DNA from: Candidatus Enterococcus courvalinii | Lineage (GTDB): Bacteria; Bacillota; Bacilli; Lactobacillales; Enterococcaceae | Assembly: GCF_017315945.1 (NCBI RefSeq) | Contig: NZ_JAFLWI010000002.1 | Location: 62,001 to 126,000, forward strand | Length of the DNA: 64,000 nucleotides | Reading direction: 5' to 3' | Part shown: one piece after another, positions 1 through 64,000 of the stretch | Position numbering within the stretch: the stretch's first letter is position 1 | Layout: every line of letters starts with the position of its first letter | Position numbers and translations under genes: made by a program | Notes under the pieces: model-generated | Seen by the model: only the letters and a program-made list of their open reading frames with translations | Told to the model about the DNA's origin: nothing | Databases searched by the model: none

Positions 1-1
1 T

Positions 2-217
2 CCTAATCTGATGCAGACGTCTATTCAATTTCCGCAGATTTTGTCACTGATTCATCGTTATTTACAAGTCCAACAATTACCATCGCGAAAACTTTCACTA
101 CCTTTAGCAGACACGTTTCGGGTGGTCAAGCGAGCTGAAGAGAAAAAAGTGATCGTCATCGATTTTACGAGAAATCGAAACATGTTGCATCAAGTAACTA
201 TGGGAAAAGCCAATTAG
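2..217 (+). CDS. 3' end of an unrecognised CDS cut by the window edge
   Basis: An open frame runs from the left edge to a TAG at 215-217. It is open upstream of the first ATG (position 11), which has no ribosome binding site, so this is most likely the C-terminal part of a longer gene. The visible 71 residues include a basic stretch and a short hydrophobic strand (KKVIVIDF). I do not recognise the family and propose no function. The stop codon lies inside the loop of an intrinsic terminator, so the gene ends its own transcription unit. Confidence 0.5.
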   Translation, partial: PNLMQTSIQFPQILSLIHRYLQVQQLPSRKLSLPLADTFRVVKRAEEKKVIVIDFTRNRNMLHQVTMGKAN

Positions 218-230
218 GGCTTTTCCTTTT
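203..230 (+). terminator. Intrinsic terminator of the left-edge gene
   Basis: Inverted repeat GGAAAAGCC (203-211) and GGCTTTTCC (218-226) with a short AT-rich loop, followed by TTTT. It overlaps the stop codon of the upstream frame. Confidence 0.8.
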
Positions 231-268
231 GCACTTTTTATTCTATTAAATAGTCAATGGAGGAGAAA

Positions 269-718
269 ATGGCCCAAGTTTGGTTACAACGAATGATTAA
301 AATGTATCAAAAATATCAACAACTCATGAAAGGAAGATATGCAAAATTTGACGAATTGAATCGCTTTTTACTAATCTTTTCGCTTCTGTTTAGTTTGTTA
401 AGTCGCTGGTTACCTTACGGGTCTGGTAGAGTATTATCTTTATTATTTTTAGGAGTTTTGCTCTATCGTTTCTTATCAACTAAAATTTATCCGAGATTGA
501 ATGAAAATCAACGTTTTTTTAAAAAATGGCGAACGATAAGCAACTTTTTTCAAACAGTCACCAAAAGAAAAACAAAGACAAATAAGAAAACGGCTTACCA
601 AACGTACACGTACTTTTCTTGCCCAAATTGCCAACAAAAGCAACGTGCTCCACAAGGTCGTGGGAAAATTCGAGTAACTTGTAAAAAATGTGGTACACGA
701 TTTGAAACAAACGTATAG
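269..718 (+). CDS. Small membrane protein with C-terminal zinc ribbon
   Basis: 149-residue protein. The N-terminal third is basic and amphipathic. Two hydrophobic segments follow (about residues 33-46 and 51-67), then a very basic linker. The C-terminus has two CxxC knuckles (CPNC and CKKC) about 18 residues apart, a typical zinc ribbon. I chose ATG 269 because the sequence ATGGAGGAGAAA just upstream is its Shine-Dalgarno; an in-frame ATG at 257 would use that same sequence as codons. It lies 12 bp before the phosphoglycerate mutase gene and is probably cotranscribed with it. Zinc-ribbon membrane proteins of this kind are conserved in enterococci, but the role is unknown. Confidence 0.75.
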   Translation: MAQVWLQRMIKMYQKYQQLMKGRYAKFDELNRFLLIFSLLFSLLSRWLPYGSGRVLSLLFLGVLLYRFLSTKIYPRLNENQRFFKKWRTISNFFQTVTKRKTKTNKKTAYQTYTYFSCPNCQQKQRAPQGRGKIRVTCKKCGTRFETNV

Positions 719-730
719 GAAGTGGAAAAA

Positions 731-1399
731 ATGAAAATGGTTTTGTTACGTCATGGTGAGAGTGAAGCTAATTTTGAAAATTACTGGACAGGCTGGTTAG
801 ATGTGGCATTGACTACGAAAGGTGAGCAGCAAGCGAGTGAAGCGGGGACCAAAATGAAGGAAGCTGGTTTAGTATTTGATGCTGTCTATACTTCAGTTTT
901 GAAGCGAGCAATTAAAACATCACAATACACTTTAGAAGAAATGGGGCAATTGTGGATTCCAATTACCAAAACTTGGCGTCTAAATGAACGTCACTATGGC
1001 GAACTAGTTGGTAAAAACAAAGACGAAATGAAAGCTATCTATGGAGAAGAACAAGTCAAAATTTGGCGTCGTGACTATCGTGAAGTACCACCACTTGTTA
1101 AAGAAAATCAGTTTGATCGAAGATATGATTTCTTGGATCCTCGTTTGATTTCTCATGGAGAAAGTTTAGAAATGACGGTTAAACGTCTGATACCTTTGTG
1201 GGAAGATTCGTTTGCACCCAAACTTCGTGAGCAACAAAATCTCTTAGTGGTTGGACACGGAAACAGTGTGCGTGCGTTAACGAAATACTTGGAAAACGTG
1301 CCAGAAGATCTAATGGATACGATTGATATTCCCAATGCGCAACCGATCCAATACACATTTGACGAACAGCTAACAATCATTGATAAAAAGATTTTATAA
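731..1399 (+). CDS. 2,3-bisphosphoglycerate-dependent phosphoglycerate mutase family protein
   Basis: 222 residues, histidine phosphatase superfamily. The catalytic motif LLRHGES is at residues 4-10, followed by WTGWLDVALTTKGEQQA, which is characteristic of cofactor-dependent phosphoglycerate mutases. LNERHYGELVGKNK and the second catalytic histidine in VVGHGNSVRAL are also present. The family interconverts 3- and 2-phosphoglycerate in glycolysis. It is slightly shorter than typical GpmA (about 228-250) and may be a paralogue, so I leave the symbol out. ATG 731 is preferred to GTG 722 because AGGAAGTGG then sits at correct spacing. It forms a unit with the zinc-ribbon gene upstream and the HAD hydrolase downstream. 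Confidence 0.85.
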   Translation: MKMVLLRHGESEANFENYWTGWLDVALTTKGEQQASEAGTKMKEAGLVFDAVYTSVLKRAIKTSQYTLEEMGQLWIPITKTWRLNERHYGELVGKNKDEMKAIYGEEQVKIWRRDYREVPPLVKENQFDRRYDFLDPRLISHGESLEMTVKRLIPLWEDSFAPKLREQQNLLVVGHGNSVRALTKYLENVPEDLMDTIDIPNAQPIQYTFDEQLTIIDKKIL

Positions 1400-1441
1400 A
1401 GACTTCAGATGTTTTATCCGAAAAAAAGAGGAGTAGGAGCA

Positions 1442-2062
1442 ATGATAAAGAATTTTATTTGGGACTTTGATGGTACATTATTTGATACATATCCTGCAAT
1501 GGTTGATGGTGCTTGGCGTGCCTTACAAGATTTTGGGATTACAGCGGATAAAAAAGAAATCTATTTTGTGATGAAAAAGTATTCAACGAGTCAATTACGG
1601 CAAAACTATCAGTTGTCTGAGGAGAAATTTATCCCCTTATTTCATCAGTATGAAACAGCGAGTCAAGAAGTATCAGCGCCTTTCCAAGACACAAAGATGG
1701 TTTTAGAAAAGTTGAAAGCACACGGTGGACGACACTTTATCCTGACCCATCGTTTAACTCATTCAACTTGGGAACTGTTAAAAGACTTTGGACTAGACGA
1801 ATTAGTTGAAGAAGTTGTTGGAATAGATCAAGAATTTCCTAGAAAACCGGATCCTTCTTCATTACATGCGATTATTAAAAAATTTCATTTACAAAAAACA
1901 GAATCAATGATGATTGGCGATCGTCGATTAGACATTGAAGCCGGTAATAACGCGGGAATTGCCACTTGCTTATATGATATCGATTATTTTTTAGGTGATA
2001 TTCCTGCAACCTATGTTGTGAATGAATTGAAGCAAATCATTGAATTACCAGAGATTATTTAA
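1442..2062 (+). CDS. HAD-IA family hydrolase (phosphoglycolate phosphatase-like)
   Basis: 206 residues. HAD motif I is DFDGTLFDT near the N-terminus, motif II is the Thr in FILTHR, the conserved Lys is in the PRKPDP segment, and motif III is MIGDRRLDIEAG. The insertion between motifs I and II is the helical cap of subfamily IA. These enzymes are cytosolic, Mg-dependent phosphatases of small phosphorylated metabolites; the substrate cannot be read from sequence. The start at ATG 1442 has AGGAGTAGGAG upstream. An in-frame ATG at 1409 would add 11 non-conserved residues. Confidence 0.88.
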   Translation: MIKNFIWDFDGTLFDTYPAMVDGAWRALQDFGITADKKEIYFVMKKYSTSQLRQNYQLSEEKFIPLFHQYETASQEVSAPFQDTKMVLEKLKAHGGRHFILTHRLTHSTWELLKDFGLDELVEEVVGIDQEFPRKPDPSSLHAIIKKFHLQKTESMMIGDRRLDIEAGNNAGIATCLYDIDYFLGDIPATYVVNELKQIIELPEII

Positions 2063-2066
2063 AATA

Positions 2067-2097
2067 TTGTCCGCTTTCAATTTTCATATGCTATAAT
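2067..2097 (+). promoter_or_regulatory. Promoter of the DUF1149 gene
   Basis: Extended -10 TGCTATAAT (2089-2097) with a weak TTGTCC -35 at 2067-2072 (19-bp spacer), 20 bp before the start codon at 2118. Confidence 0.55.
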
Positions 2098-2117
2098 TTT
2101 TGTAGAGGAGTGATGAT

Positions 2118-2504
2118 ATGGAAATTAGAAGACAAAAAGAAGTGGTTGAGGCTTTTCACTACGATCAAAAGCCTAAAGATCAAGAAATCCAAACTGACTT
2201 AAAAGTTGGTTTTTCGCCGTTGAATGAAACGATTGACAATTATCCAGAAGAACATAGTATTGTGGGTGCTCGTTTAGAATTTCGCTTAGTATTCGATCAA
2301 TATGTACTATCTGGAAGTGTTAGTCAAATCAATCATATTTTGAATCGTAAAGTTCAAGGACAGGCAGATGTTACACAAGAAGAAGTAGATGAGTTAGTCG
2401 CTCCTTTATTTGACATTGTTAGTCGTATGGCATACGAAATTACAGAGATTGCTTTAGATGAACCAGGTGTCAAATTGAATTTTCAATCAGAAAAAGAAGC
2501 ATAA
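2118..2504 (+). CDS. DUF1149 family protein
   Basis: 128-residue acidic cytosolic protein matching the DUF1149 family of lactobacilli, streptococci and enterococci. It has an N-terminal FHYDQ-type strand, a central EHSIVGARLEFRLVF strand and a C-terminal helical region. The ribosome binding site GAGGAGTGATG precedes ATG 2118. It has its own promoter and its own long perfect terminator, so it is a monocistronic unit. No biochemical function is established for the family, to my knowledge. Related proteins are sometimes described as SecB-like folds, but nothing here tests that. Confidence 0.8.
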   Translation: MEIRRQKEVVEAFHYDQKPKDQEIQTDLKVGFSPLNETIDNYPEEHSIVGARLEFRLVFDQYVLSGSVSQINHILNRKVQGQADVTQEEVDELVAPLFDIVSRMAYEITEIALDEPGVKLNFQSEKEA

Positions 2505-2507
2505 GAA

Positions 2508-2550
2508 AGAGTAGTAGTGATAGTTTTAAACTATCGCTACTACTCTTTTT
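2508..2550 (+). terminator. Strong intrinsic terminator after the DUF1149 gene
   Basis: A nearly perfect 17-bp stem (arms 2508-2524 and 2530-2546, one G-T pair) followed by a T run. Confidence 0.9.
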
Positions 2551-2602
2551 CTATTACTAAATGTAAGCAAAAAGCATGCCATTTGGCAAAAAATGAGCTA
2601 AA

Positions 2603-2696
2603 ATGAACAAGTCACTGAAAAAATACAAATTTTTTTCAGGGGAATGGTTGAAGAATCATTCCCGGGAACCTTTACTTCCTTTGATGGACTTGTCAT
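2603..2696 (+). promoter_or_regulatory. Structured 5' leader of the cystine symporter gene, possible cis-regulatory RNA
   Basis: The leader can fold as a multi-branched domain. A closing stem pairs ATGA(A)CAAGTC at 2603-2613 with GACTTGTCAT at 2687-2696. Inside it lie a 9-bp hairpin (2615-2623 with 2631-2639), a 10-bp hairpin with a GAAG tetraloop (2640-2649 with 2654-2663), and a short GGAA/TTCC hairpin (2665-2668 with 2676-2679). It matches no riboswitch class I can name. A TAAAAT box at 2599-2604 could be a -10, which would put the transcript start inside the first arm, so the closing stem is not certain. Confidence 0.4.
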
Positions 2697-2720
2697 TAAA
2701 AAATTTTAAGGAGGAAAAAA

Positions 2721-4112
2721 ATGACAACACTCATCACAGTTTTAGTGGTTCTAGTTTTTGCGGCATTATTATATGTGTTTTATCGTATGCAAAAGCGCCA
2801 TACTAAATTTTCAACGCGTGTTTTTACAGCGCTAGGTATCGGGATCGTTTTTGGCGGTCTATTGCAACTTATCTTTGGGGTCGATAATCAAATCGTCACT
2901 CAATCAATGGATTGGATTGGAATCGTTGGGAATGGCTACGTTGCTTTCTTGCAAATGTTAATTATGCCATTGGTTTTCATCTCCATTGTCGGCGCATTTA
3001 CCAAAATGAAAGTTTCGGAAAAATTAGGTAAAATCAGCGCAACAGTTTTAACAACTTTGTTAGCGACAACAGCAATCTCTGCACTAATTGGGATTGGGAC
3101 AACGATGCTCTTTAACTTACAAGGGGCAAAATTTACTGAAGGAGCGGCTGAAACAGCACGTATTGCTGAATTAGCTACTAGACAAGAAACTGTTGAGAAC
3201 TTATCGATTCCTCAACAAATCTTATCATTTATTCCTAAAAATGTTTTTGCTGATTTAGCGGGAAGCCGACCAACAAGTACAATTGGTGTCGTGATTTTCG
3301 CTGCATTTGTTGGTGTTGCCTATCTTGGGGTTAAACGTAAAGCACCAAAAGAAGCAGCTTTCTTCTCAGATTTGATTGATAGTTTATATAAAATAGTTAT
3401 GCGAATCGTGACATTAGTTCTACGCTTAACACCATATGGCGTACTTGCTTTGATGACAAACGTGATGGCCACAAGTGATTTTGCAGCAATCGTGAACTTA
3501 GGTAAATTCGTACTAGCTTCATATATTGCTTTGCTTGCTGTATTAGTTGTTCATTCGCTTATTTTGATGTCAGTCAAAGTGAATCCAATTAATTACTTCA
3601 AAAAAGCTTTTCCTGTATTGAGTTTTGCTTTTACTTCACGTTCGAGTGCAGGCGCATTGCCATTGAATATTGAAACACAAACGAAAGCTCTTGGGGTTGA
3701 TGATGCAACAGCGAACTTCTCTGCAAGTTTTGGTTTGTCAATTGGGCAAAATGGCTGTGCAGGTGTTTACCCAGCAATGTTGGCAACAATTGTTGCACCA
3801 GCTGCGGGTATCAATGTATTTAGTTTAGAATTCATTTTGATGTTAGTAGCGATTGTAACGATCAGTTCATTCGGTGTTGCTGGTGTCGGTGGGGGCGCAA
3901 CATTTGCTTCATTAATCGTGCTAGGCGCAATGAATTTACCAGTAGCAATCGTCGGTTTAGTTATCTCTGTAGAACCATTGATCGACATGGCTCGTACTGC
4001 AACAAACGTCAGTGGTAGTATGGTAGCTGGGATTGTTACAAGTGCTCGTATCCATGATTTGGATCGTGATGTTATCAATGATGAAACAAAAGTGATTGAT
4101 GTAAATGCATAA
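2721..4112 (+). CDS. tcyP: Dicarboxylate/amino acid:cation symporter, L-cystine transporter TcyP type
   Basis: 463-residue polytopic membrane protein of the DAACS family (glutamate/dicarboxylate symporters). Conserved segments are QMLIMPLVFISIVGAF, the serine-rich hairpin loop (AFTSRSSAGALPLN), the NGCAGVYPAM segment and the final binding region with DMARTATNVSGS. The RSSAGALPLNIETQTKALGV and QNGCAGVYPA signatures fit the TcyP/YdjN cystine subgroup better than GltP-type glutamate carriers. Family knowledge gives cation-coupled uptake of cystine and related sulphur compounds. ATG 2721 follows AAGGAGG. The gene is flanked by terminators and preceded by a structured leader (2603-2696) that may regulate it. 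Glutamate or aspartate transport is the main alternative. Confidence 0.82.
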   Translation: MTTLITVLVVLVFAALLYVFYRMQKRHTKFSTRVFTALGIGIVFGGLLQLIFGVDNQIVTQSMDWIGIVGNGYVAFLQMLIMPLVFISIVGAFTKMKVSEKLGKISATVLTTLLATTAISALIGIGTTMLFNLQGAKFTEGAAETARIAELATRQETVENLSIPQQILSFIPKNVFADLAGSRPTSTIGVVIFAAFVGVAYLGVKRKAPKEAAFFSDLIDSLYKIVMRIVTLVLRLTPYGVLALMTNVMATSDFAAIVNLGKFVLASYIALLAVLVVHSLILMSVKVNPINYFKKAFPVLSFAFTSRSSAGALPLNIETQTKALGVDDATANFSASFGLSIGQNGCAGVYPAMLATIVAPAAGINVFSLEFILMLVAIVTISSFGVAGVGGGATFASLIVLGAMNLPVAIVGLVISVEPLIDMARTATNVSGSMVAGIVTSARIHDLDRDVINDETKVIDVNA

Positions 4113-4130
4113 AGCTTAAGAAAAAATTAG

Positions 4131-4161
4131 AGCTAGCTATTATTTTGATAGTTAGCTTTTT
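4131..4161 (+). terminator. Intrinsic terminator after tcyP
   Basis: Hairpin AGCTAGCTAT (4131-4140) with ATAGTTAGCT (4148-4157), one G-T pair, followed by a T run to 4161. Confidence 0.8.
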
Positions 4162-4312
4162 CATTTGCAAAATTAAATATTCCGAAAAGTGAAAACGCGA
4201 AAATAAAAATAAAAAACCATTCTGTTAAATAGACAAGTCTAGAGTTTATGAGAGGGATATGGTAAACTAGCAACGATTATTCACCATTTAAAATGGATTT
4301 AGGAGGAACAAG

Positions 4313-4684
4313 ATGTTTACAAATGAAATAAAAATCATGCTTTATGTCGATGATGTTGAAAAAAATGCAACATTTTGGACAAATAATGGTTTTGCAGAAC
4401 TAGATCGACAAGAAATGGATGGTACATTGATTGTTGAGATTGGCCCAGCAGTCGACGCACAAGCCAAATTAGTTTTATATGATCGCAAATTTATCGAGGC
4501 ACATTCACCAGAGGTTGCGTCAAATTCACCTTCTTTAATGTTTGCAAGTGAAGATGTTTTTGGTTTATATAAAAAAATGCAAACAAATAAAGTCACACTA
4601 GGTGATCTAGTCCAAATCGGCGAAGAATACGTTTTTAATTTTGCTGATCCAGACGGCAATTATTTTGCAGTGACTGGCAAATAA
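4313..4684 (+). CDS. VOC (glyoxalase/bleomycin resistance) superfamily protein
   Basis: 123 residues with the paired beta-alpha-beta-beta-beta layout of the vicinal oxygen chelate fold. The N-terminal half starts IKIMLYVDDVEKNATFW, and the C-terminal half ends FNFADPDGNYFAVTG, the usual closing motif. The family contains metal-dependent isomerases, dioxygenases and drug-binding proteins, and the substrate cannot be assigned from sequence. AGGAGG lies just upstream of ATG 4313. It is a single-gene unit with its own terminator. Confidence 0.8.
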   Translation: MFTNEIKIMLYVDDVEKNATFWTNNGFAELDRQEMDGTLIVEIGPAVDAQAKLVLYDRKFIEAHSPEVASNSPSLMFASEDVFGLYKKMQTNKVTLGDLVQIGEEYVFNFADPDGNYFAVTGK

Positions 4685-4688
4685 GTTG

Positions 4689-4737
4689 AAACTTTTGTAG
4701 ATGGTTATCATAGAATCTGCAAAAGTTTTCTTTTTTT
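4689..4737 (+). terminator. Intrinsic terminator after the VOC gene
   Basis: Arms 4689-4701 and 4715-4727 (AACTTTTGTAGAT with ATCTGCAAAAGTT) followed by a long T tract. Confidence 0.85.
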
Positions 4738-4875
4738 GATGATAAAATAATTATGTAAACTTAAATACATTTAACCATTCAATCTTGCGTAAAAATGCAC
4801 AAGCAAATAAATCGTCAAATACCTGATCCTTTCTTATACTATTTGGGAATCATTAGAATGAAGGGATGTCACAGT

Positions 4876-5817
4876 ATGGATTACCAAGTTTTACTTTATT
4901 ATAATTACACAACAATTGAAGATCCAGAAATGTTTGCGAAAGAACATTTAGCCTTTTGTAAGTCATTGAACTTGAAGGGGAGAATTCTTGTCGCAACGGA
5001 AGGGATTAATGGCACGTTGTCAGGAACGCTTGCAGATACGACTGCTTATATGGATGCAATGAAAGCAGATGCACGTTTTGCAGATACTTTCTTCAAAATC
5101 GATCCAAGTCCTGAACACGCATTTAAAAAAATGTTTGTTCGTCCACGTTCGGAATTGGTTTCTCTTAAATTAGAGGATGATATCGATCCGAAAGATACCA
5201 CTGGAGCTTATTTATCACCGCAAGAATTTAAAGAAGCAATTCTTGATGAAGAAACTGTTGTGATAGATGCGAGAAATGATTATGAATATGATTTAGGTCA
5301 TTTTCGTGGGGCTGTTCGACCAGAAATCCGTAGTTTTAGAGAACTACCTCAATGGATTCGCGACCACAAAGAAGAATTTATGGACAAACGTGTCGTTACT
5401 TATTGTACAGGTGGTATTCGTTGTGAAAAATTTTCTGGCTGGTTAGTTCGAGAAGGCTTCAAAGACGTTGGGCAGCTGCATGGTGGAATTGCGACATATG
5501 GAAAAGATCCCGAAGTTCAAGGTGAATTATGGGATGGACAAATGTATGTCTTTGATGAACGAATTGCGGTTGAAATCAATCATGTCGATAAACAAGTAGT
5601 CGGTAGAGATTGGTTTGACGGAACCCCCTGTGAACGCTATGTGAATTGTGCAAATCCTGAATGTAATCGTCAATTTTTGACTTCGGTAGAAAATGAAGCG
5701 CGACATCTTGGCGCATGTTCAAAAGAATGTGCGCAACACCCAAACAATCGTTACCTTAAAGAACATTCGTTAACAGATACAGAAATTGCAGAAATCTTGG
5801 TGGCAAATTTTAAATAA
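4876..5817 (+). CDS. trhO: tRNA uridine(34) hydroxylase TrhO (rhodanese-like)
   Basis: 313 residues. An N-terminal TrhO domain ([34 protein letters not shown]) is followed by a rhodanese domain with the active-site loop CTGGIRCEK and a C-terminal zinc-binding cysteine cluster (CANPECN and CSKEC). TrhO proteins hydroxylate U34 of tRNAs at the 5 position, an O2-dependent step towards the methoxyuridine-type modification in Gram-positives. The frame extends upstream to ATG 4795, but the conserved family start is MDYQVLLYY at 4876, preceded by AAGGGA at suitable spacing. The gene stands alone with its own terminator. Confidence 0.92.
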
Positions 5818-5879
5818 ATCAAATGTTTAAATCGTTAAGGAATCAAAGGTTACCATCAATTATTGCCACTAAATAGTCG

Positions 5880-5923
5880 CTAAAAGAAAAGCAAAAACCT
5901 GTTTTTCTTTTAGCTCTTTTTTT
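5880..5923 (+). terminator. Intrinsic terminator after trhO
   Basis: Stem CTAAAAGAAAA (from 5880) pairing with the TTTTCTTTTAG segment near 5904-5913, followed by a T run to 5923. Confidence 0.8.
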
Positions 5924-5977
5924 GTTGGAATCACTTGCAAAATTACGCTATACTTTTTGAGAAAGGATGCGGTGGTT

Positions 5978-6712
5978 ATGAAATCTTTGCTCTATGCAAT
6001 TAGCGATGTACATGGAGAATATGAATTGTTTCAAGCGTTAGTAAGTGAATATGATCCGACAATTCATCAATTAGTTTTGATTGGTGACCTAAACGATCGC
6101 GGACCGAAAACAAAAGAATGTTTTTTGCTTGGGATGAAATTAGCGAAAGAAACTGGTGCCATTTATTTACGTGGAAATCATGAGGAGTATTTCTTACAAT
6201 TTTTACAATCACCAGAAGATTGGTATGATGCATATTTGCGTAACGGCGGGAAAGAAACCTTTGAAAGTTTATTACATCCAGGTGCGACAGAAGAGTATTC
6301 TCCAACAGAAATCGCAATGATGATTCGTTCAAGATATGATGAATTAATTCAATTTTTAGTGGAGAGACCCTTGTATTTTGAGTGGAAGCACTATTTATTT
6401 GTTCACGCAGGAGTAGATTTAACGAAAAAAGATTGGCGAGAAACCAGTCCAAGAGATTTTATTTGGATTCGTGAACCTTTTCATAACGGAAAAAATCTAA
6501 CGGGCAAGACGATCGTTTTTGGTCACACAATTACACCATTGTTGCATGGCGATATGCAAACAACAGATTTGTGGCTAAGCGACAATAAAATTGGGATTGA
6601 TGGTGGTGCGGTCTTTGGAGGCTCCATCCATGGCGTGATTTTTGACGAACAAGGAATCGTTCAAGATATCGAGTATCAAAATAATCAGGGACCATGGCAA
6701 CCAGATTTTTGA
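5978..6712 (+). CDS. PPP-family metallophosphatase (serine/threonine phosphatase-like)
   Basis: 244 residues with the metallophosphoesterase motifs in order: SDVHGEYE, LIGDLNDRGP, RGNHEE, FVHAGVD and VFGHT. GDxxDRG is altered to GDLNDRG, still with the metal-binding Asp. This set is typical of bacterial PrpA/PrpE/ApaH-like phosphatases acting on phosphoproteins or dinucleoside polyphosphates. Which of these applies here is not decided. ATG 5978 is preferred over an in-frame TTG at 5957 because GAAAGGATG is then the ribosome binding site. Single-gene unit. Confidence 0.83.
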   Translation: MKSLLYAISDVHGEYELFQALVSEYDPTIHQLVLIGDLNDRGPKTKECFLLGMKLAKETGAIYLRGNHEEYFLQFLQSPEDWYDAYLRNGGKETFESLLHPGATEEYSPTEIAMMIRSRYDELIQFLVERPLYFEWKHYLFVHAGVDLTKKDWRETSPRDFIWIREPFHNGKNLTGKTIVFGHTITPLLHGDMQTTDLWLSDNKIGIDGGAVFGGSIHGVIFDEQGIVQDIEYQNNQGPWQPDF

Positions 6713-6751
6713 TTTGAGATTTGTGAATAAAGCGCGAAACATAAATTTTCC

Positions 6752-6789
6752 AAAAAGTGTAGGACATCTTGTCCTATGCTTTTTATTTT
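6752..6789 (+). terminator. Intrinsic terminator after the phosphatase gene
   Basis: AAAAAGTGTAGGACA (6752-6766) pairs with TGTCCTATGCTTTTT just downstream with one mismatch, then a T-rich tail. Confidence 0.8.
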
Positions 6790-6869
6790 GTCATCCCGCC
6801 TTTTTTTATTCCATAAAAAAAGTATGCTAAAATAGACAAGCGACTAACAAACTAAAGGAGAACATCTTG

Positions 6870-9050
6870 ATGACAGAAAAACTAAATCAAACAATTATCC
6901 AGCTTGTCCAAAAAGAATTAGCAAGCTATAACAAAAAACAATTAACAACGGTTCTTCATTTATTGAGTGAAGGAAATACAGTTCCTTTTATTGCACGCTA
7001 CCGAAAAGAAATGACAGGGAGCTTGGATGAAGTCCAAATTCGTGAAATCGAAGATCGTTACGCATACTTAGAAAATTTAGAAAAAAGAAAAGTGGAAGTT
7101 TTACGCTTAATTGATGAACAAGGAAAATTGACGCCTGAATTAGAAGCGGGGATCCTTCAAGCAGTCAAAATGCAACAAGTAGAAGACCTATATCGCCCAT
7201 ATAAACAAAAACGCCGTACAAAAGCAACGATTGCCAAAGAAAAAGGATTAGAGTCACTTGCCGAATGGTTATTGCAATTGAATGACCAAAAAGTTGAAAC
7301 TTATGCGCAAACATTTATTAATGAAGAAAAAGAAGTTTTGTCCGTAGAAGATGCGTTGCAAGGAGCACATGAAATCATTGCGGAACAAGTCAGCGATACT
7401 GCTAAATTCAGAACTTGGATTCGTTCTTACACTTATAATAAAGGTAGTTATGTAAGTTTAGTAAAAGATGCAGACTTAGACGAAAAAGGTGTTTATGAGA
7501 TGTATTACGACTTCTCAGAGCCTGTTCATAAAATGGTTTCTCACCGCATTTTAGCAACAAATCGTGGCGAAAAAGAAGATATTCTGAAAGTCAACCTGCA
7601 AGTAGACGAAACAGCAGTAATGGATTATTTGGAACGTCAATTAGTTGGTAATCCAACTTCACCTGCAGCAAGTTATGTGCGTGAAGCCTATCAGGATAGT
7701 TACAAACGATTTATTTCTCCAGCGATTGAACGTGAAGTTCGCAATGAGTTAACTGAAAAAGCGGATGAACAAGCTATTGCGATTTTTGGTGAAAATTTGC
7801 GAAACTTATTATTACAACCACCTTTAAAAGGAAAAGTTGTGTTAGGCTTTGATCCAGCTTATCGTACAGGTTGTAAATTAGCGGTAGTTGATGCTACAGG
7901 GAAAGTCTTGGCAATCGAAGTCATCTATCCACACAAACCAGCTGCTCAAGCAAAACGTGAAGCAGCAAAAGGTCAATTTGTAAAACTAATCAATCAATAT
8001 CAAGTAGATATGGTCGCAATCGGAAACGGAACAGCTAGCCGAGAATCAGAATTATTTGTGGCGGAACAATTAAAAACTGTAAATCACACAGCATATTATG
8101 CAATTGTCAATGAAGCTGGTGCCTCTGTTTACTCTGCAAGTGAAGTCGCTCGAACGGAATTTCCTGATTTACAGGTTGAGGAAAGAAGTGCTGTTTCAAT
8201 TGCACGACGTTTGCAAGATCCATTGGCAGAATTAGTCAAAATTGATCCGAAAGCAGTAGGCGTTGGGCAGTACCAACACGATGTTTCCCAAAAAAGATTG
8301 GCAGAACAATTAGACTTTGTGGTTGAGACAGTTGTTAACCAAGTGGGTGTGGATGTAAACACGGCTAGCCCCCAACTTCTACAACATATCTCTGGGTTGA
8401 ATAAAACAATTGCACAAAATATTGTTACTTATCGTGATGAAAATGGTGCATTCAATGCACGCACGCAATTGAAAAAAGTTCCAAGATTAGGGCCAAAAGC
8501 ATACGAACAAGCCATTGGATTCTTGCGGATACCTGATGGGAAAAATATATTAGACAATACGGGTATTCACCCAGAAAGTTATGCGGTAGCAAAAGAAATT
8601 TTAACTATGAACCAATTAACTGAAAAAAATCTGGGCACTGCTGAAGCAACAGAAGTCTTAAAACAATTAAACCCAGAAACTCTAGCTAAAACTATGGAGA
8701 TTGGTGAAGAAACATTGACCGATATTTTAGAAGGATTGACACAGCCTGGTCGTGATATGCGAGAAGAAATGCCAGCACCATTATTGCGTCAAGATGTTTT
8801 AAGTATGGAAGACTTGAAGGCAAGTATGGAATTAAAAGGGACTGTCCGAAATGTTATCGACTTTGGTGCTTTTGTGGATATTGGTGTCAAGCAAGATGGA
8901 CTCGTTCACATCTCAAAATTGAGTAAAAAATTTGTTAAGCACCCAACTGATGTAGTTTCTGTTGGAGATGTCGTAACTGTATGGGTAGAACAAGTCGATG
9001 TGAAGAAAGGTCGTATTAGTTTAACCATGCTTTCACCATATAAGGAGTAA
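6870..9050 (+). CDS. tex: Tex family RNA-binding protein
   Basis: 726 residues, full length for the Tex family. Order: N-terminal Tex helical domain (PFIARYRKEMTGSLDE is highly conserved), a YqgF/RuvC-like domain (GFDPAYRTGCKLAVVDATG), tandem helix-hairpin-helix motifs (GVDVNTASPQLLQHISGL, KVPRLGPKAYEQAIGFLRI), and a C-terminal S1 RNA-binding domain (GTVRNVIDFGAFVDIGVKQDGLVH). Tex binds nucleic acid and is tied to transcription and RNA quality control. The start is ATG 6870 after AAAGGAG, next to an in-frame TTG. It is followed after 3 bp by the SprT-like gene, which makes a two-gene operon. Confidence 0.95.
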   Translation: MTEKLNQTIIQLVQKELASYNKKQLTTVLHLLSEGNTVPFIARYRKEMTGSLDEVQIREIEDRYAYLENLEKRKVEVLRLIDEQGKLTPELEAGILQAVKMQQVEDLYRPYKQKRRTKATIAKEKGLESLAEWLLQLNDQKVETYAQTFINEEKEVLSVEDALQGAHEIIAEQVSDTAKFRTWIRSYTYNKGSYVSLVKDADLDEKGVYEMYYDFSEPVHKMVSHRILATNRGEKEDILKVNLQVDETAVMDYLERQLVGNPTSPAASYVREAYQDSYKRFISPAIEREVRNELTEKADEQAIAIFGENLRNLLLQPPLKGKVVLGFDPAYRTGCKLAVVDATGKVLAIEVIYPHKPAAQAKREAAKGQFVKLINQYQVDMVAIGNGTASRESELFVAEQLKTVNHTAYYAIVNEAGASVYSASEVARTEFPDLQVEERSAVSIARRLQDPLAELVKIDPKAVGVGQYQHDVSQKRLAEQLDFVVETVVNQVGVDVNTASPQLLQHISGLNKTIAQNIVTYRDENGAFNARTQLKKVPRLGPKAYEQAIGFLRIPDGKNILDNTGIHPESYAVAKEILTMNQLTEKNLGTAEATEVLKQLNPETLAKTMEIGEETLTDILEGLTQPGRDMREEMPAPLLRQDVLSMEDLKASMELKGTVRNVIDFGAFVDIGVKQDGLVHISKLSKKFVKHPTDVVSVGDVVTVWVEQVDVKKGRISLTMLSPYKE

Positions 9051-9053
9051 AAA

Positions 9054-9524
9054 GTGACACAAGAGGAATTACAAAGGCTAGTTGAAGCTATTTCGATTGA
9101 GTGGTTTCAACAGCCGTTTACACATGAAGCTATGTTTAACGCACGCCTGAAAACAACAGGTGGACGTTATCATTTGAATGATCATCATTTAGACTTCAAT
9201 CCGTCGATGTTTGCGCAATCTGATGAACAAACAGTTGTCGGAATCATTAAACATGAATTATGTCATTACCATTTGCATTTAGCTGGGAAAGGCTATCGTC
9301 ACCGAGATAAAGACTTTAAACAATTGTTACAACAAACTGGCGGGTTGCGTTATGCGCCAGCTGTAGCAAAAAAAACCAGTAAACTTGAATGCTATCAATG
9401 CGTAGGTTGTCAGGCAATGATTTATCGAAAACGGAAAATTGATACGGAACGTTTTCGTTGTGGACGCTGTCGTGGAAAATTAGTTTGGCAAGAAACAAAA
9501 CGGCTAAATAACGATAACGACTAA
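9054..9524 (+). CDS. SprT-like family metalloprotein
   Basis: 156 residues. The zincin signature HELCHYHLH is near residue 70, and a C-terminal zinc ribbon has two cysteine pairs (CYQCVGC and CGRC). This is the bacterial SprT/SprT-like layout related to eukaryotic Spartan proteases, but proteolysis is unproven for most bacterial members. The GTG start at 9054 is supported by AAGGAG overlapping the stop codon of tex; the genes are 3 bp apart and surely cotranscribed. This tex-sprT pairing is common in enterococci and streptococci. Confidence 0.9.
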   Translation: MTQEELQRLVEAISIEWFQQPFTHEAMFNARLKTTGGRYHLNDHHLDFNPSMFAQSDEQTVVGIIKHELCHYHLHLAGKGYRHRDKDFKQLLQQTGGLRYAPAVAKKTSKLECYQCVGCQAMIYRKRKIDTERFRCGRCRGKLVWQETKRLNNDND

Positions 9525-9551
9525 ATAGATAAGGAAAGGAGTATTGTTCGG

Positions 9552-10313
9552 ATGATTGATAATTGGAATCAGCTACTAACATTTTTAGCGGATCCACCAG
9601 CTATGGATGCAGCTAGACACAGACAAACAGCTCCTCTCCTGATTCTTGCAGGAAACGGGTTACCAGTTTTGGTTGATCATGCAGCCGACCTTTTGCGAAA
9701 AAAACAGATTGAACAAATTTTTTTAGTAGGCGGAATAGGTCATGCGACACCAATACTTCGAAGAAACTTTGAAGAGCAAGGATTTTTATTTTCTGAAACA
9801 CTTAGTGAAAGTGAGATGTATCGTCGCTATTTACAAGAAAAATATCATTTTTCAGATGCGCAGTTACTCGTTGAGCCACACTCCACAAATTCTGGTGAAA
9901 ATGCTCAATTTGCGTTAGACAAACTGCAAGAGTTGCAGTTATCCCCACGAAAAGTTTTATTGATGAATGATCCTATATTACAGCGGCGAACAAGAGCAAC
10001 TTTTGAAAAAGTATGGGAAAACACAACTGTTGAATTTGAAAACTATGTACCAATTGTTCCACAATTAGCATGTTGGAGAGATGAAGATACGAATACTATC
10101 ATGACATTCACTCAAACAGAATTAAACTATCAATGGCCATCAGATTACTTTAAATCATTAGTTTTAGGAGAGATTGCTCGTTTACATGATGATGAATATG
10201 GCTATGGTCCTAAGGGGAAGGGCTATCTTAAGCATATCGAGATTCCGGCAGAAATTTGGACAGCTTATCAAGCCATTTTATCTCAGACAAAATGGCAATT
10301 TTCTCGCACTTAA
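9552..10313 (+). CDS. YdcF family (DUF218) protein
   Basis: 253 residues. The DUF218-type Rossmann-like core is visible: LLILAGNGLPVLVDHAADLL near the N-terminus, IFLVGGIGH, the conserved acidic helix (ESEMYRRYLQEK), LLVEPHSTNSGENAQFA, and VLLMNDPILQRRTRATF. There is no signal peptide or membrane segment, so it resembles cytosolic YdcF of E. coli, which binds S-adenosylmethionine in vitro. The reaction is unknown. AAAGGAG lies 5' of ATG 9552, 27 bp after the SprT-like gene, so it may belong to the same operon. Confidence 0.78.
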   Translation: MIDNWNQLLTFLADPPAMDAARHRQTAPLLILAGNGLPVLVDHAADLLRKKQIEQIFLVGGIGHATPILRRNFEEQGFLFSETLSESEMYRRYLQEKYHFSDAQLLVEPHSTNSGENAQFALDKLQELQLSPRKVLLMNDPILQRRTRATFEKVWENTTVEFENYVPIVPQLACWRDEDTNTIMTFTQTELNYQWPSDYFKSLVLGEIARLHDDEYGYGPKGKGYLKHIEIPAEIWTAYQAILSQTKWQFSRT

Positions 10314-10442
10314 CTCATTATTTTGCAAGAAAAAGCATTTGCGAACAAATTTGGTTGAAATTTTTATTTGTTTATAAGATAATGAAAATCGTGTTGAATA
10401 TGTGAATGAATAATGGATGATAGATAAGAGAAGAGGATTCAA

Positions 10443-11777
10443 ATGACAAAACAAGAAAAATTATATCATTTTGTTGGTATCAAAGGTTCAGGTATGAGCT
10501 CATTGGCACTTGTATTACATGAACAAGGATTAAATGTCCAAGGATCAGATATTGAAAAGTATTTCTTTACACAAAGAGATTTAGAAAAAGCAAATATAAC
10601 AATCTTGCCATTTAGTGCAGATAATATCAAACCAGGTATGACAGTCATCGCTGGAAATGCGTTTCCTGACACACATGAAGAAATTCAACGTGCCAAAGAA
10701 CTTGGACTTGAAGTAATTCGTTACCATGATTTTATTGGTGATTTTATTCAAAACTATACAAGTATTGCGGTAACTGGCTCACACGGTAAAACAAGCACAA
10801 CTGGTTTACTTTCACATGTATTGACAGGTGTTCGCCCAACCAGTTATTTGATTGGTGATGGTACGGGTCATGGTGATCCACGTGCAGAATTCTTTGCATT
10901 TGAAGCGTGTGAATATCGTCGTCACTTCTTAGCTTACTCACCTGATTATGTGATTATGACAAATATTGACTTTGATCATCCTGATTACTATACAAGCATT
11001 GAAGATGTACACAATGCATTCCAAACAATGGCACACCAAGTGAAAAAAGCCATTTTTGCGTATGGTGATGATGAATATCTAAGAAAATTAGAAGCAGACG
11101 TGCCGATTTATTACTATGGTATTAGTGATAATGATGATATCCAAGCACGAAATATCGAACGCACAACAACTGGTTCAGCTTTTGATGTGTATCATGAAGA
11201 TGAATTTATTGGTCATTTTGTGGTTCCGGCTTTTGGAAAACATAATATTTTAAATGCCTTGAGCGTCATTGCAGTTGCCTACTTTGAAGACTTAGATCTT
11301 AAAGAAGTATCAGAAGAAATGTTGACTTTCCCTGGTGTAAAACGTCGCTTTAGCGAAAAAATCGTTTCAGATATGACAATTGTTGATGACTATGCGCATC
11401 ATCCAGCAGAAATTCGTGCAACAATTGATGGTGCACGTCAAAAATATCCAGACAAAGAAATCATTGCTGTCTTCCAACCACATACATTTACGCGAACGAT
11501 TGCGTTGATGGATGAGTTCGCTGAAGCATTAGACTTAGCAGACCGCGTATACTTATGTGATATTTTTGGCTCAGCTCGTGAAAAACAAGGGGATGTTAAG
11601 ATCGAAGACCTTGGCGAAAAAGTTCAAAAGGGTGGGCAAGTTCTGAAAGAAAATAATGTTTCACCATTGTTAGATTACCACGATGCAGTGGTTATCTTTA
11701 TGGGAGCGGGTGATGTTCAAAAATTTGAACAAGCCTATGAAAAACTATTAAGTAACACGACAAGAAACGTCTTGTAA
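10443..11777 (+). CDS. murC: UDP-N-acetylmuramate--L-alanine ligase
   Basis: 444 residues, the usual MurC length. Mur ligase N-terminal domain with [14 protein letters not shown], central ATP-binding domain with [13 protein letters not shown], conserved DFDHPDYY and [15 protein letters not shown], and a C-terminal domain with FPGVKRRF and [10 protein letters not shown]. It adds the first residue (L-Ala) to UDP-MurNAc in the cytoplasm for peptidoglycan. GAAGAGG lies ahead of ATG 10443. A terminator follows, so murC is transcribed alone or from a promoter in the 130 bp upstream. Confidence 0.97.
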
Positions 11778-11803
11778 TCACTAACAAATGACGAAATCAA
11801 TCA

Positions 11804-11845
11804 AAAGCGGCCAAAAAAGTTTTGCCTTTTTGGCTGCTTTCTTGT
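11804..11845 (+). terminator. Intrinsic terminator after murC
   Basis: AAAGCGGCCAAAAA pairs with TTTTTGGCTGCTTT (to 11840) with one G-T pair, followed by a T-rich stretch. Confidence 0.85.
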
Positions 11846-11870
11846 ATACAAAAAGTGCAGTTTCCATAAC

Positions 11871-11898
11871 TTGCCTTTTTGCTTGGTTTTGGTACAAT
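11871..11898 (+). promoter_or_regulatory. Promoter of the MaoC-like/BI-1 operon
   Basis: TTGCCT (11871-11876), 16-bp spacer, TACAAT (11893-11898), about 37 bp before the TTG start. Confidence 0.5.
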
Positions 11899-11934
11899 TG
11901 TTCTTGAGTAAAATAAAACTGGAGGGTTTCTATT

Positions 11935-12420
11935 TTGAATATAGGTAAACCGAGAAAATTAGGAAAAACAATAAATGAGTTAGAGGAAGGCGACTCGTTG
12001 TCTTTAACAGAATCAATTGAAGACAATCAACTGTTGCTTTATTTAGGATTAACAAATGATGCGAATCCATTATATATTCAACATGATTTTGCACAAAAAA
12101 CGGAGTATCAACAACCAATTGTGCCATCTGTGATGTTAATGGGTATCATTACAAGTGCTGTTTCTAAGCATTTGCCTGGTCCAGGCTCGCACGTTGTGAA
12201 TTTTTCTGTGAATTTTATTGAACCAGTTTTCCACTACGAAACATTGACTTTCCAATTTGAGGTCATAAAAGTAGATAAAATGAAAGACGTCGTTACGATT
12301 TCTGTTGAAGCAGAAAATAGCGAAGGCAATCGTGTACTCGACGCTGTGGTGATGGTTCAGCCACCTGTTGATCCAGAACTAGAAATTGCATTTGAAAGTG
12401 AAGGTGAATTAAATGAATAA
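11935..12420 (+). CDS. MaoC-like hotdog-fold dehydratase family protein
   Basis: 161 residues. The hotdog fold of the MaoC/R-hydratase group is indicated by LTNDANPLYIQHDFA (the D...H catalytic-type pair), IVPSVMLMGIITSAVSKHLPGPG, and the strands FSVNFIEPVFHYETLTFQFEV. These enzymes hydrate enoyl-CoA or handle acyl-CoA/ACP thioesters; the substrate here is not known. TTG 11935 is the start, with GGAGG 9 bp upstream. The next gene overlaps its end by 8 bp, so translation is probably coupled. Confidence 0.82.
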   Translation: MNIGKPRKLGKTINELEEGDSLSLTESIEDNQLLLYLGLTNDANPLYIQHDFAQKTEYQQPIVPSVMLMGIITSAVSKHLPGPGSHVVNFSVNFIEPVFHYETLTFQFEVIKVDKMKDVVTISVEAENSEGNRVLDAVVMVQPPVDPELEIAFESEGELNE

Positions 12421-13096
12421 TCAAAGCGTAGCAAGTGAAGGAATTAATCGTTTCTATTCTAAAGTGTATGGTTACTTAGGGGTAGGATTGGCGCTAAGTG
12501 CATTGACTTCATATTTAGCACTATCCGTTTTTCCACAACAAGTAGCGACATTTATTAATGGTTTTCCATTAGGTTTTATGGGACTTTGGATCGTTCAAAT
12601 CATTTTAGTATTGGTCTTAAGTGCGAAGGCTCAAAAAAATCCAAGTTTAGCTATTGGAGGTTTCATTGCCTACTCCTTACTAAATGGTTTGGTACTAGCT
12701 GTGACACTTGCTTTTTATGATATTGGAACAATTACGCAAGCATTTTTGACAGCAACAGGCATGTTTATCGGTATGTCATTTGTGGGAATGGTTACTAAAA
12801 AAGATTTGAGTGGGATTGGTCGCGCAGGATTAGCTGCATTGATCGGCGTGATCATTGCCATGTTTGTCAATATTTTCTTACTTCATAGTAGTGCAGTGGA
12901 TTTCTTCATCTCAATCTTGTTAGTCTTGATCTTTGCTGGAATCACTGCTTATGATAATCAAAATATTCGTAAAGTTTATATTCAAAGTAATGGAACAGCG
13001 AACAGTGGTGTGGCAGTGTTCATGGCTCTACAATTGTATTTAGACTTTATCAACTTGTTCCTTGCATTTTTACGAATTTTTGGACGAAACAATTAA
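12413..13096 (+). CDS. Bax inhibitor-1/YccA family membrane protein
   Basis: 227 residues with seven predicted hydrophobic helices and the BI-1 hallmarks: FYSKVYGYLGVGLALSALTSYLA at the N-terminus, and near the C-terminus AGITAYDNQNIRK plus LYLDFINLFLAFLRIFG. Bacterial members (YetJ/YccA) are pH-sensitive calcium leak channels or modulators of membrane proteases; the role here is inferred from family only. ATG 12413 overlaps the upstream MaoC-like gene by 8 bp, which suggests translational coupling, and a terminator follows. Confidence 0.92.
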   Translation: MNNQSVASEGINRFYSKVYGYLGVGLALSALTSYLALSVFPQQVATFINGFPLGFMGLWIVQIILVLVLSAKAQKNPSLAIGGFIAYSLLNGLVLAVTLAFYDIGTITQAFLTATGMFIGMSFVGMVTKKDLSGIGRAGLAALIGVIIAMFVNIFLLHSSAVDFFISILLVLIFAGITAYDNQNIRKVYIQSNGTANSGVAVFMALQLYLDFINLFLAFLRIFGRNN

Positions 13097-13111
13097 TTTT
13101 TAACATTGAGG

Positions 13112-13147
13112 CGGGTAGGAGATAAACATTTTCTCCTATCCGTTTTT
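13112..13147 (+). terminator. Intrinsic terminator after the BI-1 gene
   Basis: CGGGTAGGAGA pairs with TCTCCTATCCG (one G-T), followed by TTTTTT. Confidence 0.9.
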
Positions 13148-13215
13148 TCTTTTCGCTTTCCAAGACATTCTTTGTTAGAATAAATAAGAACTTTACGGAC
13201 GAGGAGCTAATTGAT

Positions 13216-15861
13216 ATGACAAAAAATAAATTATTATTGGTCGACGGAAACAGCGTCGCCTTCCGCGCATTTTTTGCGTTGCATAACTCACTAGAACGGT
13301 TTAAAAATCGAAATGGGTTGCATACCAATGCAATTTACGCTTTTAATACAATGTTTGAGAATGTGATGCAAAAAGAACAACCGACACATGTATTAGTTGC
13401 CTTTGATGCAGGAAAAACAACTTTCCGTACAGAGATGTACGCTGAATATAAAGGTGGACGTTCAAAAACACCTGGTGAATTTAAAGAGCAGATGCCTTAC
13501 ATTCGTGAATTGTTAACTGGGCTCGGTATAAAATATTATGAACTACCAAACTATGAAGCGGATGATATTATTGGTACGTTGGCAGAAAAAGTAGATAAAG
13601 AAGTATTTGATGTTGTTATTCTTTCAGGAGATCGAGATTTAACACAATTAGCTACTGATGATGTCAAAGTAGATATCACTGTGAAAGGTGTTAGCGACAT
13701 CGAAAGTTATACACCAGAACATATCGCTGAAAAGTATGATGGATTGACGCCTAAACAAATCATTGACATGAAGGGTCTAGCTGGTGATGCTTCTGATAAC
13801 ATACCCGGTGTAACCAAAATTGGTGAAAAAACAGCGATCAAATTACTTAAAGAATATGGCTCGGTTGAAGGAATCTATGAACATATTGCTGAAATGAAAA
13901 AAAGCAAAATGAAAGAAAATCTGATCAATGATCAAGAACAAGCTTTTCTCTCAAAAAAATTAGCGACAATCAATACGGATGCACCTGTTGATGTTGCAAT
14001 TGACTCATTGAGATATGAAGGAAAAGACTTAGAAAAATTAGTACCATTCTATCAAGAGATGGAATTCAAGCAATTTTTGGCTAAGCTTGATATTCATGAG
14101 GAGGAGCCAGAGTTATCAGATGTTTTATTTGAAGTAGTGACAGCTTACCAACCAGAAATGTTTACTACAGATATGGCGCTTTATGTCGAAATGTTAGGAG
14201 AAAATTATCATACAGAAGACATTGTTGGTGTTTCTTGGGGAACGAAGGAAAAAATTTATGTGACCAATGATCTTGGCATTTTTGAAAGTGCAGCATTTAA
14301 AGATTGGTTGAGTGACGGAACACGTCTGAAAAAAGTTTATGATGCAAAGAGGACATATGTTGCTTTAAATCGTTACACGGGTAAGACGCAAGGAATTGAT
14401 TTTGATGTTCTTTTGGGCTCTTATTTGTTAGATACTAATGATAAAAGCAGCGATATCGAAGGTGTAGCTGCGCATTATGGGTATCAAGATATTCGATCAG
14501 ATGATGCAGTTTATGGAAAAGGTGCAAAAAAAGGGTTGCCAGAAGAGGAAGAAGTTTTCTATGCGCATCTTGCACGCAAGGTGGCGGCAATCAACGCATT
14601 GACACCAATCTTGAACAAAGAGCTAGAAGAAAAAAATCAAGCAGATTTGTTTTATAAAATGGAACTACCATTGTCACAGATTTTAGCAGAAATGGAAATT
14701 AGTGGAATCAAAGTCGATGCTTCACGTCTACAGGAAATGAAGATCGAGTTCTCAGAACGTCTAAAAGAAATTGAAGAAAAAATTTATGCGGAAGCTGGCG
14801 AAGAATTCAACCTAAATTCACCTAAACAATTAGGTGTTATCTTGTTTGAAAAAATGGGTCTGCCTGTTATTAAGAAAACTAAAACAGGGTACTCGACAGC
14901 AGTCGATGTGTTAGAACAATTAAGAGAACAAGCGCCAATCGTTGATGACATCTTGGTCTATCGTCAAATTGCAAAAATTCAATCTACTTATGTAGAAGGA
15001 CTATTAAAAGTGATTCAATCTGATGGCAAAGTGCATACTCGTTATGTTCAAACACTGACCCAAACTGGCCGCTTGAGTTCGGTTGATCCGAACCTACAAA
15101 ACATTCCGATTCGTTTAGAAGAAGGTCGGAAAATTCGTGAAGCATTTGTTCCAAGAAAAAAAGATTGGCTGATTTATTCTTCTGACTACTCTCAAATCGA
15201 GTTACGTGTCTTAGCACACATTTCTGATGACGAACATCTGAAAGCTGCCTTTTTGGAAGGGCAAGATATCCATGCAAGTACGGCAATGCGTGTCTTTGGA
15301 ATTGAAAAAGCAGAAGATGTAACACCAAATATGCGTCGCCAAGCAAAAGCCGTTAACTTTGGAATCGTATATGGTATCTCAGACTATGGTTTGTCACAAA
15401 ATCTTGGTATTTCCCGAAAAGCGGCACAACAATATATCGACACTTATTTTGAAAAATACCCAGGTGTGAAGTCATACATGGAACGTATTGTTCGTGAAGC
15501 AAAAGATCAAGGCTTTGTGGAAACACTGTATCATCGTCGTCGTTACTTACCAGAAATCAATTCAAGAAACTTTAATTTGCGTTCATTTGCAGAACGAACG
15601 GCTATCAATACACCAATTCAAGGTAGCGCAGCTGATATTTTAAAAATTGCGATGATTGATTTGGCGCAACGATTGAAAGATGAAAAACTAGAAGCAACAA
15701 TGTTATTACAAGTACACGATGAATTAGTTTTTGAAGTTCCAGAACACGAATTAGAAACATTAGATCGATTAGTCAAAGAAGTGATGGAAAATGCTGTTTC
15801 GCTTCATGTGCCGTTGATTACTGATAGTAGTTGGGGCAAAACATGGTACGAAGCAAAATAA
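13216..15861 (+). CDS. polA: DNA polymerase I
   Basis: 881 residues. N-terminal 5'-3' flap nuclease (LLLVDGNSVAFRAFFAL, YEADDIIGTLA, LSGDRDLTQLA, GLAGDASDNIPGV), a middle 3'-5' exonuclease-like domain, and a C-terminal polymerase with motif A (SSDYSQIELRVLAH), the O-helix (RRQAKAVNFGIVYGIS) and motif C (QVHDELVFEVP). The middle domain lacks the DxE pair (LYVEM instead), so proofreading is likely absent, as in Bacillus Pol I. It acts in Okazaki fragment processing and repair. A TGTTAGAAT extended -10 lies at 13173-13181. It heads the cluster with mutM and coaE. Confidence 0.97.
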   Translation: MTKNKLLLVDGNSVAFRAFFALHNSLERFKNRNGLHTNAIYAFNTMFENVMQKEQPTHVLVAFDAGKTTFRTEMYAEYKGGRSKTPGEFKEQMPYIRELLTGLGIKYYELPNYEADDIIGTLAEKVDKEVFDVVILSGDRDLTQLATDDVKVDITVKGVSDIESYTPEHIAEKYDGLTPKQIIDMKGLAGDASDNIPGVTKIGEKTAIKLLKEYGSVEGIYEHIAEMKKSKMKENLINDQEQAFLSKKLATINTDAPVDVAIDSLRYEGKDLEKLVPFYQEMEFKQFLAKLDIHEEEPELSDVLFEVVTAYQPEMFTTDMALYVEMLGENYHTEDIVGVSWGTKEKIYVTNDLGIFESAAFKDWLSDGTRLKKVYDAKRTYVALNRYTGKTQGIDFDVLLGSYLLDTNDKSSDIEGVAAHYGYQDIRSDDAVYGKGAKKGLPEEEEVFYAHLARKVAAINALTPILNKELEEKNQADLFYKMELPLSQILAEMEISGIKVDASRLQEMKIEFSERLKEIEEKIYAEAGEEFNLNSPKQLGVILFEKMGLPVIKKTKTGYSTAVDVLEQLREQAPIVDDILVYRQIAKIQSTYVEGLLKVIQSDGKVHTRYVQTLTQTGRLSSVDPNLQNIPIRLEEGRKIREAFVPRKKDWLIYSSDYSQIELRVLAHISDDEHLKAAFLEGQDIHASTAMRVFGIEKAEDVTPNMRRQAKAVNFGIVYGISDYGLSQNLGISRKAAQQYIDTYFEKYPGVKSYMERIVREAKDQGFVETLYHRRRYLPEINSRNFNLRSFAERTAINTPIQGSAADILKIAMIDLAQRLKDEKLEATMLLQVHDELVFEVPEHELETLDRLVKEVMENAVSLHVPLITDSSWGKTWYEAK

Positions 15862-15885
15862 AAAAGAAAAAGGTGAAGAAGAAAC

Positions 15886-16722
15886 ATGCCTGAATTACCA
15901 GAAGTTGAAACGGTCCGTAAAGGGCTAGAACGTTTGGTCACAGGAAAAAAGATCCAAAAAGTGCAAGTCTTGTGGCCCAAAATTATTGAACAACCAGAAG
16001 CACCGATTTTTGAGGCAACGTTGATTGGTGAAACCATTGAATCAATTGGGCGTCGAGGGAAGTTTCTGATTTTTCATTTAACTAATTATGAGTTGATTTC
16101 CCACCTACGAATGGAAGGAAAATATTCTTTTGTGGAAGAAAATCAACCATTAGATAAACATACGCATGTCATTTTCTTTTTTGATGATGGCAGTCAGCTT
16201 CGCTATAATGATGTTCGGAAATTTGGACGGATGACACTAGTGTCAAAAGGACAAAGTGATACTTATCGTGGAATCATGAAATTAGGTCCAGAACCGCTAC
16301 CAGATTTATTTACTTTGTCAGCATTTGAATCAGGTCTTAAAAAATCACACAAAGCAATTAAACCGTTGCTGTTGGATCAGCGTTTAGTCACAGGATTAGG
16401 AAATATTTATGTGGATGAAGCTTTATGGGAAGCCAAAATCCACCCAGAACAGCCTGCCAATACATTAAAAAGAAAAGAAATCGAGGCACTTCGATTAGCA
16501 ATCATTGATGTCTTGGGTCGAGCAGTAGAAGCGGGCGGAACAACGATTCGGAGCTATCTTAATGCGCTTGGAGAAGCGGGTAGTTTTCAAATGGCACTTC
16601 ATGTTTATGGTCAAACAGGCCAGCCATGTGTCCGTTGTCAAACACCAATTGTCAAAATAAAAGTTGCACAAAGGGGGACTCACTATTGTCCAAAATGTCA
16701 GCAACTAAAATTGCCGAAGTAG
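15886..16722 (+). CDS. mutM: Formamidopyrimidine-DNA glycosylase
   Basis: 278 residues. It starts MPELPEVETV, the catalytic N-terminus (Pro2 nucleophile and Glu3 after Met removal). RRGKFLIFHL carries the conserved lysine, HLRMEGKY and YNDVRKFGRM are DNA-contacting segments, GLGNIYVDEALW is the H2TH region, and the C-terminal zinc finger has CVRC and CPKC. It removes 8-oxoguanine and FaPy lesions in base excision repair. AAAGGTGAAGAA lies before ATG 15886, 24 bp after polA. The coaE gene begins inside its 3' end. Confidence 0.97.
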   Translation: MPELPEVETVRKGLERLVTGKKIQKVQVLWPKIIEQPEAPIFEATLIGETIESIGRRGKFLIFHLTNYELISHLRMEGKYSFVEENQPLDKHTHVIFFFDDGSQLRYNDVRKFGRMTLVSKGQSDTYRGIMKLGPEPLPDLFTLSAFESGLKKSHKAIKPLLLDQRLVTGLGNIYVDEALWEAKIHPEQPANTLKRKEIEALRLAIIDVLGRAVEAGGTTIRSYLNALGEAGSFQMALHVYGQTGQPCVRCQTPIVKIKVAQRGTHYCPKCQQLKLPK

Positions 16723-17321
16723 GTTTCGTTTTAGGGTTAACTGGAAGTATTGCAACAGGTAAAAGTACAGCAGCTGAAGTTTTTAAAAAACATGGGATTC
16801 CAGTAATCGATGGTGACGTAGTGGCAAGAGAAGTTGTCGAACCTGGGACTGACGGTTTGATGGCAATCGTTGAAGTATTTGGCAAAGAAATCTTGAATGA
16901 AGATGGTACACTAAATCGTAAAAAGTTAGGTACTGTCGTATTCGCAGACGATGAATCGCGACAAACCTTAAATCGTGTGTTGAATCCGTTCATCCGTGGA
17001 CGTATCAAACAACAAATTGCTGAGAAAAAACAGCAGAATCCATTAGTTGTTGTTGATGTACCTTTACTGTTTGAAGGACACTATGAACGTTACATGGATG
17101 CTGTAGCAGTTGTTTACACCACAGAAGCGATTCAGCTCGAACGACTGATGAAACGAAACCAATTAACAGAAGCTGAAGCTTTAAAACGAATAAAGACACA
17201 GTGGTCGATCGAAGTGAAAAAAGAACGAGCGGATATTTTGTTTGATAATACTCGAACAAAAGAAGAATTAGTCCAACAAGTTGAGTCGTGGTTAAAGGAA
17301 CAATCATTTATCACAGATTAA
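16695..17321 (+). CDS. coaE: Dephospho-CoA kinase
   Basis: 208 residues. P-loop GLTGSIATGKSTAAE, DGDVVAREVVEPG, VDVPLLFEG and the lid region RLMKRNQLTEAEALKRIKTQ. It phosphorylates dephospho-CoA in the last step of coenzyme A synthesis. The frame is open upstream to 16626, but ATG 16695 gives the usual N-terminus a few residues before the P-loop; an AAGGGGG lies about 16 bp upstream, and the overlap with mutM (28 bp) points to translational coupling. The exact start is uncertain. Confidence 0.93.
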   Translation: MSATKIAEVGFVLGLTGSIATGKSTAAEVFKKHGIPVIDGDVVAREVVEPGTDGLMAIVEVFGKEILNEDGTLNRKKLGTVVFADDESRQTLNRVLNPFIRGRIKQQIAEKKQQNPLVVVDVPLLFEGHYERYMDAVAVVYTTEAIQLERLMKRNQLTEAEALKRIKTQWSIEVKKERADILFDNTRTKEELVQQVESWLKEQSFITD

Positions 17322-17331
17322 AAAATAAAAA

Positions 17332-17373
17332 GGCAAAGTGCTTCGTTAGCTGAACGGAGAGCTTTGCTTTTTT
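17332..17373 (+). terminator. Intrinsic terminator of the polA-mutM-coaE unit
   Basis: GGCAAAGT arm (17332-17339) with the GCTTTGCT arm near 17361-17368, an internal pairing CTTCGTT/GAACGGAG, then TTTTTT. Confidence 0.8.
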
Positions 17374-17520
17374 AGTTTGGAGGCTCTGATTTCGTTCGCA
17401 AAGCGTGTAAAACTAAAGTCACGCGTTTAATTGCGTGGCTGAAAGACGTAGCTAGTCGTATATTTTGAGTATCTTGTTTATTTTTGTTATGCTAAAGATA
17501 AGAATAAGGGAGGGATTTGT

Positions 17521-17853
17521 ATGGGAAATATCAAGAATCAAAAAGATAAAGTTGTTGGATCTGCCAAAGAAAAAATTGGTAAGTTACTTGATAAAGATGA
17601 ATTAAAAAATGAAGGTCGTGTACAAGCTGAGATTGGTAAAAAGAAAGCAGATCAATATAAAGAACGAATTGCTGAACTGGAAGATCAACAAGCAGAAAAA
17701 GAAGCGCGTCAACAAGACCTGACACAAGAACGAAAAAAAGAAATGTCTGATCGAACAAAAAAACCACTCCCAGACGCTGAACACATCCCTGATGAACAAA
17801 AAATCGAAGAGCAACGGTTAAAACATTACACTGGTATTGAAGAAAAATTGTAG
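17521..17853 (+). CDS. CsbD-like stress protein with charged C-terminal extension
   Basis: 110 residues, highly charged, no hydrophobic core. Residues 1-45 fit the CsbD family (KNQKDKVVGSAKEKIGKLL, NEGRVQAEIGKKKAD). The rest is a Glu/Lys/Gln-rich, probably coiled or disordered tail. CsbD proteins are general-stress proteins of unknown biochemistry. GGGAGGG precedes ATG 17521. It sits as a single unit between coaE and nrdR with terminators on both sides. Confidence 0.75.
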   Translation: MGNIKNQKDKVVGSAKEKIGKLLDKDELKNEGRVQAEIGKKKADQYKERIAELEDQQAEKEARQQDLTQERKKEMSDRTKKPLPDAEHIPDEQKIEEQRLKHYTGIEEKL

Positions 17854-17924
17854 TTTTTGAAAACGTGAGTGATGTTTTCGAAAAGAAACAGTTGAAAATC
17901 ATTCATAGTTTCGTTTTGACCGTC

Positions 17925-17964
17925 AAATGAGTTGTGATAAATTTTTGTCACAGCTCATTTTTTT
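17925..17964 (+). terminator. Intrinsic terminator after the CsbD-like gene
   Basis: AAATGAGTTGTGA (17925-17937) pairs with TCACAGCTCATTT with one G-T/A mismatch, followed by a T run. Confidence 0.85.
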
Positions 17965-18046
17965 GGAATGAATAGATAAAAACGATTTATTAACGATGGA
18001 AACTGCATCTTTTTAGTTGGGAAAGTCGCTTAACATAAAAGTTTCA

Positions 18047-18055
18047 TGTTATAAT
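18047..18055 (+). promoter_or_regulatory. Extended -10 of the nrdR-dnaB-dnaI operon
   Basis: TGTTATAAT at 18047-18055, about 65 bp before nrdR. No good -35 is visible. Confidence 0.5.
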
Positions 18056-18121
18056 GCAACTAACTATGAAAGAGCAAAATGTTCTTTTTATAAAACTTAA
18101 ATGATACATGAGGTGAACTAA

Positions 18122-18622
18122 ATGAGATGTCCAAGATGTCAACATAATAATTCCCGTGTTATTGATAGCCGTCAAGCAGATGATGGTCGGGCGATTCGTC
18201 GTCGACGTGAGTGTGAAAATTGCTCATTTCGTTTTACAACATTTGAAAGAATCGAAGCTGCACCACTGCTAGTTATCAAGAAAAACGGTGAGCGTGAAGA
18301 GTTTAATCGAGATAAGATTTTAAGAGGATTGATTCGTTCAGCCGAAAAGCGTCCAGTTGCTATGGAGCAAATGGAGCAAATTGTGAACCATGTAGAAAAT
18401 CGTGTCCGAAGTTTGGGCGAAAATGAAGTATCAACCAATTTAATTGGGGAATATGTCATGGAAGATCTTGTGAATTTGGATGAAATTGCCTATATCCGTT
18501 TTGCAAGTGTGTACCGCCAATTTAAAGATATGTCTGTGTTCTTAAAAGAACTGCAAGATATCGTAGAGAAGGCAAAAGAAAATAACAATTCTAAAGATAC
18601 CGAAGACGAAAGTACAGAATAA
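18122..18622 (+). CDS. nrdR: Transcriptional repressor NrdR
   Basis: 166 residues. N-terminal zinc ribbon ([20 protein letters not shown] with the second pair CENCSFRF) and the ATP-cone domain ([23 protein letters not shown]). NrdR senses ATP/dATP and represses ribonucleotide reductase genes at NrdR boxes. It is about 16 residues longer than the usual 150, with an acidic tail ending DTEDESTE. It leads the operon with dnaB and dnaI, the common Bacillus/Enterococcus arrangement. Confidence 0.96.
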
Positions 18623-18635
18623 AGGGGGCATTTCC

Positions 18636-20024
18636 TTGGAAAATGCTTGGAAAGAGCTTCAACCAAAAAATATCTACCAAGGAAGAAAGCAGAGTCCTTT
18701 AAAAGAAGAAAATCGAAATGCGTTGCTCTATCTTTACCAACCTTTGATTGGTGGAGAAGCGCTTAGTGTTTATCTCACTCTTTTGACAGAAATTTCTTTA
18801 GAGACTGGCCAAGGACCAGAAGGACTTCACGCAGATTTATTGAGTAGTCTTGGTTGTGGCATCCCTCAATTTTACGAAGCACGAAAAAAACTTGAGGGAA
18901 TTGGCTTATTAGATGTTTATTACAAAGAAGATCCTAGCCTAGGTGCATGTTTCCTTTATGAACTGTTGGAACCGATGTCGGCGAAACAGTTCTTTATGGA
19001 TTCTGTTTTAAGCTTTTTACTATTAGAAAAGGTTGGTGAGCGTCGCTTTGATCAGTTAGTTAAGCGTTTCGAACCAAAAAAACTTTCAACAAAAGGCTAT
19101 CAGAAAAAAACCAAAAAATTTTTAGAAGTGTACCAATTTAACGAGGCTTCCTTTGCCGCTGATAAACAGCAAATCGAGAAGTTGGAAGAAATATTTACTG
19201 AGCAAGTAGCAACGAAACGATTACCTGAAAAAAGTACGATTGACTGGGCTTTTTTGACAAACTGGTTGCAAAAAAAACATATTGATAAACCAGATGAACC
19301 AACCATCAAACAACTCGAAATGTATCAACAATTATACGGGTTGGATGATCTAGCTTTAGGTGAAAAAATCGTTGAAGCGTACGACTTTACAGAACAAAAA
19401 GTATCTTTGAAAGAACTTCAAAAAATCTTTTTAGCAAACCCTGTTAGTCAATCACTTGGGATAAAAGTGCCTGTAGAAAATTCAGACAGTACCGAAATCA
19501 CAAACACAAAAGCTGAATCAGTTCCTAATCAAGGACAGCTGTCTGCAGCCTCTGTGCAGTTAATCAAAGAAGCTCAAAGTGTTCCACCAATGAAATATTT
19601 AGAGTCAATCAAAAAAGAAAAAAATGGGTATGTATCTAAATCAGAAACGTGGTTGATGCAAGAGCTTGTTTCTCGTTCAGGGCTTCCAAGTAGTGTTATC
19701 AATGTGCTATTGAACTATGTATTAGTTATCAAAAATCAAGCAAGTTTAGGGACAAACTATGTTAATACGATTGCTAATGAATGGGCACAGCAGAAAGTCA
19801 TGACAGCAGAAGATGCCATTGCCCATATTAAAAAGAAAAGCCAAGAAGGCACGGAGAAAAAGCAAACGAGAAACTACTCAAATACTCGTCGAAACGTGCG
19901 GCGGGAAAAATTACCTGATTGGGTAAATCAACCAAAAGACGAGAAGAAGATCAGTCAAGAAAAACAAGCGGAAATTGATCGTCGCTTTAAAGAATACCTT
20001 GCTAAAAAGGAGGGTGACAACTAA
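18636..20024 (+). CDS. dnaB: Replication initiation and membrane attachment protein DnaB (DnaD/DnaB family)
   Basis: 462 residues, the Gram-positive DnaB helicase-loading protein and not the helicase. The N-terminal winged-helix region runs to about residue 150 (LYLYQPLIGGEALSVYLTLL). The C-terminal DnaB_2/DnaD domain is around 320-400 (PMKYLESIKKEKNGYVSKSE, LPSSVINVLLNYVL, YVNTIANEWAQQKV), followed by a charged tail. It works with DnaD and DnaI to load the replicative helicase at oriC. The TTG start at 18636 has AAAGGGGG upstream. Its stop overlaps the dnaI start. Confidence 0.93.
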   Translation: MENAWKELQPKNIYQGRKQSPLKEENRNALLYLYQPLIGGEALSVYLTLLTEISLETGQGPEGLHADLLSSLGCGIPQFYEARKKLEGIGLLDVYYKEDPSLGACFLYELLEPMSAKQFFMDSVLSFLLLEKVGERRFDQLVKRFEPKKLSTKGYQKKTKKFLEVYQFNEASFAADKQQIEKLEEIFTEQVATKRLPEKSTIDWAFLTNWLQKKHIDKPDEPTIKQLEMYQQLYGLDDLALGEKIVEAYDFTEQKVSLKELQKIFLANPVSQSLGIKVPVENSDSTEITNTKAESVPNQGQLSAASVQLIKEAQSVPPMKYLESIKKEKNGYVSKSETWLMQELVSRSGLPSSVINVLLNYVLVIKNQASLGTNYVNTIANEWAQQKVMTAEDAIAHIKKKSQEGTEKKQTRNYSNTRRNVRREKLPDWVNQPKDEKKISQEKQAEIDRRFKEYLAKKEGDN

Positions 20025-20950
20025 TGGAAGATGTTGGAAGAGAGTTAAAAAAAATCATTAGCAAACGTAATTACCAAGAAAAGTATGCCGAAATGATTCA
20101 AGAAGCATTGAATGATTCAGATGTTCAAGCCTTTTTGGCAGAACACCAAGAACGATTAACACAAGCAGATATTGAAAAAAGCTATGCAAAACTTTATGAG
20201 TTTGTTCAAGAAAAGCGAAAATATCAGAAAAATGATCCAACAATGATTGCACCAGGATACGAACCAAAACTAGTGTTGAACTTTCATTATGTGGATGTCA
20301 CCTATGTGCCGACTGAAGCATTGATTGCTCGACAAAAACAAGAAGAAATACGTAGTCGGGTGAAAGCAATGGACATGCCTAAGGATATTCAAACAGCTAC
20401 CTTTGAAGGATTTGAGCAAACAAGCGGCCGTAGCGATGCCTTTTTTGAAGCATTCAATTTTGTGGAACAATACACAAATGATCCTAAAGGTTACCATAAA
20501 GGGTTATATCTAGTTGGGAGCTTTGGAATTGGTAAAACGTATTTGTTAGGTGCAATCGCCCATGACTTAGCCGTTGCAGGGTACACAACGACACTTGTTC
20601 ATTTTCCAACATTTGCAGTTGAAATGAAACAAGCGATTGGGAAAGACCAAGTTTCAGATAAATTGGATGCGGTAAAACGTTCTCCTATCCTAATGATGGA
20701 CGATATTGGAGCCGATGCCATGAGTAGTTGGATTCGTGATGAAGTATTTGGCGTTATTTTGCAATATCGAATGCAGGAACAACTACCGACCTTTTTCTCA
20801 TCAAACTTTACAATGGATGAGTTAGAAAAACATTTGTCTGTCACACAACGTGGAGATGAAGAGCCATTAAAAGCTAAACGCATTATGGAACGAATTCGTT
20901 ATCTAACAAAAGAAATCGAGATGACTGGGAAGAACCGTCGAAACAGCTAA
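20024..20950 (+). CDS. dnaI: Primosomal protein DnaI (helicase loader)
   Basis: 308 residues. N-terminal helicase-binding domain (residues 1-130), then an AAA+ domain with Walker A GSFGIGKTYLLGAIA, Walker B ILMMDDIGAD and sensor-1 FFSSNFTMDEL. It loads the replicative helicase during initiation and restart. It overlaps the last base of dnaB and has a strong AGGAGG just upstream, so dnaB and dnaI are cotranslated. Confidence 0.96.
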   Translation: MEDVGRELKKIISKRNYQEKYAEMIQEALNDSDVQAFLAEHQERLTQADIEKSYAKLYEFVQEKRKYQKNDPTMIAPGYEPKLVLNFHYVDVTYVPTEALIARQKQEEIRSRVKAMDMPKDIQTATFEGFEQTSGRSDAFFEAFNFVEQYTNDPKGYHKGLYLVGSFGIGKTYLLGAIAHDLAVAGYTTTLVHFPTFAVEMKQAIGKDQVSDKLDAVKRSPILMMDDIGADAMSSWIRDEVFGVILQYRMQEQLPTFFSSNFTMDELEKHLSVTQRGDEEPLKAKRIMERIRYLTKEIEMTGKNRRNS

Positions 20951-20980
20951 AAGTGAATAAAAGAATGGGAGATGTGGTTT

Positions 20981-21400
20981 ATGAAGCGAATAGTATCTTG
21001 CTTGACCTTAGCGACAACCTTTTTATTATTAACTGCTTGTGGCAATCAGTCTACTAATAATGGACAAACAACTGAAACGACTTCTACTTCATCAGCACAT
21101 GATCAAAGTGTTTTTACTGGGACAGTCGAAGAAGTGATTGAAAGCGACGAAGAGGATCAAATCATTCGTGTAAAATTAGTTGACGTCAAGGCAAAAATTG
21201 ATCCTGAGAATATTGGGACTTCATTTGCGAATGACGGTGTCATCTTGAATGCGCCAGCAGATAAAATCAAACCTAGTGTGGATGCTTTGTCTGAAGGGAC
21301 AGAAGTCGAGTTAACCTTGGCTAAAACACCTGTGATGACAATGTCGTTACCACCGCAAATTCCAGGGAATTCAATTATTCAAGTTTTGGCTATCCAATAA
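20981..21400 (+). CDS. Small secreted lipoprotein of unknown function
   Basis: 139 residues. Basic N-terminus, hydrophobic segment, then the lipobox LLTAC, with Cys at about residue 20 as the lipidation site. A Ser/Thr-rich linker and one small beta-rich domain follow (VFTGTVEEVIESDEEDQIIR, VELTLAKTPVMTMSLPPQIPG), resembling an OB-like fold, but I cannot name the family. ATG 20981 with GGGAGA upstream is preferred over ATG 20972. It lies 30 bp after dnaI and may be cotranscribed with it. Confidence 0.8.
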   Translation: MKRIVSCLTLATTFLLLTACGNQSTNNGQTTETTSTSSAHDQSVFTGTVEEVIESDEEDQIIRVKLVDVKAKIDPENIGTSFANDGVILNAPADKIKPSVDALSEGTEVELTLAKTPVMTMSLPPQIPGNSIIQVLAIQ

Positions 21401-21415
21401 TTGAGTGAGTGAAGC

Positions 21416-21466
21416 AACCGGTTTTTTAATTTCGCAAGAGTGGCGAAGTTGAAAAATCGGTTTTTA
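21416..21466 (+). terminator. Intrinsic terminator after the lipoprotein gene
   Basis: Long imperfect stem from AACCGGTTTTTTAATTTCGC to GCGAAGTTGAAAAATCGGTTT, followed by TT. The following DNA up to 21697 holds a second weak hairpin (about 21609-21652) and no gene. Confidence 0.7.
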
Positions 21467-21667
21467 GGTTGGTACAGTAAGAGTGGGGACTCGAATCCTT
21501 TACTTGTATTTTGTCAGAAATAATAGGGTAAAGGAATGAAATAGTTCAACTGACTTATGAACGAAATCATAATGTGATGTTCAAGTGAAAAGAATAAAAA
21601 ATTTGAAAGAGGGCTATCGAGAAAAAGGATTTTCTATCATATCCCTCTCCTTATTTTATGGAGGAAA

Positions 21668-21676
21668 TGCTATAAT
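21668..21676 (+). promoter_or_regulatory. Extended -10 of the trmK operon
   Basis: TGCTATAAT at 21668-21676, 21 bp before the trmK start. Confidence 0.55.
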
Positions 21677-21697
21677 GATTGGAAAAGGAGTGAGGTT

Positions 21698-22399
21698 ATG
21701 AACCATTTAGATTTATCGCGACGCTTAGCTGCTGTTGGAGAATTTGTTCCTGCAAAAGCTCGTTTAGCAGATATTGGCTCAGATCACGCCTATTTGCCGG
21801 TTGCTTTGATGCTAAAAGGAAAAATTGAGTTTGCAGTTGCTGGTGAAGTGGTGAAAGGTCCATTTGAGTCTGCGCAAAAACAAGTTAGAAAAGATGGCTT
21901 AGAAGGGCGCATTATTGTTCGTTTGGCGAATGGTCTGGCAGCAATTGAACCTTCAGATGAAATTACCGCCATCACGATTGCTGGTATGGGTGGCGCATTG
22001 ATTCGTGATATTTTAGAAGCAGGGAAAACACGTCTAACTCAAAAAGAGCGTTTGATTCTTCAACCCAATATTGGTGAGCGTACGCTTCGAGTCTGGTTGG
22101 AAGAAAACCAATATCAGATTATTGAAGAAGTTATTTTAGAAGAAAATAAAAAGATCTACGAGATTATCGTGGCGGAAAAAGCGACTAGTCCAGTAACTTA
22201 TTCTCCAGAAGATCTGATGTTTGGACCTCTTTTACGAAAAACAAAGAATGCTATTTTTAAAGCAAAATGGCAAAGAGAACTTGCGCAACGTGAAGCCATC
22301 GTTCAGCAAATGATTCAAGCAAATAAAGGTGCCGAAATCAGCGAACGCCAACAAACATTTGAAGCTGAAATCAAACAGATTCAGGAGGTGTTGAAATGA
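21698..22399 (+). CDS. trmK: tRNA (adenine(22)-N1)-methyltransferase
   Basis: 233 residues. SAM-binding motif ARLADIGSDHAYLPVAL, then AGEVVKGPFESAQ, the conserved TIAGMGGALIRDIL and LQPNIGERTLRVWL, and a helical C-terminal domain. It methylates N1 of A22 in certain tRNAs. AAAGGAGTGAGG precedes ATG 21698. The stop codon overlaps the next start in ATGA, the standard pairing with the Nif3-like gene in Firmicutes. Confidence 0.93.
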   Translation: MNHLDLSRRLAAVGEFVPAKARLADIGSDHAYLPVALMLKGKIEFAVAGEVVKGPFESAQKQVRKDGLEGRIIVRLANGLAAIEPSDEITAITIAGMGGALIRDILEAGKTRLTQKERLILQPNIGERTLRVWLEENQYQIIEEVILEENKKIYEIIVAEKATSPVTYSPEDLMFGPLLRKTKNAIFKAKWQRELAQREAIVQQMIQANKGAEISERQQTFEAEIKQIQEVLK

Positions 22400-23517
22400 T
22401 TCATGCACAAACGTTCATTAATCGCTTTGAACAGTATTGTCCTCAATGGCTCGCAGAAGAAGGCGATCCAGTCGGCCTACAAATTGGTACATTGAATAAA
22501 CCAATTCAAAGAGTCATGATGACGTTAGATGTTCGTCCAGAAGTAGTCGAAGAAGCAATTGCTAAAAAAATCGATTTACTGATTGCCAAGCATCCACCGA
22601 TTTTTCGTCCAATCAAGCAATTGACTACTGATGATCCGCAAGAAAAAATGTATGCAGACTTATTGAAACATGAGATTGCCGTTTACGCTGCACATACAAA
22701 TATGGATATTATTTGGGACGGGTTAAATGACTGGTTTTGTGAGCGACTAGGTATTCAAGTCGAAAGCTATTTAGTAAAGACACATGAAGTAAGGTATAAA
22801 AAATTAGCGGTTTATTTACCTGTCGAGAATGCAACAACTATGCGTGAAGCGCTTGGACAGGCTGGTGCAGGTCAATTAGGCAACTATTCAAACGCAAGCT
22901 TTACCTCAGTTGGGCAAGGTCGTTTTACACCTTCAGAACAAGCACGTCCAACGATTGGGACATCTGGCAAAGCAGAAAAAGTTCAAGAAGCAAAAGTGGA
23001 AGTGATTTTTCCAGAAACAATTGAGCAAACAGTTCTTCAAGCCATGAGAGCACATCATCCATATGAAGAAATCGCTTATGACTTGTTTTCTGTTGATGCA
23101 CCAACAGAAAGTTTTGGATTAGGGCGTGTCGGAACGTTGCCAAAAACATTAGACCTAACAACATTCATTGAAAAAGTCAAAACGTCACTTCAAGTTGATG
23201 ACTTACGTATCGTTTTGCCACCTCAATTAACTGAGCCAAAAGTTCAACGAATTGCGATTTGTGGTGGAAGCGGTGAAAAATTTTATCCATCTGCATTGAA
23301 GCAAGGCGCAGATGTTTACATTACAGGTGATCTCTATTATCATACAGCACAAGACATGCAAAGTGCAGGTCTGATCGCAATTGATCCTGGCCATTATATT
23401 GAGTCATTATGTAAAGAAAAATTTGTTGAAAAATTTGAATCTTGGAAACAAGAAGAACAATGGGATCTTGATTTTTTTGTTTCTGAAACAAATACAAATC
23501 CATTCCAGTTTCATTAA
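22396..23517 (+). CDS. Nif3-like dinuclear metal centre hexameric protein (DUF34/YqfO)
   Basis: 373 residues, the long Firmicute form. N-terminal NIF3 half (EEGDPVGLQIG, LIAKHPPIFRPIKQL, YAAHTNMDIIWDGLNDW), a central PII-like insert (VIFPETIEQTVLQAMRAHHPYEEIAYDLF), and C-terminal NIF3 half (IAICGGSGEKFYPSALKQGADVYITGDLYYH, IDPGHY). The histidines and acidic residues bind two metals. Related proteins have been linked to GTP cyclohydrolase I-type or metallochaperone activity, but the role is unsettled. It overlaps trmK by 4 bp. Confidence 0.93.
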   Translation: MIHAQTFINRFEQYCPQWLAEEGDPVGLQIGTLNKPIQRVMMTLDVRPEVVEEAIAKKIDLLIAKHPPIFRPIKQLTTDDPQEKMYADLLKHEIAVYAAHTNMDIIWDGLNDWFCERLGIQVESYLVKTHEVRYKKLAVYLPVENATTMREALGQAGAGQLGNYSNASFTSVGQGRFTPSEQARPTIGTSGKAEKVQEAKVEVIFPETIEQTVLQAMRAHHPYEEIAYDLFSVDAPTESFGLGRVGTLPKTLDLTTFIEKVKTSLQVDDLRIVLPPQLTEPKVQRIAICGGSGEKFYPSALKQGADVYITGDLYYHTAQDMQSAGLIAIDPGHYIESLCKEKFVEKFESWKQEEQWDLDFFVSETNTNPFQFH

Positions 23518-23532
23518 AAAGGAGCAGATAAT

Positions 23533-24765
23533 ATGTACGAAAATCTTTTACCACGTTTTTTAAAATATGTGAAAACTGAAACACGCTCAGATGCAACAAG
23601 TACAACAACACCTTCAACAGCTACGCAAATTGCTTTTGCACAAGAACTAAAAAAAGAATTAGAAGAACTAGGCTTATCTGATGTTTTTTACAATGAGGAA
23701 AATGGCTTCGTAATGGGAACTTTACCCAGCAATGTAGATTATCCTGTTCGTTCAATCGGCTTTATTTCCCACATGGATACGGCAGATTTCAATGCAGTTG
23801 GTGTTAATCCACAAATCATTGAAAATTATGATGGTGAGTCAACAATTGTTTTGGACGAAGCAGGACAATACACGTTGAATACCAAAGATTTTCCCAACTT
23901 GAAAAACTATGAAGGACAAACATTGATTACAACTGACGGCAGTACATTGCTTGGTGCAGATGATAAAGCAGGGATTGCTGAAATCATGACAGCAATGGAA
24001 ATCTTGCTTAAAAATCCAACAATTCCACATGGCGAAATCAAAGTAGCTTTTGGTCCTGACGAAGAAATTGGTGTCGGCGCAGATAAGTTTGATGTTGACC
24101 AATTTAATGTGGATTTTGCTTATACGATTGATGGAGGTCCATTGGGCGAATTGCAATATGAAACATTTAGTGCAGCTCAAGCGAACTTAACGATTCTTGG
24201 AAAAAACGTTCACCCTGGAACAGCGAAAGATACAATGATTAATGCTTTACAATTAGCTATTGATTTTCATAACCAGCTTCCTGCAGATGAAGTTCCTGAA
24301 AAAACAGAAGGTTATGAAGGTTTCTTCCACCTAATGGCATTAACAGGTAACCCAGAAGAAGCTACAATGAGCTATATTATCCGCGATCACAATCGTGAAA
24401 AATTTGAAGCACGCAAAGCTTTGATTTCAAACATCCAAGAAAAAATGAATCAAGCATTTGATCAAGAACGAATCAAGGTTGATATGTTTGATCAATACTA
24501 CAATATGAAAGAAATCATCGAAAAAGATATGAGTATTGTTGAACTAGCTAAACAAGCAATGCTGGATTTAGCCATTGAACCTGTGATTGAACCAGTTCGT
24601 GGTGGAACAGATGGTTCAAAAATTTCTTATATGGGTATCCCAACACCAAATATTTTTGCTGGTGGCGAAAATATGCACGGACGTTTTGAATTTGTTTCGT
24701 TACAAGTGATGGAAAAAGCAACCGATGTCATCGTAAAAATTGCTGAGTTGAACACAAAAAAGTAA
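23533..24765 (+). CDS. pepT: Peptidase T (tripeptidase)
   Basis: 410 residues, M20B family. Metal ligands lie in [22 protein letters not shown] (bridging Asp), DEEIGVGAD, the [13 protein letters not shown] segment and the C-terminal [11 protein letters not shown]. It releases N-terminal residues from tripeptides in the cytosol. AAAGGAG precedes ATG 23533, 15 bp after the Nif3-like gene, so it may be read from the trmK promoter. A terminator follows. Confidence 0.96.
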
Positions 24766-24808
24766 CAAGTAATTTTTGATGTCAACTGAAGTCATCAAAA
24801 AAATTTTA

Positions 24809-24851
24809 AAAGTTGAGGCAAGTGAGTGAATCATTTGTCCCAACTTTTTTT
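24809..24851 (+). terminator. Intrinsic terminator after pepT
   Basis: AAAGTTGAGGCAAGTGA pairs with TCATTTGTCCCAACTTT with small mismatches, followed by a T run. Confidence 0.85.
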
Positions 24852-24965
24852 GTGTGCTGTTAAAGCTGTCTTATTCAAGTTTGTTAATAAAAATTAAATC
24901 AATAATCTCAATTTTTTTCATTTTTGGTAAAAAAAAGTAAAATAAGGTAGAAGGTGGCGAGAAAC

Positions 24966-25865
24966 ATGAAAAATTTACTAGTTTTTTATAACAAAAGTTC
25001 AGGAAAAGATGAAGGAGAGGCGTTGGCTAAATGGTTTCAACAATATGCGCAGAACAAGCAGCCTGATTTAGCTGTCCGGTTAACTCAAACTGGACCTGAA
25101 ATTCATGATGAAACATTGATTGAAAAAGCTGAATCATTTGATGCAGATACGTTGATTATCATTGGTGGCGACGGAACGATTCATCATATTGTCAAAGCTT
25201 TTCAAAAGACAATCGGAAATTATCATATTGGTTTATTACCAGGAGGAACGGTGAACAATCTTGCTCGCGTACTAGAAATTCCTTTAGAGAAAGAAGCAGC
25301 TGCTGATGTCATTTTAGCAGCACACACGAGAGCTATAGATTATGGAACAGTCAACGATTCAGTTATTATTATTTCAACGTTAACAGTTGGGTTATTAGCT
25401 GATACAGCAATGCGTGTGAGCCAAGAAGAAAAGCAAAAATTTGGGCCATGGGCATTTGCTAAACGATTCATTAAACTGGTCGTGCAAAAACGTCGTTATC
25501 GTTTAACAATCCAAACAGATGATAAAAAATGGGAACAAAAGGCGCAACTACTAACGGTTACTATGACGAACTCAGTAGGTGGATATACAAATTTTGATGA
25601 TTTAGCAAGCCCTGATGATGGAAAATTTCACGTGACGATCATTCCCAAATTAAATTTCTTTTCTTACATCTTTTACTTACCACGGATTATTCGAGGAAAA
25701 TTCTATACTGTTCCGGGAATTGATTATTACACAACCAGTGAATTACAGCTTGCCAGTGAAAAGAAAGTGGGTACGCGAACAGACGGAGACACGACAGATG
25801 ATTTACCAATTAGGATGACAGTGGTACCAAAAGGGTTGACTGTTTATGTACCAATCAATAAATAG
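24966..25865 (+). CDS. Diacylglycerol kinase-like lipid kinase (YegS/BmrU family)
   Basis: 299 residues. N-terminal DAGK catalytic domain with FYNKSSGKDEGEAL, the GGDGTIHHIVKAF motif (GGDGT) and LLPGGTVNNLAR. The C-terminal beta-sandwich ends with VGTRTDGDTTDDLPIRMTVVP. These cytosolic enzymes phosphorylate diacylglycerol or similar lipids at the membrane. ATG 24966 has AAGGTGG at good spacing; an in-frame GTG lies at 24954. The next two genes (DUF1294, YbhN-like) are membrane proteins transcribed in the same direction. Confidence 0.88.
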   Translation: MKNLLVFYNKSSGKDEGEALAKWFQQYAQNKQPDLAVRLTQTGPEIHDETLIEKAESFDADTLIIIGGDGTIHHIVKAFQKTIGNYHIGLLPGGTVNNLARVLEIPLEKEAAADVILAAHTRAIDYGTVNDSVIIISTLTVGLLADTAMRVSQEEKQKFGPWAFAKRFIKLVVQKRRYRLTIQTDDKKWEQKAQLLTVTMTNSVGGYTNFDDLASPDDGKFHVTIIPKLNFFSYIFYLPRIIRGKFYTVPGIDYYTTSELQLASEKKVGTRTDGDTTDDLPIRMTVVPKGLTVYVPINK

Positions 25866-25926
25866 TCTTTACATTCAATAGTAGTTTAGGGTAATCTTAA
25901 AAAGTACGATTTGAAAAGGAGAAAAG

Positions 25927-26199
25927 ATGGAAGCTTTGATACACAACCCTTTATGGTTCTATTTGATTATTGTTAATTTGTATTTGTTTTGTCTGATGGG
26001 CTATGATAAACACCAAGCAAGAGTTGGTGCATGGCGCGTTCCTGAGAGTAATTTGATTTTTGTTAGTCTGCTTGGTGGTGGATTAGGTGGATTGGTTGCT
26101 CGTAAAGTTTTTCACCATAAGACATTAAAGAAAAAATTCACGATTGGTTTTACTGCAGGCGTGATTGTTGATGTAATTTTGATTTATTTTTTCCATTAA
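25927..26199 (+). CDS. DUF1294 family small membrane protein
   Basis: 90 residues. It has an N-terminal hydrophobic helix, then the family motif MGYDKHQARVGAWRVPESNL, the glycine-rich LLGGGLGGLVARKVFHHKT, and a C-terminal helix. The family is of unknown function. AAAGGAG lies ahead of ATG 25927. It is followed after 11 bp by the YbhN-like gene. Confidence 0.85.
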   Translation: MEALIHNPLWFYLIIVNLYLFCLMGYDKHQARVGAWRVPESNLIFVSLLGGGLGGLVARKVFHHKTLKKKFTIGFTAGVIVDVILIYFFH

Positions 26200-26209
26200 G
26201 GAGTAACGG

Positions 26210-27268
26210 ATGTCGAATAAACGAACAAAAACGAAATTATTTTTAAACTTGCTATTATTCTTATTGATTCTTGGTATCATCTACTATTTGATTCAACATT
26301 CATTAGCAGATATTTTAGCAGAATTATTATCAACAAGTTTTGTTGTATTACTTGGTGTTCTTTTTCTGGGAACAATTTACCAGATAGCGGAAGGTCGTTC
26401 CATTAAAGAAATTGCGAGACCTTTTGCTCCAGAGTTTTCAACGAAGGATGGTTTTTGGACTTCCTGCTACGTGGCATTTTATCGAATTGTTTCTTTTGGT
26501 ACAGGAACGTTGATTTCTGAAGTCTACTTTTATAACAAAAAAGGGATGAGGTTTTCGCAAGGCGTAGGGGTAACAGCTTTACACATGATTATGTACAAGA
26601 TGGCGGTAATCACCTACGCAGTAATTGGTTTATTGATCCAATTTTCATTGTTTTATACGAAAGCACCAAAAATGATCCCTTTTATTTTAGCAGGGATCAT
26701 TTTAACAATTGTTATTGTGAGTGTCTTGTTAGTTTTATCAATAAGCATCAATGTTCAAGTATTGTTTGTAAAAATAGCTAATCGACTGTGTAAACGAAAC
26801 AAGACCCGAGCACTAGTTGATAATTGGAATATCCAGATTTATTCGTTACGCGAAACAGTGCAAACAATCGTAAAAGATCGAACAGCATTGGGCTGGATTT
26901 ACTTTTGGAATTTAGTCAAGTTACTCTTCTGGTACATTATCCCTTATTTGACTCTAGTGGAGAATCACCCATCAGTGGACTTTTTACTAACTTTTTCTTT
27001 TGTTAGTTTCTCTGTAGTCTTAGCAGGAGTCTTGCCAACTCCGGGTGGGATTGGTTCATTTGAATTTGTGTATTTGTTATTATTCCGTCCACTTGTTGGA
27101 ACAGTTGATGCGGTATCTTCATTATTATTGTATCGCTTTAGTTCATTTGTATTACCATTTATTTATGGCATGTTCTATGTTCTCATTGAACGTCGAGCGG
27201 TTATCAAACAAGAAATTAATGAAGTTAGACAGAAAAAAGTTAGTGAGTCTAGCCGAGAAGAAATATAA
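26210..27268 (+). CDS. YbhN/UPF0104 (lysylphosphatidylglycerol synthase TM region) family protein
   Basis: 352 residues with about eight membrane helices and no soluble synthase domain. Family-typical segments are FYRIVSFGTGTLISEVYFYNKKGM near residue 92 and VVLAGVLPTPGGIGSFEFVYLLLF near 275. The fold is that of the flippase half of MprF-like proteins; stand-alone members are thought to handle lipids, but the substrate is unknown. TAAGGAG is the ribosome binding site. It probably forms an operon with the DUF1294 gene and perhaps the lipid kinase. Confidence 0.85.
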   Translation: MSNKRTKTKLFLNLLLFLLILGIIYYLIQHSLADILAELLSTSFVVLLGVLFLGTIYQIAEGRSIKEIARPFAPEFSTKDGFWTSCYVAFYRIVSFGTGTLISEVYFYNKKGMRFSQGVGVTALHMIMYKMAVITYAVIGLLIQFSLFYTKAPKMIPFILAGIILTIVIVSVLLVLSISINVQVLFVKIANRLCKRNKTRALVDNWNIQIYSLRETVQTIVKDRTALGWIYFWNLVKLLFWYIIPYLTLVENHPSVDFLLTFSFVSFSVVLAGVLPTPGGIGSFEFVYLLLFRPLVGTVDAVSSLLLYRFSSFVLPFIYGMFYVLIERRAVIKQEINEVRQKKVSESSREEI

Positions 27269-27344
27269 AAAATCTAAAGGTGGAGAACGTATTTCAATTG
27301 TTCTTTTACTTTTAGATTTTTTTTTGAAAAGTCAGAGTTTATTT

Positions 27345-27374
27345 TTTGACCAATATTGACCAAAAGAGTATAAT
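27345..27374 (+). promoter_or_regulatory. clpB promoter with overlapping CtsR operator
   Basis: Direct heptad repeat TTTGACC (27345-27351), AAT, ATTGACC (27355-27361), the reverse complement of the CtsR site with one mismatch. The first heptad supplies the -35 TTGACC (27346-27351), 17 bp before a perfect TATAAT (27369-27374). Bound CtsR would cover the -35 and spacer, giving heat-shock control of clpB. Confidence 0.88.
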
Positions 27375-27440
27375 GTTTGTTGTAGGATTGATAGGTAAGA
27401 CACAATCATCCTTGAACTTTCAATATAGGAGGTAGTTTAT

Positions 27441-30047
27441 ATGAATATTGAAAAAATGACAACTACGCTTCAAGAAGCGATTGCAGAGGCACAGCAAGTT
27501 GCTGTGACACGAAAACATCAAGAAATTGACATTGCACATCTTTGGAAGATTTTTTTACAACCAAGTCATTTTGGTCGGAATTTCTATACGGATGCGGGAG
27601 TTGATGTTGATCAATTTGAACGCGAAGTTGACCGCTTATTAGATGAATATCCAAGTGTTTCAGGCGGGAATATTCAGTATGGGCAAAATTTAAGCCAAAA
27701 TTTATTTAGCTTGTTAAATGAAGCAGACCAATTAAAAGAAAGCTTTGGAGATGAATTTCTATCAACAGAAATCGTTATCCTAGCATTGATGAAATTAAAA
27801 CATTATCCTTTAACAACTTATTTAGTGAAACAAGGAATCACAGAAAAAGAACTTCGAAAAAATATTGAAGATATGCGAGGAGGGGAAAAAGTGACCTCAA
27901 AAAATCAAGAAGAACAATACAAAGCATTAGAAAAGTACGGTGTTGACTTAGTACAACAAGTCCGTAGTGGCAAAATGGATCCAATCATCGGACGTGATGA
28001 AGAAATTCGAGATGTGGTTCGAATTCTTTCACGAAAAACAAAGAATAATCCCGTTTTGATTGGGGAGCCTGGGGTTGGTAAAACAGCAATCGTCGAAGGC
28101 TTAGCTCAGCGAATCGTTCGTAAAGATGTTCCAGAAAACTTGAAAGATAAAACCATTTTTTCATTAGATATGGGTGCATTGATTGCTGGAGCAAAATTCC
28201 GCGGTGAATTTGAAGAACGATTGAAAGCTGTCTTGAAAGAAGTAACAAAAAGTGAAGGCAGAATCATCCTATTTATTGATGAAATCCATAACATCGTTGG
28301 GGCTGGTAAAACAGAAGGCAGTATGGATGCTGGAAACTTACTAAAACCAATGCTTGCTCGCGGCGAATTACATTTGATCGGCGCCACAACTTTAGATGAA
28401 TATCGGCAATACATGGAAAAAGATAAAGCTTTGGAACGCCGTTTCCAAAAAGTATTGGTGAAGGAACCAACGGTTGAAGATACGATTAGTATTTTACGTG
28501 GTTTGAAAGAACGATTTGAAATTCACCATGGGGTCAATATCCATGATAATGCTTTGGTTGCAGCTGCTACTTTATCTGATCGTTATATAACAGATCGCTT
28601 TTTACCCGATAAAGCAATTGACTTAATTGATGAGGCAAGTGCTACGATTCGTGTTGAAATGAATTCAATGCCTACGGAACTTGATCAAGTGACCCGTCGA
28701 TTAATGCAATTAGAGATCGAAGAGGCAGCTTTGAAAAAAGAATCAGATGATGCAAGTAAAAAACGTTTGAAAAATCTGCAAGAAGAACTTGCGGACTTAC
28801 GTGAAGAAGCAAATGCGATGAAGATGCAATGGGAAACAGAAAAAGAAGAAGTAAATACTGTTTCAACAAAGCGTGCGGAAATCGATAAAGCCAAACATGA
28901 ATTAGAAGACGCAGAAAATAATTATGATTTAGAACGTGCAGCTGTCTTACGTCATGGAACGATTCCTCAATTAGAAAAAGAATTAAAAGAACTAGAGGCC
29001 AAAGCTAAAAATGATGACATCAAAATGGTTCAAGAATCCGTGACTGAAAATGAAATCGCACAAGTTGTTGGTCGATTGACAGGAATTCCAGTAACCAAAT
29101 TGGTTGAAGGTGAACGTGAAAAACTAATCAAGCTAAATGAAACATTGCATAAGCGTGTTATTGGTCAAGATGAAGCAGTGGATGCCGTAAGTGATGCAGT
29201 CATTCGTTCACGTGCTGGATTGCAAGATCCAAATCGCCCACTTGGTTCATTCTTATTCTTAGGACCAACTGGGGTAGGTAAGACCGAATTGGCTAAAGCA
29301 TTGGCAGAAAACTTGTTTGACTCCGAAGATCATATGGTTCGAATCGATATGAGTGAATACATGGAGAAACATTCTGTGTCACGATTAGTCGGAGCGCCTC
29401 CAGGTTATGTTGGCTATGAAGAAGGCGGTCAATTAACTGAAGCCGTTCGTCGAAATCCCTATACGATTGTTTTACTTGATGAAATCGAAAAAGCACATCC
29501 AGATGTCTTTAATATTTTATTACAAGTGCTAGATGATGGGCGCTTAACAGATTCCAAAGGGCGAGTGGTCGACTTTAAAAATACTGTGTTAATTATGACA
29601 AGTAACATTGGGTCACAATTATTATTAGAAGGTGTGACAGCGGAAGGCACGATTCCAGAAGCAGTGGAAGAACAAGTACGCACCATTTTGCGTGGAAACT
29701 TTAAACCAGAATTCTTGAACAGAATTGACGATACGATTCTATTTACACCGTTGAGCTTGGAAAATGTTAAAGGAATCGTCAACAAGATGGTTGCTCAATT
29801 AGCTCGTCGTTTAGAACATCAAGAGATTCAATTAGACATCAGCGAAGCAGCAAGAACGTGGATTGCAGAAACGGCATATGAACCAGCTTATGGTGCACGT
29901 CCATTGAAACGTTTTATTACAAAAGAAGTAGAAACACCTTTAGCAAAAGAAATCGTTGCAGGTCATGTTTTACCAAAATCAAAAGTAACGATTGACTTTC
30001 TTGCTGGAAAACTTCACTTTTCAACAGAAGAATTGCCAGAAGAATAA
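27441..30047 (+). CDS. clpB: ATP-dependent chaperone ClpB
   Basis: 868 residues, full-length Hsp100. N-terminal Clp repeat domain (1-150), NBD1 with [16 protein letters not shown], the long coiled-coil middle domain (about 400-530; [18 protein letters not shown]), NBD2 with [16 protein letters not shown] and [16 protein letters not shown], and the C-terminal oligomerisation part. The middle domain identifies ClpB and not ClpC/ClpE. It dissolves protein aggregates with DnaK. AGGAGG precedes ATG 27441. Expression is likely repressed by CtsR at 27345-27361. Confidence 0.97.
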
Positions 30048-30056
30048 TTGATGAAA

Positions 30057-30093
30057 AAAAACACTTCAATCGAAATGATTGAAGTGTTTTTGT
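30057..30093. terminator. Bidirectional terminator between clpB and the YjdF-like gene
   Basis: Perfect 15-bp stem (AAAAACACTTCAATC and its complement ending at 30091) with a short loop. A-tract on the left and T-tract on the right let it stop both converging units. Confidence 0.9.
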
Positions 30094-30120
30094 TATGGTA
30101 TTAGTGTAAATAAACGAGAT

Positions 30121-30792
30121 TTATTTCTTTACTTTTTCTAAACGATAACTTTTGAAGTAAGCCAAATTTTTTCGACTATTTGCCCAAGCGAAGATTCCCA
30201 TGAATAGGGCGCCCATTGTATTCGTAAATAAATCGCCCATTGTGTCCATCAAAGCAGCTCGACCGATAAATAACGTTCCGTTAGAAGCAGCAAATCTTTG
30301 TAAATTCATTCCTAAGAATTGATCACAAAGAAACTCCCAAAATTCCCAAAAAACACCACAGGTTCCAGCAAAAGCAAAGCCAAATAAGAGAAATAACCAA
30401 GGACTAGTTTTTTCAATCGGCGCGTCTTTCATTAAATAACCAATCAAACCATAACCTAACGCGGTCAGAACCATTGGGCTAACAGCGTGAAGGATTTTGT
30501 CCCAGAAAGGAATGATGCTGATCAAATGTAATCCTGTTCCTAAAAAGACAGAAATGAAAAGGAAAAACCAATAAAACAAAACAATCGCAGCAGGAATTTT
30601 TATTTTAACTAGTTTGAAAATGATTTGTGGTAGGAAAATCAAGACGATACCAGCTAAAGATTCGACAATGAATGTGATTCCTTGCGTAGTAGAATACTTT
30701 TGCGTAACAAATTCAAAAATATTGTAACCAACAACAAACACCCCAAACGCTAGTAGGGCAATTTGTACCTTTTTTAACTCATTAATAATCAT
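30121..30792 (-). CDS. DUF2238/YjdF-like integral membrane protein
   Basis: 223 residues with six or seven hydrophobic helices. The family core is visible: FWDKILHAVSPMVLTALGYG, FAGTCGVFWEFWEFLCDQFLGMNLQ and LMDTMGDLFTNTMGALFMG. The charged residues in the helices (D, H, E, D) suggest a conserved polar site, but no activity is known. On the minus strand its start overlaps the stop of the deoxyribosyltransferase gene by 4 bp (ATGA type), so the two are co-translated. Confidence 0.8.
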   Translation of the reverse strand: MIINELKKVQIALLAFGVFVVGYNIFEFVTQKYSTTQGITFIVESLAGIVLIFLPQIIFKLVKIKIPAAIVLFYWFFLFISVFLGTGLHLISIIPFWDKILHAVSPMVLTALGYGLIGYLMKDAPIEKTSPWLFLLFGFAFAGTCGVFWEFWEFLCDQFLGMNLQRFAASNGTLFIGRAALMDTMGDLFTNTMGALFMGIFAWANSRKNLAYFKSYRLEKVKK

Positions 30793-31280
30793 TGAGGCAC
30801 CTCCTCAGTTAAGTACTTTTCAATTTTTTCCAATAATTCGGTTTCTGAAGCGACCACTTCACCATTCAATTTGATCAAGCCAACAGTATAAAGGTTCAAA
30901 TAATGAAATTGGTTTTCTGCAACTTCTTGCAAAGCAACAATTTTTTTAGGGTGTGTGCCACCTTGTTGACGAGTATCTGTGTATAAACCAATCACAGGGA
31001 TTCCCTTTGCATAAGCTACACCAATTTCAGATGCCACTCCAGCATCAATCGTTAATCCATCGAGTAAAGCAACCATTAATTGGCTTTCCAAGACTTTTTC
31101 GGTATCTGCCAATGCAATCATTTGACTATCAGCATAAGCCATTTTGTCATTGATTGCTTCATTTTCTTGTGGTAAATAAACAGCAATTTTTGGTGAAATC
31201 TTGCGAATTTGCGCAACAAGATTTGCGTTGTATAAGAGATCGCTTTTAGCGAACATAGGTCCAGCAAAATAAATGTTCAT
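30789..31280 (-). CDS. Nucleoside 2-deoxyribosyltransferase
   Basis: 163 residues. The N-terminal substrate motif is MNIYFAGPMFAKSD, and the central conserved block LLDGLTIDAGVASEIGVAYAKGIPVIGLYTD carries the catalytic Glu (in SEIG) and the Asp. It swaps bases between 2'-deoxyribonucleosides in purine/pyrimidine salvage, as in lactobacilli. GGATGAAT lies upstream of ATG on the minus strand. It is followed by the YjdF-like gene and preceded by the GNAT gene on the same strand (26-bp gap). Confidence 0.9.
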   Translation of the reverse strand: MNIYFAGPMFAKSDLLYNANLVAQIRKISPKIAVYLPQENEAINDKMAYADSQMIALADTEKVLESQLMVALLDGLTIDAGVASEIGVAYAKGIPVIGLYTDTRQQGGTHPKKIVALQEVAENQFHYLNLYTVGLIKLNGEVVASETELLEKIEKYLTEEVPQ

Positions 31281-31306
31281 TGTGTATTCATCCTTTATTT
31301 TATATT

Positions 31307-32527
31307 TTAGAAATAATCACTAAAGTAAGCTTCCGTATCTGGAATGATTCGCTCAAGTGATCGTAAAGTTTCTTTGTCAGTTGTGATTCGTTCGATCCGA
31401 GAAAGGTACGCAGCTCGGCGGTAATTCATCATCAAACAAGTCAACGTTTGGATATCCAAGTAAACAGCTTCACCAATTGGTTCATCAAGAACCTGTACTT
31501 GATCTTCCTCATCCCAAATCAAGCCAAAGATACCGTTGTTCCAAGGCGCAATCGGGTCTGTCAAAACAAGATGGAAAGGTTTGGCTGTGCTAGCAAAAGG
31601 AAATTTTTGTAAGAATTCTTTGGCATCAACGATTCTTGCCATAAAATAAGGTTCGATTTGTTCCGTAATTTGACTATCTTCAAGTAAAAAAGCCAGTGGC
31701 TCGTTCTTATAAATATCACCTTTAACCCAATAAATCATGGAAAAATGTGCAGAAATAAAATTCCATAAGCCATTACGAGCTTCTTGATTCAAATAAAACA
31801 TTTCTTTTACATGAAATACTTCTTCTGCTACCCAGTAAAATAAGACACCAAGTGGTTCTTGATTGGCACCATAGTAAACAGCAGCAGTTCGTTCTTCTTC
31901 ATTTTCAAAGCGCCAATATTCTTCCCAATGAAAACCACTGCGAAAAAGTGCGCCATGATTTTGACGTGCAAATTTTTCATAGACGGCATAAACATCTTCG
32001 TGATCAACTGGTAAGCGTTCAACCATTCCGTTAACGGGTACTTGTTTAGGTAACTGGGTATCACGTATTTTAAAGGAAAGTTTATCGGACATGATTTCCC
32101 AACCTTTACGACGATAGTACGGAATATTATAAGGGTAAAGATAAGAAATCCATTGCTTCTTTTTTCTCATATTATCTAAAGCAACGACAATCAAGTCTTG
32201 CATTAACCCATGGTTCGCATACTCGGGATACGTACCGACTCCTGTGACGCCACCCATTAAGTAAGGCGTACCATGAATGTTGACTTCACATGGATAGATA
32301 GCGATTTGTGAAATTAATTGGTTGTCATAAAACCAACCAAATACTTCTGATAGTTCTAAGATAGGGCGTTTTGATTTGATAAATTCTCGCTTACTTTCAA
32401 ACCCACTTTCCTCAATATCAGATTCCGTCACTTGAAAAACGTAGGACAATAGTTCGTTAAATTGGTCTACGTTTTCTTCTGTAACTGGTTTTAACTCAAG
32501 ATTTTCTCTGAAATCTTTTTGATCCAT
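31307..32527 (-). CDS. Eis-like GNAT N-acetyltransferase
   Basis: 406 residues, the length and layout of the Eis/YkkB-type acetyltransferases: an N-terminal GNAT domain (LMGGVTGVGTYPEYANHGLMQDLI contains the acetyl-CoA loop), a second GNAT-like domain and a C-terminal sterol-carrier-like fold (FHLVLTDPIAPWNNGIFGL). Mycobacterial Eis acetylates aminoglycosides and peptides; the substrate of Firmicute members is mostly unknown. AGATGAAAG precedes the start on the minus strand. It diverges from lepA across 147 bp. Confidence 0.85.
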   Translation of the reverse strand: MDQKDFRENLELKPVTEENVDQFNELLSYVFQVTESDIEESGFESKREFIKSKRPILELSEVFGWFYDNQLISQIAIYPCEVNIHGTPYLMGGVTGVGTYPEYANHGLMQDLIVVALDNMRKKKQWISYLYPYNIPYYRRKGWEIMSDKLSFKIRDTQLPKQVPVNGMVERLPVDHEDVYAVYEKFARQNHGALFRSGFHWEEYWRFENEEERTAAVYYGANQEPLGVLFYWVAEEVFHVKEMFYLNQEARNGLWNFISAHFSMIYWVKGDIYKNEPLAFLLEDSQITEQIEPYFMARIVDAKEFLQKFPFASTAKPFHLVLTDPIAPWNNGIFGLIWDEEDQVQVLDEPIGEAVYLDIQTLTCLMMNYRRAAYLSRIERITTDKETLRSLERIIPDTEAYFSDYF

Positions 32528-32611
32528 TCTTTCATCTCCATTTATTTGATTGTTTTAAGTATAACAAAAGTTAGAAAAAAAAACTTCTAAACGGTCACTA
32601 ATGAAAAAGGC

Positions 32612-32640
32612 TTTAAATTCCTGTATTTCGTTGGTATAAT
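32612..32640 (+). promoter_or_regulatory. lepA promoter
   Basis: TTTAAA (32612-32617), 17-bp spacer, extended -10 TGGTATAAT ending at 32640; 35 bp before the start codon. Confidence 0.6.
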
Positions 32641-32674
32641 GGAAAGTGCTGATTAAATGAAAAGAGGAGACGCT

Positions 32675-34510
32675 ATGGATATAAATAAAATGAAGCAACG
32701 CCAAGAGCAAATTCGTAATTTCTCGATTATTGCTCACATCGACCATGGAAAATCAACGTTGGCCGATCGTATTTTAGAAATGACGCACACTGTGACGTCT
32801 CGTGAAATGCAAGATCAGCTGTTAGACTCAATGGATCTCGAACGTGAACGTGGTATCACGATAAAGCTAAATGCAGTTGAATTAAACTATACAGCCAAAA
32901 ATGGAGAAACATATATTTTCCATTTAATCGATACACCAGGACACGTCGATTTTACTTATGAAGTTTCACGTAGCTTGGCTGCTTGCGAAGGGGCAGTTTT
33001 AGTCGTAGATGCAGCACAAGGAATCGAAGCACAAACATTAGCCAATGTTTATTTGGCTTTAGATAACGATTTAGAAATTTTACCAGTCATTAATAAAATT
33101 GATTTACCTGCGGCAGATCCAGAACGCGTGCGTAAAGAAATCGAAGATGTGATCGGTATCGATGCTAGCGAAGCTGTACTTGCCAGTGCGAAGGCTGGAA
33201 TTGGGATTGAAGATATTCTTGAACAAATTGTAGAGTATGTTCCTGCACCAACTGGTGACTTAGATGCGCCACTGAAAGCATTGATTTTTGACTCTGTTTA
33301 CGACAGTTATCGTGGTGTCGTTTTAAATGTTCGGATCACGGATGGGGTTGTAAAACCAGGGGATAAGATTCAAATGATGAGTAACGGAAAAACTTTTGAT
33401 GTCACAGAAGTCGGCGTATTTTCACCAAAAGCAGTTGCCAGAGATTATTTGATGGTAGGTGATGTAGGCTATATTACTGCCAGCATCAAAACTGTGCAAG
33501 ATACACGAGTTGGTGATACCGTTACGCTTGCTGACAATCCAGCTGAAGAAGCTCTCCCTGGGTATCGTAAAATGAATCCAATGGTTTATTGCGGTTTGTA
33601 TCCGATTGAAACTTCTCGTTATAATGATTTACGGGAGGCTTTGGAAAAATTACAATTAAATGATGCTGCGTTACAATTCGAACCAGAAACGTCACAAGCA
33701 CTTGGATTTGGTTTTCGCTGTGGGTTCTTAGGATTGCTACACATGGATGTGGTGCAAGAACGTTTGGAACGCGAATTTAATTTAGAATTGATTACAACAG
33801 CTCCCTCAGTAATCTATCATGTGAATAAAACAGATGGATCAACAATCGTAGTAGACAATCCAGCTGACTTTCCAGAACCTGTCACAATCCAGGATGTTGA
33901 AGAACCTTTTGTAAAGGCACAAATCATGGTTCCAAACGAATTTGTTGGTGCAGTTATGGAATTGTCTCAGCGTAAACGTGGCGAGTTTATTACAATGGAT
34001 TATCTTGATGATTATCGTGTGAATGTTGTCTATAACATTCCATTGTCTGAAATTGTTTTTGATTTCTTTGATAAATTAAAATCAAGTACAAAAGGTTACG
34101 CGTCACTTGATTACGAAATGTCAGGTTATCAAAAGAGCAAGTTAGTGAAGATGGATATCTTGTTGAATGGTGAGAAGGTTGACGCACTTGGATTTATTGT
34201 CCACCGAGACTTTGCTTACGAACGTGGAAAAGCGATCGTTGAAAAACTGAAGAAACTGATTCCAAGACAGCAATTCGAAGTTCCAATCCAAGCTGCGATT
34301 GGCCAAAAAATTGTGGCTCGTTCGGACATCAAAGCGTTGCGTAAAAACGTTTTGGCTAAATGTTATGGTGGAGATGTTTCACGTAAGCGCAAGCTTCTTG
34401 AAAAACAAAAAGAAGGTAAGAAACGCATGAAACAAATCGGTAGTGTCGAAGTCCCTCAAGAAGCCTTCATGGCTGTCCTGAAAATGGACGACCAGGATAA
34501 CGCGAAATAG
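32675..34510 (+). CDS. lepA: Elongation factor 4 (LepA)
   Basis: 611 residues. G1 [16 protein letters not shown]2 [10 protein letters not shown]3 DTPGHVDF, G4 NKIDLP, then domains II, III and V, and the LepA-specific C-terminal domain ([54 protein letters not shown]). It is a ribosome-binding GTPase acting on translocation or biogenesis. ATG 32675 with AGAGGAG is preferred to an upstream in-frame ATG at 32657. The mobile element begins within the 200 bp after its stop, and no clear lepA terminator precedes the element. Confidence 0.97.
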
Positions 34511-34647
34511 CTTTTTATCAACTGAAAACCCTGATAAATCAATCTTTTTGAGTGGTATAAAATTCGTGATTTACCCGTTTAAAAAAGTTTAAACTGTCAT
34601 ACGGTTGTCACGGCTTAATAAAAAAGGACAAAAAAGGAATAATTTCC
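34511..34647. other. Junction DNA between lepA and the conjugative element
   Basis: AT-rich, no gene and no clear hairpin. Gene content changes from core to Tn916-like immediately after it, so an attachment site probably lies here or at the end of lepA. The other end of the element is outside the window, so no direct repeat can be tested. Confidence 0.4.
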
Positions 34648-34676
34648 TTGAGGATTTTTACTTGTCAGCGTATGAT
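34648..34676 (+). promoter_or_regulatory. Promoter of the multi-HTH regulator
   Basis: TTGAGG (34648-34653), 17-bp spacer, TATGAT (34671-34676). The start of transcription would fall near 34683, inside the left arm of the next hairpin. Confidence 0.6.
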
Positions 34677-34678
34677 GA

Positions 34679-34705
34679 AAGCATCTCATAAGGAGGTGCT
34701 TTTTT
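34679..34705 (+). terminator. Terminator hairpin that also holds the Shine-Dalgarno of the regulator
   Basis: AAGCATCTC (34679-34687) pairs with GAGGTGCTT (34693-34701), one G-T, 5-nt loop, then TTTT. The right arm contains the ribosome binding site AAGGAGGTG for ATG 34707. It can stop read-through from lepA and would hide the ribosome site in any such transcript. Confidence 0.7.
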
Positions 34706-34706
34706 C

Positions 34707-35633
34707 ATGCAAACAAATAAAGATGAGTTAATCAAAATGGGAAATAATTTAAAAGAAGCTAGGTTATCTAAACAATTAACTCAAGAAAAATTGGCAAGGT
34801 TATCAAATATATCACAAGCTACAATCGTAAAATATGAAAATGGATTACGCAGTATATCTAAAAAGAACGATAGAATTTTGAGTGATGTTCTCGGTGCTGA
34901 ATCGTTTATTAAAGATATGACTCAAAGAAAACAACAAGTCTTGATTGATTTAGAAAAATATCAAACTACAAATAATTTTTCTCGTGAGGATTTATCTAAG
35001 AAGTTAGGAATCGAAATATCTCTTCTAAATAAATTTTTAAATCAAAGTCGACCATTGTCAAAAAATGCAATTGTGAAAATCACTCAGTTATTGTCTAACG
35101 ATGGTAAAGAAATTTTGATGGATATAAAACAAGATGACGGTTCGTTTAAATTACCCATCGTCGATAAAACAGCGATGGGAAAACGAATCCAAGAGATTCG
35201 GAAAAATCGAGGTGAAACACTGGAAAAATTTGGTAAGAACTTTACCCGACCAGCAGGTAAGAATGTTGTGAATAGATGGGAAAAAGGTGCGAACATTCCT
35301 GATATTGAAAGATTAATGAATGTTGCCTATCTTGGGAAAGTGACTGTCCCTTATATTTTGTATGGGGAGACTTTTTGCAAGATGTTGAAAAGGGGAAATA
35401 CGATTAACCAATTTGAAAAGTTGGATCCTTTCCGAATGGGACTAAGATTCAGGAAGATTCGAAGGGATTATCGTTTAGAAAGAGAAGACTTTGGAAAGTT
35501 TTTTTCACCACTGATTACAAAATGGTCGATGGATAGATATGAGAATGGAAAAGATATCCCAAATACGGATCGTATTATTCAGTATGCCTATATAGGAAAA
35601 GTCTCTTTGGAGTTTTTGATATATGGTATCTGA
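34707..35633 (+). CDS. Regulator built of tandem HTH (XRE-type) units
   Basis: 308 residues. Unit 1 (about 11-65) is a standard XRE helix-turn-helix (NNLKEARLSKQLTQEKLARL, SQATIVKYENG). Unit 2 (about 75-130) is a weaker HTH (FSREDLSKKLGIEISLLNKFL). Units 3 (about 155-222) and 4 (about 240-308) resemble each other: each starts with GxRxxxIR, has RWEKG or RYENG, IPD/IPN, and ends YIGKV or YLGKV plus LIYG or ILYG. The protein thus looks like four HTH-like units with an internal duplication. It is probably the control gene of the element. I know of no exact family name. Confidence 0.75.
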   Translation: MQTNKDELIKMGNNLKEARLSKQLTQEKLARLSNISQATIVKYENGLRSISKKNDRILSDVLGAESFIKDMTQRKQQVLIDLEKYQTTNNFSREDLSKKLGIEISLLNKFLNQSRPLSKNAIVKITQLLSNDGKEILMDIKQDDGSFKLPIVDKTAMGKRIQEIRKNRGETLEKFGKNFTRPAGKNVVNRWEKGANIPDIERLMNVAYLGKVTVPYILYGETFCKMLKRGNTINQFEKLDPFRMGLRFRKIRRDYRLEREDFGKFFSPLITKWSMDRYENGKDIPNTDRIIQYAYIGKVSLEFLIYGI

Positions 35634-35664
35634 CAATTTTTGAAAAGAATAGTTTTAAACATTT

Positions 35665-35694
35665 GAGACATTCAGAGATGGGTGTCTCTTTTTT
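35665..35694 (+). terminator. Intrinsic terminator between the regulator and surface protein genes
   Basis: GAGACA (35665-35670) pairs with TGTCTC (35683-35688), followed by TTTTTT. Confidence 0.75.
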
Positions 35695-35724
35695 ATTACC
35701 CAAATGGGAAAGGAGATTATTTAT

Positions 35725-38700
35725 ATGAAAAAGCCGAGATTTAAAAATTGGCGATTATTTGCGACTTTAGCTCTATTAAGTCAAACAATTGGCGGATCAA
35801 TTGGTCCTACGATTGCTCTGGCCGATGAAATTACTCATCCACAAACGGTAACCGTGGAACTTGATTTAGCACATCAGTATGCTGTCGAAGGAACTTTCAG
35901 TGATGGACACCAAATGTCAGAGGTCACTGTTCCACATTATGCTATCTACAATGGCGTGAAACAAGATATTTTCTGTATTGAACCAGGAGTTCCAATTTAT
36001 AATGAGTTCACTCCTGGGTATGAGAAAAATCCATTGCCTGATATGCCGGAGAAAGCCAAATTAGTTTCCGTTTTATGGAAAAAAGCCGGCACAGATGTAG
36101 ATACTCATATTGTGGCACAGAAGATGATCTGGCAAGAAGTTAACGGCTACACCCTTCACTCAATCAAACGTTCGGATGGTAGTGCCGTAAATATTGCAGC
36201 TATTGAGGCAAAAATTAACAAAGCAATCGCGAACTATCAGAAGAAACCAAGCTTCCATAATAGCACGGCTAAAACAGTGTTAGGTCAATCAACTACTGTA
36301 ACGGATACAAATAATTTGAATTTGTCAGAATTCGATGAGGTTGTGGAAAATACCGCAAATATTGATTATCGTGTTAATGACAATCAATTGGTCATCACAC
36401 CGAATGCCAATTCAAAAGAAAGCGGTGTGTTGACACTTAAGAAATCTGTTGGAACTGGAACACCGGTTGCTTATAAGATGGCTGGTCAACAAACCCTGAT
36501 GGCTGGGGCGATTGATAAACCGAACACTTACACGGTCAAAATTGATGTGGAAACTGAGGGGTCTTTAAAAATCAAAAAAGTCGATAAAGAATCAGGTAGT
36601 GTTGTACCAGGAACGGTTTTCCATTTAGACTTTGGAAAAACTTTGCCTGCAAAAGACGTGACTACCGATAAAGAAGGCATTGCGACATTGGATGGAATTC
36701 CTCATGGTACAAAGGTAACCATTACTGAAAAATCAGTGCCGGCGCCTTATACGATTGATACTACACCCATGACCGCTACGATTAAAGCGGGCGAGACCAT
36801 TTCAGTGACTTCAAAAAATACGCGAGAAAAAGGTCAAATCATTCTGGATAAAACCGGGAGTGAAACAGGAAGTGATCTTTGGAACGACAATTACTCTTTA
36901 GCTGGAAACACGTTTGCTATTCGCAAGGACAATCCCACTGGTGAAATTGTTCAAGAAATGACCACGGATGAAAAAGGTCATGCGGAAACACCAAAAGAGA
37001 TTGCTAACGCGTTGGAATTGGGAACCTATTATGTGACCGAAACCAAAGCATCTAATGGTTTCGTGAATACTTTCAAACCCGTAAAAGTTGAATTGAAGTA
37101 TGCTAATCAAACGGTGGCTCTTGTTACCACTAACGTAAAAGGGCAAAACCAAGAAATCACTGGTGAAACCACTTTGACGAAAGAAGACAAAGATACCGGT
37201 AATGAAACTCAAGGAAAAGCTAAGTTTAAAGGAGCTGAATATACTCTCTTTACTGCAAAAGATGGTCAAGCGGTTAAATGGGGTGAGGCTTTTAAGCCAG
37301 AATTAGTGAAAGGAACGAAAGCTTCTGATGAAACGGTGACTTTGACTTTAGATGAAAAGAATCAAGCTGCCGTTAAACACTTAGCTATCAACGAGTATTA
37401 CTGGCAAGAAACCAAAGCACCTGAAGGATATACTTTGGATGAAACGAAGTATCCTGTATCCATCAAAAAGGTGGATGATAATGAAAAAAATGACGTAATT
37501 ATCCGAGATGTTACGGCAAAGGAACAAGTCATTCGCTTTGGCTTTGATTTCTTCAAATTCGCTGGATCAGTTGCGGGAACTGCCGAAACTGGCTTCAATG
37601 ATCTGACTTTTAAAGTATCGCCATTGGAAGGAACCAATGAAATCACAGGCACTGAAGATGAAGCGACTACAGCTTATAACGAGCAACTAGGTTTTGATGG
37701 CTATGGCAAGTTTGAAAATCTTCCTTATGGGGATTATTTACTTGAAGAAGTAGAAGCCCCAGAAGGATTTCAAAAGATTACGCCTCTAGAAATCCATTCC
37801 ACTTTTAAAGAAAATAAAGAGGATTACACCAAGAGTGAATATGTCTTTACCATTACTGAAAAAGGACAAACACAACCAATTAAAACGGTGACCGTTCCTT
37901 ACGAGAAACTGACGAACGAAGAATTTTCTGTTAGTTTGAACCGTTTGATGCTTTATGATTTGCCTGAGGAAGAAGATAGTCTAACTTCCCTCGCGACCTG
38001 GAAAGACGGAGACAAAGAATTGACCACTCTTAATTCTACCGAACTAGTCGATAAACTGAGTTACAATCTACATGAAATCAGAGAAGACTGGTATGTGGTA
38101 GCGCAAGCCATTGATGTAGAAGCCACAAAAGCTGCCCAAGAAAAAGATGAAAAAGCCAAACCAGTCGTAATTGCCGAAACAAGCGCAACGTTGGCGAACA
38201 AAGAGAAAATAGGAACATGGGAAATTCTGCATAAATTAACCGCCGAACAAGTTTTGGATAAAACCATCGTCTTGTTCAACTATGTGTATGAAAACAAGGA
38301 AGCCTTTAAAGCGGGCGATGAGCCAGTAGCGAAGGATGCTAGTTTGAACAATCAAGCCCAAACTGTCAATTGTACGGTGGAACGCCATGTTTCCATCCAA
38401 ACAAAAGCCCACCTAGAAGACGGTTCGCAAACTTTTACTCATGGTGATGTGGTGGATATGTTTGATGATGTATCCATTACTCATGATATACTGGATGGCT
38501 CAAAAGAAGCTTTCGAAACAATTCTGTACGCCTTATTACCAGATGGCACGAACAAAGAAATTTGGAAATCTGGCAAGATTGATTACGAAGTGAACGACAA
38601 AGAATTGACCAAAACCGTGCTTGCGGAAAAAGTGGATACAAGTAAATATCCAGAAGGTACAAGTTTTACCTTTAAAGAAATTAACTATGATAAAGATGGA

Positions 38701-38952
38701 AATATCAATGGAAAACACAATGAAGATTTGAAAGAAAAATCTCAAACCTTAACACCAAAAGAAGTGCCAACCACACCAAGTACGCCAGAACAACCAGAAA
38801 CACCAACTGTTCCAAGCGACTCTCAAGAATCTAGTCCTATAGTGAAGACATTCCCACAAACTGGGGAGAAAAGTTCCAATGTATTACTGTTCATTGGCTT
38901 TACCTTGATCTTTGCGACGGCTGGCTATTATTTCTGGAATCGCCGGAACTAA
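35725..38952 (+). CDS. LPXTG-type surface protein with thioester and Cna-B-like domains
   Basis: 1075 residues. A signal peptide ends near residue 34 (IALADEI). A thioester (TQXA-like) domain follows: Cys84 in DIFCIEPG and Gln131 in VAQKMIW are the expected partners of a Cys-Gln thioester. From about 275 come Cna-B/SpaA-like domains (SLKIKKVDKESGS, ETKASNGF, QETKAPEGYTLDE, EEVEAPEGFQ) that often carry isopeptide bonds. A VaFE-like module is near 890-1010 (KAHLEDGSQTFTHGDVVDMF). The C-terminus has a Pro/Thr spacer, FPQTG sorting signal, membrane helix and NRRN tail. Such proteins bind host or partner cell surfaces. ATG 35725 follows AAAGGAG. It precedes the transfer genes, so it may aid mating contact or colonisation. 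FPQTG in place of LPxTG is notable. Confidence 0.9.
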   Translation: MKKPRFKNWRLFATLALLSQTIGGSIGPTIALADEITHPQTVTVELDLAHQYAVEGTFSDGHQMSEVTVPHYAIYNGVKQDIFCIEPGVPIYNEFTPGYEKNPLPDMPEKAKLVSVLWKKAGTDVDTHIVAQKMIWQEVNGYTLHSIKRSDGSAVNIAAIEAKINKAIANYQKKPSFHNSTAKTVLGQSTTVTDTNNLNLSEFDEVVENTANIDYRVNDNQLVITPNANSKESGVLTLKKSVGTGTPVAYKMAGQQTLMAGAIDKPNTYTVKIDVETEGSLKIKKVDKESGSVVPGTVFHLDFGKTLPAKDVTTDKEGIATLDGIPHGTKVTITEKSVPAPYTIDTTPMTATIKAGETISVTSKNTREKGQIILDKTGSETGSDLWNDNYSLAGNTFAIRKDNPTGEIVQEMTTDEKGHAETPKEIANALELGTYYVTETKASNGFVNTFKPVKVELKYANQTVALVTTNVKGQNQEITGETTLTKEDKDTGNETQGKAKFKGAEYTLFTAKDGQAVKWGEAFKPELVKGTKASDETVTLTLDEKNQAAVKHLAINEYYWQETKAPEGYTLDETKYPVSIKKVDDNEKNDVIIRDVTAKEQVIRFGFDFFKFAGSVAGTAETGFNDLTFKVSPLEGTNEITGTEDEATTAYNEQLGFDGYGKFENLPYGDYLLEEVEAPEGFQKITPLEIHSTFKENKEDYTKSEYVFTITEKGQTQPIKTVTVPYEKLTNEEFSVSLNRLMLYDLPEEEDSLTSLATWKDGDKELTTLNSTELVDKLSYNLHEIREDWYVVAQAIDVEATKAAQEKDEKAKPVVIAETSATLANKEKIGTWEILHKLTAEQVLDKTIVLFNYVYENKEAFKAGDEPVAKDASLNNQAQTVNCTVERHVSIQTKAHLEDGSQTFTHGDVVDMFDDVSITHDILDGSKEAFETILYALLPDGTNKEIWKSGKIDYEVNDKELTKTVLAEKVDTSKYPEGTSFTFKEINYDKDGNINGKHNEDLKEKSQTLTPKEVPTTPSTPEQPETPTVPSDSQESSPIVKTFPQTGEKSSNVLLFIGFTLIFATAGYYFWNRRN

Positions 38953-38991
38953 GGTGATGCGATGAAACAAGTAAATAGGAAAACTCAACGT

Positions 38992-39029
38992 GCGCGACCG
39001 CCTCCTAAAAAAGTGGTCGCGCTATTTTT
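38992..39029 (+). terminator. Intrinsic terminator after the surface protein gene
   Basis: Perfect GCGCGACC (38992-38999) and GGTCGCGC (39015-39022), followed by TATTTTT. Confidence 0.9.
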
Positions 39030-39064
39030 GTATCCAAAACTAACAATGAAAAGAGGAAAAAAAT

Positions 39065-39379
39065 ATGGAATTGAAATTTGTTGTGCCAGATATGGCCGAA
39101 ACATTTGGAAAGATAAGTTATGCCGGTGAAGGTGAAATTTTAACAGAAGGATATGGTCGGAATACCACAGTGATTGGTCGCAGTTATCATTTATATTCCA
39201 GTAAACAACGGGCTGATGATATTGAAGTGGTGGTAGCTGCGGAAGCTGGCGAAAAGGATTTTGACCAAGACCAACCGTTAAAAGTCGTGAATCCTCACTT
39301 GGTTGCCAAAGGCTATGAGATTGAGAATCGTGGGTTTACTGATTACGTGTTGTATGTCGATGATTTAGTGAAAGCATAG
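39065..39379 (+). CDS. Tn916 Orf23-like protein (YdcP/DUF961 family)
   Basis: 104 residues. DUF961 signature: FGKISYAGEGEILTEGYGRNT, RSYHLYSSKQRADDIEVVV, and NPHLVAKGYEIENRGFTDYVLYVDDL. Orf23/Orf22 homologues start the transfer operon of Tn916 and ICEBs1 (HelP/YdcP); in ICEBs1 the family acts as helicase processivity factors for element DNA. GAAAAGAGG lies 5' of ATG 39065. A second DUF961 gene follows after 12 bp. Confidence 0.9.
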   Translation: MELKFVVPDMAETFGKISYAGEGEILTEGYGRNTTVIGRSYHLYSSKQRADDIEVVVAAEAGEKDFDQDQPLKVVNPHLVAKGYEIENRGFTDYVLYVDDLVKA

Positions 39380-39391
39380 GAGGAAAAGAAG

Positions 39392-39742
39392 ATGAGATTA
39401 ACAGAAGGTATTGTCGTAGATTCAGGATTAACGTTTGGGAAGTTGCGCTTTTCTGCATTACGTCGAGAAGTACGGAAACAAAACGAGGATGGAACAGTTA
39501 GTAACGAGGTAAAAGAACGAACCTATAATTTGAAATCCTCCGCGCAAGGTCGAATGATTCAAGTTAGTATTCCGGCAAATGTGCCCCTACGCGAGTTTGC
39601 TTATGATGCAGAGGTAGAGCTGGTCAATCCAATCGTGGATACCGTTGCCAATTATGTTTTTCGAGAAGGAACCACCGTTAATTGGTTCATTAAGGCAGAT
39701 GATTTAGTCTTGAAACGGCAACCGAATCAAGGAAAGAAATAG
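39392..39742 (+). CDS. Tn916 Orf22-like protein (YdcP/DUF961 family)
   Basis: 116 residues. Second DUF961 protein with SGLTFGKLRFSALRREVRK, ERTYNLKSSAQGRMIQVSIP, and the C-terminal VNWFIKADDLVL. Together with Orf23 it likely supports PcrA helicase during rolling-circle replication and transfer (shown for HelP of ICEBs1). It has AGGAGGAAAAG upstream and ends right at the next gene. Confidence 0.9.
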   Translation: MRLTEGIVVDSGLTFGKLRFSALRREVRKQNEDGTVSNEVKERTYNLKSSAQGRMIQVSIPANVPLREFAYDAEVELVNPIVDTVANYVFREGTTVNWFIKADDLVLKRQPNQGKK

Positions 39743-39751
39743 GTGAAGAAT

Positions 39752-40087
39752 ATGGAAATCAATGTGGAACATATTTTAGATTGTCTCGATCGTTATGGCA
39801 AAGGAGAACTAACCAAAGAGCAAGTCAACGAGGATTTGACGATAGACGAAAAAGTATTTCTTATTATGAATCAGGATTTTTTTGAAACCAATGAAGAAGA
39901 TTTTGACGTACTCAAATGGTTGGATGAGGAAGAGTCCTTCTTTATGGTTGTCGAAGTAAATGAAAATTTATGTCGCCAGGCAGAATCTGTCTTGGAAGAA
40001 ATCGGTGTAGAGATGCCGGATGCCATTGAAAGTTTTTTAACACAATTGGTTGAAACGAAACAACTTCCCGTGTCAGTAAATGACTAG
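39752..40087 (+). CDS. Very acidic small protein of unknown function
   Basis: 111 residues with 30 Asp/Glu and only 7 Lys/Arg, no signal peptide, no membrane segment and no motif I recognise. ATG 39752 with AGGTGA is chosen; an in-frame GTG lies at 39743. It is tightly packed after orf22 in the transfer operon. The strong negative charge recalls DNA mimics such as ArdA, but this is only an inference. Standard Tn916 has no counterpart that I recall at this spot. Confidence 0.65.
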   Translation: MEINVEHILDCLDRYGKGELTKEQVNEDLTIDEKVFLIMNQDFFETNEEDFDVLKWLDEEESFFMVVEVNENLCRQAESVLEEIGVEMPDAIESFLTQLVETKQLPVSVND

Positions 40088-40100
40088 CATAACTTTTTGA

Positions 40101-40132
40101 AATTGCCCAATAAAATCCTATTGGGCAATTTT
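40101..40132 (+). terminator. Perfect palindrome / terminator-like hairpin before orf21
   Basis: A perfect 12-bp inverted repeat (40101-40112 with 40119-40130) with a 6-nt loop, followed by TTCC. The T tract is short, so it may act as attenuator, RNA processing site or protein site. Confidence 0.6.
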
Positions 40133-40156
40133 CCATTGGAGGTGGAAACCATCAAA

Positions 40157-41500
40157 ATGTACAAAGGGCATCGCATACGCGCAGGAGATCGGCACTTGGT
40201 TTATCACTTTGTTCTTGGCTGGCTAATCGCTTTATTCATCGGTTGGATGAGCGTCTTTTATTTTCATGAGTTTAGACAATTTGAGATTTTTAAGCTATCA
40301 CTTTCCACTATTGAAATTGTTTTGTCCATGAAAGATTTAATCTGCTTACTAGGAAGTCTCGCTCTTTCAGGAAGCATGATGTTACTTTATATTCATTTTT
40401 TTCCTGATTATTGGCGAAGTTTATGGCATCGACAAAAGCTAGCCCGAATGATTCTAGAAAACCATTGGTATGAAGTAAAGCAAACTCAAAGTGAAGGCTT
40501 TTTCAAAGATTTGAATAGTAGTCGAACCAGAGAGACTATCAGTTACTTCCCCAAAATTTATTATCGAATGAAGGATGGCTTACTGTCTATTCGCGTTCAA
40601 ATTTCACTGGGAAAATATCAAGATCAACTCTTGAAATTGGAAAAGAAGTTAGAAAGTGGGTTGTATTGTGAGTTAGTAGAAAAAGAACTCAAAGACTCTT
40701 ATGTGGAATACACCTTGTTATACGATATGATTGCCAATCGAATTGGAATTGAAGAAGTAGTGGCAGAAAATGGGGCGTTGCGATTGATGAAAAATCAAGT
40801 ATGGGCGTATGATTCCTTACCTCATATGTTAATTGCTGGCGGTACAGGTGGAGGGAAGACCTATTTCTTACTCACCATTATCGAAGCACTATTGAAGTCA
40901 GATGCAGAATTGTTTATCCTCGATCCCAAAAATGCCGACCTAGCCGATTTAGGTACAGTAATGCCTCACGTATACTCCCAAAAAGAGGAAATCTCTACTT
41001 GTGTGGAAGATTTCTATGAACGCATGATGGCTCGTAGTAAGGAAATGAAAGAAATGCCCGACTACAAAACAGGAGAGAATTATGCCTATCTTGGACTTCC
41101 GCCAACCTTTTTAATCTTTGATGAATACGTGGCTTATATGGAAATGTTAACGACTAAGGAGAGTGCGGTAATTTTGAATAAGCTCAAGCAAATTGTGATG
41201 CTAGGTCGTCAGTCTGGCTTCTTTCTGATTCTGGCTTGTCAAAGACCGGATGCAAAATATTTAGGAGATGGGATTCGCGATCAATTTAACTTTCGCGTGG
41301 CTTTGGGTCGCATGAGTGAGCTCGGGTATTCCATGATGTTTGGCGAGGTCGATAAAAATTTCTTTATGAAACGCATCAAAGGTCGAGGTTATGTGGATAC
41401 AGGAGGAAGTGTAATTAGTGAGTTTTATACGCCACTTGTACCAAAAGGATATGATTTCTTGGAATCCATCAAACAAGTAGCGCAATCAAAAGAAAAATGA
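40157..41500 (+). CDS. FtsK/SpoIIIE-type coupling ATPase (Tn916 Orf21, TcpA-like)
   Basis: 447 residues. Two N-terminal membrane helices (about 15-35 and 60-85), then an FtsK-like motor domain with Walker A AGGTGGGKTYF near residue 228, LFILDPKNADLADLG, Walker B FLIFDEYVAYMEM and CQRPDAKYLGDGIRDQFNFRVALGRMSE. It matches my memory of Tn916 Orf21 over its full length. It is the coupling protein that brings the MobT-DNA complex to the mating channel. I chose ATG 40157 (MYKGHRIRAG) by homology; the frame runs up to TTG 40097 across the palindrome. Confidence 0.93.
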   Translation: MYKGHRIRAGDRHLVYHFVLGWLIALFIGWMSVFYFHEFRQFEIFKLSLSTIEIVLSMKDLICLLGSLALSGSMMLLYIHFFPDYWRSLWHRQKLARMILENHWYEVKQTQSEGFFKDLNSSRTRETISYFPKIYYRMKDGLLSIRVQISLGKYQDQLLKLEKKLESGLYCELVEKELKDSYVEYTLLYDMIANRIGIEEVVAENGALRLMKNQVWAYDSLPHMLIAGGTGGGKTYFLLTIIEALLKSDAELFILDPKNADLADLGTVMPHVYSQKEEISTCVEDFYERMMARSKEMKEMPDYKTGENYAYLGLPPTFLIFDEYVAYMEMLTTKESAVILNKLKQIVMLGRQSGFFLILACQRPDAKYLGDGIRDQFNFRVALGRMSELGYSMMFGEVDKNFFMKRIKGRGYVDTGGSVISEFYTPLVPKGYDFLESIKQVAQSKEK

Positions 41501-41585
41501 CAGCTACAGAGAAATCTAGTCTTCTAGGGTATCAGGCTAAAAGTATGATAAACTAAGGATAAAAGCGTCAGGAGGTGCAATAAAA

Positions 41586-42260
41586 ATGACAGAGAATTAT
41601 TCTTTACAGTATGCTAAAGAGAACAAAAAAGTATTAATTTCTTCTATTACTGATGGGAAAGAAAAAGAGGAAGAAAAGACTGCCATTTTTATGGCTGGAA
41701 GTCCTGGTGCTGGAAAGACTGAGGCTGCACAAACTTTGACGGCATTGAATGGTAATCTTTGTGTAATCGATGCTGATAAATTTCGTGAACTATTTCCGGG
41801 CTATGCTGGGAATAATTCAGATGAATTTCAACGAGGATCAGCACTTTTGGTAGATGCTGCTCTCGATTTAGTTCTTAAAAAGGGTTATAGTTTTATTCTT
41901 GATGGCACGTTTGCGACTTCTAAGGTAAATCAAAATATTGAACGGGCACTCAAAAAGAATTATAATGTGCTTGTTTATTATGTATATCAAGATCCATTTA
42001 TTGCTTGGGACTTTACTAAAAAACGAGAAGAAGTTGAAGGCCGTTTTGTTCCTAAAGAACGTTTTATCAATGCTTTTTTTCAATCGAGAAAAAATTTGAT
42101 GCAGGTGAAAAAGCAATTTCAAGAGAAAGTAACCATCAATATCTTAGTGAAGGACTTTCAAAATACGATTTCTGATTTTCTAATGGACATTGATAATGTT
42201 GAACTAGCATTACCAATCAGTTATACGAAAGAAAGATTGGAGGAAGAACTACATGACTGA
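41586..42260 (+). CDS. Zeta toxin family kinase
   Basis: 224 residues. P-loop FMAGSPGAGKTEAAQTL (about residues 36-52), NLCVIDADKFRELFPGY (the substrate-binding Asp region), FILDGTFA and a C-terminal arginine-rich lid segment. This is the zeta/PezT kinase fold, whose toxins phosphorylate UDP-N-acetylglucosamine and block peptidoglycan synthesis. Its own AGGAGGTG precedes ATG 41586. No epsilon- or PezA-like gene precedes it; a 55-aa ORF overlaps its end. It could be a toxin or a non-toxic relative; elements like this often use it for maintenance. Confidence 0.85.
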   Translation: MTENYSLQYAKENKKVLISSITDGKEKEEEKTAIFMAGSPGAGKTEAAQTLTALNGNLCVIDADKFRELFPGYAGNNSDEFQRGSALLVDAALDLVLKKGYSFILDGTFATSKVNQNIERALKKNYNVLVYYVYQDPFIAWDFTKKREEVEGRFVPKERFINAFFQSRKNLMQVKKQFQEKVTINILVKDFQNTISDFLMDIDNVELALPISYTKERLEEELHD

Positions 42261-42420
42261 GAAAGAAAAAGTTGAAGAAATTATGGAGAAGTATAACCGT
42301 AACTTTTCTACACTACAAAAGAATGCCTCTGCGAAAGAGCTGAAGACAGTCTTTAAATTTGTAGCAGATGAATCCAATCGAAAACAACGAGAATTGATTG
42401 GTTTGGATAAAGAAAAATAA
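42253..42420 (+). CDS. 55-aa protein overlapping the zeta kinase gene, possible partner
   Basis: The ORF starts at ATG 42253, overlaps the zeta stop by 8 bp in another frame, and has GGAGGAAGA about 8 bp upstream. The product is helical and charged (MTEKEKVEEIMEKYNRNF at the N-terminus, RKQRELIGLDKEK at the C-terminus). A terminator follows directly, so kinase and small protein form a closed two-gene unit. Its place suggests an antitoxin or modulator, but the order toxin-then-partner is the reverse of epsilon-zeta and PezAT. I do not recognise the family. Confidence 0.6.
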   Translation: MTEKEKVEEIMEKYNRNFSTLQKNASAKELKTVFKFVADESNRKQRELIGLDKEK

Positions 42421-42442
42421 ATTTGAAATTGAAATATTTTTA

Positions 42443-42476
42443 AGAGCCAAGGGCAAAAATGTTCTTGGCTTTTTTC
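42443..42476 (+). terminator. Intrinsic terminator of the zeta unit
   Basis: AGCCAAG (42445-42451) pairs with CTTGGCT (42464-42470), then TTTTTT. Confidence 0.85.
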
Positions 42477-42498
42477 TTTGCGATGAATGAGGTGATTT

Positions 42499-43641
42499 AT
42501 GACATTTTTAGATTTATTCGCCGGGATTGGTGGCTTTCGCTTAGGTATGGAACAAGCGGGTCACCAGTGTATCGGCTTTTGTGAAATTGATGAATTTGCT
42601 CGGCGGAGTTATAAGGCAATCCATGATACAAGGAAGGAGGTGGAAATGCATGACATCACAAGTGTATCAGACGAGTTTGTTCAATCCCTCGGACCAGTGG
42701 ACATCCTTTGCGGTGGATTTCCGTGCCAAGCTTTTTCAATTGCGGGAAAGCGGCAAGGATTTTCCGATACTCGAGGTACTTTATTCTTTGAAATCGCTCG
42801 GTTCGCCACTCTTCTCCAACCTAAGTTTTTATTCCTTGAGAACGTCCGGGGATTGCTCAATCACGAAGGAGGGGCTACGTTCGAGACGATCCTCCGAACG
42901 CTGGATGGATTGGGGTATGATGTGGAATGGCAGGTGCTTAACTCAAAGGCCTACGTTCCCCAAAGCCGCGAGCGGGTCTTCCTTATCGGACATTCTCGAG
43001 ACGCATGTACCGAACAAGTATTTCCTATCATTGGATCGTCTCCAACATCTGATCAAAACATCAGAAACTTGGTAAATATCAATCCTTCCAATCGAGGAAT
43101 GGGTGGCCAAGTCTATGGTTCAGATGGGGTTGCCCTAACCTTAACCGGTGATGAAGGAATCAAAATCGCATTGCCGGTAAAGGATGGAATTTCTGTAGCC
43201 GGTATGTTATCAGGAAATTTTGAACAAGGCAATCGTGTTTATGAGGTAACTGGAACTGCCCCCACTTTGTCAACGAAACAAGGGGGAACGAAAATCATGA
43301 TTCGGAAAAATGAAACAGAATATCAAGAGGTGAAGCCAGGGGACAGTGTGAACTTGGCTTTTCCTAATTCCACAAGTCGTCGAGGCCGTTTGGGAAAACA
43401 AAGTGTGCATACCTTACTAACAGGAGACCAACAGGCAGTCGTCACAGATCAGTACCAGATTCGGAAGCTAACACCTAGAGAATGCTGGCGACTTCAAGGA
43501 TTTCCCGATTGGGCCTTTGACCGGGCCTCTCAAGTCAATTCAGATAATCAGTTGTATAAACAGGCCGGAAACTCTGTAACAGTTCCGGTCATTTTTGATA
43601 TTGCTAGAAGATTAAAGGAGGTAAAAGCACATGATTTATGA
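42499..43641 (+). CDS. DNA (cytosine-5-)-methyltransferase
   Basis: 380 residues, all C5-methyltransferase motifs in order: I LFAGIGGFRLG, II-like CEIDEFARRSY, IV with catalytic Cys GGFPCQAFSIAGKRQGF, VI ENVRGLL, VIII QSRERVFLIG, a target-recognition region (about 200-310), IX KLTPRECWRLQGFPDWAF, X QAGNSVTVPVI. It appears complete and active. No restriction nuclease is next to it, so it is a solitary enzyme that probably protects the element from host restriction. Start ATG 42499 has GAGGTGA. Codons 51-192 overlap a second reading frame that also codes for protein (42650-43075); local base use there is richer in G+C than around it. Confidence 0.95.
   Translation: MTFLDLFAGIGGFRLGMEQAGHQCIGFCEIDEFARRSYKAIHDTRKEVEMHDITSVSDEFVQSLGPVDILCGGFPCQAFSIAGKRQGFSDTRGTLFFEIARFATLLQPKFLFLENVRGLLNHEGGATFETILRTLDGLGYDVEWQVLNSKAYVPQSRERVFLIGHSRDACTEQVFPIIGSSPTSDQNIRNLVNINPSNRGMGGQVYGSDGVALTLTGDEGIKIALPVKDGISVAGMLSGNFEQGNRVYEVTGTAPTLSTKQGGTKIMIRKNETEYQEVKPGDSVNLAFPNSTSRRGRLGKQSVHTLLTGDQQAVVTDQYQIRKLTPRECWRLQGFPDWAFDRASQVNSDNQLYKQAGNSVTVPVIFDIARRLKEVKAHDL
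42650..43075 (+). CDS. C5-methyltransferase-associated protein encoded inside the methyltransferase gene (+1 frame)
   Basis: 141-residue ORF wholly inside the methyltransferase gene, shifted +1. AGGAAGGAGGTGG ends 7 bp before ATG 42650, an ideal internal ribosome binding site. The protein has the features I associate with small proteins encoded next to C5 methyltransferases in phages and elements: YQTSLFNPSDQW, FRAKLFQLRESGKDF, FYSLRTSGDC, WMDWGMMWNGRCLT and the ending SSLSDILETHVPNKYFLS. In those systems it is usually a separate gene. Its function is unknown to me; partnership with the methyltransferase is inferred. The frame also stays open upstream to 42581. Confidence 0.75.
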   Translation: MTSQVYQTSLFNPSDQWTSFAVDFRAKLFQLRESGKDFPILEVLYSLKSLGSPLFSNLSFYSLRTSGDCSITKEGLRSRRSSERWMDWGMMWNGRCLTQRPTFPKAASGSSLSDILETHVPNKYFLSLDRLQHLIKTSETW

Positions 43642-43921
43642 TGAGTTGATTGGAGAAATCTACTGGGTGATTGGCAAGATTCAGTCAGATCCGGAACTGG
43701 AAGAAGAACTGTACCGGCTCAATTTTGATATTCGAAAAAATGGGGTGAAGGTCCCTGGTGATTCATATGTAATGGACGAGGAAACCGATGCTCGAATTGA
43801 GTTGAATCAGGTTATCAGTGAATTCGAACGGATTGCGGACCTTGCCAAAGAACCGGATATCCGCCAATACTTGTTTGAGATAAAAGCAGAATTGGAAATT
43901 GAGGGTATTACTGCGGAGTAA
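43631..43921 (+). CDS. Acidic 96-aa protein after the methyltransferase
   Basis: 96 residues. AAAGGAGG lies within the 3' end of the methyltransferase gene, whose stop it overlaps by 11 bp. The product is acidic and mostly helical (MIYDELIGEIYWVIGKIQ, RQYLFEIKAELEIEGI), with no motif I know. Overlap and direction place it in one transcription unit with the methyltransferase. It ends just before the oriT region. Confidence 0.7.
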   Translation: MIYDELIGEIYWVIGKIQSDPELEEELYRLNFDIRKNGVKVPGDSYVMDEETDARIELNQVISEFERIADLAKEPDIRQYLFEIKAELEIEGITAE

Positions 43922-43949
43922 CAACCAGATAAACCACTGATAGGCGCTG

Positions 43950-44157
43950 ACCGCGGGGGATTTGCGAAGCAGGAATCCTCCGTGGTGCTGTGCCTGTTCA
44001 TGGACGGCGCCAGCCGGCCATGATGTCTCACCCCCCGTATCTAACAGGGGGGTACAAAAACACAAAAAATAAGCAAGTAACCATTAAGAATTACTGGTGT
44101 AGCAAGGATATTAAGTAATTTGTATAGGTGTTAACTCATTTGAAAAAGTTAACACCT
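43950..44157. other. Origin of transfer (oriT) region
   Basis: The core is ACCCCCC (44030-44036), a 10-nt loop containing CTAACA, and GGGGGGT (44047-44053). From memory this is the conserved nic-site hairpin shared by Tn916 and ICEBs1. Two more structures flank it: a G+C-rich imperfect stem (43950-43964 with 43972-43986), and a perfect 11-bp inverted repeat AGGTGTTAACT/AGTTAACACCT (44126-44136 with 44147-44157) just before the relaxase gene. Location between orf21 and orf20 is as in Tn916. The outer stems may bind relaxase or auxiliary proteins. Confidence 0.85.
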
Positions 44158-44176
44158 TGAATTTGGAGGTGAGAAC

Positions 44177-45361
44177 TTGGCACAACGGAATTTAGATTAT
44201 CGGCTATTAAAAGACCGACGCAACGAATATGGTATTTCGCAAAATAAATTGGCTACCGCTTGCGGGCTTAGTCGTCCCTATTTAAACCAGATAGAAAACG
44301 GTGGCGTAACACCATCCGCAAAGACCATGAGAAAAATTTTTGACCAATTGGAAAGTTTCAATCCCGATTTGCCTTTGACATTACTGTTTGACTATGTAAG
44401 GATTCGTTTCCCCACAACGGATGCACGAAAAATTATTCAAGAAATTCTCCATTTGAAATTTGAGTATATGCTTCATGAAGATTACGCCTTTTACTCTTAT
44501 CAGGAACAATATGTCATGGGAGATATTGTGGTGATGTTGTCTCATGAAGAAGATAAAGGTGTTCTTTTAGAATTAAAAGGGCGTGGTTGTCGACAGTTTG
44601 AAACTTTTTTACTTGCTCAAAAGCGTAGCTGGTACGATTTTTTCGAAGATTGTCTAAAATCCGGTGGCGTGATGAAACGCTTAGACTTAGCAATCAATGA
44701 TCGAGTGGGGCTATTGGATATTCCTGATTTAACGAAAAAGTGTCAGAAAGAAGAATGTATCTCCTTGTTTCGTACCTTCAAAAGTTATCGTTCCGGGGAA
44801 CTGTTGAAAGCCGATGAAAAGGATGGCATGGGCAATACCTTATATATCGGCAGTCTCAAAAGTGAGGTTTATTTTTGTTTGTACGAAAAAGATTATGAAC
44901 AATATATCAAGTTAGGGATTCCATTAGACCAAACTGAAACGAAAAATCGCTTTGAGATTCGACTGAAAAATGACCGCGCTTATCATGCGATTCAAGATTT
45001 GTTAAAAGGTCGTAGTATTGAAAGTACCACATTTTCCATTATCAATCGGTATTTGCGATTTGCGGATAAAGTAGATGGAAAACGGCGAACCAACTGGCCC
45101 TTGAATGAACAATGGGGTCGTTTTATTGGACGGAATCGGAAAGAGATTCAACTCACTTCTGAACCCAAACCGTATACCATTGAACGAACCTTGAATTGGC
45201 TAGGCAGACAAGTTGCCCCTACGTGGAAAATGGCTAAGGAGTTGGATCGTTTGAATCAGACAGCCTATATCCAGGATATGGTACAGAATGCACGCTTATC
45301 AGACCGGCACAAAAAGATTTTGGAACAACAAAGTATGGCAATTGAAAACTTGATTGTATGA
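44177..45361 (+). CDS. mobT: MobT-type relaxase (Tn916 Orf20, Rep_trans family)
   Basis: 394 residues. N-terminal XRE helix-turn-helix (residues 14-70; ISQNKLATACGLSRPYLNQIENG), then the rolling-circle Rep_trans domain (VMKRLDLAINDRVGLLDI, LYIGSLKSEVYFCLYEKDYEQ, RFEIRLKNDRAYHAIQDLL). It matches Tn916 Orf20 in length and layout. It nicks oriT and starts rolling-circle replication and transfer. The TTG start at 44177 has GGAGGTG 6 bp upstream. The oriT lies immediately 5', so it may regulate its own expression by binding there. Confidence 0.94.
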   Translation: MAQRNLDYRLLKDRRNEYGISQNKLATACGLSRPYLNQIENGGVTPSAKTMRKIFDQLESFNPDLPLTLLFDYVRIRFPTTDARKIIQEILHLKFEYMLHEDYAFYSYQEQYVMGDIVVMLSHEEDKGVLLELKGRGCRQFETFLLAQKRSWYDFFEDCLKSGGVMKRLDLAINDRVGLLDIPDLTKKCQKEECISLFRTFKSYRSGELLKADEKDGMGNTLYIGSLKSEVYFCLYEKDYEQYIKLGIPLDQTETKNRFEIRLKNDRAYHAIQDLLKGRSIESTTFSIINRYLRFADKVDGKRRTNWPLNEQWGRFIGRNRKEIQLTSEPKPYTIERTLNWLGRQVAPTWKMAKELDRLNQTAYIQDMVQNARLSDRHKKILEQQSMAIENLIV

Positions 45362-45375
45362 AAAGAGGAATATTG

Positions 45376-45483
45376 ATGGAAATTGTAAAAGATATTTTAT
45401 TGGGATTTAGTGGCAGTCTGCTTGGTGTTACGATGCATTCAAGTGCAGAAGCAGACCGAGCAATGGAAAAGAAAGGAAAGTGA
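45376..45483 (+). CDS. 35-aa membrane peptide (DUF3789-like)
   Basis: ATG 45376 follows AGAGGAA. The product has a short hydrophobic stretch (ILLGFSGSLLGVTM) then a charged tail (SSAEADRAMEKKGK). Tiny proteins of this form (DUF3789) sit at the same place in many Tn916-like elements. The ORF is 15 bp after mobT and 5 bp before the TcpD-like gene. Function unknown. Confidence 0.6.
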   Translation: MEIVKDILLGFSGSLLGVTMHSSAEADRAMEKKGK

Positions 45484-45487
45484 CGAG

Positions 45488-45709
45488 ATGAATTTCGGAC
45501 AAAATTTGTATCAATGGTTTTTAACCAATGCCCAATCCTTAGTCTTACTGGCAATTGTGGTCATTGGGTTATTTTTAGGATTTAAGCGGGAGTTTTCTAA
45601 ATTGATTGGCTTCTTGGTGATTGCCTTGATTGCGGTCGGTCTGGTCTTTAATGCTTCTGGTGTGAAGGATGTCTTACTCAATTTGTTTAACCGAATTGTC
45701 GGTGCGTAA
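45488..45709 (+). CDS. TcpD-like membrane protein (Tn916 Orf19 position)
   Basis: 73 residues with two hydrophobic helices (about 17-35 and 40-58), ending GVKDVLLNLFNRIVGA. The size, two-helix layout and place after the relaxase gene fit Orf19/TcpD proteins of Tn916 and pCW3, inner-membrane parts of the transfer machine. ATG 45488 is chosen (GAAAGGAAAG upstream); the longer frame from 45410 overlaps the 35-aa gene. Confidence 0.75.
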   Translation: MNFGQNLYQWFLTNAQSLVLLAIVVIGLFLGFKREFSKLIGFLVIALIAVGLVFNASGVKDVLLNLFNRIVGA

Positions 45710-45721
45710 GGGGGATTCACG

Positions 45722-46225
45722 ATGGAACAGATGCGTGTTTATATTGCGAACCTTGGAAAATACAATGAAGGTGAGTTGGTGGGGGCATGGTTTACCCCAC
45801 CTGTCGATTTTGATGAAGTGAAAGAACGGATTGGATTAAATGACGAATACGAAGAGTACGCGATTCATGATTATGAGTTGCCTTTTGAGATTGATGAGTA
45901 TACGCCAATTGAAGAAATTAATCGTTTGTGTGGCTTAGCGGAGGAACTAGAAGGAACGCCAATTGGTGAAGTCGCTTCTGAGATTCAGCATGCTTTCTTC
46001 AATTCTTTTGAGGAAATGGTAGAGCATGTGGATGATATTGTCTATTATCCAGATTGCGATGATATGAGTGATGTAGCATATTTCTTGATTGTAGAAAATG
46101 GTGAATTTGGAGAAGTACCAGAACACTTGAAGACGTATATTGATTTTGATGCGTGTGGTAGAGACTTGGAGATTGGGGGAAATTATTTGGTAACGAGTCG
46201 AGGTGTTTTTGAGTATCCATATTAA
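45722..46225 (+). CDS. ardA: Antirestriction protein ArdA (Tn916 Orf18)
   Basis: 167 residues, very acidic. ArdA features: MRVYIANLGKYNEGELVGAWFTPPVDFDEV at the start, EYEEYAIHDYELPFEI in the middle, and YFLIVENGEFGEVPEHLKTYIDFDACGRDL at the end. ArdA mimics bent B-DNA and blocks type I restriction enzymes (shown for Orf18 of Tn916). It has a GGGGG-containing site before ATG 45722. A terminator follows. Confidence 0.95.
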   Translation: MEQMRVYIANLGKYNEGELVGAWFTPPVDFDEVKERIGLNDEYEEYAIHDYELPFEIDEYTPIEEINRLCGLAEELEGTPIGEVASEIQHAFFNSFEEMVEHVDDIVYYPDCDDMSDVAYFLIVENGEFGEVPEHLKTYIDFDACGRDLEIGGNYLVTSRGVFEYPY

Positions 46226-46235
46226 CAAAATTATT

Positions 46236-46270
46236 GAAGGGTAGTTGATTTCTAAACTATCCTTCTTTTT
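46236..46270 (+). terminator. Intrinsic terminator after ardA, inside the transfer gene run
   Basis: GAAGGGTAGTT pairs with AACTATCCTTC (one G-T), followed by TTTTT. It would make ardA and earlier genes partly independent of the mating-channel genes. Confidence 0.75.
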
Positions 46271-46284
46271 AAAGGAATGATTTG

Positions 46285-46674
46285 ATGAAAAAAATAAAAA
46301 GTTACACCAGTATTTGGGCAGTTGAAAAGATCATTTACGCAATTAATGACTTTCAGCTGCCTTTTCCTGTGACCTTTAATCAGATGGCTTGGTTTGTTTT
46401 ATCCTTGCTGTTTGTCATCGTATTTGCCCATGTGCCTCCACTATCTATGATAGAGGGGGCCTTTTTAAAATACTTAGGCATACCGGTAGCGGTTACTTGG
46501 TTTATGTCGCAAAAGACGTTTGACGGAAAGAAACCATTGGGATTTTCACGATCCTTTGTCAGCTATCACTTACGATTTAAGGTCACTTTTGCGGGAAAGA
46601 AAGTCAAAGAACAAAAGAAACGATGGGACGAATCAATCACCTTAGTAAGGAGTGTGAACTATGTACCCGATTAA
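46285..46674 (+). CDS. TcpE family conjugal transfer protein (Tn916 Orf17)
   Basis: 129 residues. Two membrane helices (about 33-52 and 62-76), preceded by KKIKSYTSIWAVEKIIYAINDFQLP and followed by a basic cytosolic tail. This is the TcpE layout; TcpE is needed for efficient transfer in pCW3 and ICEBs1 (ConD is its counterpart). ATG 46285 after AAAGGA is preferred over TTG 46282. The VirB4 gene overlaps its end by 14 bp. Confidence 0.9.
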   Translation: MKKIKSYTSIWAVEKIIYAINDFQLPFPVTFNQMAWFVLSLLFVIVFAHVPPLSMIEGAFLKYLGIPVAVTWFMSQKTFDGKKPLGFSRSFVSYHLRFKVTFAGKKVKEQKKRWDESITLVRSVNYVPD

Positions 46675-49108
46675 GTATATTGAAAATAATCTTGTCTTTA
46701 ATCAAGAAGGCGAATGTTTTGCCTATTATGAATTAGTGCCTTACAACTACTCCTTTTTGTCACCAGAACAAAAATATCAAGTACATGATAACTTTCGCCA
46801 ATTGATTGCACAAAACCGTGAAGGTAAGATTCATGCCTTACAAATTGCTACAGAAAGTAGTATTCGCGCCACACAAGAACGATCGAAAAAGGAAATTACC
46901 GGGCGATTAAAAGAAGTGGCGAAACAACGAATTGATTTACAGACAGATGCTTTAGTATCCATGATTGGCGATAGTCAGATTGATTATCGCTTTTTTATTG
47001 GCTTCAAACTGATTGTGACAGATGAAGAGGTCAATCTAAAGAATCTCAAGAAATCTTTCTTTTCTGGACTTCAAGAATTTGTCTATGGAGTGAATCATCA
47101 TTTAATGGGCGATTTTGTTTCCTTATCCAATGAAGAAATTCGTCGCTATTCTAAGCTTGAAAAATTAATGGAAAGTAAATTGGCTAGAAGATTTAAAGTC
47201 AGACGAGTCACACCGAGTGATCTGACGTATTTGATTGAACATATCTATGGCGAAAAAGGGACACCATTTGAAGAATACGAATTTCAGCTACCAAAGAAAA
47301 AGCTAAAATTAGAAACACTGGTGAAACGTTATGACCTACTGCGTCCTAGTCGTTGCTTGATTGAAGAAAAGCCTCGGTACTTACGTATGGAACATGAAAA
47401 TCATGAATCGTATGTAGCGTATCTAACAATTAATACGATTGTAGGAGAGATGGAGTTTCCTTCCTCGGAACTTTTCTATTACCAGCAACAACAATTTACG
47501 TTTCCGATTGATACTTCAATGAATGTAGAAATCGTGACGAACAAAAAGGCGCTAGCGACCGTTCGCAATAAGAAAAAGGAACTGAAAGATTTAGACAACC
47601 ATGCCTATCAATCTGACAATGAGACGAATTCCAATGTCTTAGATGCGTTGGATTCCGTGGATGAATTGGAAACCGCCTTGGATCAGTCGAAAGAATCTAT
47701 GTACAAACTAAGCTATGTGGTTCGGGTGAGTGCGGATTCTGTGGATGAATTAAAGCGGCGTTGTGATGAAGTGCTTGATTTTTATGATGATACCAATGTA
47801 AAAATAGTCCGGCCCTTTGGCGATATGATGGGACTACATGAAGAATTCTTACCTTCTAGTAAGCGATACATGAATGATTATATCCAGTATGTTACGTCGG
47901 ATTTTCTCGCCGGACTTGGATTTGGCGCTACACAGATGTTAGGCGAGTTAGAAGGTATTTACTTTGGCTATAACGTAGATACGGGGCGCAATGTTTACCT
48001 GAAACCGGCATTGGCCTCACAAGGGGTAAAGGGTTCAGTTACCAATGCGCTAGCTGCCGCTTTCCTTGGTTCACTTGGTGGTGGGAAGTCCTTTAGTAAC
48101 AATCTCTTAGTCTATTATGCCGTCCTTTTTGGTGGGCAAGCTGTGATTGTCGATCCAAAGGGAGAACGCGGTGGTTGGAAAGAAACCTTGCCAGAAATTG
48201 CGGATGAAATCAATATTCTTAACTTGACCAGTAAGTCAGAAAATCAAGGTTTACTTGATCCCTACGTGATTATGAAGAAAAAGAAAGACTCAGAAAGTTT
48301 GGCGATTGATATCCTGACCTTTTTAACAGGAATTTCCAGTCGAGATGGGGAGAAGTTTCCCGTTTTACGCAAGGCCATTCGAACCGTTACCCAAAGTGAA
48401 CAACGAGGATTATTACAAGTAATCGTTGAATTGCGTAAAGAGGGTTCGTCAGTCGCGGAAAATATCGCGGATCACATCGAGTCTTTTACCGATTATGATT
48501 TTGCCCATTTGCTTTTCTCAGATGGGTCAATTACTCAATCGATTAGTTTAGATAAACAGTTGAATATCATTCAAGTTGCGGATTTGGTTTTACCAGATGC
48601 GGAAACGACTTTTGAAGAATACACTACCATGGAGTTGTTAAGCGTTTCGATGCTAATCATCATTTCGACTTTTGCCTTGGACTTTATCCATAGTAATCGA
48701 GAAGTTTTCAAGATTGTGGACCTGGATGAAGCTTGGAGTTTTCTTCAAGTAGCGCAAGGGAAAACATTATCGAATAAGCTCGTTCGTGCTGGGCGGGCCA
48801 TGAATGCCGGTGTTTACTTTGTCACGCAAAATAGTGATGACTTACTGGATGAACGTTTGAAGAATAATATCGGGTTGAAGTTTGCTTTTCGTAGTACCGA
48901 TATTCATGAAATCAAGAAAACCTTGGAATTCTTTGGCTTAGATCAAGAAGATGAAAGCAATCAAAAACGTCTGCGAGATTTGGAAAACGGCCAATGCTTG
49001 ATGCAAGATTTGTATGGAAGAGTTGGCGTAGTTCAAGTTCACCCTGTATTTGAAGAACTCTTCCATGCCTTTGATACCCGTCCACCTGTTCAAGAGAGAA
49101 TGGAGTGA
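46661..49108 (+). CDS. VirB4-like conjugation ATPase (Tn916 Orf16, TcpF/ConE-like)
   Basis: 815 residues. The N-terminal part contains a Tcp-type region. The C-terminal ATPase has Walker A GSLGGGKSFSNN near residue 470, AVIVDPKGERGG, Walker B FKIVDLDEAWSFLQ near 684 and AGRAMNAGVYFVTQNSDDL. It energises channel assembly and DNA export at the membrane. It overlaps orf17 at the start, and orf15 begins 4 bp after its stop. Confidence 0.94.
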   Translation: MYPIKYIENNLVFNQEGECFAYYELVPYNYSFLSPEQKYQVHDNFRQLIAQNREGKIHALQIATESSIRATQERSKKEITGRLKEVAKQRIDLQTDALVSMIGDSQIDYRFFIGFKLIVTDEEVNLKNLKKSFFSGLQEFVYGVNHHLMGDFVSLSNEEIRRYSKLEKLMESKLARRFKVRRVTPSDLTYLIEHIYGEKGTPFEEYEFQLPKKKLKLETLVKRYDLLRPSRCLIEEKPRYLRMEHENHESYVAYLTINTIVGEMEFPSSELFYYQQQQFTFPIDTSMNVEIVTNKKALATVRNKKKELKDLDNHAYQSDNETNSNVLDALDSVDELETALDQSKESMYKLSYVVRVSADSVDELKRRCDEVLDFYDDTNVKIVRPFGDMMGLHEEFLPSSKRYMNDYIQYVTSDFLAGLGFGATQMLGELEGIYFGYNVDTGRNVYLKPALASQGVKGSVTNALAAAFLGSLGGGKSFSNNLLVYYAVLFGGQAVIVDPKGERGGWKETLPEIADEINILNLTSKSENQGLLDPYVIMKKKKDSESLAIDILTFLTGISSRDGEKFPVLRKAIRTVTQSEQRGLLQVIVELRKEGSSVAENIADHIESFTDYDFAHLLFSDGSITQSISLDKQLNIIQVADLVLPDAETTFEEYTTMELLSVSMLIIISTFALDFIHSNREVFKIVDLDEAWSFLQVAQGKTLSNKLVRAGRAMNAGVYFVTQNSDDLLDERLKNNIGLKFAFRSTDIHEIKKTLEFFGLDQEDESNQKRLRDLENGQCLMQDLYGRVGVVQVHPVFEELFHAFDTRPPVQERME

Positions 49109-49112
49109 GGAG

Positions 49113-51236
49113 ATGAGAAAGAAACTTTTTCGGATTGCAGGAATAATCGCAATCAGTCTCTGTGTCATGTTACTTCTTCTCAGTCTGATTGGAACGGTGG
49201 CTGAGGCAACAGTTCTGGTTGATGATACAGTTGAAGCCGGAAATCTCTATTCCCAATATTCACTTGGTAACTATCAGTTGGATTTCTTTGTGGATAGTTC
49301 GTGGGATTGGCTGCCTTGGAATTGGGGTGATGGCTTAGGCAAGAGCGTGATGTATGGCCTGTATGCCATTACCAATTTTATTTGGACGGTTAGCCTCTAT
49401 TTATCAAGTGCCACGGGCTATGTAGTTCAAGAAGCTTACAAGTTAGATTTCATTTCAGACACGGCTGAAAGTATTGGAAAAAATATTCAAACTTTAGCCG
49501 GCATTACCGAAAATGGATTACAGACATCAGGATTTTACTTTGGATTTCTATTATTAATGGTTTTAGCCCTAGGGGTGTATGTGGCGTATACCGGTCTACT
49601 CAAACGAGAAACTACCAAAGCAGTCCGGGCTGTCATTAATTTTGTGATGATTTTTCTACTTTCAGGTTCGTTCATTGCCTATGCGCCTACCTATATCACA
49701 AAAATCAATGACTTTAGCTCAGATGTCAGCGAAGCGGCTCTTAGCCTTGGAACCGAGATCGTTGTACCCAATTCAGAAAGCCAAGGAAAAGATAGTGTGG
49801 ATTTGATCCGGGATAGCTTGTTTTCGATTCAAGTCCAACAACCTTGGTTACTATTACAATTCGATGATTCCAATATAGAAGAAATTGGCGAAGACCGGGT
49901 CAACAAGATTCTATCTGTGAGTCCAGATGAAAATAAGGGCAAGGATCGGGAAGAAGCGGTCAAGGCAGAGATTGAAGACAATGACAATGCGAATCTAAGT
50001 ATTACCAAGACCATGAACCGCTTAGGGACCGTGGTCTTTTTGGTATTGTTCAATATTGGTATTTCCTTCTTTATTTTTCTTTTAATAGGGATTATGTTGT
50101 TCTCGCAAATTCTCTTCATTATCTTTGCGATGTTTCTGCCGATTAGTTTCTTATTGTCCATGTTGCCGACTTATGAAAGTTTAGGAAAGAAGGCGATTAT
50201 TCGCTTATTCAATACGATTATGATGCGAGCGGGAGTGACATTAGTCATTACGACTGCATTTAGTATCTCCACGATGTTTTTCAATATTTCAGCGAACTAT
50301 CCCTTCTTCATGGTAGCTTTTTTGCAAATTATGACCTTTGTCGGTATCTATTTCAAATTGGGTGACATTATGAGTATGTTCAATCTCCAAAGCAATGATA
50401 GTCAGTCAATGGGCAGACGGGTTATGCGAAGACCTCAAATGTTGATGAACCGTAAATTGCGGCAACTTAATCGAAATGTGGGACGAACTTTAGCTTTTGG
50501 CGGTGGTGCAGCAGTCGGAAATAAATTGGCAAAGGAACAATCAAAATCCAAATTTAAGCCATCCGGTTCTTCTCTACGAAAGAATTCACGATTACCTAAC
50601 GATCACGAGGTACCATCTGACTTGAATAAGGAAAAGCCAACTTCAAATAATAAGAAACAATCTCGAATGAATTTGGCTGGGAGAAAAATCGGCAAAGTTC
50701 TGGATACCCAAGCTTTGGTGAAAGATAAGACCAAACAAGTAAAGGATGGAGTATGGAATGCGCCAACCAACCTGAAATACAATCTCCATCAAGGAATCGA
50801 AAAGACGAAAAAAGCACCAGAAGAATTCAAACGCGGACTTGTCCAAGAAAAAGCAAATCGAGCGGAATTGCGAGAAAAACAGCGACAACGTAGAGATGAG
50901 AAAATGGCTGAAAAGCGCAAAGCATTGAACGAAACAGGGAATCGTCATGGGAAAAGAAGGGGAAATGTTCCGATAAAAGCGGAGGTCCAACCTCAGAAAG
51001 GTAGGATACCGAAAGAAGAAGTATCAAAACGAATTGTGAAAGGCAATCTGAATCCTGAAATCAAACGGAAGCTAGCTAGTCAGGAAATTGTTTCAAAAAG
51101 AATAAGTCAACCATCTAATAAGAAAAATTCTTTCCAACAAGTGAAACGGCGGTCTACTCTGCCCAAGCGAACTAATCAAAAAGTACAAAAAAGAATGAAC
51201 TCTCGTCCAAAATCAAGGTCAGGTGAGAAAAAATGA
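49113..51236 (+). CDS. Conjugation channel membrane protein (Tn916 Orf15, VirB6-like)
   Basis: 707 residues. A signal-like helix (about 7-28) is followed by several membrane helices (about 83-105, 155-175, 183-205, 315-340, 345-370, 385-425), then a long very basic tail from about 460 to the end (many KR and QR clusters). This is the Orf15/ConG layout: a VirB6-like channel core with a cytosolic tail that may contact ATPase or DNA. ATG 49113 with GAGGAG is chosen over 49050, which lies inside orf16. The orf14 gene overlaps its stop by 4 bp. Confidence 0.9.
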   Translation: MRKKLFRIAGIIAISLCVMLLLLSLIGTVAEATVLVDDTVEAGNLYSQYSLGNYQLDFFVDSSWDWLPWNWGDGLGKSVMYGLYAITNFIWTVSLYLSSATGYVVQEAYKLDFISDTAESIGKNIQTLAGITENGLQTSGFYFGFLLLMVLALGVYVAYTGLLKRETTKAVRAVINFVMIFLLSGSFIAYAPTYITKINDFSSDVSEAALSLGTEIVVPNSESQGKDSVDLIRDSLFSIQVQQPWLLLQFDDSNIEEIGEDRVNKILSVSPDENKGKDREEAVKAEIEDNDNANLSITKTMNRLGTVVFLVLFNIGISFFIFLLIGIMLFSQILFIIFAMFLPISFLLSMLPTYESLGKKAIIRLFNTIMMRAGVTLVITTAFSISTMFFNISANYPFFMVAFLQIMTFVGIYFKLGDIMSMFNLQSNDSQSMGRRVMRRPQMLMNRKLRQLNRNVGRTLAFGGGAAVGNKLAKEQSKSKFKPSGSSLRKNSRLPNDHEVPSDLNKEKPTSNNKKQSRMNLAGRKIGKVLDTQALVKDKTKQVKDGVWNAPTNLKYNLHQGIEKTKKAPEEFKRGLVQEKANRAELREKQRQRRDEKMAEKRKALNETGNRHGKRRGNVPIKAEVQPQKGRIPKEEVSKRIVKGNLNPEIKRKLASQEIVSKRISQPSNKKNSFQQVKRRSTLPKRTNQKVQKRMNSRPKSRSGEKK

Positions 51237-52237
51237 ATGTAAAGAAATTAAGTATCATTTCGTTAACCTTTCTGACAATCTCCTTTATGGGAATCTTGAT
51301 GTGTGTGGGTTTGTTGTTTGGTGAAGACAGCGAAGGAAGTGGCAGTTCAGGTGCTTCTCCTGGCGGAACTAGCGTCTCAGAAGAAGTTTTGAAACACCGG
51401 GCAATGGTGGAAAAATATGCCAAAGAATCGGATATAACAGAGTATGTCCCGATTCTTTTGGCGATTATTCAAGTGGAATCTGGTGGGAAAATGGAAGATG
51501 TTATGCAGAGTTCAGAGTCGGCAGGCTTACCACCGAATTCATTAAGTACCGAGGCATCCATTAAACAAGGTTGTCTCTATTTTGCGTCTTTGGTTAATCG
51601 TTCCAAAGAGCTAGGGTGCGATCAAGATAGTATCATTCAGGCCTATAACTATGGCGGTGGATATTTGGATCATGTCGCGAAAAACGGGAAGAAGCATAGT
51701 TTTGCTTTAGCTGAATCATTTTCAAAGGAAAAATCGGGTGGCCAAAAAGTAGACTACCCCAACCCAATCGCGATTAAGGAAAATGGTGGGTGGAGGTATA
51801 ACTATGGCAATATGTTTTACTGTTTATTAGTGAAGCAATATCTAACTACAACACAGTTTGATGACAAAATAGTCCAAGAAATTTTTGATGAGGCATTTAA
51901 GTATGAAGGAACGGACTATGTGTTTGGTGGCTCAAGTCCTGAAACGGGATTTGATTGTAGTGGCCTGACCCAATGGTGCTATGCCAAAGTTGGTCTGAAC
52001 CTTCCTCGGGTGGCTCAGGATCAGTATGATGCCATGACACATATTGATCTAAAAGATGCCAAACCAGGTGATTTAGTTTTTTTTCATTCGACTTATGATG
52101 CCGGTACGTATGTGACCCATGTGGGCATTTACGCAGGCGAGAATCGTATGTTTCATGCAGGAGACCCAGTGGGATGGACGAATCTGACAGAAAACTATTG
52201 GCAGCAGCATCTTATCGGAGCTGGCCGATACAAATAA
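51233..52237 (+). CDS. Two-domain cell wall hydrolase (Tn916 Orf14, CwlT-like)
   Basis: 334 residues. N-terminal membrane anchor (about 8-30), then a lysozyme-like muramidase domain (PILLAIIQVESGGKMEDVMQ, with Glu in QVESGG; IQAYNYGGGYLDHV), and a C-terminal NlpC/P60 endopeptidase (FDCSGLTQWCYAK, catalytic Cys about 241; THVGIYAG, His about 296). It opens peptidoglycan locally for the mating channel, as CwlT does in ICEBs1. It overlaps orf15 by 4 bp. Confidence 0.95.
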   Translation: MNVKKLSIISLTFLTISFMGILMCVGLLFGEDSEGSGSSGASPGGTSVSEEVLKHRAMVEKYAKESDITEYVPILLAIIQVESGGKMEDVMQSSESAGLPPNSLSTEASIKQGCLYFASLVNRSKELGCDQDSIIQAYNYGGGYLDHVAKNGKKHSFALAESFSKEKSGGQKVDYPNPIAIKENGGWRYNYGNMFYCLLVKQYLTTTQFDDKIVQEIFDEAFKYEGTDYVFGGSSPETGFDCSGLTQWCYAKVGLNLPRVAQDQYDAMTHIDLKDAKPGDLVFFHSTYDAGTYVTHVGIYAGENRMFHAGDPVGWTNLTENYWQQHLIGAGRYK

Positions 52238-52255
52238 GAGAAAAGAGGAAAAATA

Positions 52256-53167
52256 ATGAAGATAAAAATTGAACGGAATCAGAAGGAAAAGACCCCAAAA
52301 AAGAAGAAAGAACGAGTCGTTTCAAAGGGCAAGCATCGGAAAACGGTGCTTGCCCTTTGGCTTTTACTGTCTGGTAGCCTTGCTTTTGGCATTTATAAAA
52401 ACTTCACTGCCATTAATCAGCATACAACTCATGAAAAAGTGGTTATGAAGGAAAAGGTAGTGAATACTTCTGGCGTTGAAAGTTTTACGAAGGATTTTGT
52501 GAAAGAATATTTTTCCTGGAAGAATAACAAGGAAGTAATTGAAAAGAGAATGAGTAATCTCGGACAGTACCTCACAGAAGAAGGTCTCACTTTGAGCCGA
52601 GATATGGTTCGAGCGGATATTCCCACTAGTTCTGAAGTTCAATCAGTAAAAATTCTAGATGTTGAAAAGAATTTAGAAGAATTTACCGTTTCGTTTTTAG
52701 TGGAGCAAAAGATTACAGAAGGGAAAAAGACACAATCAATTTCTTCTGCTTATCGAGTGACAATCTTTGAAGATGAAAAAGGGAATCATATTGTGACGAG
52801 TTTGCCTACCATGATTGCAAAACCAGACAAGGCAAAATACGAGGCAAAACAAGTAGAAAGTGATTCGGAAATTGATGCCAAAACCACAGAAGAAATCACT
52901 GAATTTCTAGAGACATTTTTCAAGCTTTATCCAACAGCATCGGAAAAAGAACTTGAATACTACGTGGAAGATGATGCGATGCAACCAATCAATGCAAATC
53001 TGAAGTTCGTAGAATTAGTGGGTCCAGTTTATTTAGGTGATGGGAATGATACTCAGGTGAATGTCGATGTGAAATATCTGAATGATTTGTCAAAAGTAAC
53101 CAATAAATTTCAGTATACGCTACGATTGCAAAAAAAAGAGAATTGGAAAATTGTTGATTATAAATAA
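52256..53167 (+). CDS. TcpC family conjugal transfer protein (Tn916 Orf13)
   Basis: 303 residues. A very basic cytosolic N-terminus (KIKIERNQKEKTPKKKKE), one membrane helix (about 38-55), then two NTF2-like extracellular domains (SFTKDFVKEYFSWKNNKEVIEK and FLETFFKLYPTASEKELEYYV). This is the VirB8-like TcpC/ConB channel component. GAAAAGAGG precedes ATG 52256. It is the last recognisable transfer gene; a strong terminator follows. Confidence 0.93.
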   Translation: MKIKIERNQKEKTPKKKKERVVSKGKHRKTVLALWLLLSGSLAFGIYKNFTAINQHTTHEKVVMKEKVVNTSGVESFTKDFVKEYFSWKNNKEVIEKRMSNLGQYLTEEGLTLSRDMVRADIPTSSEVQSVKILDVEKNLEEFTVSFLVEQKITEGKKTQSISSAYRVTIFEDEKGNHIVTSLPTMIAKPDKAKYEAKQVESDSEIDAKTTEEITEFLETFFKLYPTASEKELEYYVEDDAMQPINANLKFVELVGPVYLGDGNDTQVNVDVKYLNDLSKVTNKFQYTLRLQKKENWKIVDYK

Positions 53168-53189
53168 TATTGTTAATTTGGAAGAAATA

Positions 53190-53241
53190 ACACAGGCATT
53201 ATACTATTTGATGGTGTAATGTCTGTGTGGTGTCTCTTTTT
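53190..53241 (+). terminator. Terminator of the transfer operon
   Basis: ACACAGGCATTATAC (53190-53204) pairs with GTGTAATGTCTGTGT downstream with two wobble pairs, then a T run. Confidence 0.85.
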
Positions 53242-53705
53242 TTCAGTATAAAATGAACTAAAATTTTTGTAGAGTAATTCACTCCAGTATACTGTGGAAT
53301 AGCAAAATTGAATTGACTACACTAAACATAAAAAATCTTCATCGAGATTTTTATTATTGGATTTGGTTACCCTTTTGAGGATTTAAAAACGTCTGAAATA
53401 AAAATTATCCATTATTCGTATAGAAAATAGTAAGTCTATATTGCAAAGAGTCTCGTTCTTGCCGTGCAATTGGGATGTTCAGACTCAATTTAATGGAATC
53501 CAAATTTGAACAAATAGCCCACATATCATTTTGATATACTGGGCTATTTTTGTTTACGCTAAAGTGTAGATAGAATGACATGCAATCAAGTATGAAAGTC
53601 TTCAATAGAAAATGAGTTGAATCTAGAAAATTTAATAAAAGAAAATATACTATTAACAGATTCTTCACTGAGTACTATATTTTATCTTCTATGAGTTATC
53701 ATTTT
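53242..53705. other. Gene-free stretch between the transfer operon and the surface locus
   Basis: No convincing gene. It holds two terminator-like hairpins: about 53330-53356 (AAAAATCT/AGATTTTT) and 53513-53553 (AATAGCCCA.../TGGGCTATT with flanking GATAT pairing, then a T run). The segment 53420-53512 before the second hairpin could be a small RNA or the end of a decayed gene. In Tn916 this position leads into tet(M), which is absent here. Confidence 0.5.
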
Positions 53706-55157
53706 TTAATTATCACCCATTTTTTCAAGGAATTTCTTTTGAATCAAGGTCATAAGATCGAGCCATCTACTTGAATTGTTAACTGAATCTAAGTAGAAAA
53801 GTATCTGATGTTCTGATTGCTTTTCTAAACTGTCTGTAATAATGATGTCTGCTTGAGAAAAATCATTCGTGAAAATGATATTTTTTGAGTTAAAAACCGC
53901 TTGGATACGTTTTTCTATTATATATACATTTGTAAAAACCTTAGACATTTGAATGTACAACTTTAAGGTGGTCTCTTTTTTAGAAGATGAAATAGTGTAA
54001 AGTAATCCAGCAATATATTTTTCTAACTCTTTATCCTCAAAAAGTAAATGAATTTCAGTTTTGATAATATTCATATAATCATCATTTTTAGTAATATTCA
54101 AGTAGGGAATAGGAAGCATCAAATCAAGAAAAAGCCGATATTTGTCTCCGATAATTGAATAAAGGACATTAAAAATAGTTAAGTAGTATAAATATATTTC
54201 CTTTTCTGTAGAACCAGCGGAATCACAAGAAACATTTGAAAATCTTGAATATATCTCGTTTGAAAATCGACAAGCAGGATGATTAAAATATTCAAATTTT
54301 CTCCCTAATCTTAACTTTGCCTCGGATGGAATTAAGTCGGAAAGAAAAATTCTTGTGAAAAAATTGAAATATATTTTTTCTGATTTCGCTATATTTTGTG
54401 GGAGGGATACAAAAAAATTCTTTTTTAATGTTTCTGATACATCGTAATTATCTTGAATTAATTCCATTAGGCTATAAAGGGAGGAATTCGGCTTAATAAT
54501 TAGATATTTACTATTTGAAAAGCGTTGCTTTGTTATTTCACTTAGTAAGTAGAAGGCATGATTTTTAGTTAGAGAAACGGAAGATTCACTATTATCAAAA
54601 TTTATCTTCGGAGTTTCTGAGTCAAAAGGCCACTCAATACCTTGGAAGAAATCTTGTAGGACTATATATGAAAATAATCGTAAACAGATTTCATCTCCTT
54701 CTAGTTTGAAGATTTGATTGGAACTGTGAACGGATAAATTGAACGGTGCAATACAATCATTCAATTGCGAGCATAACTTGAATAAATATGTTTCTGAGAT
54801 GAAAAGATTATCGATAATTTGCTGCTTTGAAATACTATAATTTGTAAGGAATAACACGCAAAGCCTAAATAAACTTGAGTTATTAGAAAGGAACAACTTT
54901 AATTGATAAAAATAAGTAATAGCATTGTCTACAAATATTGAGTTTATTGTTATGAATCCTTGATTACTTGAAATGATGAGATCATTTTTATTATTCGTAC
55001 ACTCAAGAAAATAAGCATTTAGTTTAAGAATATCACCTTTAATTGTTAATTTTGGAATACCCATTTCATCTGACAGGATAGCTAGGGTAGTGGGATGGTT
55101 AGTAATTATTTGATGTAGTACATTTAGTTCTCTTTCATAGTGGTTTGAAATTATCAT
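53706..55157 (-). CDS. Mga-like transcriptional regulator 1
   Basis: 483 residues on the minus strand. N-terminal Mga-type winged helix (ERELNVLHQIITNHPTTLAILSDEMGIPKLTIKGDILKLN), then a second HTH region (SKQQIIDNLFISETYLFKLCSQLN), a PRD-like middle (YIVLQDFFQGIEWPFDSE), and a C-terminal EIIB-like domain (IIFTNDFSQADIIITDSLE). Mga-family proteins activate surface and virulence genes in streptococci and enterococci, and PRDs can be phosphorylated by the sugar PTS. The start on the minus strand has AGAGG about 11 bp upstream. It is a paralogue of the regulator at 55551-57041. Likely target: the divergent surface locus. Confidence 0.83.
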   Translation of the reverse strand: MIISNHYERELNVLHQIITNHPTTLAILSDEMGIPKLTIKGDILKLNAYFLECTNNKNDLIISSNQGFITINSIFVDNAITYFYQLKLFLSNNSSLFRLCVLFLTNYSISKQQIIDNLFISETYLFKLCSQLNDCIAPFNLSVHSSNQIFKLEGDEICLRLFSYIVLQDFFQGIEWPFDSETPKINFDNSESSVSLTKNHAFYLLSEITKQRFSNSKYLIIKPNSSLYSLMELIQDNYDVSETLKKNFFVSLPQNIAKSEKIYFNFFTRIFLSDLIPSEAKLRLGRKFEYFNHPACRFSNEIYSRFSNVSCDSAGSTEKEIYLYYLTIFNVLYSIIGDKYRLFLDLMLPIPYLNITKNDDYMNIIKTEIHLLFEDKELEKYIAGLLYTISSSKKETTLKLYIQMSKVFTNVYIIEKRIQAVFNSKNIIFTNDFSQADIIITDSLEKQSEHQILFYLDSVNNSSRWLDLMTLIQKKFLEKMGDN

Positions 55158-55550
55158 ATTGTTTGAAACCTCTTTTCTAAGTTACTAAAGTATTGTTGAT
55201 AAGTATAAATTATGGAATATATATATAAGAATAGATATATTTTGTATAGTGAAAAAATCGTTTATAAGTGATACCATGGCGATAAATTTCAAATGAGTAT
55301 CTTTAAAATATCTGGTGCCAATCAGATAAATAATCTAAAATCTTAAAAATTATCAGTAGGATGTGAACTAAAATGTTTTTTAATATTTTTATTGGAGTTA
55401 TTTTAACTATCTTAGTCTTTGTTTTCATTAAACCCATAATTTTTATAGTTCGGTGGATTTTGTATATATTGGAATTTTTGCTTTCTTTTTTATAGAATAG
55501 TAAAATCTTTAACTTTATTTCAAACGCTTGATGGGACATGGAAAAATGAT
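55158..55550. other. Intergenic region between the two Mga-like genes
   Basis: Very AT-rich. It must contain the promoter of regulator 1 on the minus strand (TATA-rich segment about 55195-55245). On the plus strand a 40-codon hydrophobic ORF is possible (55373-55495). No other gene is visible. Confidence 0.5.
55373..55495 (+). CDS. Possible 40-aa hydrophobic peptide
   Basis: ATG 55373 with AGGATG about 12 bp upstream. The product is almost entirely hydrophobic (MFFNIFIGVILTILVF, then KPIIFIVRWILYILEFLL), one or two membrane helices. After its stop, another frame carries a short balanced tail ending at 55577, so this could also be a frameshifted relic. It could be a small membrane peptide, a toxin-like peptide, or chance in AT-rich DNA. 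Confidence 0.25.
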   Translation: MFFNIFIGVILTILVFVFIKPIIFIVRWILYILEFLLSFL

Positions 55551-57041
55551 TTATTTGCTTACCTTGTTAAGGGGTAATTGTGGAACTATCAGCTCAGAAT
55601 TTAGCCTATCTAGGAGTTCATTTTGAATTGTTTTGACGAGTTCATACCATCTTTTTTTATTACTTATATTGTCTAGGTAAAAGAGAACTTGTTTATCTAT
55701 CTTTTTTTCAAAACTGTCAGTTATGATTATGTCTGCTTCTGAGTAATCATCTGTAAATACAATATTTTTTTGATTAAAAATATCACGTAATCTTTCTTGT
55801 ATTACATAAACTGAAGTAAATACCTTTGTCATTTGGATATATATTTTCAATTTAGAGGTTTTATGGAAATGGCATAGTGTGCAAAGAATAGTAACAATGT
55901 AGTTCAGCTCTTCCTTGTCAATATATAGATCATCAAGTTCGCGTTTTATAGAATTTAAATAAATGCTTTTTTCACTAATATCTAAATAAGTTGTGGGGAC
56001 TAATAAACTTAAAAAATCAAAGTATTTATTGCCAATGGTCTGATATAAAATTAAACAGATATTAATATAGTATAAAAAAATATAATTAGTTTCAGTACAT
56101 CCAGAAGCCGATAAGATTCTGGAAAATTTCTCATAGGTCTTACGGGATTTTATACAAGTTTGATGATTGTAAGATTCGAATATGCGCCCGAGTTCTACTT
56201 TCTTTTTTATGGGGATAATGTCTGAAAGAAAAATTCTTTCAAAAAAATTAACATATAGTCTTTCACTTTCCTTAGTCGAAGAATCTAAATTATCAAAAGA
56301 ATCATTTTTTAGAAGCAAACTACCATCATAATTGTCCATTATCATTTTAAAGAGATCAAAGTTGGGATTTGTAGAATTAATTGAAAGAAACTTTTTATAT
56401 TTAAAACGTTGTGTCAATATTTGATTAAAAAGTTGAATTGAAAAATCTTTTGTTAAAGAGTTTTTGCTGAATTCATCTTCTAAATTACTATTTGGTTTAT
56501 ATGAATCAAAAGGCCACTTAATTCCTTGAAATGAATCCTGTAATAATAGGTAGGTAAAAATCCGATAGCAAATTTCATTTCCCTCTATAGAATAGATGGA
56601 ATTTTCTTTTTTTAAAAACAAATCAAAAACTGAAAGATACTTATTTAATTGCTGCCGAAGCTTTACCAAATAATGAGTAGATATATATAGACGTTCAATA
56701 AGATGATTTTGATGGATTTCTCCGTTGGTAACTAAAAGTATGCACAATTGGTAAAGAATTGATTCGTTTAAAAGATAAAACTTCAAATGATAATAATAAG
56801 AAATAGGATCATCTGAAAATGGAGAATTAATTTTAATAGAACCACTTGTATTAGTTAAAATTATTTTTCTTTTGTAATCAAATTGTTGATGGAAAATACT
56901 GTTTATTTTAGTAATGTCTTCTCCTATTGTTCTTTTTGATATCTTCATTTCTTTTGAGAGAATATCAAAAGAGGTTTTTTTACTAGTCATAATTAGATGA
57001 AGCAATGTTAATTCTCTTTTGGTTTTGTTTGAAATAAGCAT
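55551..57041 (-). CDS. Mga-like transcriptional regulator 2
   Basis: 496 residues on the minus strand, the same layout as regulator 1: N-terminal HTH_Mga (RELTLLHLIMTSKKTSFDILSKEMKISKRTI), second HTH (IHQNHLIERLYISTHYLVKLRQQLN), PRD-like part (YLLLQDSFQGIKWPFDSY) and EIIB-like end (IVFTDDYSEADIIITDSFEKK). The shared blocks show that the two arose by duplication. GAGGTGA lies 6 bp before ATG on the minus strand. It diverges from the surface locus across about 710 bp of DNA with a 32-bp dyad. Regulation of that locus is inferred. Confidence 0.83.
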   Translation of the reverse strand: MLISNKTKRELTLLHLIMTSKKTSFDILSKEMKISKRTIGEDITKINSIFHQQFDYKRKIILTNTSGSIKINSPFSDDPISYYYHLKFYLLNESILYQLCILLVTNGEIHQNHLIERLYISTHYLVKLRQQLNKYLSVFDLFLKKENSIYSIEGNEICYRIFTYLLLQDSFQGIKWPFDSYKPNSNLEDEFSKNSLTKDFSIQLFNQILTQRFKYKKFLSINSTNPNFDLFKMIMDNYDGSLLLKNDSFDNLDSSTKESERLYVNFFERIFLSDIIPIKKKVELGRIFESYNHQTCIKSRKTYEKFSRILSASGCTETNYIFLYYINICLILYQTIGNKYFDFLSLLVPTTYLDISEKSIYLNSIKRELDDLYIDKEELNYIVTILCTLCHFHKTSKLKIYIQMTKVFTSVYVIQERLRDIFNQKNIVFTDDYSEADIIITDSFEKKIDKQVLFYLDNISNKKRWYELVKTIQNELLDRLNSELIVPQLPLNKVSK

Positions 57042-57538
57042 CAGAAGTCACCTCGAATATTATTTGTCTTTGAGTATCATTACAATTCTATTCTCTGTGA
57101 ACTCCTTGTCGATATACTATCTTTGTATAAATATATACGTTATCTGTACATTTACGAAAGTCATAGAAGAGTCTTCTCGTTTTTTTTTGAGAAAAAATAA
57201 ATGGGAATTCATATTATATCGTTATTTTATTTGAATAAAATCTAACTTTTTTTATTTGAAAAGAATTAGAGAAAATATTGCTATTTGAAAAATTAATTGG
57301 TTCCAATTTTAGTCTACTAAGTAAAAATCCTTATGAATACTGACTTATTTATGGAATAAATCATAAAGTAAGGTAGAAAAACAATCATTTTGTCGCCATT
57401 TTATTCTAATGTTTATCTGTAACATAATGATACTCCAGTTTTACAGACATCGTCTAGCTAAAAAATAGTTTTATTATTTTTAAGATTCAATGATTTAAAA
57501 AATATTTGTCGGTATATTTTTGGCGGGAGGCAGAATAT

Positions 57539-57570
57539 ACAAATCTGGTATATTGCTATACCCAATTTGT
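57539..57570. promoter_or_regulatory. 32-bp dyad, candidate operator
   Basis: Arms ACAAATCTGGTATA (57539-57552) and TATACCCAATTTGT (57557-57570) are complementary at 12 of 14 positions around TTGC. It lies about 180 bp before the first surface gene. Confidence 0.5.
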
Positions 57571-57601
57571 ATTGTCACATTGAATGAGAAAGATGCTAAT
57601 A

Positions 57602-57631
57602 TACTTTCTGCAACCAAAAAGTTACTTTCTG
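57602..57631. promoter_or_regulatory. Direct repeat with 21-bp period, candidate activator site
   Basis: TACTTTCTG at 57602-57610 and again at 57623-57631, exactly two helical turns apart, about 120 bp before the first surface gene. Confidence 0.4.
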
Positions 57632-57752
57632 TGAAATAGTTAAATTCAGTCTAGAATTATTTGGAAGATAAATATTTGTACTGGTGGACTAATTTTGCAG
57701 AATAGTAATTTAAGTGGAAGCTGTAAAAACGAAAGAAAAGAGGAGATTCAAA

Positions 57753-58364
57753 ATGATCAAAAAATTATTGGTAAGTGCAGTAGTTCTGGGAGGAGTTGTT
57801 GCGTTGGCTCCAACAAGTGCAAGTGCATGGACAGGTGGGGATGCTGATCCCAACGATACACCTCACACTGTAACAGGTTCTGAAACTGGAGATTTTGCTG
57901 TAAACGGGTGGATTGGGGAATGGGATGATACTGATCCTGGCTCACCTACTGATCCCATTGATCCATCAGTAATCGATATCACTATCCCATCAAAAGTTTT
58001 ATATGCTAACAGTGTAGATGATACCGGAGCTCCTACAGCTAGTATTATTTCACCAGTCTATAAACTTGAGAATAATTCTTCAACAAATGGTATAAAGGTC
58101 GCAGTCGAAAAGTTTGCATTAAAAAATTCTGTATCAATTACACAAGATCTTTCTATTAAAAGCTCTACCGGAGTTGAAGTTCCATTACAAAAGAAAAGTG
58201 GTCAGATGTTATCAAGTCAAAAATATTTGACATCGATTGATCCTAGCTCAGTTGATACCTTTACATTAACAGGTTCAATTGACCCAAACGTTTTTCCGGC
58301 TTCTGGGGATGCAGCATTGCGTCCGGAGTATCAGGTGAATTTGCATTTTACCGCTGTAAAGTAA
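57753..58364 (+). CDS. Small secreted protein, WxL-locus type
   Basis: 203 residues. Signal peptide MIKKLLVSAVVLGGVVALAP ending ASA-WTGG. The mature protein is acidic and Thr/Ser/Asp-rich with beta-strand character (DFAVNGWIGEWDDTDPGSP, IDITIPSKVLYA, PVYKLENNSSTNGIKVAV, FTLTGSIDPNVFP, YQVNLHFTAVK). Secreted proteins of this kind accompany WxL and DUF916 surface loci in enterococci and Listeria, but I see no WxL motif. ATG 57753 with GAGGAG is chosen over the in-frame GTG at 57714. It leads the surface locus; a hairpin follows it. Confidence 0.75.
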   Translation: MIKKLLVSAVVLGGVVALAPTSASAWTGGDADPNDTPHTVTGSETGDFAVNGWIGEWDDTDPGSPTDPIDPSVIDITIPSKVLYANSVDDTGAPTASIISPVYKLENNSSTNGIKVAVEKFALKNSVSITQDLSIKSSTGVEVPLQKKSGQMLSSQKYLTSIDPSSVDTFTLTGSIDPNVFPASGDAALRPEYQVNLHFTAVK

Positions 58365-58440
58365 GAGTTCAAATGAATTTACATTTCACAACTATATAAA
58401 TGAAATAGTTCCAAAAACGTATTTTCAGAAAGTTTAAATA

Positions 58441-58474
58441 AGAGGGGAAGGGAAAACCTCCCTTCCTTCTTTTA
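58441..58474 (+). terminator. Terminator or attenuator after the small secreted protein gene
   Basis: GGAAGGGA pairs with TCCCTTCC, small loop, then a T-rich tail. Partial read-through could make the first gene the most expressed. Confidence 0.7.
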
Positions 58475-58498
58475 TTCATCGTGTAAGGAGATCTATAA

Positions 58499-59026
58499 AT
58501 GAATAGTATGGAAAGCCAAGAAGAAAAGAAAAAAAAGAAGAAGTTAATTATACTATTACTCTTACTACTACTTATTCTTGGATCAGGAGTAACGGCCTTT
58601 ATTTTGAGAGATAAATTTTTCTCAGAACCTAAAGTAGTTAGTGGTCTTCCTGAATTGGAATCTGACTTGGAAGTTATGACTGATGAGCAGATGTTAAAAT
58701 TCATGCAATCAGAAATTGATAAGGATAAAGTAAATATTAATCTGAAACATGAGATAGCAGTTTCTAAAGAAACAAATGTTGCTCAATTTGAAATAAAAAA
58801 TAAGCCCACGAACGCATACAACATTCAAGTTCAGTACTTGTTAAAAAAGGGGAATAAGCAGATATATAAGTCTGGCTTAATTCCTCCAAATAGGCAATTA
58901 ATGGAAGCAAAGCTAGAGAAAGAATTGTTAGAAGGCAGCTACGATATCAGTATTGTTTATACAGTTTTTGATAATGAAAAAGAAATAAATCAGGCAACGA
59001 TTGATGGAGTGCTGTATGTTAGTTAA
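58499..59026 (+). CDS. Membrane-anchored extracellular protein of the surface locus
   Basis: 175 residues. A very basic N-terminus (EEKKKKKKL), one membrane helix rich in Leu (about 16-38), then an extracellular beta-rich domain (VNINLKHEIAVSKETNVAQFEI, IYKSGLIPPNRQLMEAKLEKELLEGSYDISIVYTVFD). The IPPN...L..GSY..... pattern is common in small domains beside surface-protein loci, possibly scaffolds. AAGGAG precedes ATG 58499. It lies between the secreted and the giant protein genes and is likely cotranscribed with the latter. Confidence 0.75.
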   Translation: MNSMESQEEKKKKKKLIILLLLLLLILGSGVTAFILRDKFFSEPKVVSGLPELESDLEVMTDEQMLKFMQSEIDKDKVNINLKHEIAVSKETNVAQFEIKNKPTNAYNIQVQYLLKKGNKQIYKSGLIPPNRQLMEAKLEKELLEGSYDISIVYTVFDNEKEINQATIDGVLYVS

Positions 59027-59092
59027 AAAAGTTCTATTTTGTATGCTTTAAGGATGGTGGGGTGAGCCTGAGAACAAGAGGATGAGGTAACT

Positions 59093-62000
59093 ATGAAAAA
59101 AAAGTTTAAATTTATTGTCTGTCTAACTTTAGCATTGATGTTTTCTTCTGAAATTGCTCAGACATGTAGTGCTGGTCAACAAGTTGTCTGGGCACAAGAA
59201 GAATCAACAAGTAATAGTGAATTAACCATTCAAAGTAAGGAGTCAATATTTGATACAGAAGTTTCAGATAAGCAAGAAAGTATCGAGAATACTTCTGAGA
59301 ATGATTCAAGTTCTCAGAACACAGTAGCATCTAGCACAGAGATTCAAGATACTTACGGAAGTGGTATTGATAATTCTTCTACGTCAAAAAATCAGATTGA
59401 TGAAGTATCACCTACCCAAGTAACTGAAATAACGAATAATAGTCAAGCCTCTACATCAACAAGCACGCAGGACAAAGAGATACCTACTCCTCTCGCTTAT
59501 GAAAATGATACACAAGCAAAAGCAGCAGCAGCGGCTATTACAGCGTATAAAAAGAAAATTGCAGAAGCCTATTCTAATGCACAGTCAAAAACGTTAGGGA
59601 ATTATAAAGGAGCAAGTGTTTCTAGTAACTTAACAATAGCCAAAAACGCTGCTCCGTCAACTGAAGCAATTAATGGTAGTTATAAGTGGGTATATACTTC
59701 AAAAATAACAATAACAATGTTTGACTATAGTGGAAGTGTTGGAGATAACTCGTTTTCAACTTCTGTAAGTAATACATCAACAAATAATGTATTAACTATT
59801 GATATCTCTCGTGATAGAGCAAATCATGAAGTAGCACAATTAAATAAACAAATCCCATTGAGTTATACAATAGAATTGATAGAAACGGAATGGGCTAAGA
59901 ACCCAATCACAGGTAACTGGGACGAAACTAGAGAGAAAAAATTTACTAACAATGTAGGTGGTGCCTATACCGGCACTTTTAAGTACAGCAATGTAGATGG
60001 TGATGGTATCCCTTCAAATTTTCAAAAGGAGTATGCTGTCTGGCGTCAAAAAGCAGCAACATCTCTTGTGCAATCAAGTGGTGCTGCTATTGCATCAGCT
60101 TATGAAAAATTAGGATCAGCAGTCGGGGATACCACGACTTTCACGGTTCCTCTACAAACAGAAGCAACCACTAGCGGTAGTACGGCGAATATCTTCAAAG
60201 GTCGCTATATTGCTGATGCTTCCAAGTTTTCTTTGGTTCTTTCTAATGATTTAGCTTCTTGTTTTTCAATTACAAAAACGGGTAACACAAGTGATACCAT
60301 GACTTTTTCTATGAAACGATTAAAAAAGGAGGATCCGACTGGATCACCGTCAATTAGTCTTTCTGTTAGTCATGATAAAAGTGGTCAAACGATTACTGTT
60401 AGTTCATTTAAATATGCTCTACCAATGGAAGCCGCTAATATAAAAACTGATAAAGTTTCTACAAGTATAGGTATCGATAATAGAACAATTACTGCAACGC
60501 CCATTGAGCAAGATATTTTAATCGGTACTCAAGAAGAGGATCTTCCAGCTGCCAGCGACATGATTACGGATGTTCGCTTAAATGATGGAGTGACAGTAAA
60601 TCCAAGTGGCTATACTGCTGAGATTATATCGGTTCCAACGTTCGATACCCTGGAAGTAACCGATACAATCGAAGTAAAGTTAACACGTCGAAAAACAGGC
60701 GTTAGTACAACAATAAAAGTACCCGTAAAAATGAAATGGAATGGGACAATTCAATTAAAGGGAAATGGAGATCGTTCTGCAGGAGCATACACCTTACACA
60801 AAGTGAACGGAAAGTATTTCATTCGTGCTTCTTATGGGTTTGCAGCAAGCAAAAGCGAGCTGATTCATTCTTACTATAATAGTACGTACTATTCTCTTGA
60901 AGTTTTAACGGGCGATGGTCGTCTTGATAATTTAGCAGTCGATTATACGTATAATGTGAAAGGAACGTCCAAAGTACCTGATGTAATCAAGGCCTTTGGG
61001 ACAGGTGGAGAATACGAGGTTCAGCTCGGCGATATTGTCAAAATTTTTCACGAAGAACCCAAGAATCGTCATAAATATGTGGATGATACACAAAAAGAAA
61101 TTACACCACCACTTGGAGATGATCAAACGGTTTACTATCTGGTGACTGCGGATGGTTTTGTTCCGTATCGTTTGAATGCCTTATCTGCTAATGAAATGTC
61201 AATTACTACGGCTACTTCCGATAAAGAGCTAGATGAATTAATCGATGAAATGATTAATTTTAATGGGTATACAGGAAATGGGTTAAGTGTTTCTAAAATA
61301 ACTAAGTATCCTGATCGCTCAACAGCTGGAAAAACGACTGGAACTGTCGAAGTAAAAGAAACCATTGATGGGGTCACACATACATTTGAATATGAAGTTC
61401 CTTTTATTGTAGATCAAGAATGGGAAATTCAGGCAGATGTCATTGAGCAAGAAGTACTCCTTGGTACCAAAACCGATGAGCTTCCAGATGTTAACAAAAT
61501 GTTTGAAAATGTAACGCTAAACGATCCGGACCAAACACCAGTAAATCCTGATGGTTATACCGCTGAGATTCTATCTGTTCCAACGTTTGATAACATGGAA
61601 GTAACCGATACAATCGAAGTAAAGTTAACACGTCGAAAAACAGGTCTAAGTACAACTTTACACGTCCCTGTAAAAATGAAATGGAATGGGACAATTCAAT
61701 TAAAAGGAAACGGAGACCGATCTGCTGGAGCTTACACTTTACACAACGTGAACGGAAAATACTTCATTCGTACTTCATATGGTTTTAAAGTTAATGATTC
61801 CTATGCCATCCATGATTATTATCCCGGTACGTATTATTCCCTTGAACTTTTAACGGGTGATGGTCTTCTTGATAATTTAGCAGTTGACTATACGTATAAC
61901 GTGAAAGGAACATCCAAAGTACCTGATGTAATCAATAACTTTGGGACAGGTGGGGAATATGAAGTTCAGCTTGGCGATATTGTCAAAATCTTTCACGAAG

Positions 62001-64000
62001 AACCCAAAAATCGTCATAAATATGTTGATGATACACAAAAAGAAATCACACCACCACTTGGAGATGATCAAACGGTTTACTATTTGGTGACTGCAGATGG
62101 GTTTGTTCCGTATCACTTGAACGTTCTATCGGCAAACAAAATGACTGTTGATATCTTAACGACGGAAAAAGAACTCGATCAATTAGCGAATGAAATGATT
62201 GATTTCAAAGGCTATACCGCAAATGATTTGAAAATTTCAAAAATTACTACGTATCCAGATTGTTCAGCAGTTGGAGAAGCTACAGGGAAAGTTTTAGTGG
62301 AAGAGACGATTGCAGGTGTTACGCACACAACTGAATATAGTGTGCCATTTACTATCGTGGATCAAAGAAAAGTACAAGCAGATCCTATTCCTCAAGATAT
62401 CCTAATTGGTACTAAAGAATCGGAGCTGCCAGATGTTAGTGACATGTTTGAAAATGTTACTTTAGATGATGGAACAGCAATTAATCCTGATGGTTATACA
62501 GCAAAAATTACCTCAGTTCCCTCGTTTGATAGTTTAGCAGAAACCGATACAATCCAAGTGGAATTAACTCGTAGAAAAAATGGTAGTACTACTATTATTG
62601 AAGTTCCTGTGAATATGAAATGGAATGGAACGATTCAGTTAAAAGGCTTATCGGATAAAACTGCTGGAGCATATACACTGCACCACGTATCTAGTAAATA
62701 TGTGATTCGATCATCTTTTGGAGTTTCAAAAGAATTGAACAAGGATATGCAAGTTCATAGTTCCTATGATAGTACGTATTATACCCTCTCAGTTTTATCA
62801 GGTACTGGTCAGTTAGATAAACTATCTGTTGATTATATGTATGATGTCAAAGGAACAGATAAGGTGTCTGATGTAATCAATAACTTTGGGACAGGTGGGG
62901 AATATGAAGTTCAGCTTGGCGATATTGTCAAAATCTTTCACGAAGAACCCAAAAATCGTCATAAATATGTTGATGATACACAAAAAGAAATCACACCACC
63001 ACTTGGAGATGATCAAACGGTTTACTATTTGGTGACTGCAGATGGGTTCGTTCCGTATCATTTGAACGTTTTGTCATCCAACGATATGACCATAGCAGCT
63101 GCAACTACTGATAAAGAATTAGATGCATTAACAAATGAAATGATTAATTTCAAAGGTTATAACGAAAATAATTTAAAAGTAGCTAAAATTACTGAATATC
63201 CAGATCGCTCAGCAGCCGGAAAAACTTCAGGAAAAGTTTTAGTGGAAGAAACAATTAATGGAGAAACACATAATCTTGAATATGAAGTAGCATTTACTGT
63301 CGTAGATAATCTAAGTGCTACAGGAAAACAAATGGCAGACTTACCGCTTGGGATCACAATTTCGTCGAAACCAAGTGACTATGTTACGGTAGCTACTACT
63401 CCAGAAGATGAGGCTAAGTTAACTTTTGAATGGGTAGATACTCCGATTGAGACAACGGTTATTGGGAAACATCAAGCGACCGTTCGAATCACTAGTCAAA
63501 CGTTTAACCAAACGATTGATGTTCCAATTGATTACACAGTAATCTATGGTAAGACTATTGTTTTAGGTGACACACCAATGGTTGGATTTAGCTTATTTGA
63601 TAATTCAGGAACACCACGTCTTGTCAGTACAGGGTTGGATTTGACTCCAAATGTCAATCTTGCACTAAGACCGCAGACGTCAATCTACAGACAATCTACT
63701 TCAAATAAAATTTTCAACTTTACAACACAAACGGTATATCAAAGACCAAGTGCTTGGGCAAATGGGTGGAATGAATCTTTAGCACTTTCTACAACTGATT
63801 TAACTTATGGGGATGTTCTTGCTATTCAAACTTTTCATCAGGCATATCCGGGGACTTCCTTAAACGGTAGCCAAACCTACGTGGCTAGAAATGAAACCCT
63901 GGTTAAAGAAGCAGAAGGGTTTATGGAAGCAATGTACGAATTAACCCCGGCGGGATACAATCTATTGTCTGTTAATCGCTTAACACCTACACTTCAAGAA
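59093..64000 (+). CDS. Giant secreted repeat protein, open at the right window edge
   Basis: 1636 codons visible without a stop. Signal peptide MKKKFKFIVCLTLALMFSSE with cleavage likely at VWA-QEE. A Ser/Thr/Asn-rich linker runs to about residue 140, then an N-terminal domain (to about 465), three repeats of about 313-315 residues (about 468-1410), and a further domain (IYGKTIVLGDTPMVGFSLFDNSG, LVKEAEGFMEAMYELTPAGYN). No sorting signal is in view, so anchoring is unknown. GAGGATGAGG precedes ATG 59093. I do not recognise the family by name; a cell-surface adhesin or fibre is the likely class. Confidence 0.85.
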   Translation, partial: MKKKFKFIVCLTLALMFSSEIAQTCSAGQQVVWAQEESTSNSELTIQSKESIFDTEVSDKQESIENTSENDSSSQNTVASSTEIQDTYGSGIDNSSTSKNQIDEVSPTQVTEITNNSQASTSTSTQDKEIPTPLAYENDTQAKAAAAAITAYKKKIAEAYSNAQSKTLGNYKGASVSSNLTIAKNAAPSTEAINGSYKWVYTSKITITMFDYSGSVGDNSFSTSVSNTSTNNVLTIDISRDRANHEVAQLNKQIPLSYTIELIETEWAKNPITGNWDETREKKFTNNVGGAYTGTFKYSNVDGDGIPSNFQKEYAVWRQKAATSLVQSSGAAIASAYEKLGSAVGDTTTFTVPLQTEATTSGSTANIFKGRYIADASKFSLVLSNDLASCFSITKTGNTSDTMTFSMKRLKKEDPTGSPSISLSVSHDKSGQTITVSSFKYALPMEAANIKTDKVSTSIGIDNRTITATPIEQDILIGTQEEDLPAASDMITDVRLNDGVTVNPSGYTAEIISVPTFDTLEVTDTIEVKLTRRKTGVSTTIKVPVKMKWNGTIQLKGNGDRSAGAYTLHKVNGKYFIRASYGFAASKSELIHSYYNSTYYSLEVLTGDGRLDNLAVDYTYNVKGTSKVPDVIKAFGTGGEYEVQLGDIVKIFHEEPKNRHKYVDDTQKEITPPLGDDQTVYYLVTADGFVPYRLNALSANEMSITTATSDKELDELIDEMINFNGYTGNGLSVSKITKYPDRSTAGKTTGTVEVKETIDGVTHTFEYEVPFIVDQEWEIQADVIEQEVLLGTKTDELPDVNKMFENVTLNDPDQTPVNPDGYTAEILSVPTFDNMEVTDTIEVKLTRRKTGLSTTLHVPVKMKWNGTIQLKGNGDRSAGAYTLHNVNGKYFIRTSYGFKVNDSYAIHDYYPGTYYSLELLTGDGLLDNLAVDYTYNVKGTSKVPDVINNFGTGGEYEVQLGDIVKIFHEEPKNRHKYVDDTQKEITPPLGDDQTVYYLVTADGFVPYHLNVLSANKMTVDILTTEKELDQLANEMIDFKGYTANDLKISKITTYPDCSAVGEATGKVLVEETIAGVTHTTEYSVPFTIVDQRKVQADPIPQDILIGTKESELPDVSDMFENVTLDDGTAINPDGYTAKITSVPSFDSLAETDTIQVELTRRKNGSTTIIEVPVNMKWNGTIQLKGLSDKTAGAYTLHHVSSKYVIRSSFGVSKELNKDMQVHSSYDSTYYTLSVLSGTGQLDKLSVDYMYDVKGTDKVSDVINNFGTGGEYEVQLGDIVKIFHEEPKNRHKYVDDTQKEITPPLGDDQTVYYLVTADGFVPYHLNVLSSNDMTIAAATTDKELDALTNEMINFKGYNENNLKVAKITEYPDRSAAGKTSGKVLVEETINGETHNLEYEVAFTVVDNLSATGKQMADLPLGITISSKPSDYVTVATTPEDEAKLTFEWVDTPIETTVIGKHQATVRITSQTFNQTIDVPIDYTVIYGKTIVLGDTPMVGFSLFDNSGTPRLVSTGLDLTPNVNLALRPQTSIYRQSTSNKIFNFTTQTVYQRPSAWANGWNESLALSTTDLTYGDVLAIQTFHQAYPGTSLNGSQTYVARNETLVKEAEGFMEAMYELTPAGYNLLSVNRLTPTLQE
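61923..62103 (+). repeat. 181-bp perfect repeat, copy A
   Basis: Identical by eye to 62868-63048, 945 bp downstream. The matching part of the first repeat (about 60978-61158) is similar but has diverged at several bases. Confidence 0.85.
62868..63048 (+). repeat. 181-bp perfect repeat, copy B
   Basis: Second copy of the block at 61923-62103. Identity stops at both ends at single-base differences, as expected of recent gene conversion or duplication. Confidence 0.85.

Follow-up and report, generated by a model that had tools for sequence, protein, structure and literature searches.

The C5 cytosine DNA methyltransferase gene at positions 42499 to 43641 of the window (the whole 64,000-nucleotide stretch of Candidatus Enterococcus courvalinii DNA that was analysed) and a second open reading frame inside it almost certainly constitute a true overlapping, dual-coding gene pair. 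The second frame is open beyond chance in homologues that were not chosen for it. Sequence comparisons suggest that the methyltransferase gene of a mobile element would, in addition to the enzyme, encode a small +1-frame protein that is made from its own start site and has long been kept by selection.

The methyltransferase gene, on the forward strand, is intact and encodes 380 amino acids that match TIGR00675 (E 9.8e-85) and positions 1-323 of the 324 in PF00145 (E 6.5e-82). Its own frame contains LTPRECWRLQGFPDW and QAGNSVTVPV, read by eye, which we take to be motifs IX and X. With the frame intact and PF00145 matched end to end, the initial annotation of this DNA was right that the enzyme keeps its motifs over the overlap. 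The nested gene (42650 to 43075, forward strand, +1 frame) lies entirely within the methyltransferase frame, where the initial annotation had located it, and extends for 141 codons from an ATG at 42650 to a TAA at 43073-43075, giving a product of 141 amino acids and a predicted 16.3 kDa. AGGAGG, the predicted ribosome-binding site of the nested gene, lies 9 nt before the ATG (42635 to 42640, forward strand); the site had been recognized earlier, but the 7-bp spacing given for it needs correction, as 6 nt separate the end of the purine block AGGAAGGAGGTGG from the ATG. The overlap was also correctly described as richer in G+C, if only modestly so (48.5%, compared to 44.4% and 44.2% in the rest of the methyltransferase gene and 40.0% in region 40000-46000). 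When the codons of the window gene were shuffled synonymously, the 141 nested codons stayed open in 17 of 20000 shuffles (mean, 4.66 stops), so that the open reading frame is beyond chance even before homologues are counted.

The nested protein belongs to PHROG 16143, matching positions 1-135 of its 139 (E 5.6e-39). The label of this family, "DNA methyltransferase," names the enzyme, whereas the members found here are the product of the other reading frame. The protein search that had been proposed for the 141-amino-acid product returned homologues in phages and plasmids; tblastn matched 208 of 50,697 phage records and 65 of 72,556 plasmid records, with a top identity of 57% in both. A core common to the groups of homologues described below (SLSDILETHVPNKYFLS in the window) is encoded at 42980 to 43030 on the forward strand, where frame 0 specifies part of motif VIII and what follows it.

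The genes between positions 35704 and 53167 of the window, downstream of a LepA-like gene, read by eye like an integrative conjugative element, with a Rep_trans initiator (profile match) and, by eye, an LPXTG-type surface protein and FtsK-, VirB4-, and NlpC-like proteins. A zeta-toxin-like kinase gene (41586-42260; PF06414, E 1e-42) and a 55-codon open reading frame directly upstream of the methyltransferase (42253-42420) are perhaps a toxin-antitoxin pair in unusual order. A 96-amino-acid open reading frame with no family match above the cutoff overlaps the methyltransferase end (43631-43921).

Selection on the second frame in relatives of the window gene

Group 1, the relatives of the window gene, was sampled as 80 viral contigs fetched by the methyltransferase protein, so that the choice of contigs did not depend on the second frame. 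The +1 frame over methyltransferase codons 50-188 was examined in 26 non-redundant rows that were <90% alike; L010 and L011 (enzyme open reading frame of <900 nt) and L075 and L084 (misplaced start) were left out of this set. Expected numbers of stops were obtained by codon shuffling that preserved each protein sequence and its codon use. Frequent +1 stops in relatives of the methyltransferase, named in the initial annotation as a sign against dual coding, did not appear: 0 were observed in the 26 homologues versus 162.5 expected. In the control frames of the same rows, stops numbered 343 versus 344.3 expected (+2 frame) and 347 versus 277.0 expected (+1 frame downstream).

Close copies of the window gene, with enzymes ≥85% identical, gave 20 near full-length matches, 12 of them distinct. 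Among these 12, methyltransferase third positions were variable at 27/50 sites upstream, 32/141 in the overlap, and 136/189 downstream, and variability in the overlap was significantly lower than that downstream (Fisher P = 2.7e-19) or upstream (P = 7e-5). Variable first positions did not differ between the overlap (29/141) and the downstream region (42/188; P = 0.79). Since each third position in the enzyme codons serves as a second position in the nested gene, constraint on third positions is the pattern that dual coding predicts. This constraint is confined to the overlap, and enzyme amino acid identity is high across most of the same region, which indicates selection on both proteins. The proposal that both frames of a dual-coding stretch are under selection is thus sustained by stop avoidance and third-position constraint in homologues, and the start site is conserved as well (see below).

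Ordinary C5 methyltransferases served as a negative control. A C5 methyltransferase match was present in 47 of 149 genomes of the phylum, and an open nested match in only 3 (G000, G480, and G483). Among 30 C5 methyltransferase loci of the phylum, 22 could be parsed, and 2 of these, the window gene and one other, were nested. The 20 ordinary enzymes had no nested open reading frame, with 1 to 13 stops each and 145 +1 stops in sum, compared to 149.9 expected. The enzyme of Klebsiella phage Roth27, which is 45% identical to that of the window, likewise has no nested open reading frame. It was the one non-nested case, next to three nested ones, among 5 records read from 13 that were fetched out of 16 evenly spaced enzyme-matching phage records, which are too few to give a rate. 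The motif VIII call in BABullseye, another of the 5, looks wrong.

Three methyltransferase subfamilies with a nested frame

Within the same order, PHROG 16143 matched 81 places in 63 of 395 genomes. Stops were found inside 9 of the 81 places; 8 of the 9 were weak matches (E of 1e-7 or worse), and one, at G144:C33, was a strong match (E 1.5e-42) carrying one TAA. Twenty of the 81 places, chosen among the weaker matches and free of internal stops, were fetched. Eighteen were nested, one was a decayed copy of both frames (L136), and one (L135; E 1.4e-4) had no methyltransferase and was taken as a chance match rather than a member of the family. These weaker places led to other methyltransferase subfamilies, and the nested arrangement proved to be common to three of them (groups 1, 2, and 3), which the initial annotation had not mentioned.

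Enzymes of group 2 begin like GSLFSGSGGF. In most of them, the nested frame starts about 330-450 nt downstream of the beginning of the open frame; its product terminates with a near-invariant tail, LSQIL..GVPEKYYLSQKAC.GILRRA..RGK.LP..L..AL. All 33 group 2 members examined against PHROG 16143 matched it (33/33; best E, 1.5e-7). Group 3 comprises enzymes of Vibrio, Pseudomonas, and Pectobacterium phages and Dmt of phage P1, and has a tail similar to that of group 2; a similar nested tail is present in mycobacteriophage Beem. In phage P1 (NC_005856; L218:2456-2929), the dmt gene contains a nested +1 open reading frame of 157 codons that is not annotated; GGAG precedes its ATG, and its product has the family tail RYFLSSKACAGILRR.

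For groups 2 and 3, the methyltransferase was the query and the starting enzymes already had the nested frame, so that these groups are not a random sample of C5 methyltransferases. Over the same range of codons, observed versus expected +1 stops were 0 versus 55.1 in group 1 (12 rows), 0 versus 66.6 in group 2 (32 rows), and 1 versus 52.5 in group 3 (18 rows). When all parsed loci were considered (78, 77, and 79 of 80 for groups 1, 2, and 3), the numbers of rows with a +1 stop were 0/78, 0/77, and 1/79, respectively. The group 2 alignment, used as a query against 84,980 species genomes, yielded at least 553 relatives; judged by their titles, the top 80 records were mostly from Clostridia and relatives, with a few from Enterococcus, Veillonella, and Bacteroidales-labelled bins. 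Phage records matched by the window enzyme, the window nested protein, and the group 2 nested protein numbered 1661, 208, and 127, respectively, in unmerged lists with differing E limits.

The nested proteins of the three groups resemble one another beyond what the enzyme sequence imposes. The group 2 nested profile scored a median of 64.5 bits on group 3 +1 frames, compared to a shuffled mean of 9.3 bits, and none of 1800 shuffles did as well. The more distant comparisons gave 25.2 versus 3.2 bits for the group 2 profile on group 1 (9/1200 shuffles as good), 25.2 versus 1.2 bits for the group 1 profile on group 2 (2/3200), and 19.1 versus -1.7 bits for the group 1 profile on group 3 (2/1800). 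Control enzymes gave no excess with the nested profiles, as 758/2000 and 1226/2000 shuffles were as good.

Synonymous-codon identity was compared in bins of 20 codons, with sparse terminal bins excluded. In group 1, it was 0.65-0.79 within the nested frame (0.62 in the border bin) and 0.41-0.52 outside. The corresponding values were 0.56-0.82 and 0.37-0.47 in group 2, with the exception of one inner bin (-20 to -1) at an ordinary 0.46, and 0.79-0.95 and 0.53-0.69 in group 3. In the bins 20-59 codons after motif VIII, enzyme identity drops (0.39 and 0.52 in group 1; 0.66 and 0.43 in group 2). Together with the near-invariant nested tail of group 2, this drop suggests that in the C-terminal part of the overlap it is the nested protein, rather than the enzyme, that seems to set the sequence.

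These comparisons bear on two explanations that do without a second protein. One is that methyltransferase sequence and codon bias leave the +1 frame open and conserved as a mere by-product. Weak echoes of the +1 profile do occur in ordinary methyltransferases, since 4 of the 7 +1-frame matches in the 149 phylum genomes hold 6 to 10 stops each, and a single control enzyme scored 25.6 bits with profile A1. However, the shuffle tests left the protein sequence and codon use of the enzyme unchanged, neither the control frames nor the control enzymes showed comparable stop avoidance, and close copies were constrained at third positions. The by-product explanation, which we regard as scarcely tenable, is already refuted by the shuffle, control, and third-position tests unless all of them share an unseen bias. 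The other explanation attributes the synonymous constraint to an RNA or DNA element, such as a structure, a packaging signal, or a binding site. Such elements likewise suppress synonymous change, but the constraint seen here covers some 100 to 140 codons, stops are avoided in one frame only, and amino acids are conserved between distant subfamilies, all of which make this explanation very improbable.

Translation start and origin of the nested gene

The position of the start codon is highly conserved in group 1, with an ATG exactly at +151 of the methyltransferase in 79 of 80 loci. A Shine-Dalgarno-like site combined with an ATG in the start zone was clearly enriched in group 2 (30/32 rows; 5.3 expected) and mildly so in group 1 (9/12; 5.0 expected). 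Group 3 showed no excess (3/18; 3.0 expected); many of its rows have in common the context GTGGA, 8 nt, ATGCA, which is absent from others. Rows without an ATG at the places tried numbered 2 in group 2, 14 (of 79) in group 3, and 1 in group 1.

The +1 frame could alternatively be reached by ribosomal frameshifting, yielding a methyltransferase with another C terminus rather than a separate protein. In the window, the 105 nt that precede the ATG are open in the +1 frame, and the lack of a clear Shine-Dalgarno site in group 3 would also be consistent with this. However, among rows with an ATG, an in-frame stop lies ≤30 nt before it in 75/75 rows of group 2, 63/65 of group 3, and 19/77 of group 1, and the product of an upstream frameshift would be cut short there. 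In our reading, the group 2 stop is partly forced by the Met-Arg codons of the enzyme. These upstream stops favor internal initiation over frameshifting, as does the Shine-Dalgarno enrichment in group 2, and frameshifting appears improbable. The nested ATG is thus the probable translation start.

The initial annotation had ascribed words of the nested protein (SLSDIL, KYFLS, and others) to separate genes next to C5 methyltransferases, and had proposed that the dual-coding stretch in the window arose by a merger of two such genes. The words are indeed those of the family, but resolved copies lie inside methyltransferase genes or are derived from them. No independent stand-alone nested gene was found among the weak matches in the order, 80 viral contigs, 80 genome loci, and 149 genomes of the phylum, which represent the top or a selected portion of longer lists. 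Among the 80 top-ranking viral relatives out of 169, the test showed nesting in 75; the other 5 were cut at a contig end, with the second frame open over 487-552 codons. Among the best 80 of the at least 553 genome relatives, 79 passed the nesting test; the enzyme frame was continuous over the whole nested frame in 76 and fell short of spanning it in 3, and the remaining locus, missed by the motif pattern, had a 621-codon frame over the nested one. In mycobacteriophage Thibault, a nested piece, gp104, is annotated separately; it is flanked by two methylase pieces and neighbors an HNH gene, which suggests derivation from a methyltransferase gene that bore the nested frame. With no independent copy in these samples, the merger is unsupported and hardly credible, and an ancient overprinted gene fits better.

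Several phage loci have rearranged methyltransferase genes. The methylase genes of Thibault (L516:710-2511) and Schatzie (L219:782-2305) are in pieces around an HNH gene; Thibault gp104 corresponds to the nested C-terminal tail, and the Schatzie record is annotated "unable to determine intron boundaries." In mycobacteriophages AvatarAhPeg, Dorothy, and BABullseye (L508, L509, and L515), the methylase is annotated as two partly overlapping open reading frames, as if the enzyme were split into two polypeptides after its N-terminal half. A 521-amino-acid "cytosine specific methyltransferase" of phage ctDgT26 (A0A8S5LZA8) is 44% identical to the group 2 nested protein over 126 columns, as if the nested frame were joined to the enzyme frame.

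In a quick tree of 74 rows, nested-bearing enzymes fell into two clades among ordinary ones, with 3 label changes, one of which was the single group 3 row with a stop. Constraining all 54 nested-bearing enzymes to group together gave a likelihood that was higher by 18.75 log units (p-AU, 0.706), although the alignment included the overlap columns and may favor such grouping. The higher likelihood allows a single origin and does not prove it; in our reading, the constrained tree and the common tail point to one ancient origin. The prospects appear about even that the nested gene arose by a single overprinting in an ancestral mobile-element C5 methyltransferase and remained locked inside it while the pair, inherited together, spread through phages, integrative elements, and plasmids of Bacillota, Pseudomonadota, and Actinomycetota, with the nested protein dictating the DNA of the C-terminal part. 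If so, the failure to find it as an independent gene would mean that the nested protein works only with, or is timed by, its carrier enzyme.

Possible function and relation to known systems

Two possibilities were considered for what the nested protein does. The favored one, held tentatively and drawn from genomic context, is that it is an accessory partner of its host enzyme, possibly as a binding partner or as a modulator of methyltransferase activity or stability. The reasons for this reading are that no independent stand-alone copy was seen and that the hosts are mobile elements. In Lactococcus phage 4268 (L504:1201-1800), the enzyme is cut to 185 amino acids just after motif VIII and the nested frame is whole, which argues against strict dependence on a complete enzyme. 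Lactococcus phage CHPC1175 matches the phage 4268 methyltransferase locus in two pieces, with extra DNA between them.

The second possibility, ranked behind the first and rather unlikely, is that the nested protein is a stowaway with its own job, most likely counter-defence (anti-restriction, perhaps against enzymes that cut methylated DNA), carried along because both proteins protect incoming mobile DNA. The hosts (phages, plasmids, and, by our reading of the window, an integrative element) agree with such a role, as does the whole nested frame beside the truncated enzyme of phage 4268. So does the finding that none of the 12 distinct close copies has a nested stop, versus 3 with a stop in the enzyme frame (codons 118, 269, and 378). 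However, mobile stand-alone copies, which one would expect of a portable anti-defence gene, were not seen in the samples examined. Nor did families of known proteins lend support, as the window protein had no Pfam or NCBIfam match at E values up to 1, for group 2 proteins no match fell below E 0.007, and sequence searches of solved structures returned no relative of the nested protein.

Structure prediction added little to either possibility. AlphaFold2 models of the window and group 2 nested proteins were poor (mean pLDDT, 50.8 and 54.4), and their confident parts were short C-terminal helices, the best being a helix pair in the group 2 protein. Foldseek searches with the group 2 model gave no match in the PDB at E 0.001 or better; among viral models, they returned the 521-amino-acid ctDgT26 entry and an 81-amino-acid Thibault protein. 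The pI of the nested protein is 9.3 in the window, with medians of 5.4 in group 1 and 9.7 in group 2, and because it varies between groups, charge was rejected as a hint of DNA binding.

Some known gene pairs have a similar arrangement. In phage lambda, the small gene Rz1 lies wholly inside Rz in the +1 frame and both products are made; the pair described here is nested in the same way, but Rz and Rz1 are lysis genes and the likeness is one of arrangement only. Among C5 methyltransferases, the gene for the EcoHK31I beta polypeptide overlaps the alpha gene in another frame. The closest annotated case is Streptococcus phage MM1, in which ORF13 and ORF14 are recorded as "C5 methyltransferase alpha subunit" and "beta subunit" (DQ113772; AJ302074 gives the same open reading frames other names). 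ORF14 lies wholly inside ORF13 and begins 151 nt into the methyltransferase, the same offset as in the window, and its product is 53% identical to the window nested protein. The designation of ORF14 as a beta subunit comes from the record annotation. Two methyltransferase features at the locus were found only in three MM1 records, among 60 listed of the 208 matching phage records.

M.AquI and M.EcoHK31I are described in passages of PMC3404938, and the latter also in a passage of PMC3439449, as C5 methyltransferases of two polypeptides, which likens them to the window pair. According to the same part of PMC3404938, the small subunit carries motif IX (EcoHK31I) or motifs IX-X (AquI), which the large one lacks. 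The window pair differs from that layout (PMC3404938, same passages) in that LTPRECWRLQGFPDW belongs to the large frame, and no such motif was seen by eye in the nested protein. A hidden open reading frame in another frame of a phage methylase gene is also found in the ShiLan element, described in a section of PMC11855218 as a homing insertion with an out-of-frame HNH gene. That insertion, as the section of PMC11855218 presents it, interrupts its gene, whereas the window nested frame overlaps the conserved core of an enzyme that reads through (PF00145 1-323), and the nested protein has no nuclease match. Nesting as such is common in viruses, as 30% of 13,189 overlaps lie totally within another gene by the figures excerpted from PMC7017920. 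The excerpts drawn from PMC6456624 and PMC12707154 make no mention of a nested methyltransferase gene, and no description of it was found among the papers listed from the open-licence literature, although one may exist elsewhere.

The conservation of the nested gene extends over three methyltransferase subfamilies and phages of hosts from several phyla, even though it is unannotated in dmt of the model phage P1 and mislabelled with the name of the wrong frame's product in a public family library. To our knowledge, long same-strand dual-coding genes have rarely been proven in double-stranded DNA phages and bacteria, and in this family it can be tested how a gene that originated within another persists without ever leaving it. 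A second protein is probably produced from many phage methyltransferase genes, and a change made in such a methyltransferase gene may therefore hit both products.
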